Source of the DNA: a virus
Virus record (IMG/VR): IMGVR_UViG_3300042924_006566
Coordinates: 1 to 64,000 of that record
DNA: 64,000 bases
Direction: 5' to 3' (one strand)
Part shown: positions 1 through 64,000 of the stretch, one piece after another
Layout: the number at the start of each line of letters is the position of its first letter
Numbering within the stretch: position 1 is the first letter of the stretch
The notes under the pieces: model-generated
Databases searched by the model: none
Told to the model about the DNA's origin: nothing
The model's input: the letters and a program-made list of their open reading frames with translations, nothing else
Made by a program: the position numbers and the translations under genes

Positions 1-295
1 AAACACTTTGAGCAGTGTTTACATTGGATCCCGCTAAACTACCGTTTAATCTGTAATACTGCATGCCTGGCACCAAACCACGCTGTGTACCCAGTGGAGT
101 GAAATACAATTCTCCACCATCATATTCCAGTGTACCTGCACTGGCAGTACTCAATGCTGTATTTGCTATAACGACTTTTCCACTGTTGTTTACAGTTAGT
201 CCTGTTGTGCCATTACCCTGTAACTCAAGGTTTCCGGTGGCGTCACCTGTAGTAATTAATGCTGTACTTGATATGCTTGCGTTAATGCTTGCCAT
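1..295 (-). CDS. Virion fibre-like protein, C-terminus beyond window
   Basis: Translating the minus strand from ATG at 295 gives an open frame to the window edge starting MASINASISSTALITTGD, at least 98 codons. It is rich in Asn, Thr, Ser and Gly with short beta-prone motifs (NLELQGNGTTGLTVNNSG, LEYDGGELYFTPLGTQRG), typical of phage tail-fibre or fibre-tip proteins. The start follows directly on the stop codon (TAA) of the collagen-like gene upstream, so the two are co-translated. The end is outside the window, so size and function are unknown. Confidence 0.75.
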   Translation of the reverse strand, partial: MASINASISSTALITTGDATGNLELQGNGTTGLTVNNSGKVVIANTALSTASAGTLEYDGGELYFTPLGTQRGLVPGMQYYRLNGSLAGSNVNTAQSV

Positions 296-556
296 TTATA
301 AGACCACCCATTTTGATCCTGAAGGAACTGTTACTGATACACCATTTGCAATATTTATTGGTCCTACGCTCATGGCTGATTTACCTGAAGTTATTGTGTA
401 ATTATAGTTAATCGACAATTCATTTTCATATAAGAATCCTGGACCAGTTGCTCCGCCAGCTGGTCCTGTTGGTCCTGTTGGTCCTGTTGGTCCTGTGGCA
501 CCAGTTGAACCTGCAATGGTAGTATTGAGTAAAGATGAAAAAAGTATAGGTGGCAT
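296..556 (-). CDS. Small collagen-like protein
   Basis: An 86-residue protein with a short run of Gly-X-Thr/Ala triplets (about residues 17-40), followed by a beta-rich tail ending VPSGSKWVVL. It resembles a miniature of the large collagen-like fibre 1.6 kb upstream. AAAGAG upstream of ATG 556 is a weak ribosome-binding site. It lies in the fibre operon, with the next gene starting immediately after its stop. It is probably a minor fibre or fibre-tip component, but no specific function can be assigned. Confidence 0.7.
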   Translation of the reverse strand: MPPILFSSLLNTTIAGSTGATGPTGPTGPTGPAGGATGPGFLYENELSINYNYTITSGKSAMSVGPINIANGVSVTVPSGSKWVVL

Positions 557-602
557 TTGTTAATCTCTTTTAAATATCAGTATTAGTTTCTTTCTGAAAA
601 AT

Positions 603-1793
603 TTAAACATAATCTTCCGGTATCATAATTATATTTGATTTCCTAGTATTTAACCTATCATCGTTACCTATGCCAAACAATCCACCATCATCATGACCCC
701 AATCTGCTATCCATACATATCGATCTGTACCAACTGATGACATTCCATCCATACCAGTTTGTGTGCTAGATGTGCCCGCAGTAGCAGATGATTTACCTGT
801 GATTGAACTCCAATCAACTGTGGATGTCCAATTATTTGTTCCTCCATAATAATAATTTACTCCATTCAAAAATGTGACTCTATTATCCACAGTAAATAAT
901 TGAGTTCCAAATGCATCTTCTTCGGTAGCATTGGCCATTGCAGGTGCAGCGGCATAAGTGATTGAGTCTAATACTGTTAATGTGCCAGTTTCAAAATTTA
1001 CCTCAAGTCTCCAAGCTGACGTACTACCAAATCTACCAATAATAAACTGATTTACGCCGTCAGAAATTGTATATAAGCTATTTCCTGGACCTGCAGAACC
1101 AATATTTACTGCGGGTGGAAGAATCGCCGAACTGAAATTGTTTACTTTGTACGTTGCTAAAGATAAGTTAATCCAAACTCCTCCAGTGACCAATGGGAAT
1201 GAAATTAAAGTTCCAATTTGAGTTCCAGATATAAAATCTGGATTATAAGTAGCCACACTACTCAGTGCGGAATTAAGTGTTACTTCAGTTGTTCCTTGAA
1301 ATTTATCCCATGATCCACTGTTAACAGCAGTTTGTTGACTTCTTGCTACTATTCCTCTACCATCGGCATCCATTGCTAAACTATCATGATCGTCATTGGA
1401 ATAAAGTAATATACTTGATGCACTTGTAGTGTATTGAAATGTGTTTGATAATAGAGAAAATGCTGATTGAGTAAATGATGTGTTACTATTAGATTTTTCG
1501 TAGGCTACAGTTATGTCTTTAGATGTGGATGTTCCAGTTTTTATTTTATATTTAAGAAAACCTGAACTAGATAAATTGCTGTAGACTAAACTCGACATAC
1601 TGGTTCTCAGCTCAGTAAGCCCCGAAACAGCACCAATACCAGTCAAAATCCAGGTATTGCCAGTTTTAGCTATATTGGCTGGCCAAAGCCCTTTAATTGA
1701 GTTTACATATTGATCGCTTAGATTCCAAAATGCGCGACCAGCAGAAGGTAAACCAACTTGTGGTATTATTCCGCCAGAAAATCTTTTTACCAT
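603..1793 (-). CDS. Putative virion/tail-fibre protein
   Basis: A 396-residue protein of beta-rich composition (Ser, Thr, Asn, Gly, few charges) with no signal peptide or membrane segment. The N-terminus (MVKRFSGGIIPQVGLPSAGRAFWNLSDQY) is compact and the C-terminal third contains WIADWGHDDGG, which may form a ligand or metal loop. It is the third gene downstream of the giant collagen-like fibre in the same transcription unit, which points to a fibre tip or decoration. The family is not recognised. Confidence 0.7.
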   Translation of the reverse strand: MVKRFSGGIIPQVGLPSAGRAFWNLSDQYVNSIKGLWPANIAKTGNTWILTGIGAVSGLTELRTSMSSLVYSNLSSSGFLKYKIKTGTSTSKDITVAYEKSNSNTSFTQSAFSLLSNTFQYTTSASSILLYSNDDHDSLAMDADGRGIVARSQQTAVNSGSWDKFQGTTEVTLNSALSSVATYNPDFISGTQIGTLISFPLVTGGVWINLSLATYKVNNFSSAILPPAVNIGSAGPGNSLYTISDGVNQFIIGRFGSTSAWRLEVNFETGTLTVLDSITYAAAPAMANATEEDAFGTQLFTVDNRVTFLNGVNYYYGGTNNWTSTVDWSSITGKSSATAGTSSTQTGMDGMSSVGTDRYVWIADWGHDDGGLFGIGNDDRLNTRKSNIIMIPEDYV

Positions 1794-2164
1794 TAACTTA
1801 TATCCTCATAACTGGCTGTTATCACCACAGAGTTTGCTGTTGAAGCTTGTGAACCAAGGCTACGGTCTTCTTCGATGTAATATTGTGTTCCTTTATCAAT
1901 AACATTTAATGTGCTATAAGCAGGAATTGTTACTTCACCGAGAATTCGAAAACCTGTTCCGCCAACATTCGCAGCCGTATAATAGGACACTGTGAGTGTT
2001 ACTGTGGCATTTGAAAAATTTGATGCATTTAATGTATTGATTTTGCTAACTTTTCCAGATCCGGCAGGATTGTTGAACACAGTAGTCATATTATTAGTAG
2101 TTAACTGTGTCCCAATTGTTCTAGCATAAATTGTTGTTACATTGACTATATTTGGCTCTGCCAT
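1793..2164 (-). CDS. Small beta-rich virion protein
   Basis: A 123-residue protein starting MAEPNIVNVTTIYARTIGTQLTT. A start six codons further upstream would overlap the giant fibre gene. ATG 2164 lies one base after the fibre stop and is preferred. The sequence alternates hydrophobic and Thr/Ser residues with GTGFRILGEVTIPAYSTLNVIDKG, consistent with a beta-sandwich virion protein. It overlaps the next gene by one base, so translation is coupled. It could be a fibre cap or trimerisation protein, but this is inference from position only. Confidence 0.7.
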   Translation of the reverse strand: MAEPNIVNVTTIYARTIGTQLTTNNMTTVFNNPAGSGKVSKINTLNASNFSNATVTLTVSYYTAANVGGTGFRILGEVTIPAYSTLNVIDKGTQYYIEEDRSLGSQASTANSVVITASYEDIS

Positions 2165-2165
2165 T

Positions 2166-9167
<7,002 letters not shown>

Positions 9168-9197
9168 TCACTTTCCCCTTGTTATTATTGTATTAAC

Positions 9198-9205
9198 TAT
9201 TTATC
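9198..9205 (-). promoter_or_regulatory. T4-like late promoter box (GATAAATA)
   Basis: On the minus strand GATAAATA lies 34 nt upstream of the TTG start of the giant fibre gene, matching the T4 late consensus TATAAATA except at the first base. The intergenic spacing equals that of the other late boxes in this window (28-34 nt). Confidence 0.55.
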
Positions 9206-9211
9206 TATCTA

Positions 9212-10342
9212 TCAAAGTGAAACATTCTTACTCAGCCAATTTAAATCATTTCTCATAGGATTTATTTCATACCAACCATTGCCTGTAAACACATTCAATA
9301 CTGACTGAAAATATTCTTCATACATTCTTCCAACTTTTTCCAATGTGAAGTTTTCAGCCCACTTCCTACAGTTTTTAGGATCAATTTTATCAATATTTTT
9401 TGCAGCCCAAGTGAATTGTTCAAATGTTCTGCAACGATAACCAGTTACACCATGAATATTATTTTCTGTAAAACTTCCCCAATCGGTGGTAATTGTTGGA
9501 GTTCCTGAGAACAACATCTCCATCTGAACACCACCAAATGGTTCATTATATAGTGAAGCTACAAATGCGCCTTTGGCTTTTGACATTAGTTCTTTTCTTT
9601 TGTTCACATCTGCATATCCAATTTCTGTTACATGAGATGGTATTGCAGGATAACCCATTTGTTTAAGTGAATTTTGCCCAGCAATAATTAGTTTAGCACC
9701 AATAGCTTCCGTTGCTTGTACTGCAATGTTTACACCTTTACCCTCATACACGCGACCTAAAAATAGAAAATAATCTTCTTTTTTATCGTTGAAAACAAAG
9801 TCATCAGGATCAAAATAGTTTGGTATTACAACATCATACCAATCTTGCATACATGTACCAACAGAATTCAGTCCATAGTATGCATGAAAGATTGCATAAG
9901 ACTCAAATATTTTAAACCTTGCCCAATGCCCACCAGCATATCCAATTCCAGGTTCAACAGTAATTAAATCTGGATGTGCATCACAAACTGGTCTGACACC
10001 TGAACCCCAAAATGGTAAAATAAAATCGTTTTTCTTTTTTCTTTTACCCACTTCTCTAATTGCATTTGCATAAAATGTTTGATAAGCATGGTCGCCTGTA
10101 TCAAATTTAAAAAAGTTTTTGCGCCAGTCATAAGAACCATAAGCTTTTTTAAGGTCCTCATTTGTTGTAACAGTTACATGTTCTGTGCATTGTAAATCTG
10201 ATTCTTCATGGCCATAGTGTATGACTTCATGGCCTAAATTGGTCATCATTTTACCAAATTTCCACACCTTTTGAGTGTATGCACATGCATTATATTCTTT
10301 TGAAGTAACTGTATGGGGCAAACCTAATATATGGAATCTCAT
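9212..10342 (-). CDS. Glycosyltransferase, GT4/GT-B type
   Basis: A 376-residue protein with the organisation of retaining GT-B (family 4) glycosyltransferases. The N-terminal Rossmann domain opens MRFHILGLPHTVTSKEYNACAYTQKV. The donor-binding C-terminal domain has FLGRVYEGKGVNIAVQA, then KLIIAGQ and the GAFVASLYNEPFGGVQMEMLFSGTPTITTDWG segment, which carries the E-x7-E-type motif (EPFGGVQME). It should transfer a sugar from a nucleotide-sugar donor. ATG 10342 is chosen because an earlier start would overlap the oxygenase stop at 10344. It lies between a prolyl-hydroxylase-like gene and the giant collagen-like fibre, so fibre glycosylation is an attractive but unproven role. Host surface-glycan modification is an alternative. 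Confidence 0.85.
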   Translation of the reverse strand: MRFHILGLPHTVTSKEYNACAYTQKVWKFGKMMTNLGHEVIHYGHEESDLQCTEHVTVTTNEDLKKAYGSYDWRKNFFKFDTGDHAYQTFYANAIREVGKRKKKNDFILPFWGSGVRPVCDAHPDLITVEPGIGYAGGHWARFKIFESYAIFHAYYGLNSVGTCMQDWYDVVIPNYFDPDDFVFNDKKEDYFLFLGRVYEGKGVNIAVQATEAIGAKLIIAGQNSLKQMGYPAIPSHVTEIGYADVNKRKELMSKAKGAFVASLYNEPFGGVQMEMLFSGTPTITTDWGSFTENNIHGVTGYRCRTFEQFTWAAKNIDKIDPKNCRKWAENFTLEKVGRMYEEYFQSVLNVFTGNGWYEINPMRNDLNWLSKNVSL

Positions 10343-10343
10343 A

Positions 10344-10916
10344 TCATCTCCACTTTGGACCATCAAACCAACAAGCCAAACTATGCCGCACACCTTTGGT
10401 TACAGGTAATGCGGCATGTGGCATAAAAGAAGGAATAAAAATTACAGTACCTTGTTCGCGGATTTCTTCTTTATTTGGATAGAAATTTGCATCGTAAACT
10501 TCAAAATCTCCACCATCATAATCAGAAGGATCCGTTAATTGAACAACGGCTGTTAATTTTCGGTGATAAACTGGATCGTTATTGATCCAGAAAACATCAT
10601 GGTGTTTTTTATATTCACCTTGATAAGCAGAATCATATTCTGCCAATTGTATATAATCTATTTTTGTGACATGAAAACCAAACCAATCTTCATTTGCTTT
10701 GATAGCCATTTTCCACATCTCATCAAACAAAAAATTAAATTGTCGATGTTCTTTTAATATAAATCTTGTTTGGCTTTTTCTGTATTGGGTGTCTACACTT
10801 TTGCCCTCGACACCAAGGGTTGCGTTTTGTTTAGGTAGTTGTAGACCTAAATTTAAAATTTGATTGCAAGTTTCCGGAGAAAAATAACTTTTAAAATAAC
10901 ACCATTCACCTTTCAT
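10344..10916 (-). CDS. 2OG-Fe(II) oxygenase, prolyl 4-hydroxylase-like
   Basis: A 190-residue protein matching the P4H/PKHD class of 2-oxoglutarate- and Fe(II)-dependent dioxygenases. The iron ligands are visible as an HxD motif in KKHHDVFWIN (about residue 105) and a distal His in IPSFMPHAALPVTKGVRHSL (about residues 163-180). The Arg in GVRHSL is placed to bind the 2OG carboxylate, and GGDFEVYD precedes the distal motif as usual. It hydroxylates a protein or small molecule while decarboxylating 2OG. It is two genes upstream of a giant collagen-like fibre and adjacent to a glycosyltransferase, so collagen-like Pro or other residues are candidate substrates. Such oxygenases are common in environmental T4-like phages, with substrates generally unknown. 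Confidence 0.88.
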   Translation of the reverse strand: MKGEWCYFKSYFSPETCNQILNLGLQLPKQNATLGVEGKSVDTQYRKSQTRFILKEHRQFNFLFDEMWKMAIKANEDWFGFHVTKIDYIQLAEYDSAYQGEYKKHHDVFWINNDPVYHRKLTAVVQLTDPSDYDGGDFEVYDANFYPNKEEIREQGTVIFIPSFMPHAALPVTKGVRHSLACWFDGPKWR

Positions 10917-10932
10917 AATATTTCACTTTCAC

Positions 10933-12198
10933 TTATGTTGCGATAGCAGTCCTCAATAATTTGATTGTTGTTGGTGACGCATCAGGTTGAAATAAAAGAT
11001 TTAAATAACCACCGGAACAAGAAGCATCCACATTACCCAGTCTTGTGCTCGTAAATATTTCACCATACTGTGTTATGAATGCAGAACTTCCATCTTGTAA
11101 AACTCTGACTTCAAACACATGATAATTTGATCCGTTTGTTAACTGTACATCATATTTAGCACTTCTAAATTCTGATGTTAAAAATCTATCAACTATTACT
11201 TGATTTGTATTTGATGAGGTATATGATATTGAAGTGAGTGTACTGGTATTAACCGACAGCGCAGCATTAACTTTTAATTTATTTTTAACAGTTGTATTGT
11301 CGGGATCAATTGTGATGACTACATTTTGTTCATCATATCCACCTGCAACAATTCTTGTTTGAATGCCAGGTGTATCGGATGTGGTACCAATAATTAAGTT
11401 TCCACCTAATTGACTGGTGTTACCTTGCACATAAAGATAACCATCAAGAGGATAAATCGTACCTTCTGTTAACTGTGAACTGTGTAGTCCAAGGTCCAAA
11501 TAAAATGTTTCATCAGTACCAACATCTGCCGTGATAACATAATCTGCTGATCCGTGTTCGTCAATATTTTGTGCATTGACCTGAACATATGAAGAAACAT
11601 TGCCAGTAAATTGAGCAATTAAATTTGGTAGTGGTGTATGACCTCTAGTTGCAAGACCGGAATATAATGTATTTTCAACAATTATATACTTGACTTCGAT
11701 GTTTGCTGTGTTCATCAGCAAATCACCCGTCATTGTATCGCCAGTTTTCAGTACTGAGTTATTCGCTCTGTTGAAAGCCGCATTTGCGTGTGGTCTTGCA
11801 TAAGTATCAACAGAACCGGAAGCTAAAGTATTTGCTAAACCATATGCTGCATTTGCCTGTAAGAAAGCTGCATTTGCATACGAACCGGCTGAACCGCCAG
11901 TAGATGAGAGTGTTATTGTTTTACTGCTGGCATTCGCATCAATTAATATGCCAGGCCCAGCGGCAAGAGATAGTACATCAGTTGGTGATGTGGAAATTAC
12001 TAATGTGGAGTTCGCATTGATAGTATTGAAAGTATCTTGATTTTCAATAAAATCAATGTTGTTTAATAAATTTTTATAAAACAGCTTACCATCAGCATAG
12101 TTGATAGCAAGTTCACCATAATTTAAGTTTGCTGGTGTGTTGCCTGAACTTCCTGACTTTTTTAGTTGTATAGCTGTATTAGTGATTGCTGTAGGCAT
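10933..12198 (-). CDS. Tail-fibre protein with YGELAINYADGKLFYKN N-terminus
   Basis: A 421-residue fibre protein. The N-terminal motif LKKSGSSGNTPANLNYGELAINYADGKLFYKN is a recurrent head-attachment signature of fibres in environmental T4-like phages. A central segment (about residues 185-300: FTGNVSSYVQVNAQNIDEHGSADYVITADVGTD, DGYLYVQGN) is paralogous to part of the 572-aa protein at 26746-28464. Ala/Asn-rich repeats near residue 125 (ANAAFLQANAAYGLANT) look like a trimeric coiled or stalk segment. It is probably a tail-fibre or baseplate-attached appendage. Confidence 0.8.
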   Translation of the reverse strand: MPTAITNTAIQLKKSGSSGNTPANLNYGELAINYADGKLFYKNLLNNIDFIENQDTFNTINANSTLVISTSPTDVLSLAAGPGILIDANASSKTITLSSTGGSAGSYANAAFLQANAAYGLANTLASGSVDTYARPHANAAFNRANNSVLKTGDTMTGDLLMNTANIEVKYIIVENTLYSGLATRGHTPLPNLIAQFTGNVSSYVQVNAQNIDEHGSADYVITADVGTDETFYLDLGLHSSQLTEGTIYPLDGYLYVQGNTSQLGGNLIIGTTSDTPGIQTRIVAGGYDEQNVVITIDPDNTTVKNKLKVNAALSVNTSTLTSISYTSSNTNQVIVDRFLTSEFRSAKYDVQLTNGSNYHVFEVRVLQDGSSAFITQYGEIFTSTRLGNVDASCSGGYLNLLFQPDASPTTIKLLRTAIAT

Positions 12199-12202
12199 TT
12201 AA

Positions 12203-12835
12203 TTAAAAAACTCCGCCGTCCTTGTTTTCTTCTTCAGTTTCTTCAACTGTAGGTTTAGCATTCATCAAGTCAAACTTTTTTCTCTTGGCAGGAGACATTT
12301 CAAGATAAGCAATTCGATCATTAAGAGCTTTAATTTCCTCTTTGTGTTTGGAAATTGTTTTATTCAATTTTTCGTTATGTTCTTTATTCAAAGAATTTAA
12401 TTTATCATTTTGTTCACTATTCAACTTATTAATTCTGTTGTTGAAGTCATTTGTAATGTTATTTACTTTTACTTGTAATTCATTTCGTGTTGATTGGTGT
12501 GCTTCACGTTCTTTTACCAATTCATTTCTAAAAGTCTCAACATGTGCCGCCTCACTTTTTACATTTTCATATTGATTTCTAATTATTTTAAGTTCATTAA
12601 TTTCAGTTGATAATTTTTTAATTTCATTGGAATATTGTGTTATTGTCGTTTCACTTGATTCTTTAGAAGAACTTAGAATACCTTGCAATTCTTCAACTTT
12701 TTGTTGTAAATCACCAATAACTTCTTCAGAAATTCTAGCATTTGCCTGCATCGAGACATTTCGTACCACACAATCTGTTAATGTGGTAGTTAATGTCTCG
12801 ATATAATAATTAAGATATTTTTCATTTGCTGCCAT
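12203..12835 (-). CDS. Coiled-coil protein
   Basis: A 210-residue, highly charged protein (Lys/Glu/Asn-rich). It is predicted almost entirely coiled coil from about residue 40 to 175 by its heptad-like pattern (LQQKVEELQGILSSSKESS, NKLNSEQNDKLNSLNKEHNEKL). It ends with an acidic tail, EETEEENKDGGVF. The final GGVF/GGxF residues recur at the ends of neighbouring fibre genes (LDGGQF, VDGGNF), suggesting a shared C-terminal motif. It may be a fibre chaperone or a structural rod. AGGAG precedes ATG 12835. Confidence 0.75.
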   Translation of the reverse strand: MAANEKYLNYYIETLTTTLTDCVVRNVSMQANARISEEVIGDLQQKVEELQGILSSSKESSETTITQYSNEIKKLSTEINELKIIRNQYENVKSEAAHVETFRNELVKEREAHQSTRNELQVKVNNITNDFNNRINKLNSEQNDKLNSLNKEHNEKLNKTISKHKEEIKALNDRIAYLEMSPAKRKKFDLMNAKPTVEETEEENKDGGVF

Positions 12836-12878
12836 TTCAAACTCCTATTATAAAGATGATATAGATTATATAGTTACA

Positions 12879-14519
12879 TTAGAATTGACCACCATCAAGT
12901 GTGGTTGACCATACGGGAACACCAGCATTTGTGACTGTCATAATTTGATTTGAGAATGTTTGATCTGAAGTGCCTGCTGCTGCGGTAACTTGTAATGGTC
13001 CTGAAGCATTTCCATACAACATGCCATTTGTTGTGAATGTATTTTGTCCTGTACCACCTTGTGCAGTAGTCAATCCAGAAATTGCAGTAAATGTGGCTGC
13101 CGTAAATCTTCCGTATGCATCAACTGTTACTGATGTAATTGTGCTGTTCGATGCGCCTGTTCCAGTTGCAACAAATGTTGTATTTGATAATGTTTCTAGA
13201 GCGCCACTTCCGTTACCGATAAGAATAGCACCACTAGTGAATGAACTTTGGCCTGTACCACCTTGGCTGGTAGTCAGTCCAGAAATTGCTTGTGTGGTAA
13301 ATGATGTTACACGACCATAAACATCTGTTGTCAGATTCGAAACAGTTGCATTTGCAGATAACGATGAATTGACTGCACTTACATTCGCAAGTTGTTTGAC
13401 TGAATTGGTGCCATCACCAAGTAAAATTTGTCCTGCTGTAAATGACGATTGACCTGTACCGCCACTTGGAACACCTAGTGGTGTGCTGACTGACAGGTTA
13501 CTAACAGTAATTGAACCTGCAATTAAATTACCCTTGAAGTAACCAGCATTAACATTTGCGGTTCTGAAATCATTGTTTGCAAGGTCAATGACATTACCGC
13601 TGGGCTCCACATTGTAGTGATCAAAGACATAGAATTCTTTTGTTCCGGCGTGGCGAATAACACCAGCATGTCGATCTGATCCGTCATTATAGTGACCAAC
13701 AAAACCAATATCAACAATATCAGCTGAATTATTTGATGCTAAGAATAGTAATGGGTCAGCAATATTCAATGTATCGACATTAATGATTGTTTCAGTACCT
13801 AGAACAATCAGGTTACCACTGATCTCAACATCACCATCAATTGTCTGTTTCGAGATTACTGTATTGGAACGAACAACTGTAGTATCAGTACCAAATACAA
13901 CTTGACCGTTCGATACTGCTGTTACGACACCTGATCCATTACCCAAGAATGATAGTGTTTCACCACCATTAAATGTATCTGTTCCTGTATTGCCTGAAAT
14001 CGTGAAAGAGGTCGCGACTACGGTGTTTGCAATCGCCATTACACGACCGTTGGCGGCCACAGTTACAACTGGTATTGCGGTTGCTCCACCATAAACACCG
14101 GCTGTTAAACCTGATACAGGATCTAAAGAAGCATTAAGAACTACATTGCTTGTACCATCAAAAGATACAGCATTGGCGGAAATGTCTCCGCCACTTATTG
14201 AGAAGTCTCTAGGAACTAAGAGTTGTGTTGCAGAATTGGAGTTACCAATTATGCTACCAATAATATTTGCGGTAATATAATTGAAAGAAACATTACCGGA
14301 AGCATCTCTACGAACAAGAGTATTTCCAATATTTGTATCTGTTGCATTATCAATTTGTGAGGTATAGTATTGACCACCAACATTAACAACACCATTACCA
14401 TCCGGAGAACCGATGAAAATCGTATTGGACTGATAGGAGTATGCCAATTCGCCCGCTAACAACGATGACGGTACACCTGTTGATAGTGAGCGTTTAATTC
14501 TGATGTTGGTATTTGCCAT
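12879..14519 (-). CDS. Tail-fibre protein with GGTGQSSF repeats
   Basis: A 546-residue fibre protein. The N-terminus MANTNIRIKRSLSTGVPSSLLAGELAYSYQSNTIFIG carries the same LxxGELAY attachment signature as other fibres here. The C-terminal half has three tandem repeats around GGTGQSSFTAGQILLGDG, GGTGQSSFTSGAILIGNG and GGTGQNTFTTNGMLYGNA, a common phage fibre-shaft repeat. It ends in STTLDGGQF. GAGGAAC upstream of ATG 14519 and a late box 34 nt upstream support expression as a late gene. Confidence 0.82.
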   Translation of the reverse strand: MANTNIRIKRSLSTGVPSSLLAGELAYSYQSNTIFIGSPDGNGVVNVGGQYYTSQIDNATDTNIGNTLVRRDASGNVSFNYITANIIGSIIGNSNSATQLLVPRDFSISGGDISANAVSFDGTSNVVLNASLDPVSGLTAGVYGGATAIPVVTVAANGRVMAIANTVVATSFTISGNTGTDTFNGGETLSFLGNGSGVVTAVSNGQVVFGTDTTVVRSNTVISKQTIDGDVEISGNLIVLGTETIINVDTLNIADPLLFLASNNSADIVDIGFVGHYNDGSDRHAGVIRHAGTKEFYVFDHYNVEPSGNVIDLANNDFRTANVNAGYFKGNLIAGSITVSNLSVSTPLGVPSGGTGQSSFTAGQILLGDGTNSVKQLANVSAVNSSLSANATVSNLTTDVYGRVTSFTTQAISGLTTSQGGTGQSSFTSGAILIGNGSGALETLSNTTFVATGTGASNSTITSVTVDAYGRFTAATFTAISGLTTAQGGTGQNTFTTNGMLYGNASGPLQVTAAAGTSDQTFSNQIMTVTNAGVPVWSTTLDGGQF

Positions 14520-14552
14520 TTTTGTTCCTCAATTGATGAAGTTTTATATTGT

Positions 14553-14560
14553 TATTTATT
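14553..14560 (-). promoter_or_regulatory. T4-like late promoter box (AATAAATA)
   Basis: AATAAATA on the minus strand lies 34 nt before the start of the 546-aa fibre gene and just after the stop of the preceding gene. The position equals that of the other late boxes in the window. The first base deviates from the T4 consensus TATAAATA. Confidence 0.5.
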
Positions 14561-15764
14561 AAAAATTGCCACCGTCAACTGTGGCCGAAATAGATCCTCT
14601 GAGATAAATGTCGTTATTCGGATAGACCGTTATTGCACTAAAATTATTAACGTTAACATTTATTTCGTTTTCGGAAATTAAATCGATTGTTTTGTTATTC
14701 GAATCCAAATTTATTGCACTATTTTGCGTCTGTATCAGAGTTCCAAAAGAATTTGTGGTGACAAAGTGTATATTGGAATAGTTTACTTGTGCATATCCTG
14801 TGTTTTGTGCATATAAATCTATGCCATTTGCACTCTGAATATTACCAATTTGTAGGTTTGCCGTTGGTTCACCTAAGAAAACCAAAGGTCCCAATATTGT
14901 ATCACCAATTCTCTGTACATAATTAGTTAAAACAATACTGTTTGCAATCGCCAACGCCAAATTTGCAGCGTCAATAGCGGTTTGTGCGGTTATTTCTGCT
15001 GTTTGCGCAGTTATGATAGCAGTTTGTGCATCGATTGTGGCCGTCTGTGCGGTTACAAATGCTTCATTTGCCGTTATGTAAGCGGTTGCTGCGTAATAAT
15101 AAGAGCCTGCAGCAATATCATATGATGTATTTGCTGTATTTGCTGCAGCATTTGCCGTTTCGATGGCGCCATTTGCAGTAGTCAGTGCCGCAGCCGAGTA
15201 ATAATAACCACCAAGGCCTAGATCATAAGCTGTATTTGCAGTACTGAACGCTGCGTTTGAAGAATCGAGCGCAGTATTCGCTGTGTTGATAGCTGTATTT
15301 GATGTTGCAATTGCTTCACCAGAGTAATAATATGCTCCAACAGATAATGAGTAGGCTGTGTTTGCTGTGTCTTCTGCTCTTTCACCTGCGCCGGCATCGA
15401 TTGTTGTATTTGCTGGCGCATTAAAAAACATTGTTCCGCCTGATGGGGAACTCAATACCATCGTATTACCATTGGCGGAGATTGTTCCACCACCAAGGTC
15501 TATCGTATTCGCCGCAATGAATAGTGTTTTATATCTAAGTGTCGGCGATCCAATATTATAAACTTGATCGGATCTAGGTAATATATTTCCGGTAAATGTT
15601 GTACCTTCAATTATAATATTACCAGTTACTGTTCCACCAGTATTGGAAAAGAAATTGTTTGCAGAACCTAAAAAGGTGGTCGTGCTATGGACTACTTGGT
15701 CTTTACCCGAGTCTACTTTGACTGTTATTGGTTGTGGATTTGTGACCGTAATCTTCGTTGGCAT
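14559..15764 (-). CDS. Fibre protein with Ala/Asn-rich YYYS repeats
   Basis: A 401-residue protein opening MPTKITVTNPQPITVKVDSGKDQVVHSTTTFLGSANNFFSNTGG. Residues 45-110 include the fibre signature GNILPRSDQVYNIGSPTLRYKTLFIAANTIDLGG. This is followed by repeats of about 35 residues (NTAYSLSVGAYYYSGEAIATSNTAINTANT, NTAYDLGLGGYYYSAAALTTANGAIETAN, and similar) and an alternating TAQTAIITAQTAEITAQTA segment, likely a helical or trimeric shaft. It ends SATVDGGNF. It is probably a tail-fibre shaft or attachment protein. The exact location on the virion cannot be told. Confidence 0.78.
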   Translation of the reverse strand: MPTKITVTNPQPITVKVDSGKDQVVHSTTTFLGSANNFFSNTGGTVTGNIIIEGTTFTGNILPRSDQVYNIGSPTLRYKTLFIAANTIDLGGGTISANGNTMVLSSPSGGTMFFNAPANTTIDAGAGERAEDTANTAYSLSVGAYYYSGEAIATSNTAINTANTALDSSNAAFSTANTAYDLGLGGYYYSAAALTTANGAIETANAAANTANTSYDIAAGSYYYAATAYITANEAFVTAQTATIDAQTAIITAQTAEITAQTAIDAANLALAIANSIVLTNYVQRIGDTILGPLVFLGEPTANLQIGNIQSANGIDLYAQNTGYAQVNYSNIHFVTTNSFGTLIQTQNSAINLDSNNKTIDLISENEINVNVNNFSAITVYPNNDIYLRGSISATVDGGNF

Positions 15765-15778
15765 CTCTTGCCTTTACT

Positions 15779-16120
15779 TTATCTGGTTACAGCAGGAGAA
15801 ACAAAAATTTGTCCTTCTAGTATTCTTGTTACATTGTTTGAAGAATTTTCTATTAGTCGAACATCATACACTAATTTTCCAGGTTTAACATTTGATGTTA
15901 CAGCCGAATTAGCTGTTAAACGAATTACACCATTACTAGCATCAACAATTGATGCATTAAAAACTATTGTTGGATTCGTAGAATAATAGGAACGGCGTGC
16001 TTGACTACTGACCGAAAAGCCAGTTAGATTATAACTGTTACCATTAACATCATCAAGTGTAAGGTCGCTGGTAAAAGTTGTGCCCTGTTCTATAAATTGA
16101 TCTGCGTATCCTGCTGGCAT
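15779..16120 (-). CDS. Small beta-rich virion protein (fibre operon)
   Basis: A 113-residue protein (MPAGYADQFIEQGTTFTSDLTLDDVNGNSYNLTGFSVSSQAR...ILEGQIFVSPAVTR). The layout, an N-terminal beta-strand pair then a C-terminal strand ending in IxVSPxVTR, is a frequent small structural protein next to fibre genes in environmental T4-like phages. It resembles the small receptor-binding or baseplate upper-protein beta domains of other phages. AGGAAC precedes ATG 16120, and a late box sits 30 nt upstream inside a hairpin. The exact function is unknown. Confidence 0.72.
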   Translation of the reverse strand: MPAGYADQFIEQGTTFTSDLTLDDVNGNSYNLTGFSVSSQARRSYYSTNPTIVFNASIVDASNGVIRLTANSAVTSNVKPGKLVYDVRLIENSSNNVTRILEGQIFVSPAVTR

Positions 16121-16139
16121 AATAAGTTCCTGATTTTAA

Positions 16140-16166
16140 GACCCCACCTTATTTATTGGTGGGGTC
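16140..16166 (-). terminator. 9-bp GC-rich hairpin with a late-promoter box in its loop
   Basis: The arms GACCCCACC (16140-16148) and GGTGGGGTC (16158-16166) are perfectly complementary around a 9-nt loop. The hairpin lies just after the stop of the 729-aa collagen-like fibre gene, so it probably ends or stabilises that transcript. The U-tract on the minus strand is weak, so strict factor-independent termination is uncertain. The loop itself contains AATAAATA. Confidence 0.6.
16150..16157 (-). promoter_or_regulatory. T4-like late promoter box (AATAAATA) inside hairpin loop
   Basis: The minus-strand loop of the 16140-16166 hairpin is AATAAATAA, and the box is 30 nt upstream of ATG 16120. This is the same spacing as other late boxes here, so one short element may both end the upstream transcript and start the next. 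Confidence 0.5.
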
Positions 16167-16173
16167 CTTGAGT

Positions 16174-18363
16174 TTATTTTTGTTTCAATTCTTCTATTTC
16201 TTTTTTCAACTCTTTAATCGCTTCAATCAATAAACCAACCATGTTACCATAACTCACAGCCATATATCCATTTTCAGTTTGTCTTACTGCTTCTGGTAGT
16301 ATTTTTTCTACCTCTTGAGCAATTACACCAACGCTTCGGATTTCATCATCTTTTCTATTGAAGAATATACCTCTAAGATTATTCACTTTTTCCAATGCAT
16401 TTTGTATCTCTGTAATATTAGTTTTCAGTCTTTCATCCGAAAACGCAGTAATTTCACCTGTGGCGTAAATGTTGCCCTGTACACCTATGCTACCTGTAAA
16501 TGTTCCACCACCAAAAGGATTTCCTGTTGGGCCTGTTGGTCCAGTAGGGCCGGTAGGTCCTGGTGGACCTGCTGGGCCAGTTGGTCCAGGTAATCCTATT
16601 ACACCATTTGGTCCTGTTGGGCCGGTGGGTCCTGGTGGACCTGGTGGTCCGGATGGGCCAGATGGACCAGTTGGTCCTGTACCTGATGGGCCTGTTGGTC
16701 CAGTAGGACCGGTGGGTCCTGGTGGGCCTGGTGGTCCAGATGGACCAGATGGACCTGGAGATCCAGTGCCCGTAGCGCCCGTGGGACCTGTTGGTCCAGC
16801 AGGACCTGTTGGGCCGGGAGAACCAGAGGTGCCTGATGGACCTGTTGGTCCTGTTGGTCCAGTTGCTCCTGTTGGTCCCGCAGAACCTGTGGGTCCCGCC
16901 GGGCCTGGAGATCCTGTGCCTGTAGCACCTGTAGGGCCAGTTGGCCCCGTTGGTCCTGTTGGTCCAGTAGGTCCCGCAGGTCCTGCAGGCCCTGTTAATC
17001 CTGTGGGTCCCGGTGCACCATTAGATCCTGCAGGTCCCGCAGCGCCTGTGGCACCAGTTGGTCCAGGTGAACCTGCTGCACCAGGAGCACCATTAGCACC
17101 TGCAGCGCCTGTTGCTCCAATCAAACCACTGTTTGGTCCAACCCATGAACCGTTTGCTGCAATTACTCTGGTTGCACCAATGAACATCGATGCGGAACCA
17201 TTTACAACTAAATTGCCACTTGTTGTTAAATTTCCTGCTGTAATAATATCACTTGTATTTGCTAATGCATTATTGGCAACTGTTACAACATATGTGTTGA
17301 TAGTATTTGCTAATGTGAAAGCGGCATTGGCTTGTGTGAAAGCACCATTCGCATACAAAGATGCGGAGTTTGCAGCACTGAAAGCAAAACTAACATTATT
17401 TGCTGCTAAATTGGCTGTAGCAAATGCACTGTTTGATGTTTGTAGTGCTAAATTCGCTATTGCAGAGACACTATTTGCTCTATCGAAAGCACCATTCGCA
17501 TACAAAGATGCCGAATTTGCTTGTGCATAAGCCGCATTAGCATATACACCGGTAGTATTTTGAGATTCGTATGCTGCATTAGCGTGTGAGAATGATGCGG
17601 TAATAAAAGGAACCACATTTACGCCGGCAACAACTGCACCACTATTTGCATATACTATAACGGTGTTTACACTAGTATTGGCATGTAATACATTTACTGT
17701 ACCACTATTTGTTACTGTTATACTTCTAGTATTAACCGAAGCATTAGCCTGTAATGAATCAACACTTGCATTGTTAATAACGGATAGAGATGAGGTTCCT
17801 AAATTTTGTGAAACCAAAACATTTCCGGTAACAGATGCATTATTTGAAACTGTCATCGGTCCTAAAATAGAAACCGAATCTCTGAAAGATGAATTGGAAG
17901 AAACACTCAACCAACTTGCAACATTTAACCAATTTGAAACAGAAACCGAATTTGCAAAGGTCGCCGGACCAATGGAAATTAAATTACCCTGTAATGTTGT
18001 ATTGTTTGCAACAATTAAACCTGTATTTGGTGATAATGCATAAATTGGACCAGATATGTTTGCTTGACCACTGGCCACTAGACCTAATGTGGTATTCGTA
18101 AAATAAATTTGGCCGCCGACAGTTAAATTATTTTGAATTGTTGCTGAAGAACCTAGACCTTGTACGAGTAATTGTTTTTGTACAATAATGTTTCCATTGG
18201 ATTGCAATGAGTTTTGTGTTGTTTCACTCAGATACAATGTTCCGGTATCTTTGGTGTAATCGCCTTTGGCTAAAAGATTGTTTTCACCAGACAATGCGTT
18301 GGTTGCAACAAACCAATCACTAAAAGTGTTGGCATAACTTAGAATTGGTACTGTATTAGCCAT
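16174..18363 (-). CDS. Collagen-like tail fibre with S74 self-cleaving chaperone C-terminus
   Basis: A 729-residue fibre. The N-terminal half is Asn/Ser/Thr-rich beta sequence. Ala/Asn repeats follow ([20 protein letters not shown], about residues 275-390), then a long Gly-X-Y block (about 430-630) that includes [11 protein letters not shown] triplets with Pro at Y. The last 100 residues are a Peptidase_S74/endosialidase intramolecular chaperone ([51 protein letters not shown]). That domain assists trimer folding and is normally autocleaved before the conserved Ser-Asp near SDERLK. The start at MANTVP avoids overlap with the upstream gene. It is probably a side or host-recognition fibre. Confidence 0.9.
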
Positions 18364-18364
18364 T

Positions 18365-18586
18365 TTAACCCTTGTCAAGTAGTCTTAACATCAAAGATTT
18401 TATCTCCGATAATTCATCTTTGACATCTTTTATTTCTGATTTTACTTTATTTATTTCTTCTTTTTGATTCTTTAATAATCTGCGTCTTGTTTTGTAGTCT
18501 TCCAATCCATTCATATCATTATTTGTTAAACCCATGGAATTAGTATCCCTAATCAAATTAGTTCCCTTTACTCTTACATAATTCAT
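18365..18586 (-). CDS. Small coiled-coil protein
   Basis: A 73-residue protein with a short N-terminal region ([22 protein letters not shown]) and a Lys/Glu-rich coiled coil ([20 protein letters not shown]...LRLLDKG). Small coiled-coil proteins of this shape commonly precede fibre or baseplate genes in T4-like phages. It sits between the 563-aa baseplate protein and the S74 fibre with almost no spacing, suggesting an assembly or connector role. No function is established. Confidence 0.75.
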
Positions 18587-18588
18587 TT

Positions 18589-20280
18589 TTAGACCACCAA
18601 ATCAACATCAGCTGGAAGAGCAAGAGTTCTCATGTCTTTAATAATTGGAGGATTCGTACTGTCGTTTGTTCTCATTACAATTTTAATAGCAAATTGATTA
18701 AAAGTAACATAAGAATCACCGTTTGTGCTTGTGTAAGAAACATATCCTTGTGGTGAACCATTTGTACCTGGTGCAAAAACATATTCATACAAATCATTTC
18801 TGTTTGATGAGAATAATGTTTCAGAACTATTGATTGGTGTCATTAACTGCCATGCACTATCATTAAAGTTTTGCGTATCATTTTGATTTTGTATCTTGTA
18901 GTACACATGTATATCACTACCAACAGGGCGATATGCAGTTAAGAACACATTTAGATCACCAGATTCAAAAGATGTTGCTAATGTAACCTTTTTGCTGATG
19001 TATTTTGCTACAGCATTACCGCCAGAAGAAGAAGTCTCACCGATAATTGCAACAGAAACTCCTGTGCCCGGAGTAGTATTTGCATCAGTTACTGTTACTG
19101 TTGGTGTTTCAATGTATCCTGAACCAGCACTTGTTATGCTGATTTGGGTGATGCTTCCATTTGCAATTGTAACAGTTCCTGTTGCTTGAGTTCCATTTGT
19201 GCCGGTGGGTGCCGAAAATGTTACTGATGTTGTATTTGCATTATAACCTGAACCACCAGATACAATTGTAATTTGACCATTGGATAAACCACAATCATTG
19301 ATAACATTTCTAACAGCATATGTTGCTAACTGATAGTCGGACACCATTGGACTAACATGATCATCTGCTGAAGTTAATGTAGTATAAACGGACAATGATG
19401 TGTGTGTATTTGGATCTAGTATTCTCTGACCTCTTCCATCAGAAAGAAAAATATCCGTGGGCATTGCTGCACCATATTTTCCTGGTGTAAATGGAAGATT
19501 TGAAGTTACTGTTCCATCAACCAATGTTGAAGAATAATTGTAATCTAAACTTGTTCCAGAAGGAATCAGATCAGAAGTTGTAATATTAAAAGCGTCAACA
19601 AAAAGTTTTTTATCTGAAGTTTCTGTTAGACCAGCCACAAATGAGTTTGCATTTGCGTAATATCCTAAAGAATCGATTGTCAATAAACCTTCAGGTAGTT
19701 TTTTCGGAACAACAAATTGAATATTTCGTGAAACACTTGTATCAAATTTACATCTATCTATTGTAAACATAAGACATGCATTTAATTCTGGATCCCAAGT
19801 TGAAGCATTTTGAGATAAGAAAACATTACCAACAAAAGGTGTTTTTGATATTTTTGTTGGGTTTGCTGGTGTTGCATCTGTTGGTGAATTTTTAACAGAA
19901 GAAGGCACAGCATTATCACTCATCACTGCACCCCATACTTCATATTCATTTGTCGGTGCTTTCAGTGTAAAAGCATAAAGAACATCTGATTGCAGGTGAA
20001 CTGGTGCGGGGAAAGTAAATTGAGTCCATGTGTTGGAATCCAAATAATGAGGATTATCCGAAACAACAATCTGTTTTGTATAGACGGTCGATGTGCCCCA
20101 ATCTACAGTTTTTCCTGTTGGTATTCCGTTTTCTGTGGTAACAATTGTCATTATAACAGGACTATTCACATCACTGCTCGATGGCTTTGTTTTAAAAAAT
20201 AATTTAATAGATTTTACAAAATAACCATTAGGGGCTTTTGATTTTTCTATTAGAAATGTTTGTGCTATTGGATCAGCCAT
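18589..20280 (-). CDS. Baseplate/fibre-connector structural protein (DPxAQTF family)
   Basis: A 563-residue virion protein. MADPIAQTFLIEKSKAPNGYFVKSIKLFFKTKP is the N-terminal signature of a widespread structural protein of environmental T4-like phages that follows the DUF4815-type protein. Residues about 335-410 hold a GSGY-type beta domain (IVSGGSGYNANTTSVTF, ITSAGSGYIETPTVTV) also seen in gp6, gp7 and gp8 here. It is likely a peripheral baseplate component that carries tail fibres, in the region T4 devotes to gp9-gp12, though no direct T4 equivalence is claimed. Confidence 0.8.
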   Translation of the reverse strand: MADPIAQTFLIEKSKAPNGYFVKSIKLFFKTKPSSSDVNSPVIMTIVTTENGIPTGKTVDWGTSTVYTKQIVVSDNPHYLDSNTWTQFTFPAPVHLQSDVLYAFTLKAPTNEYEVWGAVMSDNAVPSSVKNSPTDATPANPTKISKTPFVGNVFLSQNASTWDPELNACLMFTIDRCKFDTSVSRNIQFVVPKKLPEGLLTIDSLGYYANANSFVAGLTETSDKKLFVDAFNITTSDLIPSGTSLDYNYSSTLVDGTVTSNLPFTPGKYGAAMPTDIFLSDGRGQRILDPNTHTSLSVYTTLTSADDHVSPMVSDYQLATYAVRNVINDCGLSNGQITIVSGGSGYNANTTSVTFSAPTGTNGTQATGTVTIANGSITQISITSAGSGYIETPTVTVTDANTTPGTGVSVAIIGETSSSGGNAVAKYISKKVTLATSFESGDLNVFLTAYRPVGSDIHVYYKIQNQNDTQNFNDSAWQLMTPINSSETLFSSNRNDLYEYVFAPGTNGSPQGYVSYTSTNGDSYVTFNQFAIKIVMRTNDSTNPPIIKDMRTLALPADVDLVV

Positions 20281-20297
20281 TATTTGCTCCGAATTTT

Positions 20298-23200
20298 TTA
20301 ACTGCTATAATCAAATGAGAAACTTCCACCAGCGCCGCCGAATGAAACATTGTAACTCAAGGAGCCATCAATGCTATCATACACTCCGAAATCTTGGAAA
20401 CCTGCCACTTGATTTGATGTGCCATCATTACCAACTGAAGGATCTGATTGTGTTAATGAATGTTCTGAATAAGAACCATTGTATATATTACTTCCTCCAC
20501 CACTAAGTCCTTCAGCATCAGTTGCAAAACATGTTACTGTCGAACCAGAAACCGTATTTTCCGGAATGATTGCAAGACCAGCAAGTCCACCTGTACCATC
20601 GGTCGTGGTGTTTGTTGCTTGTGCATCACTTTGATGAATATTGAATAGGCTTCCGTTTGAAACATCGGCTTGATTGCCCGAAACAACTGTTCCGGTGACG
20701 CTTCCTGTAGCCTCATCAAAACCTGTAATTGTTATAACTGCTGATACTTCACCAGTACTTTGATCAAAAATGGTCATTGTTTGACCAACAGAATTTACCA
20801 CATCGACCAATCCACCAGTTGTTACTGTTAGTTCAGTCAGATTATTTTCCAAAGAAACACTAGTTAATTGTCCACTGACTTGATTAATATTGTCCACATC
20901 TATTGAATTTGTACCTAGAATATTAATGTCACCATTTTGATTTATCGATGCAGCGTAAATTTCTCCGTTAACTAGATTATCAATATCTTCCAAAAGTCTC
21001 GTTTCAGTAACCGCATCACAGGTCACTTCAGAACCATCAAAATTCAAACAAGTTCCGAGTAATGTATATCCGTTTCCGTCACCCAAATCAGCAACGAGTG
21101 AGAGACCTAAAATTGTATCTAATGCTTGGCCTGTTGCATCTACGAAATTTGGATCTAAAACTCCAATTGTCGTGAATTCTAATAATGCTGTATCTAATCT
21201 ATCTAAATTGGTTGTTAAATCACAGCCTGTTAGACCACCATCTCCACATATAATAACCGTACCAGTATCAAAATAACATGTAGTCTCGTCAAATCCTACT
21301 AGACCATCAGAACCTGGATTAAATGGATCATCGACGGTAGTACCATCTGTGTCAGTACCATCTGTGACAGTTTCGGTCGTTTCCGTAGTTGTAGTGGTTG
21401 TAGTGGTTGTAGTGGTTGTAGTGGTTGTAGTGGTGCCGGTCCCTACCGTCAATCCTCTCCAATCAATTAAGTTGACCGTTCCTGCAACAACAGCTGTTGA
21501 GGTCAAGTCAACTCCGCCTCCCGTCCACACTATTCCTGCGGCATTAACAGTGACACTGGCTTGTCTGGTATTACCGGAAGCGAATTCAAAATCAAATGTA
21601 TAAATTCCAGGATCTCTGAACGTGTCGGTTGGTAATACTTGTCTATGTGTTCCTGGCCCATCAAGTTGATTTAAAGGAATCCAGCTGCCGTATGATGAAG
21701 AAGACGAAATCTTATATCTAACATTCGAACCTGGTTGTGCATTTCTTACAATGATTGTTAATGCTTTATTTACTTCAATTGGGTTTGGAGTGAAAAATAC
21801 ATTTTCATTTGCGGATGCAGCCACTACCACATTAGAAGTTGCATTTGCTTTTGGTTGAGTTGCGACAACTGGAACACGAGGTGTTGGTACATCAACACGA
21901 ACACCTCCACCAACAGGATTTATATTTGCGGGTGATGCTGCTATTGTAATTGTTCGATTAACTATACTGAAAGAATTCAGATTAAATGGTCTACTAGCAA
22001 TAACTTGTCCAGCAGCTCTTTCTGTTGTATATGGTAATGAAAAAATATTATATAAACCATATTGATCTGCTGTATATTCTGTTACGCCACCAAAAGTATT
22101 ATATGTTAGAACTTCATCTAGAGCTAGAAGTGGAAAACGTTTTACATATTGCATAGCAGACAATTGCTGCTTGTTCGTATTGATATTACATTTGAAATCT
22201 GAACTCAATGTATCTGAGGCCAAAAATGTGCTGAAATTATCCACTAAGATGCCGTTTTTAAAACGATTTAGTCCCAAAGAGTCTGAAACTTGTAGACTCT
22301 GTGCTTTCTGTTCAGCTAGATTCAATGAAGTATAGTATTGTAAATTTTCAATTCTCTTTTCAAGGACTCCTATATCCTTCATTGTATATCGTTTGTGTTT
22401 CACCTTTGTTATTTTTAAGTCTGAAGAACTACCCGAAACCACTTCAGTTGGTAAATAACCAGTATAAGGATTGTGTACGATATTAGCCAACAATAATGAA
22501 CCATTTGGTTCTGTTGGGAAAATAGGACTTACCGAAGGTGCACCTTCCAAAATCTGGAATAATTTGTCTTTTGTCAATACGAGTTTATCTTTTCTACCAA
22601 GATAATAAGAATAATCTCCTGTAAATTGAGATAAATCTAATGGCAATAACGTTCCATATCTCTGTGTATCACCTGAATTTGAATATCTGAATTCAAAATT
22701 ATAGGTCGCATTTTGTCTTGTGGGTCTGAAGTCCAAAACATCTCTTAGAGAATAAGAATTGCCTGAAGAACTGGTGTAACTTCCAATTTCTCTATAATCT
22801 TCTGGCAAAGAAGAATTCAAGTATGAATCTACACTGAAATAACCATCGCCACCAGTATGTTGATAATAATCACACAATACCAACATATTGCCTCTAACTT
22901 TTGGTGCACCAACTCTTAATGTAATTGATGCATGGTCATAATAACTATCTTTTTGACCGTTATTGAAAATAAAATTAGAAGTAACATCATATGCTGGATT
23001 CGTCAGCATATCGACAGTAGGAACATTTGCAGAATTTAGTGTGTCGACAATTTTAACAATTCTCTTAACGTCACTTAGATATAAACTCTGTTTTTGTCCG
23101 GCGGACACTATACCAGCATTTTGAATATAAACTTGGCCTTTAGATGTTAGAGCTGCATCATCAACAAATGTATATGTGCTGCTTCCTACGGCAGTATTTG

Positions 23201-25316
23201 ATGTTATTACCGCAGATGTATTTGCCTTGATTAAATTTTTTCTCTTTAGTATGTGACCGGTGTTATTACCATTTGTTACAGCAGCTTTGGCAATTACTGT
23301 TGCTGTGAATGTGCCACCTAAATCAGCTGAGGTACCAGTAAGTGTTGCTATAGAAGCATCACTATTTAAAGAAACTGTTCTACTGTTAATTGTCCATGGC
23401 AATAAGTCACCAACATTATAATTACTTGAACCTTTATTCGTAACAATGACGATGAAGTTTTCGCGAACTGTACTAGTTGATAAAGTGGAACTTGGAGTTC
23501 CTATGTGTTTCATAACATTACTATAATCACCACCAAAAGGTAATTGTGCAACTAAATTGCCGCCAGAAGAAGTGAATGTTACAGCTCGGAATATTTGTCT
23601 AGTTGTGAAAGATGTATCTGTCAAGGTCGCAACATATGGCATACCGATACGGAACAACATCTCTTGTACATTTGGATTCTGTAGTTCTGGATCACCAGTT
23701 GCTGTATTGTTTACACGACCTTGTGCATCCAACACCGCAGTAGAAAGTATGTGTAATGTTGAATTTGAAGACACCATTGTTTCAGCATCTTTGATAGCAA
23801 AATTCAAAGCAAACACAGAGTTTGTTGTAGGTGTATATGTCCAAGGTGTATCAACTGTGGCAACTCTTGTTGTACCGTTATAAGAAACGATTCTTCTGAA
23901 ATCACCAGCACTTGTTCCATTGGTGATGGAAATAGTTACGCCGTAATATGCATTCGATACAGTTGAATATGTTCCAGGTAATGTGATTGTATTTGAACTT
24001 CCGGCAACCGCGTTTGCTGTTGGTGTTCCATTTTGTAAATCATAAACAAATGCTTTATAAACATATGTGTTGGCATCAGAAGCCGAGCCAAAATCATCAT
24101 ACTCCAGATTTCTAATATAACCACTCGAAACAACCGTTGCATTATAAGTTGATGTATTTGATGTATTAATGCTTGCAACAGGTACACAATGCAAATCAAT
24201 CGGCTGATATGCAGCAACATCCAATACGGAATTATTTGCACCTCTTAAAGAATTTATGTACAGGTAATTTCCATAATCCATATAAACTGGATTATTTTGT
24301 TCCGATTTTGTTGTTCTTGCACGATTGGATTTGATGACTAATGACGATTGATTCTCAAGTCTATAACCATGAACATAAGCCACACCACGGCCGACAACCA
24401 TATTGTAAATATCGGTGTTGGATGTATTTGCTTGTGGTGTTAAGTTGAAATTTCTGAGAACAAAGTCGCCATTCGTTTCATAAGTTCTCTGTGCAAAGTA
24501 GTCATCCAATCTTGAATAGGATGTGTTTTCGATTTGTTTTGCAATGATGCCATTTTCGACACGCATCAATTCAATGAAGTTTTGATCATCGCCGAAAGAC
24601 AAAGGTCTGGTTTGTAAGGACAATCCTATCTTATAACGATCAGCACCAGGTGCTTGATAGTTTGTGGCACCTACGGCAGGATCTAATAATGAAGGTTCAT
24701 CAACATAATCGACAATTGTTTCATTGATTTCCAAACCAACACGAACGGATGGTGTGATACTATATTTGGAAAGTATTACTGTATCTTCTGGATTCGAAAC
24801 AAAATTTCCCAATACATAAAATACACCTTGAGTAATATGTGCGGTACAAGATTGACCTGTAGAATTTGATGTTATTGCTTGGCATGCCAGATTTGAACCT
24901 ATGACATAAATTACATCATTGTCTGTAAATCTAGGCGCACTCAGATAAGATAGTATTAATGTTGGTGGATCGCCACCAGTTGCTTGTGCAACTGCAACAA
25001 CTTTAGCCAATACGGTTCCGTTTTGGCTTTTAACTAAAAGGTTTTCGAATTCATTAACATCTATTGCAACTCCATTATATGTTTCTTGCAATTTAACATA
25101 ATAACATTTAAAGTTGATGGACATTTTTCCACCAGAAACTGGAGTATTTTCCGAGAATACATGATTTGCAAACTTGGTGACCTGATTCTGTAAGATGGTC
25201 TGAGATTGAGTAAGTTCTCGAGCCTGTACAGCATTACCTGGTTTAAATAAAACACGATGAAAGTTTTTTGTTTCATCAAAATCATCGTAGTATGGAGATA
25301 CATTAAAGTTCAGCAT
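20298..25316 (-). CDS. Very large baseplate/tail structural protein, DUF4815-like
   Basis: A 1672-residue protein. The N-terminus (MLNFNVSPYYDDFDETKNFHRVLFKPGNAVQARELTQSQTILQNQV) matches the DUF4815 family of large structural proteins in environmental T4-like phages. The first 1,200 residues look like the conserved core. A Ser/Thr linker with a nearly pure Thr tract (about residues 1295-1312) leads into a Gly/Asp/Thr-rich C-terminal region with CYFDTGTVIICGDGG and repeated small beta motifs. The gene sits downstream of gp8 and is probably a peripheral baseplate platform protein. AAGGAATAAA upstream of ATG 25316 is the ribosome-binding site. Confidence 0.85.
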   Translation of the reverse strand: MLNFNVSPYYDDFDETKNFHRVLFKPGNAVQARELTQSQTILQNQVTKFANHVFSENTPVSGGKMSINFKCYYVKLQETYNGVAIDVNEFENLLVKSQNGTVLAKVVAVAQATGGDPPTLILSYLSAPRFTDNDVIYVIGSNLACQAITSNSTGQSCTAHITQGVFYVLGNFVSNPEDTVILSKYSITPSVRVGLEINETIVDYVDEPSLLDPAVGATNYQAPGADRYKIGLSLQTRPLSFGDDQNFIELMRVENGIIAKQIENTSYSRLDDYFAQRTYETNGDFVLRNFNLTPQANTSNTDIYNMVVGRGVAYVHGYRLENQSSLVIKSNRARTTKSEQNNPVYMDYGNYLYINSLRGANNSVLDVAAYQPIDLHCVPVASINTSNTSTYNATVVSSGYIRNLEYDDFGSASDANTYVYKAFVYDLQNGTPTANAVAGSSNTITLPGTYSTVSNAYYGVTISITNGTSAGDFRRIVSYNGTTRVATVDTPWTYTPTTNSVFALNFAIKDAETMVSSNSTLHILSTAVLDAQGRVNNTATGDPELQNPNVQEMLFRIGMPYVATLTDTSFTTRQIFRAVTFTSSGGNLVAQLPFGGDYSNVMKHIGTPSSTLSTSTVRENFIVIVTNKGSSNYNVGDLLPWTINSRTVSLNSDASIATLTGTSADLGGTFTATVIAKAAVTNGNNTGHILKRKNLIKANTSAVITSNTAVGSSTYTFVDDAALTSKGQVYIQNAGIVSAGQKQSLYLSDVKRIVKIVDTLNSANVPTVDMLTNPAYDVTSNFIFNNGQKDSYYDHASITLRVGAPKVRGNMLVLCDYYQHTGGDGYFSVDSYLNSSLPEDYREIGSYTSSSGNSYSLRDVLDFRPTRQNATYNFEFRYSNSGDTQRYGTLLPLDLSQFTGDYSYYLGRKDKLVLTKDKLFQILEGAPSVSPIFPTEPNGSLLLANIVHNPYTGYLPTEVVSGSSSDLKITKVKHKRYTMKDIGVLEKRIENLQYYTSLNLAEQKAQSLQVSDSLGLNRFKNGILVDNFSTFLASDTLSSDFKCNINTNKQQLSAMQYVKRFPLLALDEVLTYNTFGGVTEYTADQYGLYNIFSLPYTTERAAGQVIASRPFNLNSFSIVNRTITIAASPANINPVGGGVRVDVPTPRVPVVATQPKANATSNVVVAASANENVFFTPNPIEVNKALTIIVRNAQPGSNVRYKISSSSSYGSWIPLNQLDGPGTHRQVLPTDTFRDPGIYTFDFEFASGNTRQASVTVNAAGIVWTGGGVDLTSTAVVAGTVNLIDWRGLTVGTGTTTTTTTTTTTTTTTTTETTETVTDGTDTDGTTVDDPFNPGSDGLVGFDETTCYFDTGTVIICGDGGLTGCDLTTNLDRLDTALLEFTTIGVLDPNFVDATGQALDTILGLSLVADLGDGNGYTLLGTCLNFDGSEVTCDAVTETRLLEDIDNLVNGEIYAASINQNGDINILGTNSIDVDNINQVSGQLTSVSLENNLTELTVTTGGLVDVVNSVGQTMTIFDQSTGEVSAVITITGFDEATGSVTGTVVSGNQADVSNGSLFNIHQSDAQATNTTTDGTGGLAGLAIIPENTVSGSTVTCFATDAEGLSGGGSNIYNGSYSEHSLTQSDPSVGNDGTSNQVAGFQDFGVYDSIDGSLSYNVSFGGAGGSFSFDYSS
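21391..21435 (-). repeat. 9-nt tandem repeat coding poly-Thr
   Basis: About five tandem copies of GTAGTGGTT (plus-strand reading) at 21391-21435, the last slightly degenerate. On the coding minus strand each unit encodes three Thr codons, making a Thr-only linker inside the 1672-aa baseplate protein. Exact tandem copies of nine bases can change number by slippage without breaking the frame. Confidence 0.85.
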
Positions 25317-25325
25317 TTTATTCCT

Positions 25326-26732
25326 TTAGTAACCTAGTACAATCTTATATTGTTCTATACCGTCTGCGCTTCTTTCAACACCACTTCTGTTTTCCAGATA
25401 CAGCATATAACCAGAGCAAAGTTCAAATAAAGGATAGTCAATTGATAATACGGTTCTTGCTGTTCCCGATGAATTACCAAATAGTGGTGCGTTTGTGTTT
25501 GCGGTTCCTGTTATATTTATTAGTCTTACCACATTGGTTGATGTATTAAAACTCAAAACAGTGCCAATAAATGTTGCGTCCGAAAGTGGATCTCCTGGAT
25601 TTGGAACCTGATACACATATTCATCTTCGGAATAACTACCAAAACCTGGCGCGACCAATAAATCGGTTGAAGTTTTGTAAATTGCGCCATTAGCCGGAAC
25701 CAATGGATTTTGTTTTGTCACAGGATTCACCAACATGCCAATTTGATAATAGTTATTGTCGGTTGGTATTATATTACTCTCACTTTTGTTGAACTCTACT
25801 GTATACATGACATGGTTACAACCTAATTCTGAAATAGGATCGAAACCATGGCCACCGACAGGTGAAGTAGGACATATTGCAGTGGCTCCAGAACCTACTG
25901 TTGAACCGTTTGCTGCCACACCGGTGATGGTGACATTGGCATATGTGTAATTTGATCCAGGATTTTCAACAACAATATCGGAAATTACACCATTGGCCAC
26001 TTCATTTGTTGTGACGGTTGCTGTTGCACCATTTCCATCTCCGGAGATGGCAATTTGAATGACGGAATTCGTTAAATCATATCCTTGTCCACCATTTGTG
26101 ATGTTGATTACATCAATGCTTCCTCTGCCTGCTGATGATAGTAGTGGATTTGGCGCTCTCAAGCTAACTGGAACCGGCATCCATGCACTATCCATAAATT
26201 TTACTTTTGCGCCGGTGTCGATGCTGTAAATATATTTCCACTTATAGTTATCGTTTCCCTGATAAATGTTGTTTGTGCTATATGTGCCGGGTTCAAAATA
26301 AGGTTCTTCGGTTGAAGGGCTATCATTATTATTCCATAAGCATTTAAAAACTTGGTCGTATTTGTTCTTCACATAAAATTGTCTGACCAAATAACCATTG
26401 GAATCCACTTCAAGCATATCCACATCATCTCGATAGTAATTATAAATGACATTTGTTTTCCAATCCACTCTCTCTATCACGGGAGAAATATCACCTGAGT
26501 AAATTCTTTTCGCGACAAATATATTTTTGAAAGTTTCTTTGATATATTTTTGTGTTTGCAAAGGATTGGGAGGATTATCGTCATCTTCCCATGGAACAGT
26601 TCTGGCTAAGAAACAATAAAATGTAGCTAAAGGACTATCGGCTGCATAGGGTAATACAGCTGAAGGATAATAATAAGATTCTTGCGCTGAAGAAGTCTTT
26701 GCGTAATGTGTGAGTAATGATTTTTTTGCCAT
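25326..26732 (-). CDS. 8: Baseplate wedge protein gp8
   Basis: A 468-residue homologue of T4 gp8 (334 aa in T4), a dimeric component of the baseplate wedge joining gp10 to gp7 and gp6. Diagnostic segments are FLARTVPWEDDDNPPNP near residue 42, YDQVFKCLWNNNDSPSTEEP (about 133-152) and the block YKWKYIYSIDTGAKVKFMDSAWMPVPVSL (about 168-196). Residues about 210-290 are a GxGY beta-domain insertion (INITNGGQGYDLTNSVIQI, VVENPGSNYTYANVTI) that accounts for the extra length over T4. It follows gp25, gp6 and gp7 in T4-like order. An AATAAATA box lies only 8 nt before the start. Confidence 0.85.
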   Translation of the reverse strand: MAKKSLLTHYAKTSSAQESYYYPSAVLPYAADSPLATFYCFLARTVPWEDDDNPPNPLQTQKYIKETFKNIFVAKRIYSGDISPVIERVDWKTNVIYNYYRDDVDMLEVDSNGYLVRQFYVKNKYDQVFKCLWNNNDSPSTEEPYFEPGTYSTNNIYQGNDNYKWKYIYSIDTGAKVKFMDSAWMPVPVSLRAPNPLLSSAGRGSIDVINITNGGQGYDLTNSVIQIAISGDGNGATATVTTNEVANGVISDIVVENPGSNYTYANVTITGVAANGSTVGSGATAICPTSPVGGHGFDPISELGCNHVMYTVEFNKSESNIIPTDNNYYQIGMLVNPVTKQNPLVPANGAIYKTSTDLLVAPGFGSYSEDEYVYQVPNPGDPLSDATFIGTVLSFNTSTNVVRLINITGTANTNAPLFGNSSGTARTVLSIDYPLFELCSGYMLYLENRSGVERSADGIEQYKIVLGY

Positions 26733-26739
26733 AGTATTT

Positions 26740-26747
26740 TATTTATT
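26740..26747 (-). promoter_or_regulatory. Late-promoter-like AATAAATA next to gp8 start
   Basis: AATAAATA on the minus strand overlaps the upstream stop codon and ends 8 nt before ATG 26732. At this distance transcription would begin at or very near the start codon. AT-rich chance occurrence is possible. Confidence 0.3.
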
Positions 26748-28464
26748 ACGCTGTAATCGAAACGAATGTATTTGCCTGGTCACCATTAATACTAAAATAT
26801 CTGAGATAAGCACATGAGCTAGCTAAAATGGTGAATGTTGTCTGTTTCGATGTTGAGTTATTTGCCAAACATCCATGTGTAATTGTTTTGTTTTGTGCAG
26901 CAGAATTGGTAATCCAAACTTCCACAACTTTACCATATACATAATTTGAAAGCGTAATCGATGCATCGGCTGTCACATTAAATTTAATAAGACTGTCACG
27001 ATTAAAATCTAATGCAAATGTTGTCAGTGTTGACTGTACATTTGAAGAATATATGAGTCCTTTTTCCGGTTTAATAGCACCAGTAAAATCAACACTATCA
27101 CCATTAAAAGATGCAATTTTGTTTAATGTGTTCGAACCAATTGGCATATTCCAGAATTCAATTCTAGAACCTCTGGCTGCATCGGTATAGTTTTCTGCTG
27201 CAACAAAATCGATGCGACCTGTTCCTAATGGTGCATATCCTGTTGTACCATAACCATTACCCGAAAAACGAGCAATTACATCGTTTGCTTGTAATGCAGT
27301 TGGATGACTTACATTACCTCTTGCAGCACGACCAGCAAATACAATGTAAGAATTTGCACCATATGAATCTGCAACGATTCTGGATGGCACACCGTTTTTG
27401 CCCGAAATGTGAATCATGTAACCATCGTTTGATGGTGTTGAAACAGTAGGTGAAGCCGAAATTGTCAGTGCAGCGGCTGTCGCACTGAAGTTGCTATTGG
27501 CCAACAACATGGTGCTGTTAACAGTCACAGCTCCAGTTAAATATGTTGTTGCATTCATCGTCACATTACCAGTGAAACTACTGGTGCCATTAACAATTAG
27601 ATTGCCTGTTGTGATAGGACCAGTTGAACTTGTGGTACCAAGAACAGTAACATTTCCGGAAACAGTTAGATCACCACCAAATGTTCCTGAAGTATTTGCT
27701 AAAGCATTGTTAGCTTTATTGAATGCGGAATTGGCTTGAACGAATGCGCCATTTGCATAAGAACTAGCTGAATTCGCTACATGGCTTGGTGTATTGGCTT
27801 GTAGGAATGCTCCATTAGCATACAAAGCAGCCGAATTAGCTACATGGCTTGGTGTATTGGCCGCCGTAGCTGCCGCATCAAAAGAAGTATTTTGTGTTGT
27901 ACCATCGGCAAATGTTATTGGCTTCTGCAGCAGATGTAGACCAGAATTATATACGAATTTGGCTACAACATTATTTGCTTCTGCACCACCTTGAAAGAAC
28001 GAAATGTCTCTGTGTGTGGTTATTGTGCCAAATAATAGATTACCACCAGTTGTTGTTGCGGTATTTCCTTGCACATACACATAACCATCCATTGGTTTAA
28101 TGACGGGATAATTAACATCATTATCTGTTGATCCCGCAATACCCATGTCAATGTAATTTACAGAGTCTGTACCAATGTCAGCTGTTGCAACATAGTCAGA
28201 AGAGCCGTTGGGTTTTAAATTCTGTAAATTGACTTGTAGATAAGATTCATTGTTACTAACAAATTGACCTATAATACCAGGAAAAGTTATATTATTATTT
28301 CCAACATTCAATACATTGTTTGAATATAAACTTTGTGCAAGAACTGTTGCAGTAATTTTACCGGTTACTCCTGTAGGAATATCCACGCCAACAATCAAGG
28401 TGTTTGATGTATTTGAATTTAGTTGTGCTATTGCAGGTAGTTCTGAAATTTTTACTGTGGACAT
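26746..28464 (-). CDS. Fibre/baseplate appendage protein
   Basis: A 572-residue Asn/Thr/Ser/Ala-rich protein. It starts MSTVKISELPAIAQLNSNTSNTLIVGVDIPTG, an N-terminal signature (VKISELP) common in phage structural proteins. Residues 65-165 (IIGQFVSNNESYLQVNLQNLKPNGSSDYVATADIGTDSVNYIDMG, DGYVYVQGN) are paralogous to the 421-aa fibre at 10933-12198. Two ANGAF-type repeats follow, then a C-terminal domain with SRIEFWNMPIGSNTL and a final beta sandwich. It sits between gp7 and gp8, an unusual place for a fibre gene, so it may decorate the wedge. Confidence 0.75.
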   Translation of the reverse strand: MSTVKISELPAIAQLNSNTSNTLIVGVDIPTGVTGKITATVLAQSLYSNNVLNVGNNNITFPGIIGQFVSNNESYLQVNLQNLKPNGSSDYVATADIGTDSVNYIDMGIAGSTDNDVNYPVIKPMDGYVYVQGNTATTTGGNLLFGTITTHRDISFFQGGAEANNVVAKFVYNSGLHLLQKPITFADGTTQNTSFDAAATAANTPSHVANSAALYANGAFLQANTPSHVANSASSYANGAFVQANSAFNKANNALANTSGTFGGDLTVSGNVTVLGTTSSTGPITTGNLIVNGTSSFTGNVTMNATTYLTGAVTVNSTMLLANSNFSATAAALTISASPTVSTPSNDGYMIHISGKNGVPSRIVADSYGANSYIVFAGRAARGNVSHPTALQANDVIARFSGNGYGTTGYAPLGTGRIDFVAAENYTDAARGSRIEFWNMPIGSNTLNKIASFNGDSVDFTGAIKPEKGLIYSSNVQSTLTTFALDFNRDSLIKFNVTADASITLSNYVYGKVVEVWITNSAAQNKTITHGCLANNSTSKQTTFTILASSCAYLRYFSINGDQANTFVSITA

Positions 28465-28467
28465 TTT

Positions 28468-31317
28468 TTACCCCAAGATTAGAATTTTTCCGTCTTCGGT
28501 TGTGAGTGTATCACCCGATTCTGTTATTAGTTCTGGTATGTATTGTGTGCCAACTGGACCATAAATTATAACTTCGTCTTGTCTCGACAACTGACCGCCG
28601 GCTGTTAACACTCTATTTACGGACATTAATGAATTCGATACATTCGTTGAGAAATTATTTGCAACAAAAATTCTATTGCGGGCCAAATCAAGTTGTTGAA
28701 CTTGTTTAACTACATTACCTATCCTTATATTATCACCCGTGAATACAATATCCATCATCGGATACATTGTGTTGCTATAATTTCCGTTATTAACAATATT
28801 ATAAGAATTTGTCACTGATCTGATATTTATTACATTAGAGTTGGCATTTGCACTCACATAAGCAACATTTGGGAAAGTTAACCAAACATTGCTTTTCATA
28901 ACAACTATGTTATTTGCACCATCAATTGATTCAACTTCGGCGATAAAATCTGGACCAGTTAAACTATTCAGAGATATTGTACTGTTGGCAAATACAACAT
29001 TTGCAACATTAGCACCACTCATATTAACAAAATTCAATATGTTATTGCTCTTATTGGTCCAATCAGCGTAAACTTGCACCGCAGAAGCGGCTGTTCCTGT
29101 GTAAGAGAATAAATTTCTTCCAAATTTTAAAGCTGTTTGTGGATGAAAATCATAATCTTTTTGGTCTCTATTACTGTAACGACCTATCAATTTCATACCG
29201 ATAGGATGTAATAACTCCAACAATACTTCTCTGTATTTGGTAATTTCTTTTTCTACTGTTACTTGATATGTGTAATTGTTGTAATCTTCGTTTTGTAACT
29301 TAGAGAAAGAAGAAAGACGGCCGCGAGAATTTAACCATTGGCCATCACCTAAAGTCAAACCGTTCAAGAAAGTTGCATTCGCTCTTGCAGTACCATCACC
29401 ATAAACTCTCACACCAAATCTGTTATAGTTTGATGAAACCTGGCCAGGTGCGAGCCAGGCCGTGTTTGCCATAACAAAATTAATATTTTTGTCTTGAACT
29501 GATAAATTGAGTTGTGTGTTGGGAGAAGAATTATAGTTATAAACTCTTAGACGATATAATGATTTGGATGAATCCGCATCTGGTGCAAGTAGAGATACCG
29601 AATCGTAACGAGAAATGTAAGCAGAAGTTGCAACATTTGAACCTTGGTAGACTATAGAATTTCTGTCAGGTAAGTTTGACAATGAAACATTTGAAACAAC
29701 AATGTCTTGTACTCTCAGAGAAACATTTGGTGTTGCAATGTAATCTTCACCAAATTCAGTCATCTTAATTCTTGTTACAGAACCTGCTCGGTCGACAACA
29801 ACACCAAATTCAGCGCCATCACCTAATATTCCTGATACAACCAGTAATGCGCCAGTTGCATTTGCATTGGCTGAAGAAACAGATAATGCTGGTAAATATT
29901 CGGTACGATAACCCATACCGCCAAGTGAATAACTGTTTGCTACAGTATAATAACCAACGGACTGTATGTATCCAGTTGCATTTACGCCATTTACTTTTGC
30001 GTATGCACCATATCCTGTGCCACCAGTAAACACAATTGTATCATTGTTTTGATATCCTCGGCCACCATTTAAAATTTTAATTGGCCCTAAGATGCCCAAG
30101 TTCTTCAGATTCGATCCACCTAAAATGTCATTGGGGTACATTGATCTTGCAACAACATCAGGTATGGTTGAAATACCACCACCAGAATTGGTTACAATAA
30201 CAGATGTTATTGGGCCCGTAGAATATGTTATGAAAGAAAGTGCATTAGCTAGTGTACAACTTACATTTGCATTTAAATTTGCCGCAAAATTGTAGTATGC
30301 ATTGCCTATTGGTATTCCTGCTTTTAATTCAATCGAATCTGTTGCAACTAAAGCTACATTTGATGCCTGATCTGGATCAACAGAAGCAACAACTGCAACC
30401 GGTGAAGCTGCACCACTGTTTAGATTTTCGAAAACTATTTGTGTATTTGGTGGAACTGTTGGTGTGCTGGTTAGTGAAACATAACCTTGCCCGCCTTCTA
30501 AAACAGAAACACTTTTAACGGAACCTGTTGTTGTTTCTGAAACTTCAGCAATAGCACCGATACCAGTATTTGAATTCAATCCACCAAATACAACAACTGG
30601 ATCGCCAACTTGATATAACAGACCTCTTTTCTTAGGATCAACCAGTATCTGACTTAATTGACCTAAAATTTTGGCTCTAAGTGGTTGACCATTGAATAAA
30701 ACATCTCTGTTTTGATTGTCAACTACTCTGACAAATTCACCAGACTCAAACAATCTTTGAATGTTAGAAATGAAAACTTCTGTTTTGTCTTTTGCTTGTA
30801 TAGAGTTTTCTATGGTTGCAATTGACTTGGACGATTCACCAAAAAGTCTGAGATTATCTACTTTGGTGAAATTATCGTCTGTTGTACCTAGTCTAAGACT
30901 TTTTGCAATATACCAAACACCATCGGATGGTTTCAGAACTGCTTCTTTATTGTAAAAAATATCAAAATCAGAATTATATAAAACTTTAAACAAAAAAGCG
31001 TAAGATGCGGGTGTTCCTTTTGACTGATACAGTTGTCGGGCTAACTTGACAGCTTTGTCTTCATCTACCAATATATCTTTTGGAAAATATGGCAAAAAGT
31101 CATTGATATAGTAATCAATAAATTCTGATGTAGTCTTGTCTATGTCACGATAATTTAAAAGATTTCTGGTGCGTTCAGTTACCTGACCATTTTGTTCCAT
31201 CCATTCATAATATGCTTTTATAAACAATACGAAATTGGAATACTCTGGATTATCCCGAATAAATTCGGGAAGTTGTTCAGGTATTAATATGGAATTTTTT
31301 TGAAAATTATCAATCAT
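28468..31317 (-). CDS. 7: Baseplate wedge protein gp7
   Basis: A 949-residue protein in the gp7 position immediately downstream of gp6 (4-nt ATGA overlap) and upstream of gp8. T4 gp7 is 1032 aa. The conserved N-terminus (QLPEFIRDNPEYSNFVLFIKAYYEWMEQ, DFLPYFPKDILVDEDKAVKLARQLYQSKGTPASYAFLFKVLY) is typical of the environmental T4-like gp7 family. Residues about 245-560 contain several GGQGY/GGRGY beta-domain units. In T4, gp7 links the gp6 ring to gp8, gp10 and gp53 and rearranges during sheath contraction. Assignment rests on gene order and the N-terminal signature. Confidence 0.78.
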   Translation of the reverse strand: MIDNFQKNSILIPEQLPEFIRDNPEYSNFVLFIKAYYEWMEQNGQVTERTRNLLNYRDIDKTTSEFIDYYINDFLPYFPKDILVDEDKAVKLARQLYQSKGTPASYAFLFKVLYNSDFDIFYNKEAVLKPSDGVWYIAKSLRLGTTDDNFTKVDNLRLFGESSKSIATIENSIQAKDKTEVFISNIQRLFESGEFVRVVDNQNRDVLFNGQPLRAKILGQLSQILVDPKKRGLLYQVGDPVVVFGGLNSNTGIGAIAEVSETTTGSVKSVSVLEGGQGYVSLTSTPTVPPNTQIVFENLNSGAASPVAVVASVDPDQASNVALVATDSIELKAGIPIGNAYYNFAANLNANVSCTLANALSFITYSTGPITSVIVTNSGGGISTIPDVVARSMYPNDILGGSNLKNLGILGPIKILNGGRGYQNNDTIVFTGGTGYGAYAKVNGVNATGYIQSVGYYTVANSYSLGGMGYRTEYLPALSVSSANANATGALLVVSGILGDGAEFGVVVDRAGSVTRIKMTEFGEDYIATPNVSLRVQDIVVSNVSLSNLPDRNSIVYQGSNVATSAYISRYDSVSLLAPDADSSKSLYRLRVYNYNSSPNTQLNLSVQDKNINFVMANTAWLAPGQVSSNYNRFGVRVYGDGTARANATFLNGLTLGDGQWLNSRGRLSSFSKLQNEDYNNYTYQVTVEKEITKYREVLLELLHPIGMKLIGRYSNRDQKDYDFHPQTALKFGRNLFSYTGTAASAVQVYADWTNKSNNILNFVNMSGANVANVVFANSTISLNSLTGPDFIAEVESIDGANNIVVMKSNVWLTFPNVAYVSANANSNVINIRSVTNSYNIVNNGNYSNTMYPMMDIVFTGDNIRIGNVVKQVQQLDLARNRIFVANNFSTNVSNSLMSVNRVLTAGGQLSRQDEVIIYGPVGTQYIPELITESGDTLTTEDGKILILG

Positions 31318-33392
31318 GACTTGGCAGAAATATTAACGACTACAGATGTTGGATCGAATTGATCTATTGTAATTATGCGATTATATGTAGACGAAATAAT
31401 TGATGTGGTTGGTTTTGCGGTTACAGTCAATTGACCCAAAGGATCATTTATTGATAATGGATTAAAAGAATCCAATGTAATTACACCATTCACATAATCA
31501 ATTGTGCCAGCATTTTTGGTGATGAAAGATTTTCCGGTATTCACATTGTTATAATATAGTCTTAGATTTCCAAACTGACCTTCTAAAACAGCCACAGCAG
31601 AACATAGTTGTCCTGTGGTGTCACCAGCTGCCGGCGTTACGACAACAACCGCACTGGTATATCCTGAACCTGCGTTTGTAACTTTAATTTCTCTGATACT
31701 TCCACTTGTACTCAGTACTGCCATAGCTGTTGCGCCTGTACCATCACCATAAATTGTAACTGTTGGTGTACTCTGATAACCAAAACCAGGATTTGTAATC
31801 TGAACAGACGATAAACCGGCTGTTGGTGAAGGTTCTTCTTCCAAATACACACCATCAATTACAAGTGATGCATTTTCAGGATTTCTGTATTGCATCGATG
31901 GATTGCTCCTAACACTACTGGAGAAAATACCTTTCGACAAAGGAGAACCATAATATAACTTATAAGTTGTTGGTGTGGTTAAATTTGGTAAAAACTTCTT
32001 TTGTACATCTACTGAAATCTCACATGCAATAATTGAATAGTCTATATTTTTTATCAAATTGATCAGATCGGACTGTACAAAAGTTGAATTAAAACTATTT
32101 AATGTTGTGTTACCAAAATTATAGATTGCGTTTTTCACCAAAGATTGTAACTGTTGAGATGATCTACTTGTCTTCTTAGGATCATACAAAACATTTGATG
32201 TGACATTGATATATGTATAGTCAGGATCTACAATTGTGGGTTCAACAGTTACCACAGAAATAGGTTTGATAACATCTTGTATCAATCTTTCTTTTTGTGT
32301 GTCTGTCAGTAAATAACCACCAGAAGGTTTAATTGCAATAAATGCTTGCCCGAAAACTGGAGGATCATTTTCTTCTCCGCCCCACACACTCACTGCGTCC
32401 ACAGCATAACCTAAATTATTTTGTTTAATTGCCGTTATATAATCTTCTTTAGTGACAGCACGCCCCTGTGCGGAATATGACTTTGGTGCTTGAAATTTAA
32501 TGGAATCCAACGATTCTTTTTCAGAGCCTTGAGTGGCAGCAACTAAAGGTTGTACGGATGTATTTGCATATCCGGATATATTACCCATCAATGTAAAATT
32601 ATTTGCACCAGTCGCAGAGACACCTTGTGTTACAAGATATTCCATGAAAACAGATTGGCCATCTACTAATTTTTTACCCAATACATCATCACCAAAATAT
32701 ATTTCATATTTTCCACCTTTACCTTCTTGTAAAAAGTAAACAGTAGAAGTTGAATCTAATGACAGATAATTTGTGGCACGAGTGTAGACATTCGATGAAG
32801 GGTCAGGTGATGCTTGAGCAACAATAACCGATAGTGTGCTTATGTCAACATTCTCATTTGGTATTTGAAAAATATATTTTGGATTTTGTACTGAATTGAC
32901 GACATATGATACTGAAGATCGAATTCCTTGTTTCAGTATCACATTATTAAATACAGCCGTATTTGCAGAAACCGATGTTGTATATGTGTCGGCCGCAACA
33001 AAGTTATAATTTACTCCATCAATAGCTTCCGATAAAAATGGTGTGAACTTGGGTAAAGACAAAGTAGAATCAGAAACTTGATTAACTCTAAAATTTACTG
33101 TTGCCTGTGGTGCTGTTGCAGATTTTGGAACATAATTCAATAATTTTGCAAGTGAAACTACAGAATCTCTTTGTAATGCCGTGTCCAAAAACATTTCATT
33201 TGCAACCATATTGAGATAGTATGCATTATATTGCGTGTTATAAGCAAGAATATCCAATAAAGTCGAAAGTGCAGAACCTTCGTAATTGTAGTCTTTCAGA
33301 ATATCCTGTGACTGTAAAAATGTTTTTAGGTTATTCTTAATGTTATTGAAATCCAAATCTGTCATTTGGATATTAGAATTTGCACCTGCCAT
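31314..33392 (-). CDS. 6: Baseplate wedge protein gp6 (J-like)
   Basis: A 692-residue homologue of T4 gp6 (660 aa), the dimer that closes the inner baseplate ring and triggers sheath contraction. The N-terminus MAGANSNIQMTDLDFNNIKNNLKTFLQSQD and the segment YEGSALSTLLDILAYNTQYNAYYLNMVANEMFLDTA are strongly characteristic, as is QGRAVTKEDYITAIKQN (about residue 300). Residues about 525-600 carry the GFGY/GSGY beta insertion shared with gp7 and gp8. It is directly downstream of gp25, as in T4-like wedge clusters, and overlaps gp7 by four bases. Confidence 0.93.
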   Translation of the reverse strand: MAGANSNIQMTDLDFNNIKNNLKTFLQSQDILKDYNYEGSALSTLLDILAYNTQYNAYYLNMVANEMFLDTALQRDSVVSLAKLLNYVPKSATAPQATVNFRVNQVSDSTLSLPKFTPFLSEAIDGVNYNFVAADTYTTSVSANTAVFNNVILKQGIRSSVSYVVNSVQNPKYIFQIPNENVDISTLSVIVAQASPDPSSNVYTRATNYLSLDSTSTVYFLQEGKGGKYEIYFGDDVLGKKLVDGQSVFMEYLVTQGVSATGANNFTLMGNISGYANTSVQPLVAATQGSEKESLDSIKFQAPKSYSAQGRAVTKEDYITAIKQNNLGYAVDAVSVWGGEENDPPVFGQAFIAIKPSGGYLLTDTQKERLIQDVIKPISVVTVEPTIVDPDYTYINVTSNVLYDPKKTSRSSQQLQSLVKNAIYNFGNTTLNSFNSTFVQSDLINLIKNIDYSIIACEISVDVQKKFLPNLTTPTTYKLYYGSPLSKGIFSSSVRSNPSMQYRNPENASLVIDGVYLEEEPSPTAGLSSVQITNPGFGYQSTPTVTIYGDGTGATAMAVLSTSGSIREIKVTNAGSGYTSAVVVVTPAAGDTTGQLCSAVAVLEGQFGNLRLYYNNVNTGKSFITKNAGTIDYVNGVITLDSFNPLSINDPLGQLTVTAKPTTSIISSTYNRIITIDQFDPTSVVVNISAKS

Positions 33393-33393
33393 T

Positions 33394-33786
33394 TTATCTA
33401 TTTCTCTCTAAAAAAAGTGTTACTGTTGTTGGTTGTGTCGCATTTTGTAGGAAGAAAGTAATTGTTACATTATATGCATTGTTTTCTTCATCAGGCTCTG
33501 CAACCACACTTTTCAATATGGCTCTAGGCTCATAATTTTCGATTGTCTGTTTTATGTTTTGTTCAATTGCACTTGTCGTCATCGGAGAAATAGGTTCAAA
33601 TAGTAAAGAATCTATATTGGAACCTAAACTCGGATTAAAAGGCCTCTCATAAAATTTGGTCGACAATAAGTTTCGTATAGATCGAATGACCGCTTGATTA
33701 TCATAACTCAAAGCAATATCACCTAACACCGGTTTCTTGGTGAAGGTAAAATCTATGTCTGAGTATATTTTATTTAAAGTTGCCAT
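33394..33786 (-). CDS. 25: Baseplate wedge protein gp25
   Basis: A 130-residue protein close to T4 gp25 (132 aa), the most conserved contractile-tail baseplate component, which nucleates the sheath. DIDFTFTKKPVLGDIALSYDNQAVIRSIRNLLSTKFYERPFNPSLGSNIDSLLFEP contains the family's invariant R-x-F-P/NPxxGS(x)3-L-F-E core. The stop codon lies next to the start of gp6. GATAAATA lies only four nt before ATG 33786, and no good ribosome-binding site is visible. Confidence 0.95.
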   Translation of the reverse strand: MATLNKIYSDIDFTFTKKPVLGDIALSYDNQAVIRSIRNLLSTKFYERPFNPSLGSNIDSLLFEPISPMTTSAIEQNIKQTIENYEPRAILKSVVAEPDEENNAYNVTITFFLQNATQPTTVTLFLERNR

Positions 33787-33790
33787 CTTT

Positions 33791-33798
33791 TATTTATC
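33791..33798 (-). promoter_or_regulatory. Late-promoter-like GATAAATA abutting gp25 start
   Basis: GATAAATA on the minus strand ends 4 nt before the gp25 ATG. Transcription from it would start around the ATG, giving a leaderless message. It matches seven of eight bases of the T4 late consensus, but its spacing differs from the 28-34 nt class. Confidence 0.35.
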
Positions 33799-33862
33799 TC
33801 TAGGAGTAAAACGCTATTTTGGATTTTGAGCTTGCGTGGAAAAAATTCTCGGGCCGGAACAT

Positions 33863-33878
33863 AAAAATTCGAATTTTT
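33863..33878. repeat. 16-bp perfect palindrome in the gp25 upstream gap
   Basis: AAAAATTCGAATTTTT is a perfect palindrome in the 98-nt gap between the 268-aa protein and gp25, one of the few non-coding gaps of that size in the structural operon. It has no loop, so it is a poor hairpin. A binding site or AT-rich chance are both possible. The rest of the gap holds no recognisable gene. Confidence 0.5.
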
Positions 33879-33884
33879 GGAAAA

Positions 33885-34691
33885 TCATGTATTTGAACTT
33901 AAATTGTTTGCAAGTCTTGGCGTACCCACCACATTTTTCATTAAATAAGTATTTGTACCACCTGCGTTCGAAAATTGTTGCAAATAGCCATAATCCTGCA
34001 TGACTTGAGCCGCATTCAGATAGAAAGCGACATCTTCTGTTCTTCTTGTATACAATTGGGATGTTGTGTTTTGTAGGTAACTCTTAATGTTTGCGATTTC
34101 TTCTGGTGGAAGTAGGTTGGTATAACCTTCACCATAAGGTTGCGTATTGGAAAAGTAGATATTTGCATAATACGCAATTTTATCATTATTGGCTTTCATC
34201 TCATCACGAATAAACAGACTTGTGAATGCACCCAAGATTGGTGCGGTGTTTTGTACCGAAACCATACCATCCGTTTTAGCCAAAATCATCATAATTTGTT
34301 GACCCACTGAAGATGCAGTATCATAAGCTGGCACGTTCGCACTGTTTACAATTGTAACACCGGAAATATTATCTGTGTGTTTTTTGTAAAGTTGTAGTTC
34401 AGCATTCAATGCTTGACCGATGCTTACCATTTCGGTGTCACCGACTAAGTTGCCTGAATTTATGATGATTGTTGTGTTTGCAGTAATTGTTGCAACATTA
34501 TTGGCCATAGGATTCTGGAAATAATTTGTTTTTTGTATATTTCCATTGGCCAAGTCTGATTTTTGCCAATCAGATAGTGGTGGAGTATTCTCGGCAATAA
34601 AAGTCAGTGAATTTGCTGCACCAGGAGAAAGGTTTGACGCTTCTCCGAAGTTTGTAAAGGTAATATTCAGTCTTTCATATATCGTAGTCAT
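33885..34691 (-). CDS. Conserved baseplate-cluster protein, function unknown
   Basis: A 268-residue, mostly helical protein (MTTIYERLNITFTNFGEASNLSPGAANSLTFIAENTPPL...) encoded between the gp5 C-terminal spike and gp25. No signal peptide, membrane segment or known catalytic motif is visible. GEGYTNLLPPEEIANIKSYLQNTTSQLYTRRTEDVAFYLNA suggests a helical bundle. GGAG upstream of ATG 34691 supports the start. Location argues for a hub or wedge accessory or assembly factor. The family is not recognised. Confidence 0.7.
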   Translation of the reverse strand: MTTIYERLNITFTNFGEASNLSPGAANSLTFIAENTPPLSDWQKSDLANGNIQKTNYFQNPMANNVATITANTTIIINSGNLVGDTEMVSIGQALNAELQLYKKHTDNISGVTIVNSANVPAYDTASSVGQQIMMILAKTDGMVSVQNTAPILGAFTSLFIRDEMKANNDKIAYYANIYFSNTQPYGEGYTNLLPPEEIANIKSYLQNTTSQLYTRRTEDVAFYLNAAQVMQDYGYLQQFSNAGGTNTYLMKNVVGTPRLANNLSSNT

Positions 34692-34701
34692 CTCAACTCC
34701 A

Positions 34702-35544
34702 TCATGGTAAGGGCATTAAAGGTAGTGGTCCTGATGTTGGACCATTTGGTGCAATATGTCTATGACTATTGAACAATGTTCGTACCATTGGTAATCCACC
34801 AGTAGGATCCATAATAACACTGCCGTATGTCATCGAAGTTCCATATAAAAGCGGTGCAATTACCGAAGCAGTAGCCAAAACTGTACCTGGAATAGGAGGA
34901 GTTGGACTACCGACTGAAACACCTCCCAAACTAACAATACCTTGTACGCCAGCAGTCATTCCAGTTTGTGCGTTAACTCTTGTGGATGAATTAATAAGTG
35001 TAGCTCTAACTTCACCACTAACTCTAAGGTCGCCTTCAATACGAACCTCATCGCCTGGATTGATTCGTAGAGCACCACCTGCAAATCCACCAGCAGACAC
35101 TCTCATGTCGCCAACAGATGCAATATCAGTTATTTGGTCGACAGTTTGTGTGTAATTACCTTTTACATGTAAGTTATAATTGCCGTCAACCTCTTGATTA
35201 AAATCACCCTTGACATTTAAATTCACATCACCATTTACTGTGATGTTTAATTTATTGTTTGATTGTCCGTCAACACCAATCAAAACATTATGATCGCCTA
35301 ATGTGATTGTATAACCATTACCAAATATTTTACAAACTTGGTCGCCGTTTGGGTGCATTTCAGTAAATGTACCAGAACGGTGTTGCAAACGAATTCTTTC
35401 TCTGGTTGGCGTATCATCCAGTTCAAAACTATGTCCACTTCTGGTTTGTGTAATATTATTATAAGGATATTGTGGTTGATAATCTGTGTTAGCAGCAGAA
35501 ACTGGTTCCACAAAACCATCAAAACCCATTGGTGCATTAGACAT
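34702..35544 (-). CDS. 5: Baseplate central spike, gp5 C-terminal beta-helix part
   Basis: A 280-residue protein equivalent to the C-terminal part of T4 gp5. YPYNNITQTRSGHSFELDDTPTRERIRLQHRSGTFTEMHPNGD is the entry to the spike. The triple-stranded beta-helix follows, with octapeptide-like repeats (NITVNGDVNLNVKGDFNQEVDGNYNLHVKGNYTQTV, about residues 95-135). The protein ends in a Gly/Pro/His-rich tip (NSHRHIAPNGPTSGPLP) that may bind metal or a PAAR-type cap. In T4 the spike is covalently joined to the OB-fold and lysozyme domains. Here it is a separate gene starting two bases after the OB-fold gene stops. Confidence 0.85.
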   Translation of the reverse strand: MSNAPMGFDGFVEPVSAANTDYQPQYPYNNITQTRSGHSFELDDTPTRERIRLQHRSGTFTEMHPNGDQVCKIFGNGYTITLGDHNVLIGVDGQSNNKLNITVNGDVNLNVKGDFNQEVDGNYNLHVKGNYTQTVDQITDIASVGDMRVSAGGFAGGALRINPGDEVRIEGDLRVSGEVRATLINSSTRVNAQTGMTAGVQGIVSLGGVSVGSPTPPIPGTVLATASVIAPLLYGTSMTYGSVIMDPTGGLPMVRTLFNSHRHIAPNGPTSGPLPLMPLP

Positions 35545-35546
35545 AA

Positions 35547-36713
35547 TTATGGCCTTTGTAGCGAAGACTGCGTGACTTCAGATAATATTTCTTGATTACT
35601 CTTAGGTTTCAACATTGTACTCAATTCGTTTAAAGTTTTGGTGCTGGAATCACCATTTATCAATTTCGTCATCGTTTGCGATTGTGAACTTGAAGCTGCT
35701 GTTGATTCGCCACGAATTGTATTTATTGAAGAATTTAAGCTATCGGTAAACGAATTAAATTGTGAACCAATGCTCGTTTCCAGTTGTTTCGGTAACGCAT
35801 TTAAGTCATTTGTGAGATTTTGTACCGATCTTGTGAAATTACTCAAACAGTTCATAAAAATATTCTTTATATTTTGTGGTAGTGTTCCAATCCACTTAAT
35901 AAATTCTTGTATGCCCTGCACAACACCTAAAGCCAAACCAACATTGTAAAGCATATCTGCTGCCTGAGACAGTAATGAATTCAGCTGACTGACAATATCC
36001 TTTACTGCTGAAAATGAAATAGACACAACACCAGTAACATCGGCAATACCAACAGCTTTCACGATTGCATCTAAACCCTTTCTCAAGGTCGAAACAATTT
36101 TTCCCATCTGAGCTCTGACAACATTTGCAAAACCTTTTTTGCCGTCACGTATACCTCTCTGGAGCGCTGTCGCTAATCTTTTGACTGCTGTGATTGTTCC
36201 TAATCCAAGGTCAACATTGATATTCAGATTAAATTTAAATCCGCAAGCGTGAGCCAAATTTGCATTTGATTTTGATATCATGGTGTCGACAATTACACCT
36301 CTATATGGTCTTGGTGTGTTTGGTTCACCGACCTTTCTATCCACCACACCCTCTGGTGGCACAGGAACTTCTTGTTTGTCAACTTGTGGTGAAAAACCTT
36401 TAGATGTATCAGGTTCTTGTGTTTCGACACCGTTGTATATACCAAAAATTACTGGTGCTTGAGCCGACATTCCGTCTTGGAAAAAACCAACAACATAATC
36501 ACCTTCACGCACTGTAGTTGCCGACAATGCTGCTGAAGGTGATAGTAAAACCTGAGCCCATGGCAAATCTTCGGTCGGCATTTCCAATAAATTCTCAGTA
36601 TGCCAACCAAAAATTCTGACTTTACAACGACCTAAACCAAGTGGATCGCTCTTGTTATCTTCGACAACACCAACCCACCAATAAAAACCGTCTTTACCTA
36701 TAAAGTTGTTCAT
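35547..36713 (-). CDS. 5: Baseplate hub protein, gp5 N-terminal OB-fold part
   Basis: A 388-residue protein whose first 115 residues match the gp5 OB-fold: FYWWVGVVEDNKSDPLGLGRCKVRIFGWHT, MPTEDLPWAQVLLSPSAALSATTVREGDYVVGFFQDG, PVIFGIYNG. No lysozyme domain follows. The remaining ~270 residues are a Pro-rich linker (QEVPVPPEGVVDRKVGEPNTPRPYRG) and a helical region (about residues 170-330) of unknown fold. It should trimerise with the gp27-like hub encoded upstream (4-nt overlap) and hold the beta-helix spike encoded downstream. Confidence 0.85.
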   Translation of the reverse strand: MNNFIGKDGFYWWVGVVEDNKSDPLGLGRCKVRIFGWHTENLLEMPTEDLPWAQVLLSPSAALSATTVREGDYVVGFFQDGMSAQAPVIFGIYNGVETQEPDTSKGFSPQVDKQEVPVPPEGVVDRKVGEPNTPRPYRGVIVDTMISKSNANLAHACGFKFNLNINVDLGLGTITAVKRLATALQRGIRDGKKGFANVVRAQMGKIVSTLRKGLDAIVKAVGIADVTGVVSISFSAVKDIVSQLNSLLSQAADMLYNVGLALGVVQGIQEFIKWIGTLPQNIKNIFMNCLSNFTRSVQNLTNDLNALPKQLETSIGSQFNSFTDSLNSSINTIRGESTAASSSQSQTMTKLINGDSSTKTLNELSTMLKPKSNQEILSEVTQSSLQRP

Positions 36714-38149
36714 GATTCTTGCAGTTCTTTTTGATATGTTGAAGATGATAAATTTGGAGAAGAAATTCGTTTTTTGGAACTTTCTTTTGCAATTTCTAAT
36801 ATTGTTTGATACGCGCCTGTTGACTGCATGATATGTCTTACAGCTGTCACCAAGTATTTACCCGAAAAATAATTATCCAATTTTCTCATATTATTTTCAT
36901 CTGTTGCAAGAGAATACAGATTTAAATTGATTGTTCTGCCTGCTGTAATTGCACTATCACCAGGAATCAAAATTTTTAAAACCGTATAATTTGCAAGTGA
37001 AATTTGTGCAGTTCTGTATGGCACATATGTTTCCACAAAAATATCTTGTGCAACACTACCTTCTGCATCCTTAATAAATGGTGCAAAAGACTGATTGGCA
37101 TTACTAAAAGCGACTTTTACAGTTGAATCATACGCTGCTGTCTGTGGTGTTCCCAATCTATTCTTGCCTGGTCCCAAAGGAGGATTTTCATTTAATGTGG
37201 ATGGTTTATTTTTTCCATTATTCAACAAATAATCTTTTTCGTAACTATAATTTGTGACTCTGAAACTCTTTGTTAAAGGATCAATTGTTATTAATTTGTT
37301 AGCATAAGTTCCCGAGCTTGTCTCATTTAATACATCAAAAGTTTTCAGAAATTGTATATCTAAAACCGTAACAAACCCGTTTTCAAATTCACCGGGCTCA
37401 GTGTTGGGATCCACATTCTTTGGTTGAAACTTATATGTTTTGTATGGTATATCTCTATACATTGATTGTAGAGACCTAAAATAATAACCATCATTTGTTT
37501 CGAAAAATAACATATCGGCACCAATTTGAGTGTCCTTTGGTCTTGCATATGTCGATAACCAACTGATAGCTTCAAATGGTTTCAATGTGGGAACAACAAA
37601 ATCATATACACCATACGATTCTTCTAGTCTAACAATTCGATTTTCTGGCACTCTCAATTGATTATAGAGAATATCATTAATGATACCCTCTCTTGTGCCC
37701 TTTATTGTTGAAATTTGTCTTTTAGGATATGATTTTCTAATTTTTATTTGTTCCGATAACATCAGAGCTTCAGAACAGAAAAATAATGTAAAAAATTCAC
37801 TTGTGTGATTACCAATTGGTCTTCTATCACCAACTTTATAAACACGATATTTTCTTTTATTTTTATTTTCTTCTCTTTGAGTTTTTGTTTTGCCGTATGT
37901 TATTTGTATAAATTCATTACCGTCAAGTGACAATTTTTCAATTAAACCTATGGCATCTCTAAAAATAACATATCCAGAAACAGAAAAAGAATAAATGTCT
38001 TCAAAAAAAGACAATTCTGTTACCAAATTTTTTAATTTTATATTTTCACCCGAATTGGTGAGAATATCTACAGACTCTAAATCAAAGTCTTGTTGATAAT
38101 ATGCACCATTTGGTGTTTCGGGTTGACTAAAATTATTTTCTATTTCCAT
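36710..38149 (-). CDS. 27: Baseplate central hub protein, gp27-like
   Basis: A 479-residue protein in the position of the hub that binds gp5 (T4 gp27 is 391 aa). It has the feel of VgrG/gp27 hub proteins: an N-terminal barrel (LTNSGENIKLKNLVTELSFFEDIYSFSVSGYVIFRDAIGLIEKL), a middle domain with GTREGIINDILYNQLRVPENRI and TLKPFEAISWLSTYARP, and a C-terminal barrel ending GKYLVTAVRHIMQSTGAYQTILEIAKES. It lies between gp53 and the gp5 OB-fold gene. Homology is inferred from architecture and order, so the gp27 label is less certain than those of gp6 or gp25. Confidence 0.7.
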   Translation of the reverse strand: MEIENNFSQPETPNGAYYQQDFDLESVDILTNSGENIKLKNLVTELSFFEDIYSFSVSGYVIFRDAIGLIEKLSLDGNEFIQITYGKTKTQREENKNKRKYRVYKVGDRRPIGNHTSEFFTLFFCSEALMLSEQIKIRKSYPKRQISTIKGTREGIINDILYNQLRVPENRIVRLEESYGVYDFVVPTLKPFEAISWLSTYARPKDTQIGADMLFFETNDGYYFRSLQSMYRDIPYKTYKFQPKNVDPNTEPGEFENGFVTVLDIQFLKTFDVLNETSSGTYANKLITIDPLTKSFRVTNYSYEKDYLLNNGKNKPSTLNENPPLGPGKNRLGTPQTAAYDSTVKVAFSNANQSFAPFIKDAEGSVAQDIFVETYVPYRTAQISLANYTVLKILIPGDSAITAGRTINLNLYSLATDENNMRKLDNYFSGKYLVTAVRHIMQSTGAYQTILEIAKESSKKRISSPNLSSSTYQKELQES

Positions 38150-38152
38150 ATT

Positions 38153-38746
38153 TTAAAGCATCAATCTTTTTAATTCATCTTCAAATTGACCGAGATAAGA
38201 TTTGTTCAATATTTTTATTGTTCTTTTCGATTCATTTAAATTTAATTCATATTCATAATACGAAACAGCTTTTTTTGTTACCGACACAGTAACTTGTCCT
38301 GTGGGTAAAGAATATGTTGTAGTTGTTTCTTGTAAAACAATATAATCAATTAGAGAAATATTGACAATATTTTCTGTAGTTGTATTAGTACCAGCATCAA
38401 CTTGAGTTATAATTTTTTCATAATGATGTGTTGTTGTATATGGATCAAATTGTGTATATTTTTGTTCAATATATGCATCAAAATTTCTTCTACTTAGTGG
38501 CCAGTCCCACAAAGGATCAGTTAATTGATTTGTGTACATTAACACCCAATAATAATAAGATGATCCATAATACTTATGTGCAACAATTTCTGGTGTATCA
38601 CTATCTTGTATATCATAAGTGTAATATAATAAAGGATTATTAAGTACTGATTGTATAATACTGGCTCTGGCCATTATATTAGTCAGAACGCTGGTACCTC
38701 TAGGGGTTATTGTATATAATTTAGGTAGTGAATCGAAATACTGCAT
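38153..38746 (-). CDS. 53: Baseplate wedge protein gp53
   Basis: A 197-residue homologue of T4 gp53 (196 aa), which completes the wedge and links wedges to the hub. The family hallmark is the LysM-like segment DTPEIVAHKYYGSSYYYWVLMYTNQLTDPLWDWPLSRRNFDAYI (about residues 50-95), preceded by SVLTNIMARASIIQSVLNNPLLYYTYDIQD. The start MQYFDSLPKLY (38746) is preferred because a longer version would overlap the upstream gene. T4-type order (48-53-hub-5) is consistent. Confidence 0.92.
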   Translation of the reverse strand: MQYFDSLPKLYTITPRGTSVLTNIMARASIIQSVLNNPLLYYTYDIQDSDTPEIVAHKYYGSSYYYWVLMYTNQLTDPLWDWPLSRRNFDAYIEQKYTQFDPYTTTHHYEKIITQVDAGTNTTTENIVNISLIDYIVLQETTTTYSLPTGQVTVSVTKKAVSYYEYELNLNESKRTIKILNKSYLGQFEDELKRLML

Positions 38747-38747
38747 T

Positions 38748-39782
38748 TTAGAAACCTTCTTCGATCTTAGCTCTGTCAATGAGTGCGATTTCTTTGAATG
38801 ATAGTGTCATTGTAGTTTGAACTGGTGCGCCATCATTGTGTGCGGCCCAGCCGTTTGGTGCATAATTTACTTCAATATTTGTAATTACACTCTTTTCAAT
38901 TTTGTTTAAATTTTTATTTTCTTGACCATTATATTTAAACTGTAACTCAAATATTGCAGGAGGAACAAAAAACATACCTGCAGCTTCTCTTACAATTGAT
39001 GGTGCAGCATATCTTCTAAATTCTCTAATAATTTTTTTCACCATGTTTGCTTCTTCTCGCGAAACAGGAGAAAAAGTAAACGACATTTGGTATGTTCTGA
39101 AATCAATACCCTCAAATAACAACTGTTGCTGTGGGTTAAAGACATATCCAGCTCTGTTTAGTACCAATTTTGCAGCACTATTCTGCATTATTGAATTTAT
39201 ACCTGAAGCCAGTTTACCAACCAGAGGTATTGAAGCTGCAGCCTCAATTAAAGAAAGTGAATTGTATTGTGCATCATAACTAAAATTCAAGTTTTCGGGC
39301 ATGTATAATTCAATCTGGCCAGCCAGTTCAGTTCTCTGTTTCAGAGCACTCTGTAGTTTGGTGCCAATCGATGTTCCAGTATTTCTAATGAAACTAGTGA
39401 TTTGTGAAGAATTTAAGGATGTGGTTGTATTACCACCAAAAAAATTCGTAAAACCACTTAGTGTGTCAGAAAGAGAAAAGTTTGTGTCAAATATTTTATC
39501 ATAAGTCGTCGGAAGACCACTTATTGGATCATATCCAGTTATATACTGATTATTAAATAAGTCCGTAATTCCTTGAGCACCTTCTTCCAAGGTTACTTCT
39601 TTTACCTTCTGAATGGTAAAAAGAACGGAGTGACCTCTATTTGTTGCACCTAAGTTTCTCGGATAATGCAAATTTGCAACATCATATTGAGATTCGTATA
39701 AGGAAGATAGAGGACCACCGATTGTTTCAGTTGGTCCAATAATTCCTCCGAGAGAACTTGGTAGTGTTATTGTTATGGCCAT
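38748..39782 (-). CDS. 48: Baseplate tail-tube cap/initiator, gp48/gp54 family
   Basis: A 344-residue protein (T4 gp48 is 364 aa, gp54 320 aa). Key segments are LHYPRNLGATNRGHSVLFTIQKVKE (about residues 37-62), ELAGQIELYMPENLNFSYDAQYNSLSLIEAAAS, FSPVSREEANMVKKIIREFRRYAAPSIV and the C-terminal VNYAPNGWAAHNDGAPVQTTMTLSFKEIALIDRAKI, typical of tube-like proteins at the baseplate-tube junction. It caps the hub and starts tube polymerisation. It is first in a long leftward operon and has a perfect T4 late promoter upstream. GGAAAAACC precedes ATG 39782. Confidence 0.85.
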   Translation of the reverse strand: MAITITLPSSLGGIIGPTETIGGPLSSLYESQYDVANLHYPRNLGATNRGHSVLFTIQKVKEVTLEEGAQGITDLFNNQYITGYDPISGLPTTYDKIFDTNFSLSDTLSGFTNFFGGNTTTSLNSSQITSFIRNTGTSIGTKLQSALKQRTELAGQIELYMPENLNFSYDAQYNSLSLIEAAASIPLVGKLASGINSIMQNSAAKLVLNRAGYVFNPQQQLLFEGIDFRTYQMSFTFSPVSREEANMVKKIIREFRRYAAPSIVREAAGMFFVPPAIFELQFKYNGQENKNLNKIEKSVITNIEVNYAPNGWAAHNDGAPVQTTMTLSFKEIALIDRAKIEEGF

Positions 39783-39809
39783 GGTTTTTCCGGAAACAGA
39801 TATACATAC

Positions 39810-39817
39810 TATTTATA
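39810..39817 (-). promoter_or_regulatory. T4 late promoter TATAAATA
   Basis: A perfect match to the T4 late promoter core TATAAATA on the minus strand, 28 nt before the gp48-like start. It lies in the 34-nt divergent gap and directly abuts the gp4 start on the other strand. It is the likely main late promoter of the leftward baseplate operon. Confidence 0.75.
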
Positions 39818-40254
39818 TGGCTTATTCAGGTTTATTTCGACCAACAAATCCTCAAAAATACATTGGGGATCATAAAAATATTGTATATCGCTCGAGTTGG
39901 GAATGTCGAGTGATGAATTGGCTCGACAAAAATCCACAAATTATATCTTGGGCATCTGAAGAAATGACCATTCCTTATAAATCACCAGTTGATGGTAAGT
40001 GGCATCGTTATTTCCCTGACTTTTTAGTTAAATTTCGAACTAGAGATGGTATTTTGAAAACAATGATGTTGGAAGTAAAACCAAAAAAACAAGCTCAGCC
40101 ACCAGAAAAGAAGAAAAGGGTCACAAAACAGTACATTCAAGAAGTTGCAACATGGGGCGTGAATCAGGCAAAATGGAAAGCTGCCAATGAGTATTGTTTA
40201 GACCGGGGTTGGGAATTCAAAGTAATAACTGAAGAACATTTAGGATTGAAATAA
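39817..40254 (+). CDS. 4: Head completion protein gp4
   Basis: A homologue of T4 gp4 (head completion, formerly gp50/65), which closes filled heads before tails join and has an endonuclease-like fold. MAYSGLFRPTNPQKYIGDHKNIVYRSSWECRVMNWLDKNP is the family N-terminus. Downstream residues fit a PD-(D/E)XK/TnsA-like core: E near SEEMTIPY, PDF in HRYFPDFLVKF, and LEVKPK. ATG 39817 is chosen over the in-frame ATG at 39775 because the family starts at MAY-x-G-x-F-x-P and because it leaves a short divergent intergenic region. The chosen version is 145 residues. No clear ribosome-binding site is seen for either start. Confidence 0.88.
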   Translation: MAYSGLFRPTNPQKYIGDHKNIVYRSSWECRVMNWLDKNPQIISWASEEMTIPYKSPVDGKWHRYFPDFLVKFRTRDGILKTMMLEVKPKKQAQPPEKKKRVTKQYIQEVATWGVNQAKWKAANEYCLDRGWEFKVITEEHLGLK

Positions 40255-40257
40255 ATA
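40250..40257 (+). promoter_or_regulatory. Late-promoter-like AATAAATA abutting next gene
   Basis: AATAAATA on the plus strand overlaps the gp4 stop codon and ends 4 nt before ATG 40262, the same close spacing as the box at gp25. It could be chance AT-richness. Confidence 0.3.
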
Positions 40258-40261
40258 GAAT

Positions 40262-40867
40262 ATGGCAAAAGAATCTCATCTCACACTACTAGAACGCGAA
40301 AAAACGGCAGCTGAAATGCAAACGCTCAGCCGTCAAGCTGTACAATGGTTAGTTCAAAGAATAGCTGAGATAAAGAATATACGTGCAGTTCCGGCTCAAA
40401 TTAGATCGGAAAAAAATAGATATACACGCAGATTTCTAATGGGTGGTTTATATTTTTTCTATTATAACCCAAAAAACAAGGATGATTTACCATATTATGA
40501 TACTTTCCCATTGGTTTTGATATTGGAAAGATACACTGACGGATTCCTGGGACTAAACCTACACTATTTGCCCGTCAAGTATAGAGTTGCACTCCTGAAA
40601 AAATTAATTGGTTTTGGTGCAATCTACACCGACCAGGACGAGTTAAAGAGAATAAGAATCACCTATGAGATACTGAATTCCACCAGGAGATTTAGAGAAT
40701 ATAAACCTTGTCTAAAAAGATACCTATATCCACAAATAAGGTCAAGGATTTTGGCGGTACAACCTAATGAGTGGGATATTGCGACATATTTGCCAGTGCA
40801 ACAATTCAGAAAAGCAAAGCCAAATGAAGTTTGGCGAGATTCTCTACAGGAGATAAGGAAATCTTAA
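40262..40867 (+). CDS. Conserved T4-like phage protein, function unknown
   Basis: A 201-residue basic protein. The core block RFLMGGLYFFYYNPKNKDDLPYYDTFPLVLILERYTDGFLGLNLHYLPVKYRVALLKKL (about residues 58-115) is a strongly conserved pattern in environmental T4-like phages that I recognise but cannot name. An Arg/Tyr-rich C-terminus follows. No catalytic motif or membrane segment is evident. It sits between head completion gp4 and a tube-fold protein, so a head-tail or DNA-end role (as with T4 gp2, next to gp4 in T4) is possible. This is position-based inference only. Confidence 0.8.
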   Translation: MAKESHLTLLEREKTAAEMQTLSRQAVQWLVQRIAEIKNIRAVPAQIRSEKNRYTRRFLMGGLYFFYYNPKNKDDLPYYDTFPLVLILERYTDGFLGLNLHYLPVKYRVALLKKLIGFGAIYTDQDELKRIRITYEILNSTRRFREYKPCLKRYLYPQIRSRILAVQPNEWDIATYLPVQQFRKAKPNEVWRDSLQEIRKS

Positions 40868-41518
40868 ATGCCTAGTTTAAATGACTTCAAATCCAGTTTT
40901 AGAACCGACTTGGCAAGAACAAGTAGATTTAATGTCATGGTGCCTATTCCTAGCGGATTTTTGAATGGCAACTTGTTTAATACGAGTGAAACACCATCTG
41001 GTGCGGCCGAATCATTAGTATCTGGTACTGAACAATCTTTTACGGTCACCGCAGAAAGACTTACCAGATATTCGACAATTAGAAGTTTAATCTTTCGATG
41101 CGAAAATGCAAACTTACCTGGCCGAAATTTAGCGACAGCTGATCAGAGAATATATGGTCCCATTGAAAAGCACCCATATCTTACAACATATAATGATATT
41201 GACTTAACTTTCATTGTCTCAGATAAGATGGAAGAAAAATTCTTATTTGACGATTGGATCGAATATATCAATCCTTCAGACACAAATAATTTTAGATACA
41301 GAGATCAATATCAAACAACATTAACAATCAATCAGTATGATGTAAATGATTTTCCTTCATATACTGTAGAATTGTATGAAGCTTTTCCAATTTCGATCAA
41401 TCAAATGGATCTGGATTGGGGTAACGATGGTTATCATAAGATAACTGTGACTTTTGCCTACACATATTGGAAAAATTATAGAGGACTAACAAATAATATT
41501 TTATTGAATTTTACATGA
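40868..41518 (+). CDS. Tail-tube-fold protein (gp19/gp54-like)
   Basis: A 216-residue protein with the features of T4 tail-tube-fold proteins. It has a short N-terminal helix and a first strand (DLARTSRFNVMVPIPSGF), then FRCENANLPGRNLATADQRIYGPIEKHPYLTTYNDIDLTFIVSDKMEEKFLFDDWIEYINP. It ends INQMDLDWGNDGYHKITVTFAYTYWKNY, a typical tube-subunit C-terminus. The major tube protein normally lies beside the sheath gene in the head cluster, so this copy next to gp26 is more likely a baseplate-tube adaptor such as gp54. It starts directly after the upstream stop. Confidence 0.75.
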   Translation: MPSLNDFKSSFRTDLARTSRFNVMVPIPSGFLNGNLFNTSETPSGAAESLVSGTEQSFTVTAERLTRYSTIRSLIFRCENANLPGRNLATADQRIYGPIEKHPYLTTYNDIDLTFIVSDKMEEKFLFDDWIEYINPSDTNNFRYRDQYQTTLTINQYDVNDFPSYTVELYEAFPISINQMDLDWGNDGYHKITVTFAYTYWKNYRGLTNNILLNFT

Positions 41519-41528
41519 AGGAGTTATT

Positions 41529-42254
41529 ATGGCTTTGCCCAAAATTGATACACCAACCTATGAATTGACATTACCAGTTTCCAAGAAAAAGATTAAATAT
41601 AGACCATTTCTTGTTAAAGAACAAAGAAATCTTTTGATGGCAATGGAATCTAATGAAACGGAAGAAGTTCATAGAGCAATCAAAGATGTTTTAGTAAACT
41701 GTATTCTGACAAAAAATATAAAGGTTGATGAACTGCCCGTAATCGATGTAGAATATCTTTTCATTCACCTGAGGGCAAAGTCTGTTGGTGAAGTTGTTGA
41801 ATCAAAATATAGATGCAACAACTTTGTTGAAGGAAAAGAATGTAATAACATCATGGACAATCAATTAAATCTTTTAAATTTAAAAGTTGAAATTAATTCT
41901 GAGATTAAACCAGAAATTCAATTGAATGAAAAGTTGACTGTCAAGTTTAAATATCCAGAATTTGGTAAAATTAAAGACTCATTAAAATATGAAAATGCCG
42001 GTGAAATGACATTCAGTATGATTGCACACAGTATTGAGTACATTTATGATGGTGAACAATTTTACTATGCAAAAGAATCTACAGAAAAAGAATTGATTGA
42101 ATTTATAGAGTCGATGAATCAACAACAGTTTGAGAAAGTAGAAGAATTTTTTGGCAATCTACCAAAGTTAAGAGATAAAATTGAAATGAAATGTGGCAAA
42201 TGTGGTTTCGAACATAAAATTGATGTGGAAGGCCTAGAAAGTTTTTTCGGTTAA
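41529..42254 (+). CDS. 26: Baseplate hub assembly protein gp26
   Basis: A 241-residue protein of the T4 gp26 family (T4 gp26 is 208 aa), involved in hub and tape-measure assembly. MALPKIDTPTYELTLPVSKKKIKYRPFLVKEQRNLLMAMESNE is the characteristic start. A Cys pair in KYRCNNFVEGKECNN and a CGKCG knuckle near the C-terminus could bind zinc. AAGGAG lies 6 nt upstream of ATG 41529. The last codons contain a -1 slippery heptamer, so a fraction of ribosomes should produce a longer form. Confidence 0.85.
   Translation: MALPKIDTPTYELTLPVSKKKIKYRPFLVKEQRNLLMAMESNETEEVHRAIKDVLVNCILTKNIKVDELPVIDVEYLFIHLRAKSVGEVVESKYRCNNFVEGKECNNIMDNQLNLLNLKVEINSEIKPEIQLNEKLTVKFKYPEFGKIKDSLKYENAGEMTFSMIAHSIEYIYDGEQFYYAKESTEKELIEFIESMNQQQFEKVEEFFGNLPKLRDKIEMKCGKCGFEHKIDVEGLESFFG
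42242..42248 (+). promoter_or_regulatory. Probable -1 ribosomal frameshift site T-TTT-TTC
   Basis: In the gp26 frame the codons read AGT TTT TTC GGT TAA, giving a canonical X-XXY-YYZ heptamer (T TTT TTC) two codons before the stop. Slipping by -1 reads through as CGG TTA ACA and stays open for 62 codons to TAA at 42434. That frame has no ATG near its beginning. Confidence 0.75.
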
Positions 42255-42436
42255 CATTTCGTCATGATGATTTGAGAAATTACTACAAAACTAATTTCTC
42301 TTTGGTGCAACACCACAAATACAGCCTTACGGAACTTGAGAATATGATGCCGTGGGAAAGAGACATTTATATTTCCATGTTGATACAATATATTGAGGAA
42401 GAAAATCAAAAATTAAAAGAACTAAGACGATCATAA
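42248..42436 (+). CDS. Frameshift extension of gp26 (G/GT-like)
   Basis: Sixty-two codons in the -1 frame after gp26, reading RLTFRHDDLRNYYKTN... then SLTELENMMPWERDIYISML and EENQKLKELRRS. The MPWERDIYxxxL pattern is typical of the T-like second half of phage tail-assembly chaperones made by frameshifting (lambda gpG/gpGT and relatives). With slippage the product would be about 302 residues. The only in-frame ATGs are far inside the conserved part, so independent initiation seems unlikely. The next gene starts directly on its stop. It is a probable tape-measure or hub chaperone. Confidence 0.75.
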   Translation, partial: RLTFRHDDLRNYYKTNFSLVQHHKYSLTELENMMPWERDIYISMLIQYIEEENQKLKELRRS

Positions 42437-43798
42437 ATGGAAAAAGAAAAACTAAGTATTTCGGAAAAGTTAAAGAACAAGGTGTCTTCACTTTTCAGTT
42501 TAGGTTCAGTTGATGCTGAATCCACTGGTGTTCAGTTTAAAACATCCAGAACAGCTCTAGGTGAAATTTTTAAAATTATGGTCAGACTGGAAGAAGAAAG
42601 AAAAGTCAGGAGTGAAATAGAAAATCTTAGTTTAAAATTGGATGGTTTAAGAGAAAACAAAAGAAATCGCGAACTAATTAAAGCTCTGACTGGCCAAAAA
42701 CTGAAAAAAGTTAAGCCTGAAAAAGTAATCAAAGAAATACCAAAAGAATCTAAGGGCGAAAAACCTCCAAAAGAATTAAAAAAACCTACGGAAGTTACCA
42801 CATTACCGCCTGTTGCAACCAAGCCTCCTGTTACCACCACAACCCCACCGGTGACAACAACCAAGCCTCCTGTTACCACCACAACCCCACCGGTGACAAC
42901 AACCAAGCCTCCTGTTGCAACTAGACCGCCGGCCGCACCGGCACCACCTGTGGCGGCACCAAAACCACCGGTTGCACCGACTAAACCGCCTGCACCACCG
43001 GCAACACCAACAAAACCACCAGTTGCAGTATCTAAACCACCAATAGTTCCATCTATTGCGGTCGGAACAGCCGTGACTGCAGCTTCATTACAAAAAGAAG
43101 CACTTGCAAGAATATCATCCAAAGAGGGCTTTGCGGGTAAATCTTATCTAGATCCGAAGAAAGGTGATCCTAGAAAATTATATTCTGTTGGTTATGGTCA
43201 TCAAATTACGGAAAATGAAATAAAAAATGGTTACATCATGGCAGGCAATAAAAAAATTCCTGTGTTAGGTGAAAGAGGAAAAGACACAGTTATTTCTAAA
43301 GAAGATGCATATGAACTCTTAAAACAGGATTATCCGAAATATGAGGAAAATGCAAGAAAAATTCCAAATTTTGATAAATTGAATCTTCAAGCACAAACAG
43401 CTCTTGTTGATATGACATATAACATGGGCGTCAATTGGTATAAAAATTGGCCAATTTTAATGAAGCAGTTAGAAAATCTTCAGTTGGATGAAGCATCAAA
43501 AAATATACTTTCTTCCGTTTATGCCACACAGGTAAAAGGTAGGGCCAAAGAAAATGCCGAATCTATTAAAAATGGTTTAAAGAATATACCAATACAAGAA
43601 CCGAGAATAAATGCACCAAATCTACCTGTAGATTCTTTGTCAAAAGAAAATAAAAACTTGAAGCGCGAAATGAATGAAACGGCCGGCAACATAATCAATA
43701 ACATAAACAATGTTGCACAAACATCACAATCGCCACAGATAGATACCAAAAAGGTAGAAGAAATCACACCACCACTAATTAGAAAATCGAGACAATAA
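42437..43798 (+). CDS. Tail/hub protein with Pro-rich linker and lysozyme domain
   Basis: A 453-residue protein. Residues 1-95 are helical (MEKEKLSISEKLKNKVSSLFSLG...RENKRNRELIKALTGQ). Residues 115-210 are a Pro/Thr/Lys-rich linker with repeated KPPVTTTTPPVTT units. Residues about 220-375 are a GH24/T4-lysozyme-like domain, with the catalytic Glu in SSKEGFAGKSYLDP and the LYSVGYGHQI motif (Ser replaces the usual Thr of TxGYGH), then LVDMTYNMG. The C-terminal tail contains NNINNVAQ, a motif also in the next gene. It probably cuts peptidoglycan during injection, replacing the lysozyme domain missing from gp5 here. Confidence 0.82.
   Translation: MEKEKLSISEKLKNKVSSLFSLGSVDAESTGVQFKTSRTALGEIFKIMVRLEEERKVRSEIENLSLKLDGLRENKRNRELIKALTGQKLKKVKPEKVIKEIPKESKGEKPPKELKKPTEVTTLPPVATKPPVTTTTPPVTTTKPPVTTTTPPVTTTKPPVATRPPAAPAPPVAAPKPPVAPTKPPAPPATPTKPPVAVSKPPIVPSIAVGTAVTAASLQKEALARISSKEGFAGKSYLDPKKGDPRKLYSVGYGHQITENEIKNGYIMAGNKKIPVLGERGKDTVISKEDAYELLKQDYPKYEENARKIPNFDKLNLQAQTALVDMTYNMGVNWYKNWPILMKQLENLQLDEASKNILSSVYATQVKGRAKENAESIKNGLKNIPIQEPRINAPNLPVDSLSKENKNLKREMNETAGNIINNINNVAQTSQSPQIDTKKVEEITPPLIRKSRQ
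42827..42907 (+). repeat. Tandem Pro/Thr-coding repeat in linker
   Basis: Near-identical DNA units of about 42 nt (AAGCCTCCTGTTACCACCAC followed by AACCCCACCGGTGACAACAA) occur in tandem within the lysozyme protein linker and encode KPPVTTTTPPVTTT. They make an extended linker and could vary in copy number. Confidence 0.75.
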
Positions 43799-45099
43799 TG
43801 GACTATCAAATAGCAAGAAATATAAGAAACAGATCGCTTGCTGATGTTATAGCAGCTAATCTTGTTGCTGGCGAATCTTATTCTGGTGCATTTACAAAAG
43901 GAATTAGTCAAAAGTCTGTTGCGAGATTGACTAGAATAAAAGAAAAATTTGATCCTTTAAATATTGCAAAATTTTTAACTGGTGGATCAAATCTTGCGCC
44001 GGCGTTATTGGGTAGAATGTTAGGTAGAAGTCAAAGAGACATTCAGTATTTTGCTGGCACTGCAAGACCTATTGGTAGAAATACAACTGCCGACAGAATT
44101 GGCGCTTTGCCTAGAGGTGATGGTGGTTCTACTCTGGGAATATTGACTGATATTTTTAATTTCTTGAAGTCTAATCATGAAAATGAAAAAAATAGATATG
44201 AACTATTAAACAATCGCCGTGAGGAAGAAGACTTAGAAAAAGAAAAAAGACATAAAGAATTAATCAAAGCGATTACAGGAGTCGGTACAGGCACTATCAA
44301 TAAACAACCAAAAGAAAATGATGGTTCACTTTTCGGTTCAATTTTAGAAACGATCAGAAAAATGTTCGAATCGTTCAAAGGTTTAGTTCAAGTGATGATA
44401 GAAAAGTCTTTAGATTGGTTGATGGGTTTAAAACCATTTGTGAGTCTATTGGGTGGATTCGCAAAAAATATATTGTCTGCACTACCTTTAAAGGCGTTAG
44501 TTGGTACTGCAGCTGGTCCTGCAGCTTTTGCCGCAGCATTATTGGGATTCGTATCTTTTACGGGTGAAAAAAGAAAACAAATAGAAGCTGATCCTTTCAA
44601 TCCAAAGTTTGATAATGATGCATATGCACTACAACTGAGAGGACAAGCAAAGAGTGAAAAACAAGGTGGTGAACAACTTCGCAGACGTGCGGTAAGAGAT
44701 ATGTCGGCAAGTTATGTAAGAGAATTAATAGGTAGCAACCTCAACGACCAAGAACTTGTACAAGAAACCGGAAAAACTCGTAAAGAATTGCAAGAATGGT
44801 TAACTGCAAATCCAAAAGGTATGCTCAGACCTATTAATGTGCCGGCATTACCCACTACACCAGCAGAACCACCAATCATGCCAAGAATGGGACCGCAACA
44901 ACTTGAAAGTGTTGTCAAAGAAAATCAAACATTAAATCTTCCAAAGGCACCAGCGGCCGCTCCTGTTAATAATTTGACAAATGTTTCACAGACACAAAAG
45001 AACCAATCAATGATCATTTCGAAACTGGATAAAATATCTGTTCGAAATCCAGAAGAAACATTTCAAAGAATGATTTACTATTCAACAAGAGTAGTTTAA
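43798..45099 (+). CDS. Helical tail/hub structural protein
   Basis: A 433-residue protein translated from an ATG that overlaps the upstream stop (TAATG). A charged coiled coil (NEKNRYELLNNRREEEDLEKEKRHKELIKAITGVGTG, about residues 125-165) ends in LIKAITG, matching LIKALTG in the lysozyme protein. A hydrophobic helical stretch follows (SLLGGFAKNILSALPLKALVGTAAGPAAFAAALLGFV, about 215-252). The C-terminal NNLTNVSQTQKNQ repeats the NNINNVAQTSQ motif of the upstream gene. The two are diverged paralogues at their ends. A hydrophobic helix is common in tape-measure and hub proteins that enter the host membrane, but the assignment is tentative. Confidence 0.75.
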   Translation: MDYQIARNIRNRSLADVIAANLVAGESYSGAFTKGISQKSVARLTRIKEKFDPLNIAKFLTGGSNLAPALLGRMLGRSQRDIQYFAGTARPIGRNTTADRIGALPRGDGGSTLGILTDIFNFLKSNHENEKNRYELLNNRREEEDLEKEKRHKELIKAITGVGTGTINKQPKENDGSLFGSILETIRKMFESFKGLVQVMIEKSLDWLMGLKPFVSLLGGFAKNILSALPLKALVGTAAGPAAFAAALLGFVSFTGEKRKQIEADPFNPKFDNDAYALQLRGQAKSEKQGGEQLRRRAVRDMSASYVRELIGSNLNDQELVQETGKTRKELQEWLTANPKGMLRPINVPALPTTPAEPPIMPRMGPQQLESVVKENQTLNLPKAPAAAPVNNLTNVSQTQKNQSMIISKLDKISVRNPEETFQRMIYYSTRVV

Positions 45100-45109
45100 C
45101 CAATAAAAA

Positions 45110-45127
45110 ACCCCGCCGAAGCGGGGT
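45110..45127 (-). terminator. Factor-independent terminator of gp32
   Basis: The hairpin ACCCCGC-TTCG-GCGGGGT (minus-strand reading) has a stable UUCG tetraloop and is followed on the minus strand by TTTTTTATT. It ends leftward transcription from gp32 in the 51-nt convergent gap and also faces the end of the rightward structural operon. Confidence 0.92.
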
Positions 45128-45150
45128 CTAGGCACGGCCTTCACACGGCC

Positions 45151-46023
45151 TTATTCTTCTGCCAACTTACTAAAGTAAGCCATATCTTCATCAGATGAAT
45201 CTTCCCAAGGAGGTTCAACATCTTTCTTTGGAGCAGACTTCAGTTGTTCAACAGTAGTCTTAACTGGTGCAGTTTCACCATTCAGACCAAGAACTTTATC
45301 AAGACGAGTCTTTAGTTCATCATAAGACTTGAATTCCTTGTCAGCAACAAGATCCTTGAGAGTATGTTCTTGCTTCCAGATTTTTTCAAGTTCGTCATCA
45401 TCATTAGACAATGCGGAAGGCGATTCGAATTCAGACTTATCGTAATTCTGATAACCTTCTACCTTACGAATCTTCAGCTTGAAGTTTGCACCTTTCCAGA
45501 AATCAAAAGGATTAATTGCAGTTTCATCTTCGAAAGCAGGATTCATTGCTTCAGTAATCTTATCAAAGATTTTCTTACCGAACTTGAACAGTTTAACTTG
45601 CCCTTCGTTCTCGGGATGCTTAGGATCCGAAACAATATACACATTAGCAATGTAGTTTAGCTTACGCTTTTGTTTACGGACGATTTCCTTGTTGGCTTCA
45701 ATACCTGAGTTCCACAACTTGTTATTGTGTTCACACACAGGACATTGTTGGCTCTTGGTTGTCAGGCAGTTATCAATCAACCAGCCACCAGGACCCTGGA
45801 AACCATGAGAGAATACCTTGACCCAAGGTAGAGAATCATCACCATCGCCAGGTGATGCAGGAAGAAAACGAATGGTCGCCATACCGTTACCGGCTTTATC
45901 GACTTCGGGGCGCCAGAAATTATCTCGACTCTCTGTGCCCTCTGAGGAGTTAAGGGCTTCGATTGCTTTGGTCAGCTTATCGAGGTTGCCAGATTGGCGT
46001 TTGAGGTTTGCAAATGAGCTCAT
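45151..46023 (-). CDS. 32: Single-stranded DNA-binding protein gp32
   Basis: A 290-residue homologue of T4 gp32 (301 aa), which coats ssDNA in replication, recombination and repair. The basic N-terminal cooperativity region has the LAST-like FANLKRQSGNL. The OB core includes FWRPEVDKAGNGMATIRFLPASPGD and zinc ligands in CLTTKSQQCPVCEHNNKLW (about residues 86-104). The C-terminus is acidic (EPPWEDSSDEDMAYFSKLAEE) and recruits partner proteins. AAAGG precedes ATG 46023. A strong promoter with an embedded inverted repeat lies upstream and a strong terminator lies downstream, so it can be made as a single-gene message. Confidence 0.95.
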   Translation of the reverse strand: MSSFANLKRQSGNLDKLTKAIEALNSSEGTESRDNFWRPEVDKAGNGMATIRFLPASPGDGDDSLPWVKVFSHGFQGPGGWLIDNCLTTKSQQCPVCEHNNKLWNSGIEANKEIVRKQKRKLNYIANVYIVSDPKHPENEGQVKLFKFGKKIFDKITEAMNPAFEDETAINPFDFWKGANFKLKIRKVEGYQNYDKSEFESPSALSNDDDELEKIWKQEHTLKDLVADKEFKSYDELKTRLDKVLGLNGETAPVKTTVEQLKSAPKKDVEPPWEDSSDEDMAYFSKLAEE

Positions 46024-46037
46024 AAATTACCTTTCTT

Positions 46038-46058
46038 GTATAAACGGAGTATAAACGG
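46038..46058 (-). repeat. Two 10-nt direct repeats in gp32 leader
   Basis: CCGTTTATAC occurs twice on the minus strand (46058-46049 and 46047-46038), one base apart and with an 11-nt period. It lies in the 5' leader of gp32 just before its ribosome-binding site. T4 gp32 represses its own translation by binding an unstructured AU-rich leader, so these may serve a comparable purpose. Confidence 0.7.
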
Positions 46059-46087
46059 ATTATCCACATTATTCATAACGAAATCTT

Positions 46088-46116
46088 AGTATAACATAGG
46101 TTTTATCCTATGTCAA
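46088..46116 (-). promoter_or_regulatory. Sigma70-type promoter of gp32 with inverted repeat in spacer
   Basis: TTGACA (46116-46111), exactly 17 nt, TATACT (46093-46088). The spacer and box edges carry the perfect inverted repeat ACATAGG-ATAAAA-CCTATGT (46094-46113), which could bind a repressor or form a small hairpin. It drives gp32, with a leader of roughly 60 nt. Confidence 0.88.
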
Positions 46117-46134
46117 CAATTAAAACGGTATATT

Positions 46135-46332
46135 TTATCTAATTGAATGTAGTTCTTGCATCAAATCCTGCATCATTTTTTGAAATTGTTCCAGATCCAT
46201 TCTGGAACCATTGCATTGTAAGGATGCAGCAACACCTTTATACCGAGAAACCAGTTCTCCGGCTGAAGGGTGGTCTTTACCAATTTTTGATGCGACTACT
46301 GCTTCGATTGCTGCGTCAATAGGATTAAGCAT
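46135..46332 (-). CDS. Small conserved protein, unknown
   Basis: A 65-residue helical protein (MLNPIDAAIEAVVASKIGKDHPSAGELVSRYKGVAASLQCNGSRMDLEQFQKMMQDLMQELHSIR). The start is set by ATG 46332. A CATAAATA late box lies 31 nt upstream, so it may be expressed late although it sits beside gp32. No recognised motif. Confidence 0.65.
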   Translation of the reverse strand: MLNPIDAAIEAVVASKIGKDHPSAGELVSRYKGVAASLQCNGSRMDLEQFQKMMQDLMQELHSIR

Positions 46333-46362
46333 TTTTAGTCTAAAATAAAAGTTCTAATACCT

Positions 46363-46370
46363 TATTTATG
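46363..46370 (-). promoter_or_regulatory. T4-like late promoter box (CATAAATA)
   Basis: CATAAATA on the minus strand, 31 nt before ATG 46332, differs from the T4 late consensus only at the first base and has the spacing of the other late boxes in the window. Confidence 0.6.
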
Positions 46371-46375
46371 CACAT

Positions 46376-46867
46376 TCAAATGTACATTTTGAGTTGTGTT
46401 ATAGTGGTTTCTGCATCTTTGTGCCAAATTGCAATTCCACCAGCATTTCGCCAATCATCTATAATACTTTCAGTATCATCAATAATTAATGCGTCAGGTT
46501 TCGCAAAATTCTTTTTCAGTTTCTTACCTGGAACAAAATTAGGTTTAAATGTAATACCATGAGTTTGCAGCCAAACCATTTTTTGTTTTGAAATTTCATC
46601 ATGTCTATCCTCACGAGCCGTAGAAGATAAAATTTGAGTAGGTACAGGTGCCTTTCGGAGAAACTCTAAAAGTTTAGATGCATCAGGCATCAAATCCAGT
46701 GTCTGAAAGTTTTTCTCATGTATGAACATATCAAATTGTCGATTGAACTTGCCAGATTTATCTGCTCTTTCCGGTTTCATACCAAACAATTCTTCATACC
46801 GCTTAATAAAATTTGCGATAACACCGTCCATGTCCAAATAAATGACTGAAATTTTAGGTTTGTTCAT
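46376..46867 (-). CDS. HAD-superfamily phosphatase, 5'-deoxynucleotidase-like
   Basis: A 163-residue HAD hydrolase. Motif I is YLDMDGVIANFIKRYEELFG (catalytic Asp about residue 11, Asp13 second), motif II is ILSSTAR (about 80), a Lys follows near 95-116, and motif IV is LIIDDTESIIDDW (about 130). The small size and DMDGVIANF are typical of 5'(3')-deoxyribonucleotidase/NT5C-like phage enzymes. It would dephosphorylate nucleotides or possibly a nucleic-acid end. It overlaps gp59 by 14 nt in a gp33-gp59-HAD operon. Confidence 0.82.
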   Translation of the reverse strand: MNKPKISVIYLDMDGVIANFIKRYEELFGMKPERADKSGKFNRQFDMFIHEKNFQTLDLMPDASKLLEFLRKAPVPTQILSSTAREDRHDEISKQKMVWLQTHGITFKPNFVPGKKLKKNFAKPDALIIDDTESIIDDWRNAGGIAIWHKDAETTITQLKMYI

Positions 46868-47465
46868 GTTCTTTAATACTTTCCAGTAGAATATTTTTGA
46901 ATTTCTTTTTGTCGTAGATTAAAAATGGTGAATACTTTACGATACGCTTTCTATAATCTGGCCAAACAATTGTATCTTGTATTTTCTTTTCCCACATAGG
47001 AAAAAAATTCATTATGTCGTTCAGTATAACTAAAGTTTCGATAGTTATGTCATTTTCAAGTGTTCGAACAAGTAGTTTAGGATACTGGCCATTTTTAACA
47101 ATCAGTAGTTCATTAGGATCAGATACTGAGTCCATTAATTGAATTATGTTCTGTTCAAATTGATATGTCAACCCCTGAATTCTTTTTTGCCATTTTTTGT
47201 ATGTTTCTTCACCTTCAGGTCCAGTTATTTCACCAACCCAAGAAACATTTCTATCGATAAAATTTGCAACAAAAAAATCTTTCAAATCATCATGCGAATA
47301 TTTTCTAGATAGTTTGTAAAATGAATATTTAGCTTTGTTGTGCATGAATGAATCTTTAGATACATTGGTTTTTCCATTGTACTTAAAGTAATCATAATCA
47401 GAAGTAAAATGCAGTTTTAAGGCCTGATACAAAGTATAGGCTGCAAATCCTGTAGTATCTTGCAT
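46854..47465 (-). CDS. 59: Helicase loader gp59
   Basis: A 203-residue homologue of T4 gp59 (217 aa), which loads the gp41 helicase onto gp32-coated forks. The N-terminus GFAAYTLYQALKLHFTSDYDYFKYNGKTNVSKDSFMHNKAKYSFYKLSRKY is highly characteristic. The C-terminal helical domain ends SPFLIYDKKKFKNILLESIKEHE. It lies between gp33 and gp32 as in T4 and overlaps its upstream neighbour by one base. Confidence 0.9.
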   Translation of the reverse strand: MQDTTGFAAYTLYQALKLHFTSDYDYFKYNGKTNVSKDSFMHNKAKYSFYKLSRKYSHDDLKDFFVANFIDRNVSWVGEITGPEGEETYKKWQKRIQGLTYQFEQNIIQLMDSVSDPNELLIVKNGQYPKLLVRTLENDITIETLVILNDIMNFFPMWEKKIQDTIVWPDYRKRIVKYSPFLIYDKKKFKNILLESIKEHEQT

Positions 47466-47686
47466 CAGAAAGGAAGTTTAGATTTGCTCTTCAGTAAATT
47501 GAGTTCTTCCGCTTCCTCGCGAATCCTAGCTTTCAATGCAGAAGAAATGAGTGTGGCACAAAGTTCCAGCTCCATACCAGTTTGTTCACAGTGATGCAAA
47601 ATAGCATCCATGTGAGGCATATTTTTTGTTTGTGCAAGTGTTTCAATCAATTGACTGAATTCGCTGATTTCATTTTTGGTGGGCAT
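47465..47686 (-). CDS. 33: Late transcription coactivator gp33
   Basis: A 73-residue protein at the conserved 33-59-32 position. MPTKNEISEFSQLIETLAQTKNMPHMDAILHHCEQTGMELELCATLISSALKARIREEAEELNLL is the short gp33 seen in environmental T4-like phages (T4 gp33 is 112 aa). gp33 bridges RNA polymerase and the sliding clamp so that the gp55 sigma factor can fire late promoters. Its presence agrees with the NNTAAATA boxes upstream of late genes in this window. One-base overlaps on both sides show tight coupling. Confidence 0.85.
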   Translation of the reverse strand: MPTKNEISEFSQLIETLAQTKNMPHMDAILHHCEQTGMELELCATLISSALKARIREEAEELNLLKSKSKLPF

Positions 47687-48177
47687 TAGTGTCTCGCATA
47701 AAATAAATGATTACCTATTTGTACAACATATTTCAAATTCCATTCCGGATTTACCGTTGTGTTGTGAAAATACATTGCTTTTGTTCTGTAGAGTGTATCA
47801 TGTACTTTATGTTCTGTCAAGGCTTTCCTGGCAATTAATAGGCTGTCTTCCCATGCTCGACTGTTTACAATTTTCTTAACGCCCTCACCTACCCAACTAA
47901 ACTGGTGAATACCATTAATTTTTTGATAGACAACATCACAAACGGTGTTTGGAAAATTAGGGTGTCTAGTGCGATTCATTGTAACTTGTGCGACAGCCAG
48001 TTTTCCTTCAAAAGATTCCATAGCAGCTTCAAAATAGATATTTCGAGCCAGACACATCAATTGATTTTGAAATTCTTTAGACACTTTTGATGAAATATCA
48101 GATAGACTTGCGTGTGTGAAACCATGAGAGAAAATCATGGTAAACACGATCATTGCGTGTATTAATTTTTTAATCAT
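47686..48177 (-). CDS. SleB-type cell-wall hydrolase with signal peptide
   Basis: A 163-residue protein. Residues 1-23 (MIKKLIHAMIVFTMIFSHGFTHA) form a Sec signal peptide. The rest is a Hydrolase_2/SleB-like domain: CLARNIYFEAAMESFEGKLAVAQVTMNRTRHPNFPNTVCDVVYQ, with the conserved catalytic Glu in YFEA. QFSWVGEG and the C-terminal AMYFHNTTVNPEW follow. It should cut peptidoglycan in the periplasm as an endolysin or a wall-loosening enzyme. No holin gene is evident next to it, so export through Sec may suffice. It is the first gene of the gp33-gp59 unit. Confidence 0.85.
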   Translation of the reverse strand: MIKKLIHAMIVFTMIFSHGFTHASLSDISSKVSKEFQNQLMCLARNIYFEAAMESFEGKLAVAQVTMNRTRHPNFPNTVCDVVYQKINGIHQFSWVGEGVKKIVNSRAWEDSLLIARKALTEHKVHDTLYRTKAMYFHNTTVNPEWNLKYVVQIGNHLFYARH

Positions 48178-48214
48178 ATTTTTTGTGGGTATAATTACCC
48201 GTAGTTGAACAAGA

Positions 48215-48418
48215 TTAGAAGGGTTTTTCTTCTTGTGCCAATTGAAGTAGATGAGCTAAATTTTCTCTCGCTTCGGTTTCTTCTTCAAAAGCTTTGATTA
48301 GCATATAATAACCGTTTGAACCTTCCGGTGCTTCTCTCAGTTTGTATACGCCCCATCCAAGTTTTGTGCATTCTGCATCTGTGTGTGTAATACCAACCCT
48401 GTAAGCAGGTGAAGTCAT
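48215..48418 (-). CDS. Small protein downstream of tmRNA, unknown
   Basis: A 67-residue soluble protein (MTSPAYRVGITHTDAECTKLGWGVYKLREAPEGSNGYYMLIKAFEEETEARENLAHLLQLAQEEKPF). CGGAGAAAAA upstream of ATG 48418 is a good ribosome-binding site. It lies immediately after the tmRNA terminal hairpin. No motif recognised. Confidence 0.65.
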   Translation of the reverse strand: MTSPAYRVGITHTDAECTKLGWGVYKLREAPEGSNGYYMLIKAFEEETEARENLAHLLQLAQEEKPF

Positions 48419-48444
48419 ATTTTTTCTCCGTTAGGTTGAAAATG

Positions 48445-48473
48445 GGTGGGTATTCTGTTACGAGGAACCCACC
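48445..48473 (-). terminator. Hairpin at 3' end of tmRNA coding piece
   Basis: GGTGGGT (48473-48467) pairs with ACCCACC (48451-48445) on the minus strand across a 15-nt loop, and is followed by CATTTTCAACC. It may be the last tmRNA helix or a terminator. The T-run is only four long. Confidence 0.55.
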
Positions 48474-48492
48474 GAACCCTAGGCGCCTTTAA

Positions 48493-48525
48493 TTAGGCAG
48501 CCAATGCGAACTTTTCGTCGTTTGC
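48493..48525 (-). other. tmRNA proteolysis-tag reading frame ANDEKFALAA
   Basis: From the resume codon GCA at 48525 the minus strand reads Ala-Asn-Asp-Glu-Lys-Phe-Ala-Leu-Ala-Ala-stop. This matches the canonical proteobacterial tag (E. coli AANDENYALAA) in length, AND(E) start and the ALAA degron recognised by ClpXP. Confidence 0.95.
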
Positions 48526-48614
48526 ATTTACTTGATTTGCTTGATTTACGGTCATCGCCTACCGTGCTGTCCACTCTGTTACTCTTTGCCCTGTCGATAC
48601 CATGACTGGCCCAT

Positions 48615-48684
48615 CATAAGTTGATTCCGTCCTGCAATACGATTCTTTTTACAAGAAGTGGCACGGTCTGCAAATCAACTTATG
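48615..48684 (-). repeat. 12-bp inverted repeat bracketing the permutation point
   Basis: CATAAGTTGATT (48684-48673) and AATCAACTTATG (48626-48615) on the minus strand are perfectly complementary. They extend the tmRNA acceptor stem across the intervening segment, as in other permuted pre-tmRNAs, placing both cleavage sites next to each other for RNase P and 3' processing. Confidence 0.9.
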
Positions 48685-48750
48685 GTGGACCAGGTGGGAG
48701 TCGAACCCACGTCCAGAACACTTTTCTCTTTGTTTCATACAGCAATATTC

Positions 48751-48942
48751 TTACCAATGATGAATCACATTTGCGATAATAAAGAAACATGTAATCACAT
48801 GAATTATTACCCAAAATGTTTTTAAGAACAACGATATTCTTGCTTCTCTCAGAGAGAGAATAGGAATATCTGGTCTATCGTCATCAGTACTGCCCATCAG
48901 ATGACCAGTTGCTCTTGCCCAAATTTTTTCTAAACTGTTCAT
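48751..48942 (-). CDS. Small membrane protein upstream of tmRNA
   Basis: A 63-residue protein starting MNSLEKIWARATGHLMGSTDDDRPDIPILSLREARISL, with one membrane segment at the C-terminus (FLKTFWVIIHVITCFFIIANVIHHW). An ATG five codons earlier lies on the -10 box of the promoter, so ATG 48942 is used. The expected transcription start falls at or next to this ATG, implying a leaderless message. No ribosome-binding site is seen. Function unknown. Confidence 0.6.
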   Translation of the reverse strand: MNSLEKIWARATGHLMGSTDDDRPDIPILSLREARISLFLKTFWVIIHVITCFFIIANVIHHW

Positions 48943-48948
48943 ACACAC

Positions 48949-48977
48949 ATTATACATTACAAATTAATTTTTGTCAA
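48949..48977 (-). promoter_or_regulatory. Sigma70-type promoter before membrane gene and tmRNA
   Basis: TTGACA (48977-48972), 17 nt, TATAAT (48954-48949): a perfect consensus on the minus strand. It precedes the 63-aa membrane protein and, with no terminator in between, can transcribe the permuted tmRNA from the start of infection. Confidence 0.88.
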
Positions 48978-48992
48978 TACTAATTTTGGTAA

Positions 48993-49589
48993 TTAAACTG
49001 AAACTTCTGCTGATAACTCAACATTTGTTGAGGTACTTACTATAGTTCCAGAAGAATTTCTAATTTCAATCGTATATAGAGCAGCATAAAGTCCGTTTCC
49101 AGTAGTAGTTCTTTCTACAGTAATTGCTGGATTTGAGTTTAGTGCTAAGAAACCAGTCGATGCTGTGGATGTTCCATTAAAACCGTAAGTAGTAGTTCTT
49201 GTAAATCGTATAGAATAACTTGAACCTATGCCAGAAGTGGTCGGCGTAAACCAATTTCCCGAATAAGTTTGGCCGGACAAAAGAGCTACGCCGTTCCATG
49301 TTCCATTTGAATAAAATACCAACTGAATTCTTGGTGGATTAGCTGGGAATCCACCTGTCCACAAATCACCATAAGCTGAACCAGAGTAAGGCTCTCCTGT
49401 TGTACCGCCAGCAGGATTTTTGCTTTTACCATAAAAAGCACTCATAGCCAAATCAGTTGACGCAAAGGTTCCACTACCGCCAGCATCCGTATACCAAGTG
49501 ACACCACGGTATGCACCCAAATTGGTACCAAGACCAAATTCGGCGTTTATTTCTGATATGGATAGTGCGCCTGATGATTTAATTGTCAT
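48993..49589 (-). CDS. Virion protein with SxSEINAEFG N-terminus
   Basis: A 198-residue beta-rich protein. The N-terminus SSGALSISEINAEFGLGTNLGAYRGVTWYTDAGGSGTFASTDLAMSAFYGKSK is a recurring phage structural motif (SxSxIxxEFG...AYRG...MSxFYGK), usually found in fibre or baseplate-associated proteins. A Gly/Ser/Thr beta-sandwich follows. It lies away from the other structural genes, within the accessory region, and has its own late box 28 nt upstream. Possible minor fibre or capsid decoration. Confidence 0.72.
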   Translation of the reverse strand: MTIKSSGALSISEINAEFGLGTNLGAYRGVTWYTDAGGSGTFASTDLAMSAFYGKSKNPAGGTTGEPYSGSAYGDLWTGGFPANPPRIQLVFYSNGTWNGVALLSGQTYSGNWFTPTTSGIGSSYSIRFTRTTTYGFNGTSTASTGFLALNSNPAITVERTTTGNGLYAALYTIEIRNSSGTIVSTSTNVELSAEVSV

Positions 49590-49616
49590 ATGTTTAAAAA
49601 GTTATCGATTGCAAAA

Positions 49617-49624
49617 TATTTAGT
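49617..49624 (-). promoter_or_regulatory. T4-like late promoter box (ACTAAATA)
   Basis: ACTAAATA on the minus strand, 28 nt before ATG 49589. CTAAATA is the form commonly seen in environmental T4-like phages. It lets a structural gene stranded in the early region be expressed late. Confidence 0.6.
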
Positions 49625-50441
49625 TTTTTTGTTGACTTTTCAGATGTTGTAGATACTTAGCAACATCTATTACTTTCCTATTTATGTAAGGACTCAAATT
49701 CTGTCTTGCAATTGGACTGTTTTTTAAGTTATTGAAATAATGATGAAAATTTTCATTGACTGACTTATCACGATGATTTATAAAGGTTTTATATTTTTTC
49801 GACCTCTCTTTAATCATCAAACCTAGAAGTTGTTGTTCGACTATACAATTAACAAATAAATTTTTAGGAAGTTCAAATTTATATGTACTGTTTCTTTTGA
49901 CCATTTCTATTGCAAGATTACAATACTCTTGATTCAGATTCATATCTCGAAAATATAGAAATCCCAAATTTGGATATAAAACTTTGGTCAAGTCATAACG
50001 ATAAAAAATTTCCGGTAAAAATATTTCATAGTCTGTGTGTTGCAAATAAACTTGACCATTTGGATATTCTTCCAGATGTTGAAAGCTTAAATCCGCATCA
50101 AAATATGATTCATCAATTTTTTTGTGTACTATGAAGTCAAAATCAAAATGAAAATAACTTTCCTTTTGCTGTTGATATGTCAACAACTTCGTATACATCC
50201 AGAATTTTAAATCAACATTATCTTTTTGATAAATGTTGTCATATGCAACAACAACATCACAATTCAATTCAAGATGATCAATTACATCTTTTGTGAGTGT
50301 ATCCGTGTATATTTTTGGTTTACTAAAAAATTCATTAATACTCAGTATACTGGCTCGCATTGAAGCCACCATCAACTGTGTATCTTTCCAATATGTTTTT
50401 TGAAACCATGGGTCAAAAGACCATGTTGCAACGGGTTTCAT
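49620..50441 (-). CDS. Putative GT-A glycosyltransferase-like protein
   Basis: A 273-residue protein (MKPVATWSFDPWFQKTYWKDTQLMVASMRASILSINEFFSKPKIYTDTLTKDVIDHL...). A stretch resembling the nucleotide-sugar-binding DxD of GT-A enzymes occurs as YFHFDFDFIVHKKID (about residue 97), followed by LGFLYFRDMNL and a QQLLG segment. This pattern fits DUF6734-like glycosyltransferases. It overlaps the upstream nuclease gene by four bases. The assignment is based on motif shape, and the substrate is unknown. Confidence 0.55.
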   Translation of the reverse strand: MKPVATWSFDPWFQKTYWKDTQLMVASMRASILSINEFFSKPKIYTDTLTKDVIDHLELNCDVVVAYDNIYQKDNVDLKFWMYTKLLTYQQQKESYFHFDFDFIVHKKIDESYFDADLSFQHLEEYPNGQVYLQHTDYEIFLPEIFYRYDLTKVLYPNLGFLYFRDMNLNQEYCNLAIEMVKRNSTYKFELPKNLFVNCIVEQQLLGLMIKERSKKYKTFINHRDKSVNENFHHYFNNLKNSPIARQNLSPYINRKVIDVAKYLQHLKSQQKN

Positions 50442-57622: not shown

Positions 57623-58762
57623 TTAAGTTAAAATTTCTTTTGGTACGGTTGTTTGTGTGGATTCCGTGTCGCCACTTACACTAGGATCAACCTTACTGTA
57701 AAGGTCAAGGAAAGCACTCTTGGTTTCCGAATCAAACCTCGAAACGCACAATTCAATGGCCTTTACACGATTTTTAAAGATTGAGTAAGCTTTTGCAATA
57801 TGCACTAGTCGCCGGGTAGAGATAATTTCATCAACAGCACCTTGATCAAATGATTGACGCACAACATCAGCCCATTGAACCAAATAATCAACAAACTCTT
57901 GATCTGGAATAAGAGGACTCAGAATCTTCTTTTCTGTTTTAATATCAGGATATTCCTGTTCAATAGTAATTGGAAAACGCTCCAAGAAAGCATCATCTAG
58001 AATCTGTGAAAGATAGCGACCTTCATCTGAACCGCGACCTTTGGTGTTTGCGGTAGCAATTACATTGAATCCTGATACGGGAGTGACCAGTTCACCATTC
58101 TTTTTATTATAGTATGGCTTACCTTCTAGAATACCCTGTAAGCACATAAGTTTATTTGAACCGCGGTCAACCTCATCAATCAGAAGGACTGCACCTTTCT
58201 TCATTGCTTGAATAACAGGACCATCCCGATTAACAACATTACCATTAACAAGAGTTGGACCACCGAGAAGATCAGACTCATCAGTTTCAATCGAAATGTT
58301 AACACGAATACATTCACGCTGCAAGACTGCGCAAACTTGTTCAACCATGAGTGTTTTACCATTTCCCGATAGACCTGTAATGAACACAGGATAAAACATC
58401 CGAGATTTAACAATATTAGACAGGTCTTTAAAAAATCCAAATTGAACATAGTCAGGATAAAGAGTGGGGATTGAAGTGTCGGAATCGTCAATCAATTTAG
58501 GTTGACGAAAAGAAACCACCTGAGCAGATAGATTCATTTCAAGTTCAGGTTCTTTTTGTTTAATTTGTTGCGTACCAATATTGGGTAGTCGATACAAACC
58601 TCGGTCGTATCGATGTTCAGACTTAGTTACAAGCCAATGGGGATAGGGCACACCTTTTTCTTCAACTACAGAATTGATATTATCGCGAGTGATAATTGCA
58701 CCAATACCAAACTTTTCTTCAGCAGCGAGAACAAATGCACGACCGTTTCGATTTAGACTCAT
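57623..58762 (-). CDS. cobS: CobS/MoxR-like AAA+ ATPase
   Basis: A 379-residue protein with an AAA_5/MoxR core. Walker A is ITGLSGNGKTLMVEQVCAVL (about residue 140), IETDESDLLGGPTLVNG follows, Walker B is AVLLIDEVDRGSNKLMCLQGILEG, sensor 1 is GFNVIATANTKGRGSDEGR, the arginine finger region is DDAFLERFPI, and STRRLVHIAKAY is the sensor-2 end. Phage homologues are usually called CobS (cobaltochelatase ATPase) in environmental T4-like phages, where the CobT partner is absent and the true role unclear. GGAG seven bases upstream fixes ATG 58762. It has a dedicated early promoter. Confidence 0.88.
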   Translation of the reverse strand: MSLNRNGRAFVLAAEEKFGIGAIITRDNINSVVEEKGVPYPHWLVTKSEHRYDRGLYRLPNIGTQQIKQKEPELEMNLSAQVVSFRQPKLIDDSDTSIPTLYPDYVQFGFFKDLSNIVKSRMFYPVFITGLSGNGKTLMVEQVCAVLQRECIRVNISIETDESDLLGGPTLVNGNVVNRDGPVIQAMKKGAVLLIDEVDRGSNKLMCLQGILEGKPYYNKKNGELVTPVSGFNVIATANTKGRGSDEGRYLSQILDDAFLERFPITIEQEYPDIKTEKKILSPLIPDQEFVDYLVQWADVVRQSFDQGAVDEIISTRRLVHIAKAYSIFKNRVKAIELCVSRFDSETKSAFLDLYSKVDPSVSGDTESTQTTVPKEILT

Positions 58763-58790
58763 AGATTCACTCCAACATTTCAAAAACTAC

Positions 58791-58819
58791 ATTATAACAA
58801 AAATATGGTTGGTTGGCAA
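58791..58819 (-). promoter_or_regulatory. Sigma70-type promoter (TTGCCA-N17-TATAAT)
   Basis: TTGCCA (58819-58814), 17 nt, TATAAT (58796-58791) on the minus strand before the CobS-like gene. The -35 sits in the 11-nt palindrome GGTTGcCAACC, and a second inverted repeat, ATGTTG-N8-CAACAT (58822-58841), lies directly upstream. Both are possible operator sites. Confidence 0.85.
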
Positions 58820-58840
58820 CCATGTTGCAAATATACAACA

Positions 58841-59101
58841 TCAATCTTCGGTATTCGGATCAATATCCTGGTACATACGTTTTTCCTGGATAGTTAGTTC
58901 ACCACGGATTTTCCTAGGACTGGAACACATTGGGCAACTGGGAATTCCACAATCCAATGCATGGTGTTTTGCAAAACGGTGTCCTTCATGGTCTTTTACA
59001 TCCATATGAAATGTTTTGGCCAGTTTTAGTTGTTTGCGAATTGCATTTTCTTCTTTTTGAATTCGGCGAGAACGTTTTTCTTTTGCTTCTTGGTCACTCA
59101 T
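58841..59101 (-). CDS. Small zinc-binding-like protein, unknown
   Basis: An 86-residue protein with a basic coiled N-terminus (MSDQEAKEKRSRRIQKEENAIRKQLKLAKTFHMDVKDHEG) and a probable metal site HRFAKHHALDCGIPSCPMCSSPRK (CPxC plus His residues). Small zinc knuckles of this form are frequent in phages and may bind nucleic acid. Function unknown. Confidence 0.7.
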   Translation of the reverse strand: MSDQEAKEKRSRRIQKEENAIRKQLKLAKTFHMDVKDHEGHRFAKHHALDCGIPSCPMCSSPRKIRGELTIQEKRMYQDIDPNTED

Positions 59102-59110
59102 AGGTTCTCC

Positions 59111-59527
59111 TTAAATCCAACCACTATCATCAAATTCGATATTTGGATCGGTATCAATATGTATGTGGCCAAATCGAATCACACCATCCCATTTTTCATC
59201 ACGGCCGCCTGATGTTTCAAAATCACTATTGAATTGAATAACAGAACCTAAACGACCAACATCATCAATACCAACGTTAATTTCTGTTAGTTTAATGCAA
59301 CCAATCGAACCCGAATCTACAACAAAAGAATAATGGGCAGATTGATCTGAATATTCACCATCACCATACATGGTGTTATATGTTGCAAACTTACGACCAT
59401 CAGGCATTGTAAATTCACCAGACAAACATTCATTACCTTTAATGGTAATAGAACAGAAATCGTCCCATTCTTCGTCAGTCATTACATAACACAAATCACC
59501 AACATAATACAGACCAGCAGGCATCAT
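59111..59527 (-). CDS. Conserved protein with YVGDLCYV motif, unknown
   Basis: A 138-residue beta-rich protein (MMPAGLYYVGDLCYVMTDEEWDDFCSITIKGNECLSGEFTMPDGRKFATYNTMYGDGEYSDQSAHYSFVVDSGSIGCIK...). The GxYYVGDLCYVM...EWD opening is shared by many phage and bacterial small proteins of unknown role. AAAGGAAAT precedes a double ATG start. It has an acidic C-terminus. Confidence 0.78.
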   Translation of the reverse strand: MMPAGLYYVGDLCYVMTDEEWDDFCSITIKGNECLSGEFTMPDGRKFATYNTMYGDGEYSDQSAHYSFVVDSGSIGCIKLTEINVGIDDVGRLGSVIQFNSDFETSGGRDEKWDGVIRFGHIHIDTDPNIEFDDSGWI

Positions 59528-59542
59528 AATATAATTTCCTTT

Positions 59543-59749
59543 TTAAGAATAATCACCGTTCATTTGGCCAAGAACATAATCAATCACCTTTTGGCGTGAT
59601 TCACCACCAGCCCAATACAATTCATTGGGTGTTTTATTATTGAATGCTTTGTTTTCAGATTGCCACCATATTTCAACATATTTGAAACGGCCGAGAATAG
59701 GAAACATTATTCGATTCAAATCACTTTTAGTAACAGGTTCTTTAATCAT
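59543..59749 (-). CDS. Small protein with DUF2384-like C-terminus
   Basis: A 68-residue protein (MIKEPVTKSDLNRIMFPILGRFKYVEIWWQSENKAFNNKTPNELYWAGGESRQKVIDYVLGQ). The W..NKAFNNKTPNELYWAGGESRQKVIDYV part resembles the toxin-binding domain of MbcA/ParS/Xre-type antitoxins (DUF2384), in which G-x-S/T-P-x-E-L is conserved. No partner toxin is adjacent. It overlaps the upstream gene by four bases. Confidence 0.55.
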   Translation of the reverse strand: MIKEPVTKSDLNRIMFPILGRFKYVEIWWQSENKAFNNKTPNELYWAGGESRQKVIDYVLGQMNGDYS

Positions 59750-60123
59750 ATCAAAAATTCCGTAACCTTTTCATCAGCATTATCAATATTGTATTTCTTG
59801 CAAAATGCTTTCAACAGCTTCGAATCATAGTCATCATACATGATGGAATTGTGGATGGCAAGATATCCTGCCATTTGTGCTTGTGCATATGCTTCAGGCC
59901 CAAAACCAAAAACATCATAAAGCACATAACGATAAGAACCTTTCTTTTCGATTTCACCTTCGTGTATTCGGCGAGATACTGCACAGAAAGCTTTTAATCG
60001 TTGTTCTTCAGTCAAAGAATTCCAATATTCTTCCTGTTCTTTTTCAATTTCATCAAAAACTTCTTGAAAGATTCGTGAAGTTTCTTCTAAATTATCTAGA
60101 GCATTTTTTTGCTTCTCATCCAT
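59746..60123 (-). CDS. Helical acidic protein, unknown
   Basis: A 125-residue protein with an acidic helical first half (MDEKQKNALDNLEETSRIFQEVFDEIEKEQEEYWNSLTEEQRLKAFCAVSRRIHEGEIEKKGSYRYVLYDVFGFGPEAYAQAQMAGYLAIHN...). The motif SYRYVLYDVFGFGPEAYAxAQxAGYLAIHN is known among phage proteins of unknown function. Confidence 0.75.
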   Translation of the reverse strand: MDEKQKNALDNLEETSRIFQEVFDEIEKEQEEYWNSLTEEQRLKAFCAVSRRIHEGEIEKKGSYRYVLYDVFGFGPEAYAQAQMAGYLAIHNSIMYDDYDSKLLKAFCKKYNIDNADEKVTEFLI

Positions 60124-60131
60124 AATGTTAC

Positions 60132-60728
60132 CTAACTTGCAAGAACAATTTTACAAATATGTTCAAGGCGTTCAATGTGTTCAAATGCACGCCATGGACT
60201 AGTATCTACAGCAACCACACCATGACGATCCATACCAACAATGTTATATTTTACTGCACCAGTTTCGGTATTGTAACCTAAATTTGCCACACAGGCAACA
60301 GCCAATTCTTCCGTAATAGGAGGAAGCAATGGTACATTAGGTGCAACACTGGTATATCTACTCAATTCAGGAAATTCATTGAGCAAATCTGGCAATTGTA
60401 TTCCCTTATACATCGCTGCAACAGTATATGTTGGATGAAAATGCAACACAACACGAACCTCGGTGTTTATATTTTGTTGCAATGTTTTATGCATAGGCAA
60501 TTCACCACTGGCCATCAGATTCTTGCTTATATCCGTATAGTGCAAATCAACACCATCCAATGAAATCTTCTTAAACATTTCTGGTTGCAGAGTTTGTTTC
60601 CTCACACCACTTGGTGTTACATAAAAATGGTCACGGTCATGCCATCGAATAGATGCATTACCATCACGAGCAGTAATCCAATTACGTTTGTAAGCTTCTT
60701 GAAATAGTTCTGAAATTGTTTCTAACAT
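60132..60728 (-). CDS. Class II aldolase/adducin family enzyme
   Basis: A 198-residue zinc-dependent class II aldolase-like protein (AraD/FucA family). NWITARDGNASIRWHDRDHFYVTPSGVRKQTL is the phosphate-binding region (GNASxR, TPSG). GELPMHKTL contains the catalytic Glu, and VVLHFHPTYTVAAM supplies two zinc His ligands. A third His is expected in the C-terminal GMDRHGVVAVD. The likely reaction is cleavage or dehydration of a phosphorylated sugar or similar substrate (fuculose-, ribulose- or methylthioribulose-phosphate), but the exact substrate is not visible. Probable auxiliary metabolic gene. One-base overlap with the upstream gene. Confidence 0.85.
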   Translation of the reverse strand: MLETISELFQEAYKRNWITARDGNASIRWHDRDHFYVTPSGVRKQTLQPEMFKKISLDGVDLHYTDISKNLMASGELPMHKTLQQNINTEVRVVLHFHPTYTVAAMYKGIQLPDLLNEFPELSRYTSVAPNVPLLPPITEELAVACVANLGYNTETGAVKYNIVGMDRHGVVAVDTSPWRAFEHIERLEHICKIVLAS

Positions 60729-61099
60729 TAATTTACCTCATCATTAAAATCACCAGGTCTAGCGTGTTTGTCACAAGCAGTATAGTACCAACCTTTGCCT
60801 CGGGTTTTACCTGGTGCGCCACATACTTCACAGGTTTTACCGCTTAGATTTTCAACATGCCAAACCATACCTGAAATCATATCGTCACCACCACGATAAT
60901 AAAATCGCAGAGTGCCAAACTTTTCTTTTACTTGTTCAACAACTACCTGTGGTGCATGGTTATAATCAATGTGATTTTGAATTGATGAACATAGATTATC
61001 AATCAAATCAAACCAACCATCACCACATTCAAAATTATAATGATCAGCAAAAATCTTTGGATATTTTTCGCACAGCAGTTTATCTAAATCTTCTCGCAC
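60728..61099 (-). CDS. Conserved zinc-knuckle protein, unknown
   Basis: A 123-residue protein. CGDGWFDLIDNLCSSIQNHI and VVEQVKEKFGTLRFYYRGGDDMISGMVWHVENLSGKTCEVCGAPGKTRGKGWYYTACDKHA form a recurrent phage and prophage family, with a C-terminal zinc site (CEVCG...CDKH). Function unknown, probably a small regulator or nucleic-acid-binding protein. Confidence 0.82.
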   Translation of the reverse strand: MREDLDKLLCEKYPKIFADHYNFECGDGWFDLIDNLCSSIQNHIDYNHAPQVVVEQVKEKFGTLRFYYRGGDDMISGMVWHVENLSGKTCEVCGAPGKTRGKGWYYTACDKHARPGDFNDEVN

Positions 61100-61112
61100 A
61101 ATTTGTCTCCTC

Positions 61113-61322
61113 TTATTTGTTAACTGGCCATGCCCAATATAATTGAATCCAATCTTTCAAACAATGTTCAAATGTATACATTTTATCTGTCAATTCTTTG
61201 CCGTACTTTTCACATTTATTTTCATACCAATATGGCCAATACATTTGTTTAATGTCTTCTTCAGATACTGTTAATTTGTGATCACCTTTAGCATCGTATT
61301 CCATGTATGCATAGTAACGCAT
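61113..61322 (-). CDS. Small aromatic-rich protein, unknown
   Basis: A 69-residue protein (MRYYAYMEYDAKGDHKLTVSEEDIKQMYWPYWYENKCEKYGKELTDKMYTFEHCLKDWIQLYWAWPVNK). The pattern ...LTVSEEDI...YW.YW...M.K..K........CLKDWI.VYWAW recurs in environmental T4-like phages. Function unknown. Confidence 0.78.
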   Translation of the reverse strand: MRYYAYMEYDAKGDHKLTVSEEDIKQMYWPYWYENKCEKYGKELTDKMYTFEHCLKDWIQLYWAWPVNK

Positions 61323-61330
61323 TTATATTA

Positions 61331-61534
61331 TTACCAATGTTCCGATGTTGCAACAGGTACAGTTACAGTGACCAATTCACCACACAGAAGATATTCAAAT
61401 TGAAGATCAATTGTATAACCAACAGCACAACTATCATGTACCAGTTGCACAGATTTATCATAAACATTGAATTTTTCCATAACTGAAAGAATTCGTTGAA
61501 CATCATTATAGTTAAGATTTATTGTTTGTTTCAT
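61331..61534 (-). CDS. Small conserved protein, unknown
   Basis: A 67-residue protein (MKQTINLNYNDVQRILSVMEKFNVYDKSVQLVHDSCAVGYTIDLQFEYLLCGELVTVTVPVATSEHW), with helix then beta-hairpin. It overlaps the small membrane gene upstream by 23 nt. Function unknown. Confidence 0.7.
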   Translation of the reverse strand: MKQTINLNYNDVQRILSVMEKFNVYDKSVQLVHDSCAVGYTIDLQFEYLLCGELVTVTVPVATSEHW

Positions 61535-61682
61535 CTTTGTTCCAGTGTTCCCATGGTTTAGTATCTATGAGCATGAATAGTGCAAGAAAAGAAAAGAAAA
61601 GTGCAGGTTCTTTTGTTATGGTAATTTCCATGGATGATAGTAGGTATCCAAGAATACCATATACAATTAGGTTCATCAACAT
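61512..61682 (-). CDS. Small membrane protein (56 aa)
   Basis: This short frame fills the 147-nt gap between two genes. Its ATG overlaps the stop of the upstream gene (TAATG). It reads MLMNLIVYGILGYLLSSMEI, then TITKEPALFFSFLALFMLID, then TKPWEHWNKDETNNKS. Two hydrophobic segments and a charged C-terminal tail suggest a membrane protein. The stop/start overlap makes it convincing. Function unknown. Confidence 0.7.
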   Translation of the reverse strand: MLMNLIVYGILGYLLSSMEITITKEPALFFSFLALFMLIDTKPWEHWNKDETNNKS

Positions 61683-61909
61683 TATTCAACTCCAAAATGT
61701 TCTTTAATATCATCTACACAGGCGTTACGCATAGCATCTTCAATTTGATTTCGATAGTCGCGATAACCATTCGGTGTTTTATTGATTATATCAATGCATT
61801 CTTCAACAATCAATTTAGCAAATTTTTCAATATCAATATGTCCATTAAAATGTTTTACATGAGTAATAGATACTTCTGATTGTTGCAATAAATCGAAAAG
61901 TTTATTCAT
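61682..61909 (-). CDS. Small helical protein, unknown
   Basis: A 75-residue protein (MNKLFDLLQQSEVSITHVKHFNGHIDIEKFAKLIVEECIDIINKTPNGYRDYRNQIEDAMRNACVDDIKEHFGVE). The pattern ...FAKLIVEECIDIINK......AxxxIKxHFGVE is very widespread among T4-like phages, always without a function. It overlaps the upstream gene by four bases. Confidence 0.85.
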   Translation of the reverse strand: MNKLFDLLQQSEVSITHVKHFNGHIDIEKFAKLIVEECIDIINKTPNGYRDYRNQIEDAMRNACVDDIKEHFGVE

Positions 61910-62481
61910 ATTCTCTCCGTAATTAATATAATTTTCTTGTTTTCACCTGTGGGTTTTACATACTTCTGAGCAATAGAATCCTTATCATCCCATTTCATAC
62001 TCACAGACTTACGATTGGCAGGTAACCCGGCAGTATAACCAATTTGTTTCCAATTGTCGGCAAGATATACTGAGCCACTCTTATTCCCACCAATGGTCGT
62101 GATAATCGCCCTTAGATTGTCACCATATCTTTGATACCAATCTTTTTTAACCCTTCGGCGTATGGCCTTTAATATCTGAGAGCCAAGGTTTGGAATCTTT
62201 TCGACCATGCAGAATCGTTTATTGTCGGCAACTTCATTGAATATTCCATCATATTCTGATTGACTCATGCCAAAATGATTCAGAATAGATTTAGGCGTAG
62301 GTTTAAAACCAGAACCAACCCAAAAGGTGCCAATATCTTTTCCCTCATATGCAGTAGAAATAATATATTTCATACAGCGGCCTACAGTTCTCGCCGAAGC
62401 CACATAGGAATGGTGCTGTATGACCATTTGATCAGCAATACTCTTATCTTCGGGTGTTTCGGCAATTCTCAGAGAAATCAT
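61906..62481 (-). CDS. Mom/DruA-like GNAT-fold protein
   Basis: A 191-residue protein with features of the Mom superfamily and DUF4338: HHSYVASARTVGRCMKYIISTAYEGKDIGTFWVGSGFKPTP (about residues 23-63), a helical middle, then RAIITTIGGNKSGSVYLADNWKQIGYTAGLPANRKS (about 122-158). The G-x-V-Y-x-A-x-N-W-x-x-(V/I)-G-x-T-x-G pattern is the acyl-donor/substrate part. Phage Mu Mom changes adenine to a carbamoylmethyl form that resists restriction. DruA-type relatives occur in defence systems. DNA modification is therefore a possible role, inferred from motif shape. It overlaps both neighbours by four bases. Confidence 0.5.
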   Translation of the reverse strand: MISLRIAETPEDKSIADQMVIQHHSYVASARTVGRCMKYIISTAYEGKDIGTFWVGSGFKPTPKSILNHFGMSQSEYDGIFNEVADNKRFCMVEKIPNLGSQILKAIRRRVKKDWYQRYGDNLRAIITTIGGNKSGSVYLADNWKQIGYTAGLPANRKSVSMKWDDKDSIAQKYVKPTGENKKIILITERI

Positions 62482-62720
62482 TCTACCTCAAAATAGATTC
62501 CGTCTTCTTCAGCCATAATACGAACTACCTTACGGCCATCAATCGAATAACCCGCCGAAATAAATGGACCGCCAGGGGGATCGAAAAACTCTAAATCCTT
62601 CATATCATTACCACCAAATCGGCAATATAGAATTTCACTACCAAACTTATAGATATTCCCACTCACGGGTACAAATGACATAACATCACCATAACTGGAT
62701 TTAACAATAATTGTTTTCAT
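62478..62720 (-). CDS. Small beta-rich protein, unknown
   Basis: An 80-residue protein (MKTIIVKSSYGDVMSFVPVSGNIYKFGSEILYCRFGGNDMKDLEFFDPPGGPFISAGYSIDGRKVVRIMAEEDGIYFEVE), predicted all-beta. The FDPPGGPFISxG core is recurrent in phage small proteins. It is translationally coupled to the Mom-like gene by ATGA overlap. Confidence 0.75.
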   Translation of the reverse strand: MKTIIVKSSYGDVMSFVPVSGNIYKFGSEILYCRFGGNDMKDLEFFDPPGGPFISAGYSIDGRKVVRIMAEEDGIYFEVE

Positions 62721-62731
62721 AATTTACCTCA

Positions 62732-63619
62732 TCAACCACAAATAGTATACTCAGCAAGATTACGCCAGTTGGCACCTGCATTAGCGCGGATATTTGTAAC
62801 CTGAATCAGAGTACGCAGCGACAATTCCTTGACCGTATCCTTGAGTTGGTCGATAAGATTAAGAGCATCTACCTTATGTTGCTTGCTGAATTCAGGCATA
62901 AACTCATCAGAATCCATAATGAACCGCATACGCTCAATCTTTTGAGCAGTAGTCATGGACAGGTCAACAGCCATCGAGCGCGTGATAATGGCCTGGTCAA
63001 TCTGGGAAGAGGACAAATTGGAGATGAAAACAACACGGCCCTTAAATTCGAAGGAAGTAGGCAGGTCATCATCACGAATATCCGCACGCCATGAAATAAT
63101 ACGGCGAGAATAAGAATCAAGAGCACCTTTCAACAGATTAAGGGAAACTGGATCCTTGAGTACGGAATCGCAATCATCAAACACCAAAACACCGTCACGG
63201 TTTTCCCACAGCAAACGATACAAACCTTTCGGCGTGGAGTAACCTTTGATAACACGGAAGGACTTGTGGTGATTGATACGGAAACCAACCTCAAGGGCGT
63301 CCACGGTGGTAACATCCTTGAAACCACCATTCTCCAGAGTCTTGGACACCGTATAGGACTTGCCAAGACCACCAGGACCAGTGATAACCACGGACGATTG
63401 TGCACCATTGGCGAGCATGGTCACCATATCGGTAACGAAACCAAAGCGTTCATTGATAGAAAAGCGGGACTCACGGGAAGGCTCCTTAACATCCGCGGTT
63501 TTGGCGGACAAACCGGCCTTGCGCAAAACATAATCCATATGAGCGCGACTGGCACGCTTGACAATCTTGCCGTTGATAAGAGCCTGGTATTTGCCGTTAA
63601 CGAAAGTAACTTGGGTCAT
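62732..63619 (-). CDS. AAA+ ATPase
   Basis: A 295-residue ATPase. Walker A is SSVVITGPGGLGKSYTVSKTL (about residue 75), Walker B is GVLVFDDCDSVL (about 145), sensor 1 is GRVVFISNLSSSQIDQ, and the arginine region is DQAIITRSMAVDLSM. The N-terminal 50 residues carry a small Lys/Arg-rich domain. The role could be DNA replication, repair or remodelling. ATG 63619 is chosen because upstream codons run through the promoter. Codon use is visibly more GC-rich (near 50%) than that of neighbours (about 30-35%), consistent with high expression or recent acquisition. Confidence 0.85.
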   Translation of the reverse strand: MTQVTFVNGKYQALINGKIVKRASRAHMDYVLRKAGLSAKTADVKEPSRESRFSINERFGFVTDMVTMLANGAQSSVVITGPGGLGKSYTVSKTLENGGFKDVTTVDALEVGFRINHHKSFRVIKGYSTPKGLYRLLWENRDGVLVFDDCDSVLKDPVSLNLLKGALDSYSRRIISWRADIRDDDLPTSFEFKGRVVFISNLSSSQIDQAIITRSMAVDLSMTTAQKIERMRFIMDSDEFMPEFSKQHKVDALNLIDQLKDTVKELSLRTLIQVTNIRANAGANWRNLAEYTICG

Positions 63620-63649
63620 AGTGCTGTGCTTTGTTGAGTGAATAAATGG

Positions 63650-63677
63650 ATTGTAGCGGATGGACGGAAAATGGCAA
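63650..63677 (-). promoter_or_regulatory. Sigma70-type promoter (TTGCCA-N16-TACAAT)
   Basis: TTGCCA (63677-63672), 16 nt, TACAAT (63655-63650) on the minus strand upstream of the AAA+ gene. It follows directly after a terminator, so it starts a new unit. The -35 context CTTGCCATTT is shared with the promoter at 52824-52852. Confidence 0.78.
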
Positions 63678-63685
63678 GCGGAATG

Positions 63686-63710
63686 AAAAAAGTCGACCAT
63701 TGCGGTCGAC
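63686..63710 (-). terminator. Factor-independent terminator
   Basis: The minus-strand hairpin GTCGACC-GCAAT-GGTCGAC (63710-63692) is followed by TTTTTT (63691-63686). It ends leftward transcription from the small membrane gene at the right edge, just before the AAA+ promoter. Confidence 0.9.
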
Positions 63711-63735
63711 TATTCGTTGTATAAAAACAACACTT

Positions 63736-63891
63736 TCAATAATTGTATACAATGTTTACAAAATTTGTAAAATTAAATGCGGACAAAAATAAACAAAACC
63801 ATCCAGATTTATTATTACCGTATTTGAAATCTTCAATTGATACTAACAAAGCCAAACCAGTTAGCATCAAAAATAAAAACATTATTAACAT
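63736..63891 (-). CDS. Small membrane protein (51 aa)
   Basis: A short minus-strand frame. ATG 63891 comes one base after the stop of the gene at the window edge. It reads MLIMFLFLMLTGLALLVSIE, then DFKYGNNKSG, then WFCLFLSAFNFTNFVNIVYNY. Two hydrophobic segments around a charged turn look like a two-pass membrane protein. A terminator follows 25 nt after its stop, as expected for the last gene of an operon. An 83-codon open frame on the opposite strand is the alternative reading, judged less likely. Confidence 0.6.
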   Translation of the reverse strand: MLIMFLFLMLTGLALLVSIEDFKYGNNKSGWFCLFLSAFNFTNFVNIVYNY

Positions 63892-63892
63892 A

Positions 63893-64000
63893 TTAAACGA
63901 TTCTTTCGACTACAATCTTATCGTCAGAATCTTCACCAAAAGAAAGATTGTGGTGGTGCAGTTTAACCAATCCTTTTCGGTGCAACGATTCACAACTGAC
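63893..64000 (-). CDS. Unknown protein, C-terminal part only
   Basis: The minus strand from the window edge is open for 35 codons (VSCESLHRKGLVKLHHHNLS, then FGEDSDDKIVVERIV) and stops at 63893, one base before the next ATG. The charged, soluble composition and the operon-like junction support coding. The N-terminus and function lie outside the window. Confidence 0.55.
   Translation of the reverse strand, partial: VSCESLHRKGLVKLHHHNLSFGEDSDDKIVVERIV

Follow-up and report, generated by a model that had tools for sequence, protein, structure and literature searches.

Background

Frameshifting in tail assembly chaperone (TAC) genes is reportedly conserved in several groups of T4-like phages, with T4 itself using genes 26 and 51. 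The TACs of T4-like phages were identified in a study by Vladimirov, Gautam and Davidson (2022, Virology 566:9-15), which enters here as cited in two later papers: PRFect (PMC10885494) refers to it for pairs of short and fused chaperone genes in some T4-like phages, and a 2025 paper (PMC12846349) for poly-T -1 signals in T4-like TAC-N genes. A 2016 review named T4 as the exception to the conserved G/GT frameshifting (PMC5009743). Both T4 proteins, gp26 and gp51, have been classed as hub assembly chaperones; the particle lacks gp51, and whether the T4 hub contains gp26 is disputed (PMC3004832). Sullivan et al. 2010 described cyanophage and marine vibriophage gp51 as being without ~200 N-terminal residues (PMC3037559).

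Here we describe the gp26 locus of an uncultured T4-like phage, found in a stretch of 64,000 nucleotides that we call the window (positions 1 to 64,000 of IMG/VR record IMGVR_UViG_3300042924_006566, which holds 156,624 bases). Its zero-frame product corresponds to T4 gp26 and its putative frameshift product to T4 gp51, all belonging to the same family, PF12322; unlike the window, T4 makes gp26 and gp51 from separate divergent genes with no frameshift. Since frameshifting in T4-like TACs has been published, as far as the citing papers convey it, the mechanism is already known in principle and the window is a new case of it. By the same citations, the locus is the frameshifting version of the T4-like TACs of Vladimirov et al. 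2022, and the window's lineage may not be among the genomes of that study. What we add is this lineage, the breadth of the conservation and features at the RNA level.

Slip site and frame layout of the gp26 locus

The genes and the slip site of the locus are as follows.

40868-41518, plus strand: tail tube protein gene (gp19-like), directly upstream of gp26 (PHROG 45, E 8e-40; PHROG 3629, E 1.5e-30)
41529-42254, plus strand: putative short tail assembly chaperone gp26 (TAC-N, G-like), 241-aa zero-frame product (PF12322, PHROG 150, predicted fold)
42242-42248, plus strand: slippery heptamer of gp26, T TTT TTC, in phase with its codons (read from the sequence; T TTT TTN in 184/184 junctions)
42248-42436, plus strand: -1 extension of 62 codons plus stop, gp51 / T-like domain (PHROG 634; conserved -1 frame in all complete loci)
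42437-43798, plus strand: following gene, whose 453-aa product contains a lysozyme domain (PF00959, E 1.4e-10)
43798-45099, plus strand: second downstream ORF, 433 aa, possible tape-measure component by position (no family match at E <0.1)

The 3' end of the gp26 ORF reads AGT TTT TTC GGT TAA, which puts the heptamer in X XXY YYZ phase with GGT as the sole codon separating it from the stop. Slipping back by one base would give access to 62 codons that begin with CGG at 42248 and run to a stop at 42434-42436, which directly abuts the start ATG (42437) of the following gene; the resulting fusion would measure 302 aa, the last gp26 residue being swapped for 62 new ones. In the window, the first ATG of the -1 frame is its codon 32 (MMPWERD), and the only start-like codon ahead of it is a TTG at codon 8. 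At the gp26 locus, a short ORF carries an in-frame heptamer close to its stop, and a -1 ORF overlaps it. The first-pass annotation had placed the heptamer in frame two codons ahead of the stop, had a -1 slip open a 62-codon frame containing MPWERDIY and ending at the next gene's start, and had seen no nearby in-frame ATG in that frame; all of this agrees with our reading except for the spacing, which is one codon.

The layout is more than chance would give among the 112 ORFs of the window, on either strand, that reach 80 aa. Eight of the 112 carry any X XXY YYZ heptamer within their last five codons, and among these the gp26 ORF is the only one with at least 55 -1 codons past its stop. The runner-up, 57056-57550 (plus strand), carries A AAA AAC close to its end, followed by a -1 extension of 43 codons; our searches found no family match for it, and it is probably spurious as a second frameshift gene.

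Downstream, the product of 42437-43798 joins a Pro/Thr-rich linker of PPVTTTT repeats to its phage lysozyme domain. This gene occupies the slot where relatives have a tape-measure-like gene, and tape measure genes or matches to them lie downstream of gp26 in S-PM2, K575, Cr30 and phiM12. A family search and a comparison with T4 gp29 and others returned no tape-measure identity for either 42437-43798 or 43798-45099.

Protein families and predicted fold

The gp26 ORF matched PF12322 (T4_baseplate) over positions 1-218 of the 219 in the model, with E 5e-62 and 209.8 bits against a gathering cut-off of 24.5, and matched PHROG 150 with E 3e-65. The -1 extension matched the C-terminal part of PHROG 634 (gp51, the baseplate hub assembly catalyst) over positions 56-114 of the 121 in that model, with E 1.3e-28. 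It also matched the C-terminal end of PHROG 150, from which it follows that some PHROG 150 members carry the extension in frame. The 156,624-base record contains one copy of PF12322, and a search elsewhere in it for a second gp26/gp51 copy found none.

The predicted model of gp26 had a mean pLDDT of 86. Its residues 1-88 aligned with 3fgx (Z 8.1), the HK97 chaperone gp13 in 2ob9 (Z 7.5) and YqbN in 3klu (Z 7.3), the next-best structure reaching Z 2.6; according to the structure-comparison tool a Z below 8 can be chance, and the three known TAC structures nonetheless head the list. All three, 3fgx as RBSTP2171, have been named as tail assembly chaperones (PMC9603447). Foldseek alone gave E values of 0.75 to 1.8 for 2ob9 and 3fgx with the gp26 model. 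A search for a solved structure related to gp26 by sequence yielded none that was credible, and for a model of T4-type gp51 no TAC appeared among the Foldseek candidates, a result with which a TAC relation is still compatible. Because the fold predicted for the zero-frame protein matches three known TAC structures, we assign the locus, on the strength of this model, as a G/GT (TAC-N/TAC-NC) locus.

Like lambda G/GT and other TAC-N/TAC-NC genes, the locus has a short ORF, a heptamer at its 3' end, a -1 extension, a tail tube gene upstream and a predicted TAC fold at the N-terminus. It departs from lambda G/GT and other TACs in three ways: at 241 aa its TAC-N is a long one and has further structure past the TAC-like residues 1-88, its heptamer is T TTT TTC, and its identity to the solved TACs is ~10%.

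Conservation of the heptamer and the -1 frame

Relatives of the locus came first from 80 viral contigs, at 62-100% identity, and beyond these from cyanophage, Pelagibacter and other groups; viral contigs scanned with Vibrio K575 gp26 as the query gave no loci. In all, 184 junctions were compared, 179 of them read by script and five taken from named phages (Sf-CH1b, phiM12, Cr30, KVP40 and AF3). T TTT TTN stood in frame just ahead of the gp26 stop in 184/184, down to ~20-40% protein identity, and a conserved -1 frame of 58-70 aa followed the heptamer in the junctions examined. The groups covered include Kyanoviridae-like, KVP40-like, Caulobacter, Sinorhizobium, Rhizobium and Pelagibacter phages. 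Among the script-read junctions the heptamer was TTTTTTC in 168 and TTTTTTT in 11, always in the gp26 frame, and it was separated from the stop by one codon in 166, by none in 12 and by eight in one; the five named phages have TTTTTTC, TTTTTTT or TTTTTTG. The check that the first-pass annotation had proposed, conservation of both heptamer and -1 frame in relatives, thus held throughout. Its comparison with the G/GT layout held as well: the -1 frame is a conserved gp51 domain, the zero frame models as a TAC and a tail tube gene lies upstream.

The heptamer is conserved at the level of codon choice as well. In 27 representatives at <70% identity, the synonymous choices of xxT and then TTT were invariant, although Phe elsewhere in the same genes is encoded 182 times by TTT and 115 times by TTC. 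For independent lineages, the joint chance of the invariant xxT and TTT would be ~10^-13.2; the 27 are not fully independent, and the figure overstates the case. On the protein side, conservation of the -1 frame begins with its very first residues, ahead of any ATG in most loci, and 125 of the 175 complete -1 frames contain no ATG within their first 9 codons.

One gene and two predicted products

Layout, conservation, homology and predicted fold all point to one tail assembly chaperone gene that would give rise to two proteins through a -1 slip on T TTT TTC, a reading to which we assign a probability of about 0.92; the slippage itself, its rate and the chaperone role are what we infer. The majority of ribosomes would stop at the gp26 stop and release the 241-aa, TAC-N/G-like form. 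A minority would slip back one base on the heptamer and continue through 62 codons in the -1 frame; their product would be a 302-aa, TAC-NC/GT-like form whose C-terminal part would be the gp51 of cyanophage annotation. By analogy with lambda G/GT and T4 gp26/gp51, many short copies may coat the tape measure protein and few long copies may recruit tail tube subunits; by analogy, too, neither form would stay in the virion.

GenBank annotation implies something else, namely that gp51 is a separate small protein made from its own start or by stop-and-restart coupling at the gp26 stop, and we consider this very improbable. P-SSM2 and S-PM2 are indeed annotated with an ATG just past the gp26 stop, and KVP40, K575, Cr30, phiM12 and AF3 have a -1 frame ATG that overlaps or adjoins the stop (TAATG or TGATG), so that restart could operate alongside frameshifting in these five. 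The window has no such ATG; its first one lies past the conserved FRHDNLxNYYKTNF segment, and we reject a gp51 with its own start there because 32 codons pass without an ATG. The 125 frames counted above argue in the same direction, and a separate start leaves both the invariant heptamer and the fused gp51 of T4 unexplained.

It is less probable still that RNA polymerase, instead of the ribosome, slips on the T run to generate the -1 product. Every site is a T run, and a C48C1-like group has 8 T in a row, but the window and most relatives have only six. The C at position 7 in 168/179 junctions fits tandem slippage on X XXY YYZ, not a long homopolymer, and the phase with the gp26 codons is invariant. 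Finally, a one-base sequencing or assembly error in a truly continuous gene would look identical in a single genome, but the same split recurs in many independent assemblies and in cultured isolates, and this conservation refutes it.

Annotation of gp51 in public records

The first-pass annotation had expected the fusion to be normally missed, and public records do either split off gp51, as a separate and oddly short gene in cyanophages, or leave it out. The gp51 of Sullivan et al. 2010 and the window's -1 frame are the same C-terminal segment (PMC3037559). Those authors read it as a gp51 reduced by ~200 aa; we read it as the -1 extension of gp26 and not as a truncated gene. Ribosomal frameshifting into this extension would explain both the truncated-looking gp51 of cyanophages and the absent or wrong product in many public records. 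It also suggests a rule for annotation, by which a PF12322 gene ending in xxT TTT TTN is joined to its -1 frame.

RNA features around the slip site

Two elements flank the heptamer.

42227-42232, plus strand: GGAAGG, resembling a Shine-Dalgarno sequence and located 9 nt before the heptamer; may be a stimulator, a weak one in this phage
42274-42300, plus strand: 9-bp stem GAGAAATTA / TAATTTCTC, 3' of the slip site; role uncertain (fold z)

Relatives often have GGAGGG at the Shine-Dalgarno-like position (GGARGG). The slip-proximal Glu codon, which belongs to this element, was GAG in 12/20 cases against 186/650 elsewhere (odds ratio 3.7, p 0.005). On the downstream side, the 70 nt beginning 5 nt past the heptamer in the window had a fold z of -2.6. 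Low folding energy was confined to the 70 nt from the heptamer's end, where z averaged -2.0; at 14 other offsets the mean lay between -0.8 and 0. Long stems that begin a few bases past the heptamer occur in individual lineages and differ from one lineage to another. A search for a consensus downstream structure in the window's own clade found none; because the clade shares no conserved downstream hairpin, we do not claim the window stem as a signal. Downstream RNA folding and the upstream Shine-Dalgarno-like element are suggestive only as stimulators.

The two-gene arrangement in T4 and Campylobacter phage CP220

The conservation suggests that frameshifting is widespread among T4 relatives, with the two genes of T4 as a departure. 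Both T4 proteins belong to PF12322 (gp26, E 9e-64; gp51, E 4e-52), and T4 gp51 is a full-length paralogue of gp26 with an extra C-terminal segment. In the alignment, T4-type gp51 runs in frame across the slip position, reading VFKLLVNPDEIFTFYQIN against SFFRLTFRHDDLRNYYKTN in the window. T4 gp26 (L091, 3303-3929, minus strand) also matched PHROG 1140, the gp28 family, weakly (E 9e-4); when gp28 was searched in turn against PHROG and Pfam, only its own family came back, plus a chance Pfam row.

Whole records were found with either one or two PF12322 genes. KVP40, Cr30, phiM12, S-PM2, P-SSM2, C48C1, Mosig, AF3 and the window have one, with the heptamer. In T4 and in Campylobacter phage CP220 there is a pair, of which one gene is short and the other includes the extension in frame. 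In the tree, T4-type gp26 and gp51 lie on the same side of one branch (97/93), and the two CP220 genes group together (94/55) on long branches. Two separate duplications, one in the T4 lineage and one in Campylobacter phages, are possible on these sequences. It is conceivable, if on balance doubtful, that the one-gene frameshift and the two-gene solution are interchangeable, with at least two switches to two genes (T4 lineage, Campylobacter phages), and that, behind an invariant heptamer, RNA stimulators are replaced rapidly from one lineage to the next. The two CP220 genes (L090, 1856-2590, and L209) are diverged and lie far apart in the genome, and one of them has a gp51-like C-terminus in frame. 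The pair looks like a second two-gene version of the tail chaperone, possibly of independent origin.

Follow-up and report, generated by a model that had tools for sequence, protein, structure and literature searches.

Does a tmRNA gene on a phage genome represent a gene borrowed from the present host or a part that phages have kept for themselves, and what would it do during infection? This question is raised by a locus within the first 64,000 nucleotides (called the window in the following) of the IMG/VR virus record IMGVR_UViG_3300042924_006566, a virus sequence of 156,624 bases (156.6 kb). A preliminary description of this DNA had proposed that its minus strand carries a circularly permuted tmRNA with the tag ANDEKFALAA, located at 48445-48740. 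We found that the minus strand at about 48437-48796 indeed encodes a complete tmRNA of the circularly permuted (two-piece) kind. The Rfam covariance model RF04321 (tmRNA_permuted) matched with 138.5 bits (E 4.3e-27) at 48744-48493 and was covered in full (model positions 1-213). Among the older models of the clan RF01850 (beta_tmRNA) scored highest, with 136.2 bits (E 2e-41) at 48796-48437; the tmRNA is of the beta (proteobacterial) type. Both matches exceeded the gathering thresholds (47 bits for RF04321 and 84 bits for RF01850) over the full length, such that the search with permuted-tmRNA models that had been recommended as a check came out positive. ARAGORN independently called a tmRNA* at 48402-48775 with the same tag. 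The original location therefore holds, while the best extent is slightly wider, from 48437 to about 48744-48796. The gene is real and well-formed and not a chance match. When the tmRNA was searched at the nucleotide level against isolated phages, no match was obtained at E 1e-5; when the cutoff was relaxed to E 10, most of the matches were short ones to tRNAs or T-arms.

On the minus strand the acceptor/T-arm half lies ahead of the tag-coding half. The acceptor piece (48683-48744), delimited by sequence reading and by the covariance model that also provides its predicted mature 5' end, contains GTTCTGGAC (48719-48711) directly before the T-stem. It continues with the T-arm GTGGG-TTCGACT-CCCAC (48710-48694; T-stem 48710-48706, T-loop 48705-48699, CCCAC 48698-48694), the acceptor 3' strand CTGGTCC (48693-48687), the discriminator A (48686) and an encoded CCA (48685-48683). 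An intervening sequence of 70 nt (48613-48682), which would be removed on maturation, lies between this piece and the coding piece (48437-48612), for which the covariance model gives the acceptor 5' strand, the D-loop region, the tag and the 3' helices. The coding piece opens with the acceptor 5' strand GGGCCAG (48612-48606). Its tag frame GCAAACGACGAAAAGTTCGCATTGGCTGCCTAA (48493-48525, minus strand), called by ARAGORN and read in the sequence, starts at the resume codon GCA, just before which stands AGUAAAU, and encodes ANDEKFALAA followed by a stop; the frame thus has the resume codon, the stop and the C-terminal ALAA expected of a two-piece tmRNA.

The two halves pair with each other in the acceptor stem GGGCCAG/CTGGTCC at 7/7 positions. 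These include G3.U70, the alanine identity pair for AlaRS. The permutation point is bracketed by two perfectly complementary 12-nt arms, CATAAGTTGATT (48684-48673) and AATCAACTTATG (48626-48615), the left of which takes in the final two bases of the CCA. The processing region folds with -44.6 kcal/mol compared to -30.8 kcal/mol in shuffles (z -4.2, 0 of 200 shuffles being as good). The T-arm and encoded CCA in the acceptor half, the 7-bp acceptor stem, the perfect 12-bp stem, the CCA end at 48683 and the start of the coding half at 48612 had all been put forward in the preliminary description, and each of them was recovered in the sequence, with the two end positions confirmed. As far as can be read from the sequence, nothing that charging and tagging require is missing or damaged.

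We compared these structures with those of other phage tmRNAs. In 117 phage tmRNAs the acceptor pairs G1-C72, G2-C71, G3.U70 and G7-C66 were invariant, the constancy of pairs 1-3 being partly due to selection because the extraction of these genes demanded a GGG 5' strand and G3.U70. An earlier extraction without this demand gave nearly the same result for the acceptor stem. Pairs 4, 5 and 6 of the 117 genes switched among C-G, G-C, A-U and U-A, i.e. they underwent compensatory change. A stem of at least 9 pairs across the intervening sequence was present in 106 of the 117 phage genes, compared to 5 with shuffled arms. Relative to a bacterial set of mixed alpha and beta type, the phage genes had a longer intervening sequence (median 80 vs 32 nt) and a longer bracket stem (median 12 vs 7 pairs).

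The phage is T4-like, as had been recognised before, judging from its gp32, gp59, gp33, PhoH and T4-type baseplate genes, the latter occupying 28-38 kb. The tmRNA is part of a row of genes on the minus strand. Ahead of it lie the ORF of a PhoH-like protein (51094-51846), which we used as tblastn probe and as upstream marker, a PD-(D/E)XK exonuclease (50438-51094), which marks the upstream side of the tmRNA interval, a DUF6734 protein, ORF198 and ORF68. It is followed by a 67-aa ORF, a cell wall hydrolase (Hydrolase_2, SleB-like endolysin; 47686-48177), the gp33-type late-transcription coactivator (47465-47686; PF16805, phrog_254), the gp59 DNA helicase loader (46854-47465), a deoxyribonucleotidase and the gp32 single-strand DNA-binding protein (45151-46023). 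A search for SmpB gave none on the whole phage record, such that the host must supply it; none was found either on related fragments, which are too short to be conclusive. The same record also carries 22 clustered tRNA genes at about 117.5-121.0 kb (L144:13513-16959).

A two-piece tmRNA at this chromosomal spot is already known in the phages Melnitz and Mosig, and the window is not the first case. Both phages are Kyanoviridae in GenBank with SsrA annotated before gp33. In Melnitz (a methylophage, Methylophilales phage; MZ577097) the two-piece tmRNA is under a glutamine riboswitch, which does not define the Melnitz-type group (PMC9004378). Melnitz resembles the window in being a T4-like aquatic phage with a permuted tmRNA between a PD-(D/E)XK nuclease and gp33, behind which come gp59 and gp32; an early promoter has been proposed upstream, and a PhoH-like protein is annotated at the matching place. 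It differs in that its tmRNA fits alpha_tmRNA (106.7 bits) and has the alpha T-loop GGCAGTA, the glutamine riboswitch and the tag ANDNYVPVDYALAA, whereas the window has a tmRNA of beta type with the T-loop TTCGACT and the tag ANDEKFALAA, and a riboswitch search across 47900-49700 gave no hit at E ≤ 1. Mosig (a pelagiphage, Pelagibacter phage; MT647606) has, like the window, a permuted SsrA directly upstream of gp33, but this one is alpha-like with a weaker fit (67.6 bits) and the ARAGORN tag GEDNFALAA. The window thus shares with the ssrA locus of the Melnitz/Mosig type the position, with the exonuclease on one side and gp33, gp59 and gp32 on the other, but not the alpha-like lineage. Since the same locus carries an alpha-like tmRNA in these two phages, at least two tmRNA lineages have had a place in the interval.

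Phage tmRNAs had initially been thought to be few, a view that the numbers contradict. A total of 53 unique two-piece tmRNAs of phages, most of them aquatic, has already been reported (PMC9004378). At least 119 viral contigs matched one strict T-arm pattern, nearly all of them with permuted tmRNA calls and many with the same gene neighbours as the window. To obtain a sample that is less dependent on the tmRNA, we searched viral contigs with an exonuclease alignment and kept the best 80, in 58 of which exonuclease and gp33 were both present and in order. The interval between the two genes contained a permuted tmRNA in 47 of the 58 contigs (39 from ARAGORN and 8 from the covariance model), a fraction that has to be read with the caveat that most exonucleases in the search alignment came from tmRNA-bearing contigs. 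The other 11 of the 58 intervals were without a detected tmRNA, so that the tmRNA is not essential to the group. In the cyanophage DSL-LC02 the exonuclease directly adjoins gp33 with nothing in between. Papers found on phages of freshwater Comamonadaceae and methylotrophs do no more than cite ARAGORN. Several permuted viral tmRNAs were called with tags of about 28-33 residues, e.g. ANADTFDFTALNFTGNTVANDSRFALAA (L056, L046, L079, L092, L098, L117); some of these may be ARAGORN errors.

How did the phage come by its gene? Capture from a host had been suggested. If the ssrA of the current host had been captured recently, as a passenger or as a back-up copy, one would understand why beta_tmRNA is the best older Rfam model, why some Burkholderiales have permuted tmRNAs that share 79-85% identity with the coding half, and why the tag is in use by this order. 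The permuted tmRNAs of Burkholderiales (RF01850) also have the same segment order as the window, but they belong to a separate bacterial clade. An IQ-TREE tree of the acceptor and coding pieces of phage and bacterial genes (129 sequences, 172 columns; the phage set picked by one T-arm pattern, cyanobacterial tmRNAs left out) placed the window in a phage-only clade of 54 tips (ultrafast bootstrap 83) and 14 beta-type bacterial sequences in a clade of their own (81), the deep nodes between phage and bacterial clades being weak (24-79). With FastTree and a partly different set, the window fell into a phage-only clade of 79 tips (0.98). The closest sequences were phage tmRNAs at tree distances of about 0.09-0.2, whereas the nearest bacterial sequence lay at 0.62 or more, and the phage-type T-arm pattern occurred in 0 of 398 Pseudomonadota genomes. 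The grouping with phage tmRNAs together with the locus conserved in many phages argues against a recent host capture, which we consider very unlikely. We rather take the data to mean that the gene was acquired long ago from a beta-like source and has since evolved within phages, and that elsewhere it was replaced or gained in parallel.

The tag had also been taken as a pointer to the host. ANDEKFALAA was encoded by 21 bacterial stretches, in one-piece as well as permuted genes, and was found in numerous genera of Burkholderiales as well as in several lineages of phage tmRNAs. Since the tag is common to unrelated one-piece and permuted tmRNAs, it does not identify the host, and we rejected a host assignment on this basis. 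A separate observation concerns Cupriavidus pinatubonensis HN-2, which has a chromosomal ANDERFALAA gene and, on both chromosomes and a plasmid, four extra permuted copies tagged ANDEKFALAA (L123, L133, L135, L138). Other Cupriavidus carry similar extra tmRNA copies, which may belong to mobile islands.

Upstream of the tmRNA, on the same strand, a sigma-70 promoter is predicted at 48977-48949 from its consensus match (TTGACA-17-TATAAT, 12/12). It lies about 200-205 bp before the tmRNA and is one of only a few 12/12 sites in the whole record. ORF68 (48751-48957, minus strand; likely start ATG 48942), which has a predicted hydrophobic segment and belongs to phrog_1679 of unknown function, separates promoter and tmRNA, and in the window ORF68 and the tmRNA would therefore be co-transcribed. 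Among 95 distinct phage genes, promoter sites of at least 10/12 accumulated at a fixed distance, with 31 sites at which the -10 element ends 70-79 nt before the CCA end, compared to at most 3 sites in every other 10-nt bin. About a third of the related phages have a promoter at this fixed distance, and a similar one is found there in the related contigs L149 and L150; the promoter of the window is off this distance, with ORF68 intervening. The peak suggests that many of these phage tmRNAs have a promoter of their own. The T4 late-promoter motif TATAAATA was not found near the locus, its sole copy in the window being located at 39810.

Sequence, structure, synteny, tree grouping and promoter spacing provide the basis from which we infer expression, processing, charging, function and benefit. 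Most likely the gene gives a functional-looking, phage-inherited two-piece tmRNA that would be transcribed early and rescue ribosomes during infection. Early transcription of the precursor would probably start from the promoter at 48977-48949 and rely on the sigma-70 RNA polymerase of the host. Host RNase P acting at G1 (48612) and 3' processing at the CCA (48683) would remove the 70-nt intervening sequence, with the acceptor and coding pieces staying joined via the acceptor stem and P2. The tmRNA would be charged by host AlaRS through G3.U70 and brought by host SmpB and EF-Tu to ribosomes that have stalled on truncated mRNA, where ANDEKFALAA would be added and the tagged product be sent to ClpXP-type proteases. 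The phage would profit in that ribosomes stay in use during takeover, when mRNAs are degraded; given what is known of tmRNA, keeping ribosomes available is the most likely benefit. The earlier proposal that the tmRNA keeps ribosomes working is supported as a mechanism only.

The tag ends with ALAA, which is typical of tags degraded by ClpXP, and the promoter is of the host early type. Both would suit a tmRNA that mainly tags host or unfinished proteins for degradation, i.e. for amino-acid recycling or redirected proteolysis, instead of rescuing ribosomes. A degradation-tagging role has been suggested for the Melnitz tmRNA (PMC9004378). However, the tags at this locus vary widely between phages, some being long and unusual, whereas the tRNA-like domain varies very little, a contrast that points to rescue and charging as the conserved function and not to a particular tag-directed set of targets. 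As there is also no visible means of choosing targets, we regard degradation as an unlikely main purpose. A phage RNA could furthermore act against the host system: for mycobacteriophage DS6A a short tmRNA-like domain, consisting of the tRNA-like domain only, was reported as a tmRNA inhibitor (PMC4131195, PMC11915505). A decoy of this kind, tying up host SmpB or blocking host trans-translation, would be compatible with a phage record that lacks SmpB. Yet the gene in the window has a full tag frame, a resume codon, a stop and the conserved upstream AGUAAA, all of which are superfluous for a decoy, so that this role appears highly improbable.

Beyond ribosome rescue by the single gene, we see about even chances that aquatic non-cyanobacterial T4-like phages possess a phage-specific permuted tmRNA lineage, inherited with the replication/late-transcription module exonuclease-tmRNA-endolysin-gp33-gp59-gp32 and often having, at a fixed distance, a near-perfect sigma-70 promoter of its own. 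If this holds true, ribosome rescue would be a standing early function of these phages and not an occasional borrowed gene. So far phage tmRNAs have been described as curiosities. Our data suggest that a permuted tmRNA is common at one conserved place in one large aquatic T4-like group, often with an early-type promoter of its own. The window is an unremarkable example of this group. Specialists may take an interest in the apparent phage-specific lineage and the fixed promoter arrangement, and phage-encoded ribosome rescue is directly testable in the cultured phages Melnitz and Mosig.

Finally, ORF68 has relatives in at least 591 viral stretches, mostly away from any tmRNA. Among the relatives listed it is 78-90% identical, a degree of conservation that is unusual in so short a phage protein. 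As in the window, such relatives are located immediately upstream of a tmRNA in two further phage contigs (L068:3520-3693 and L017:93-254).
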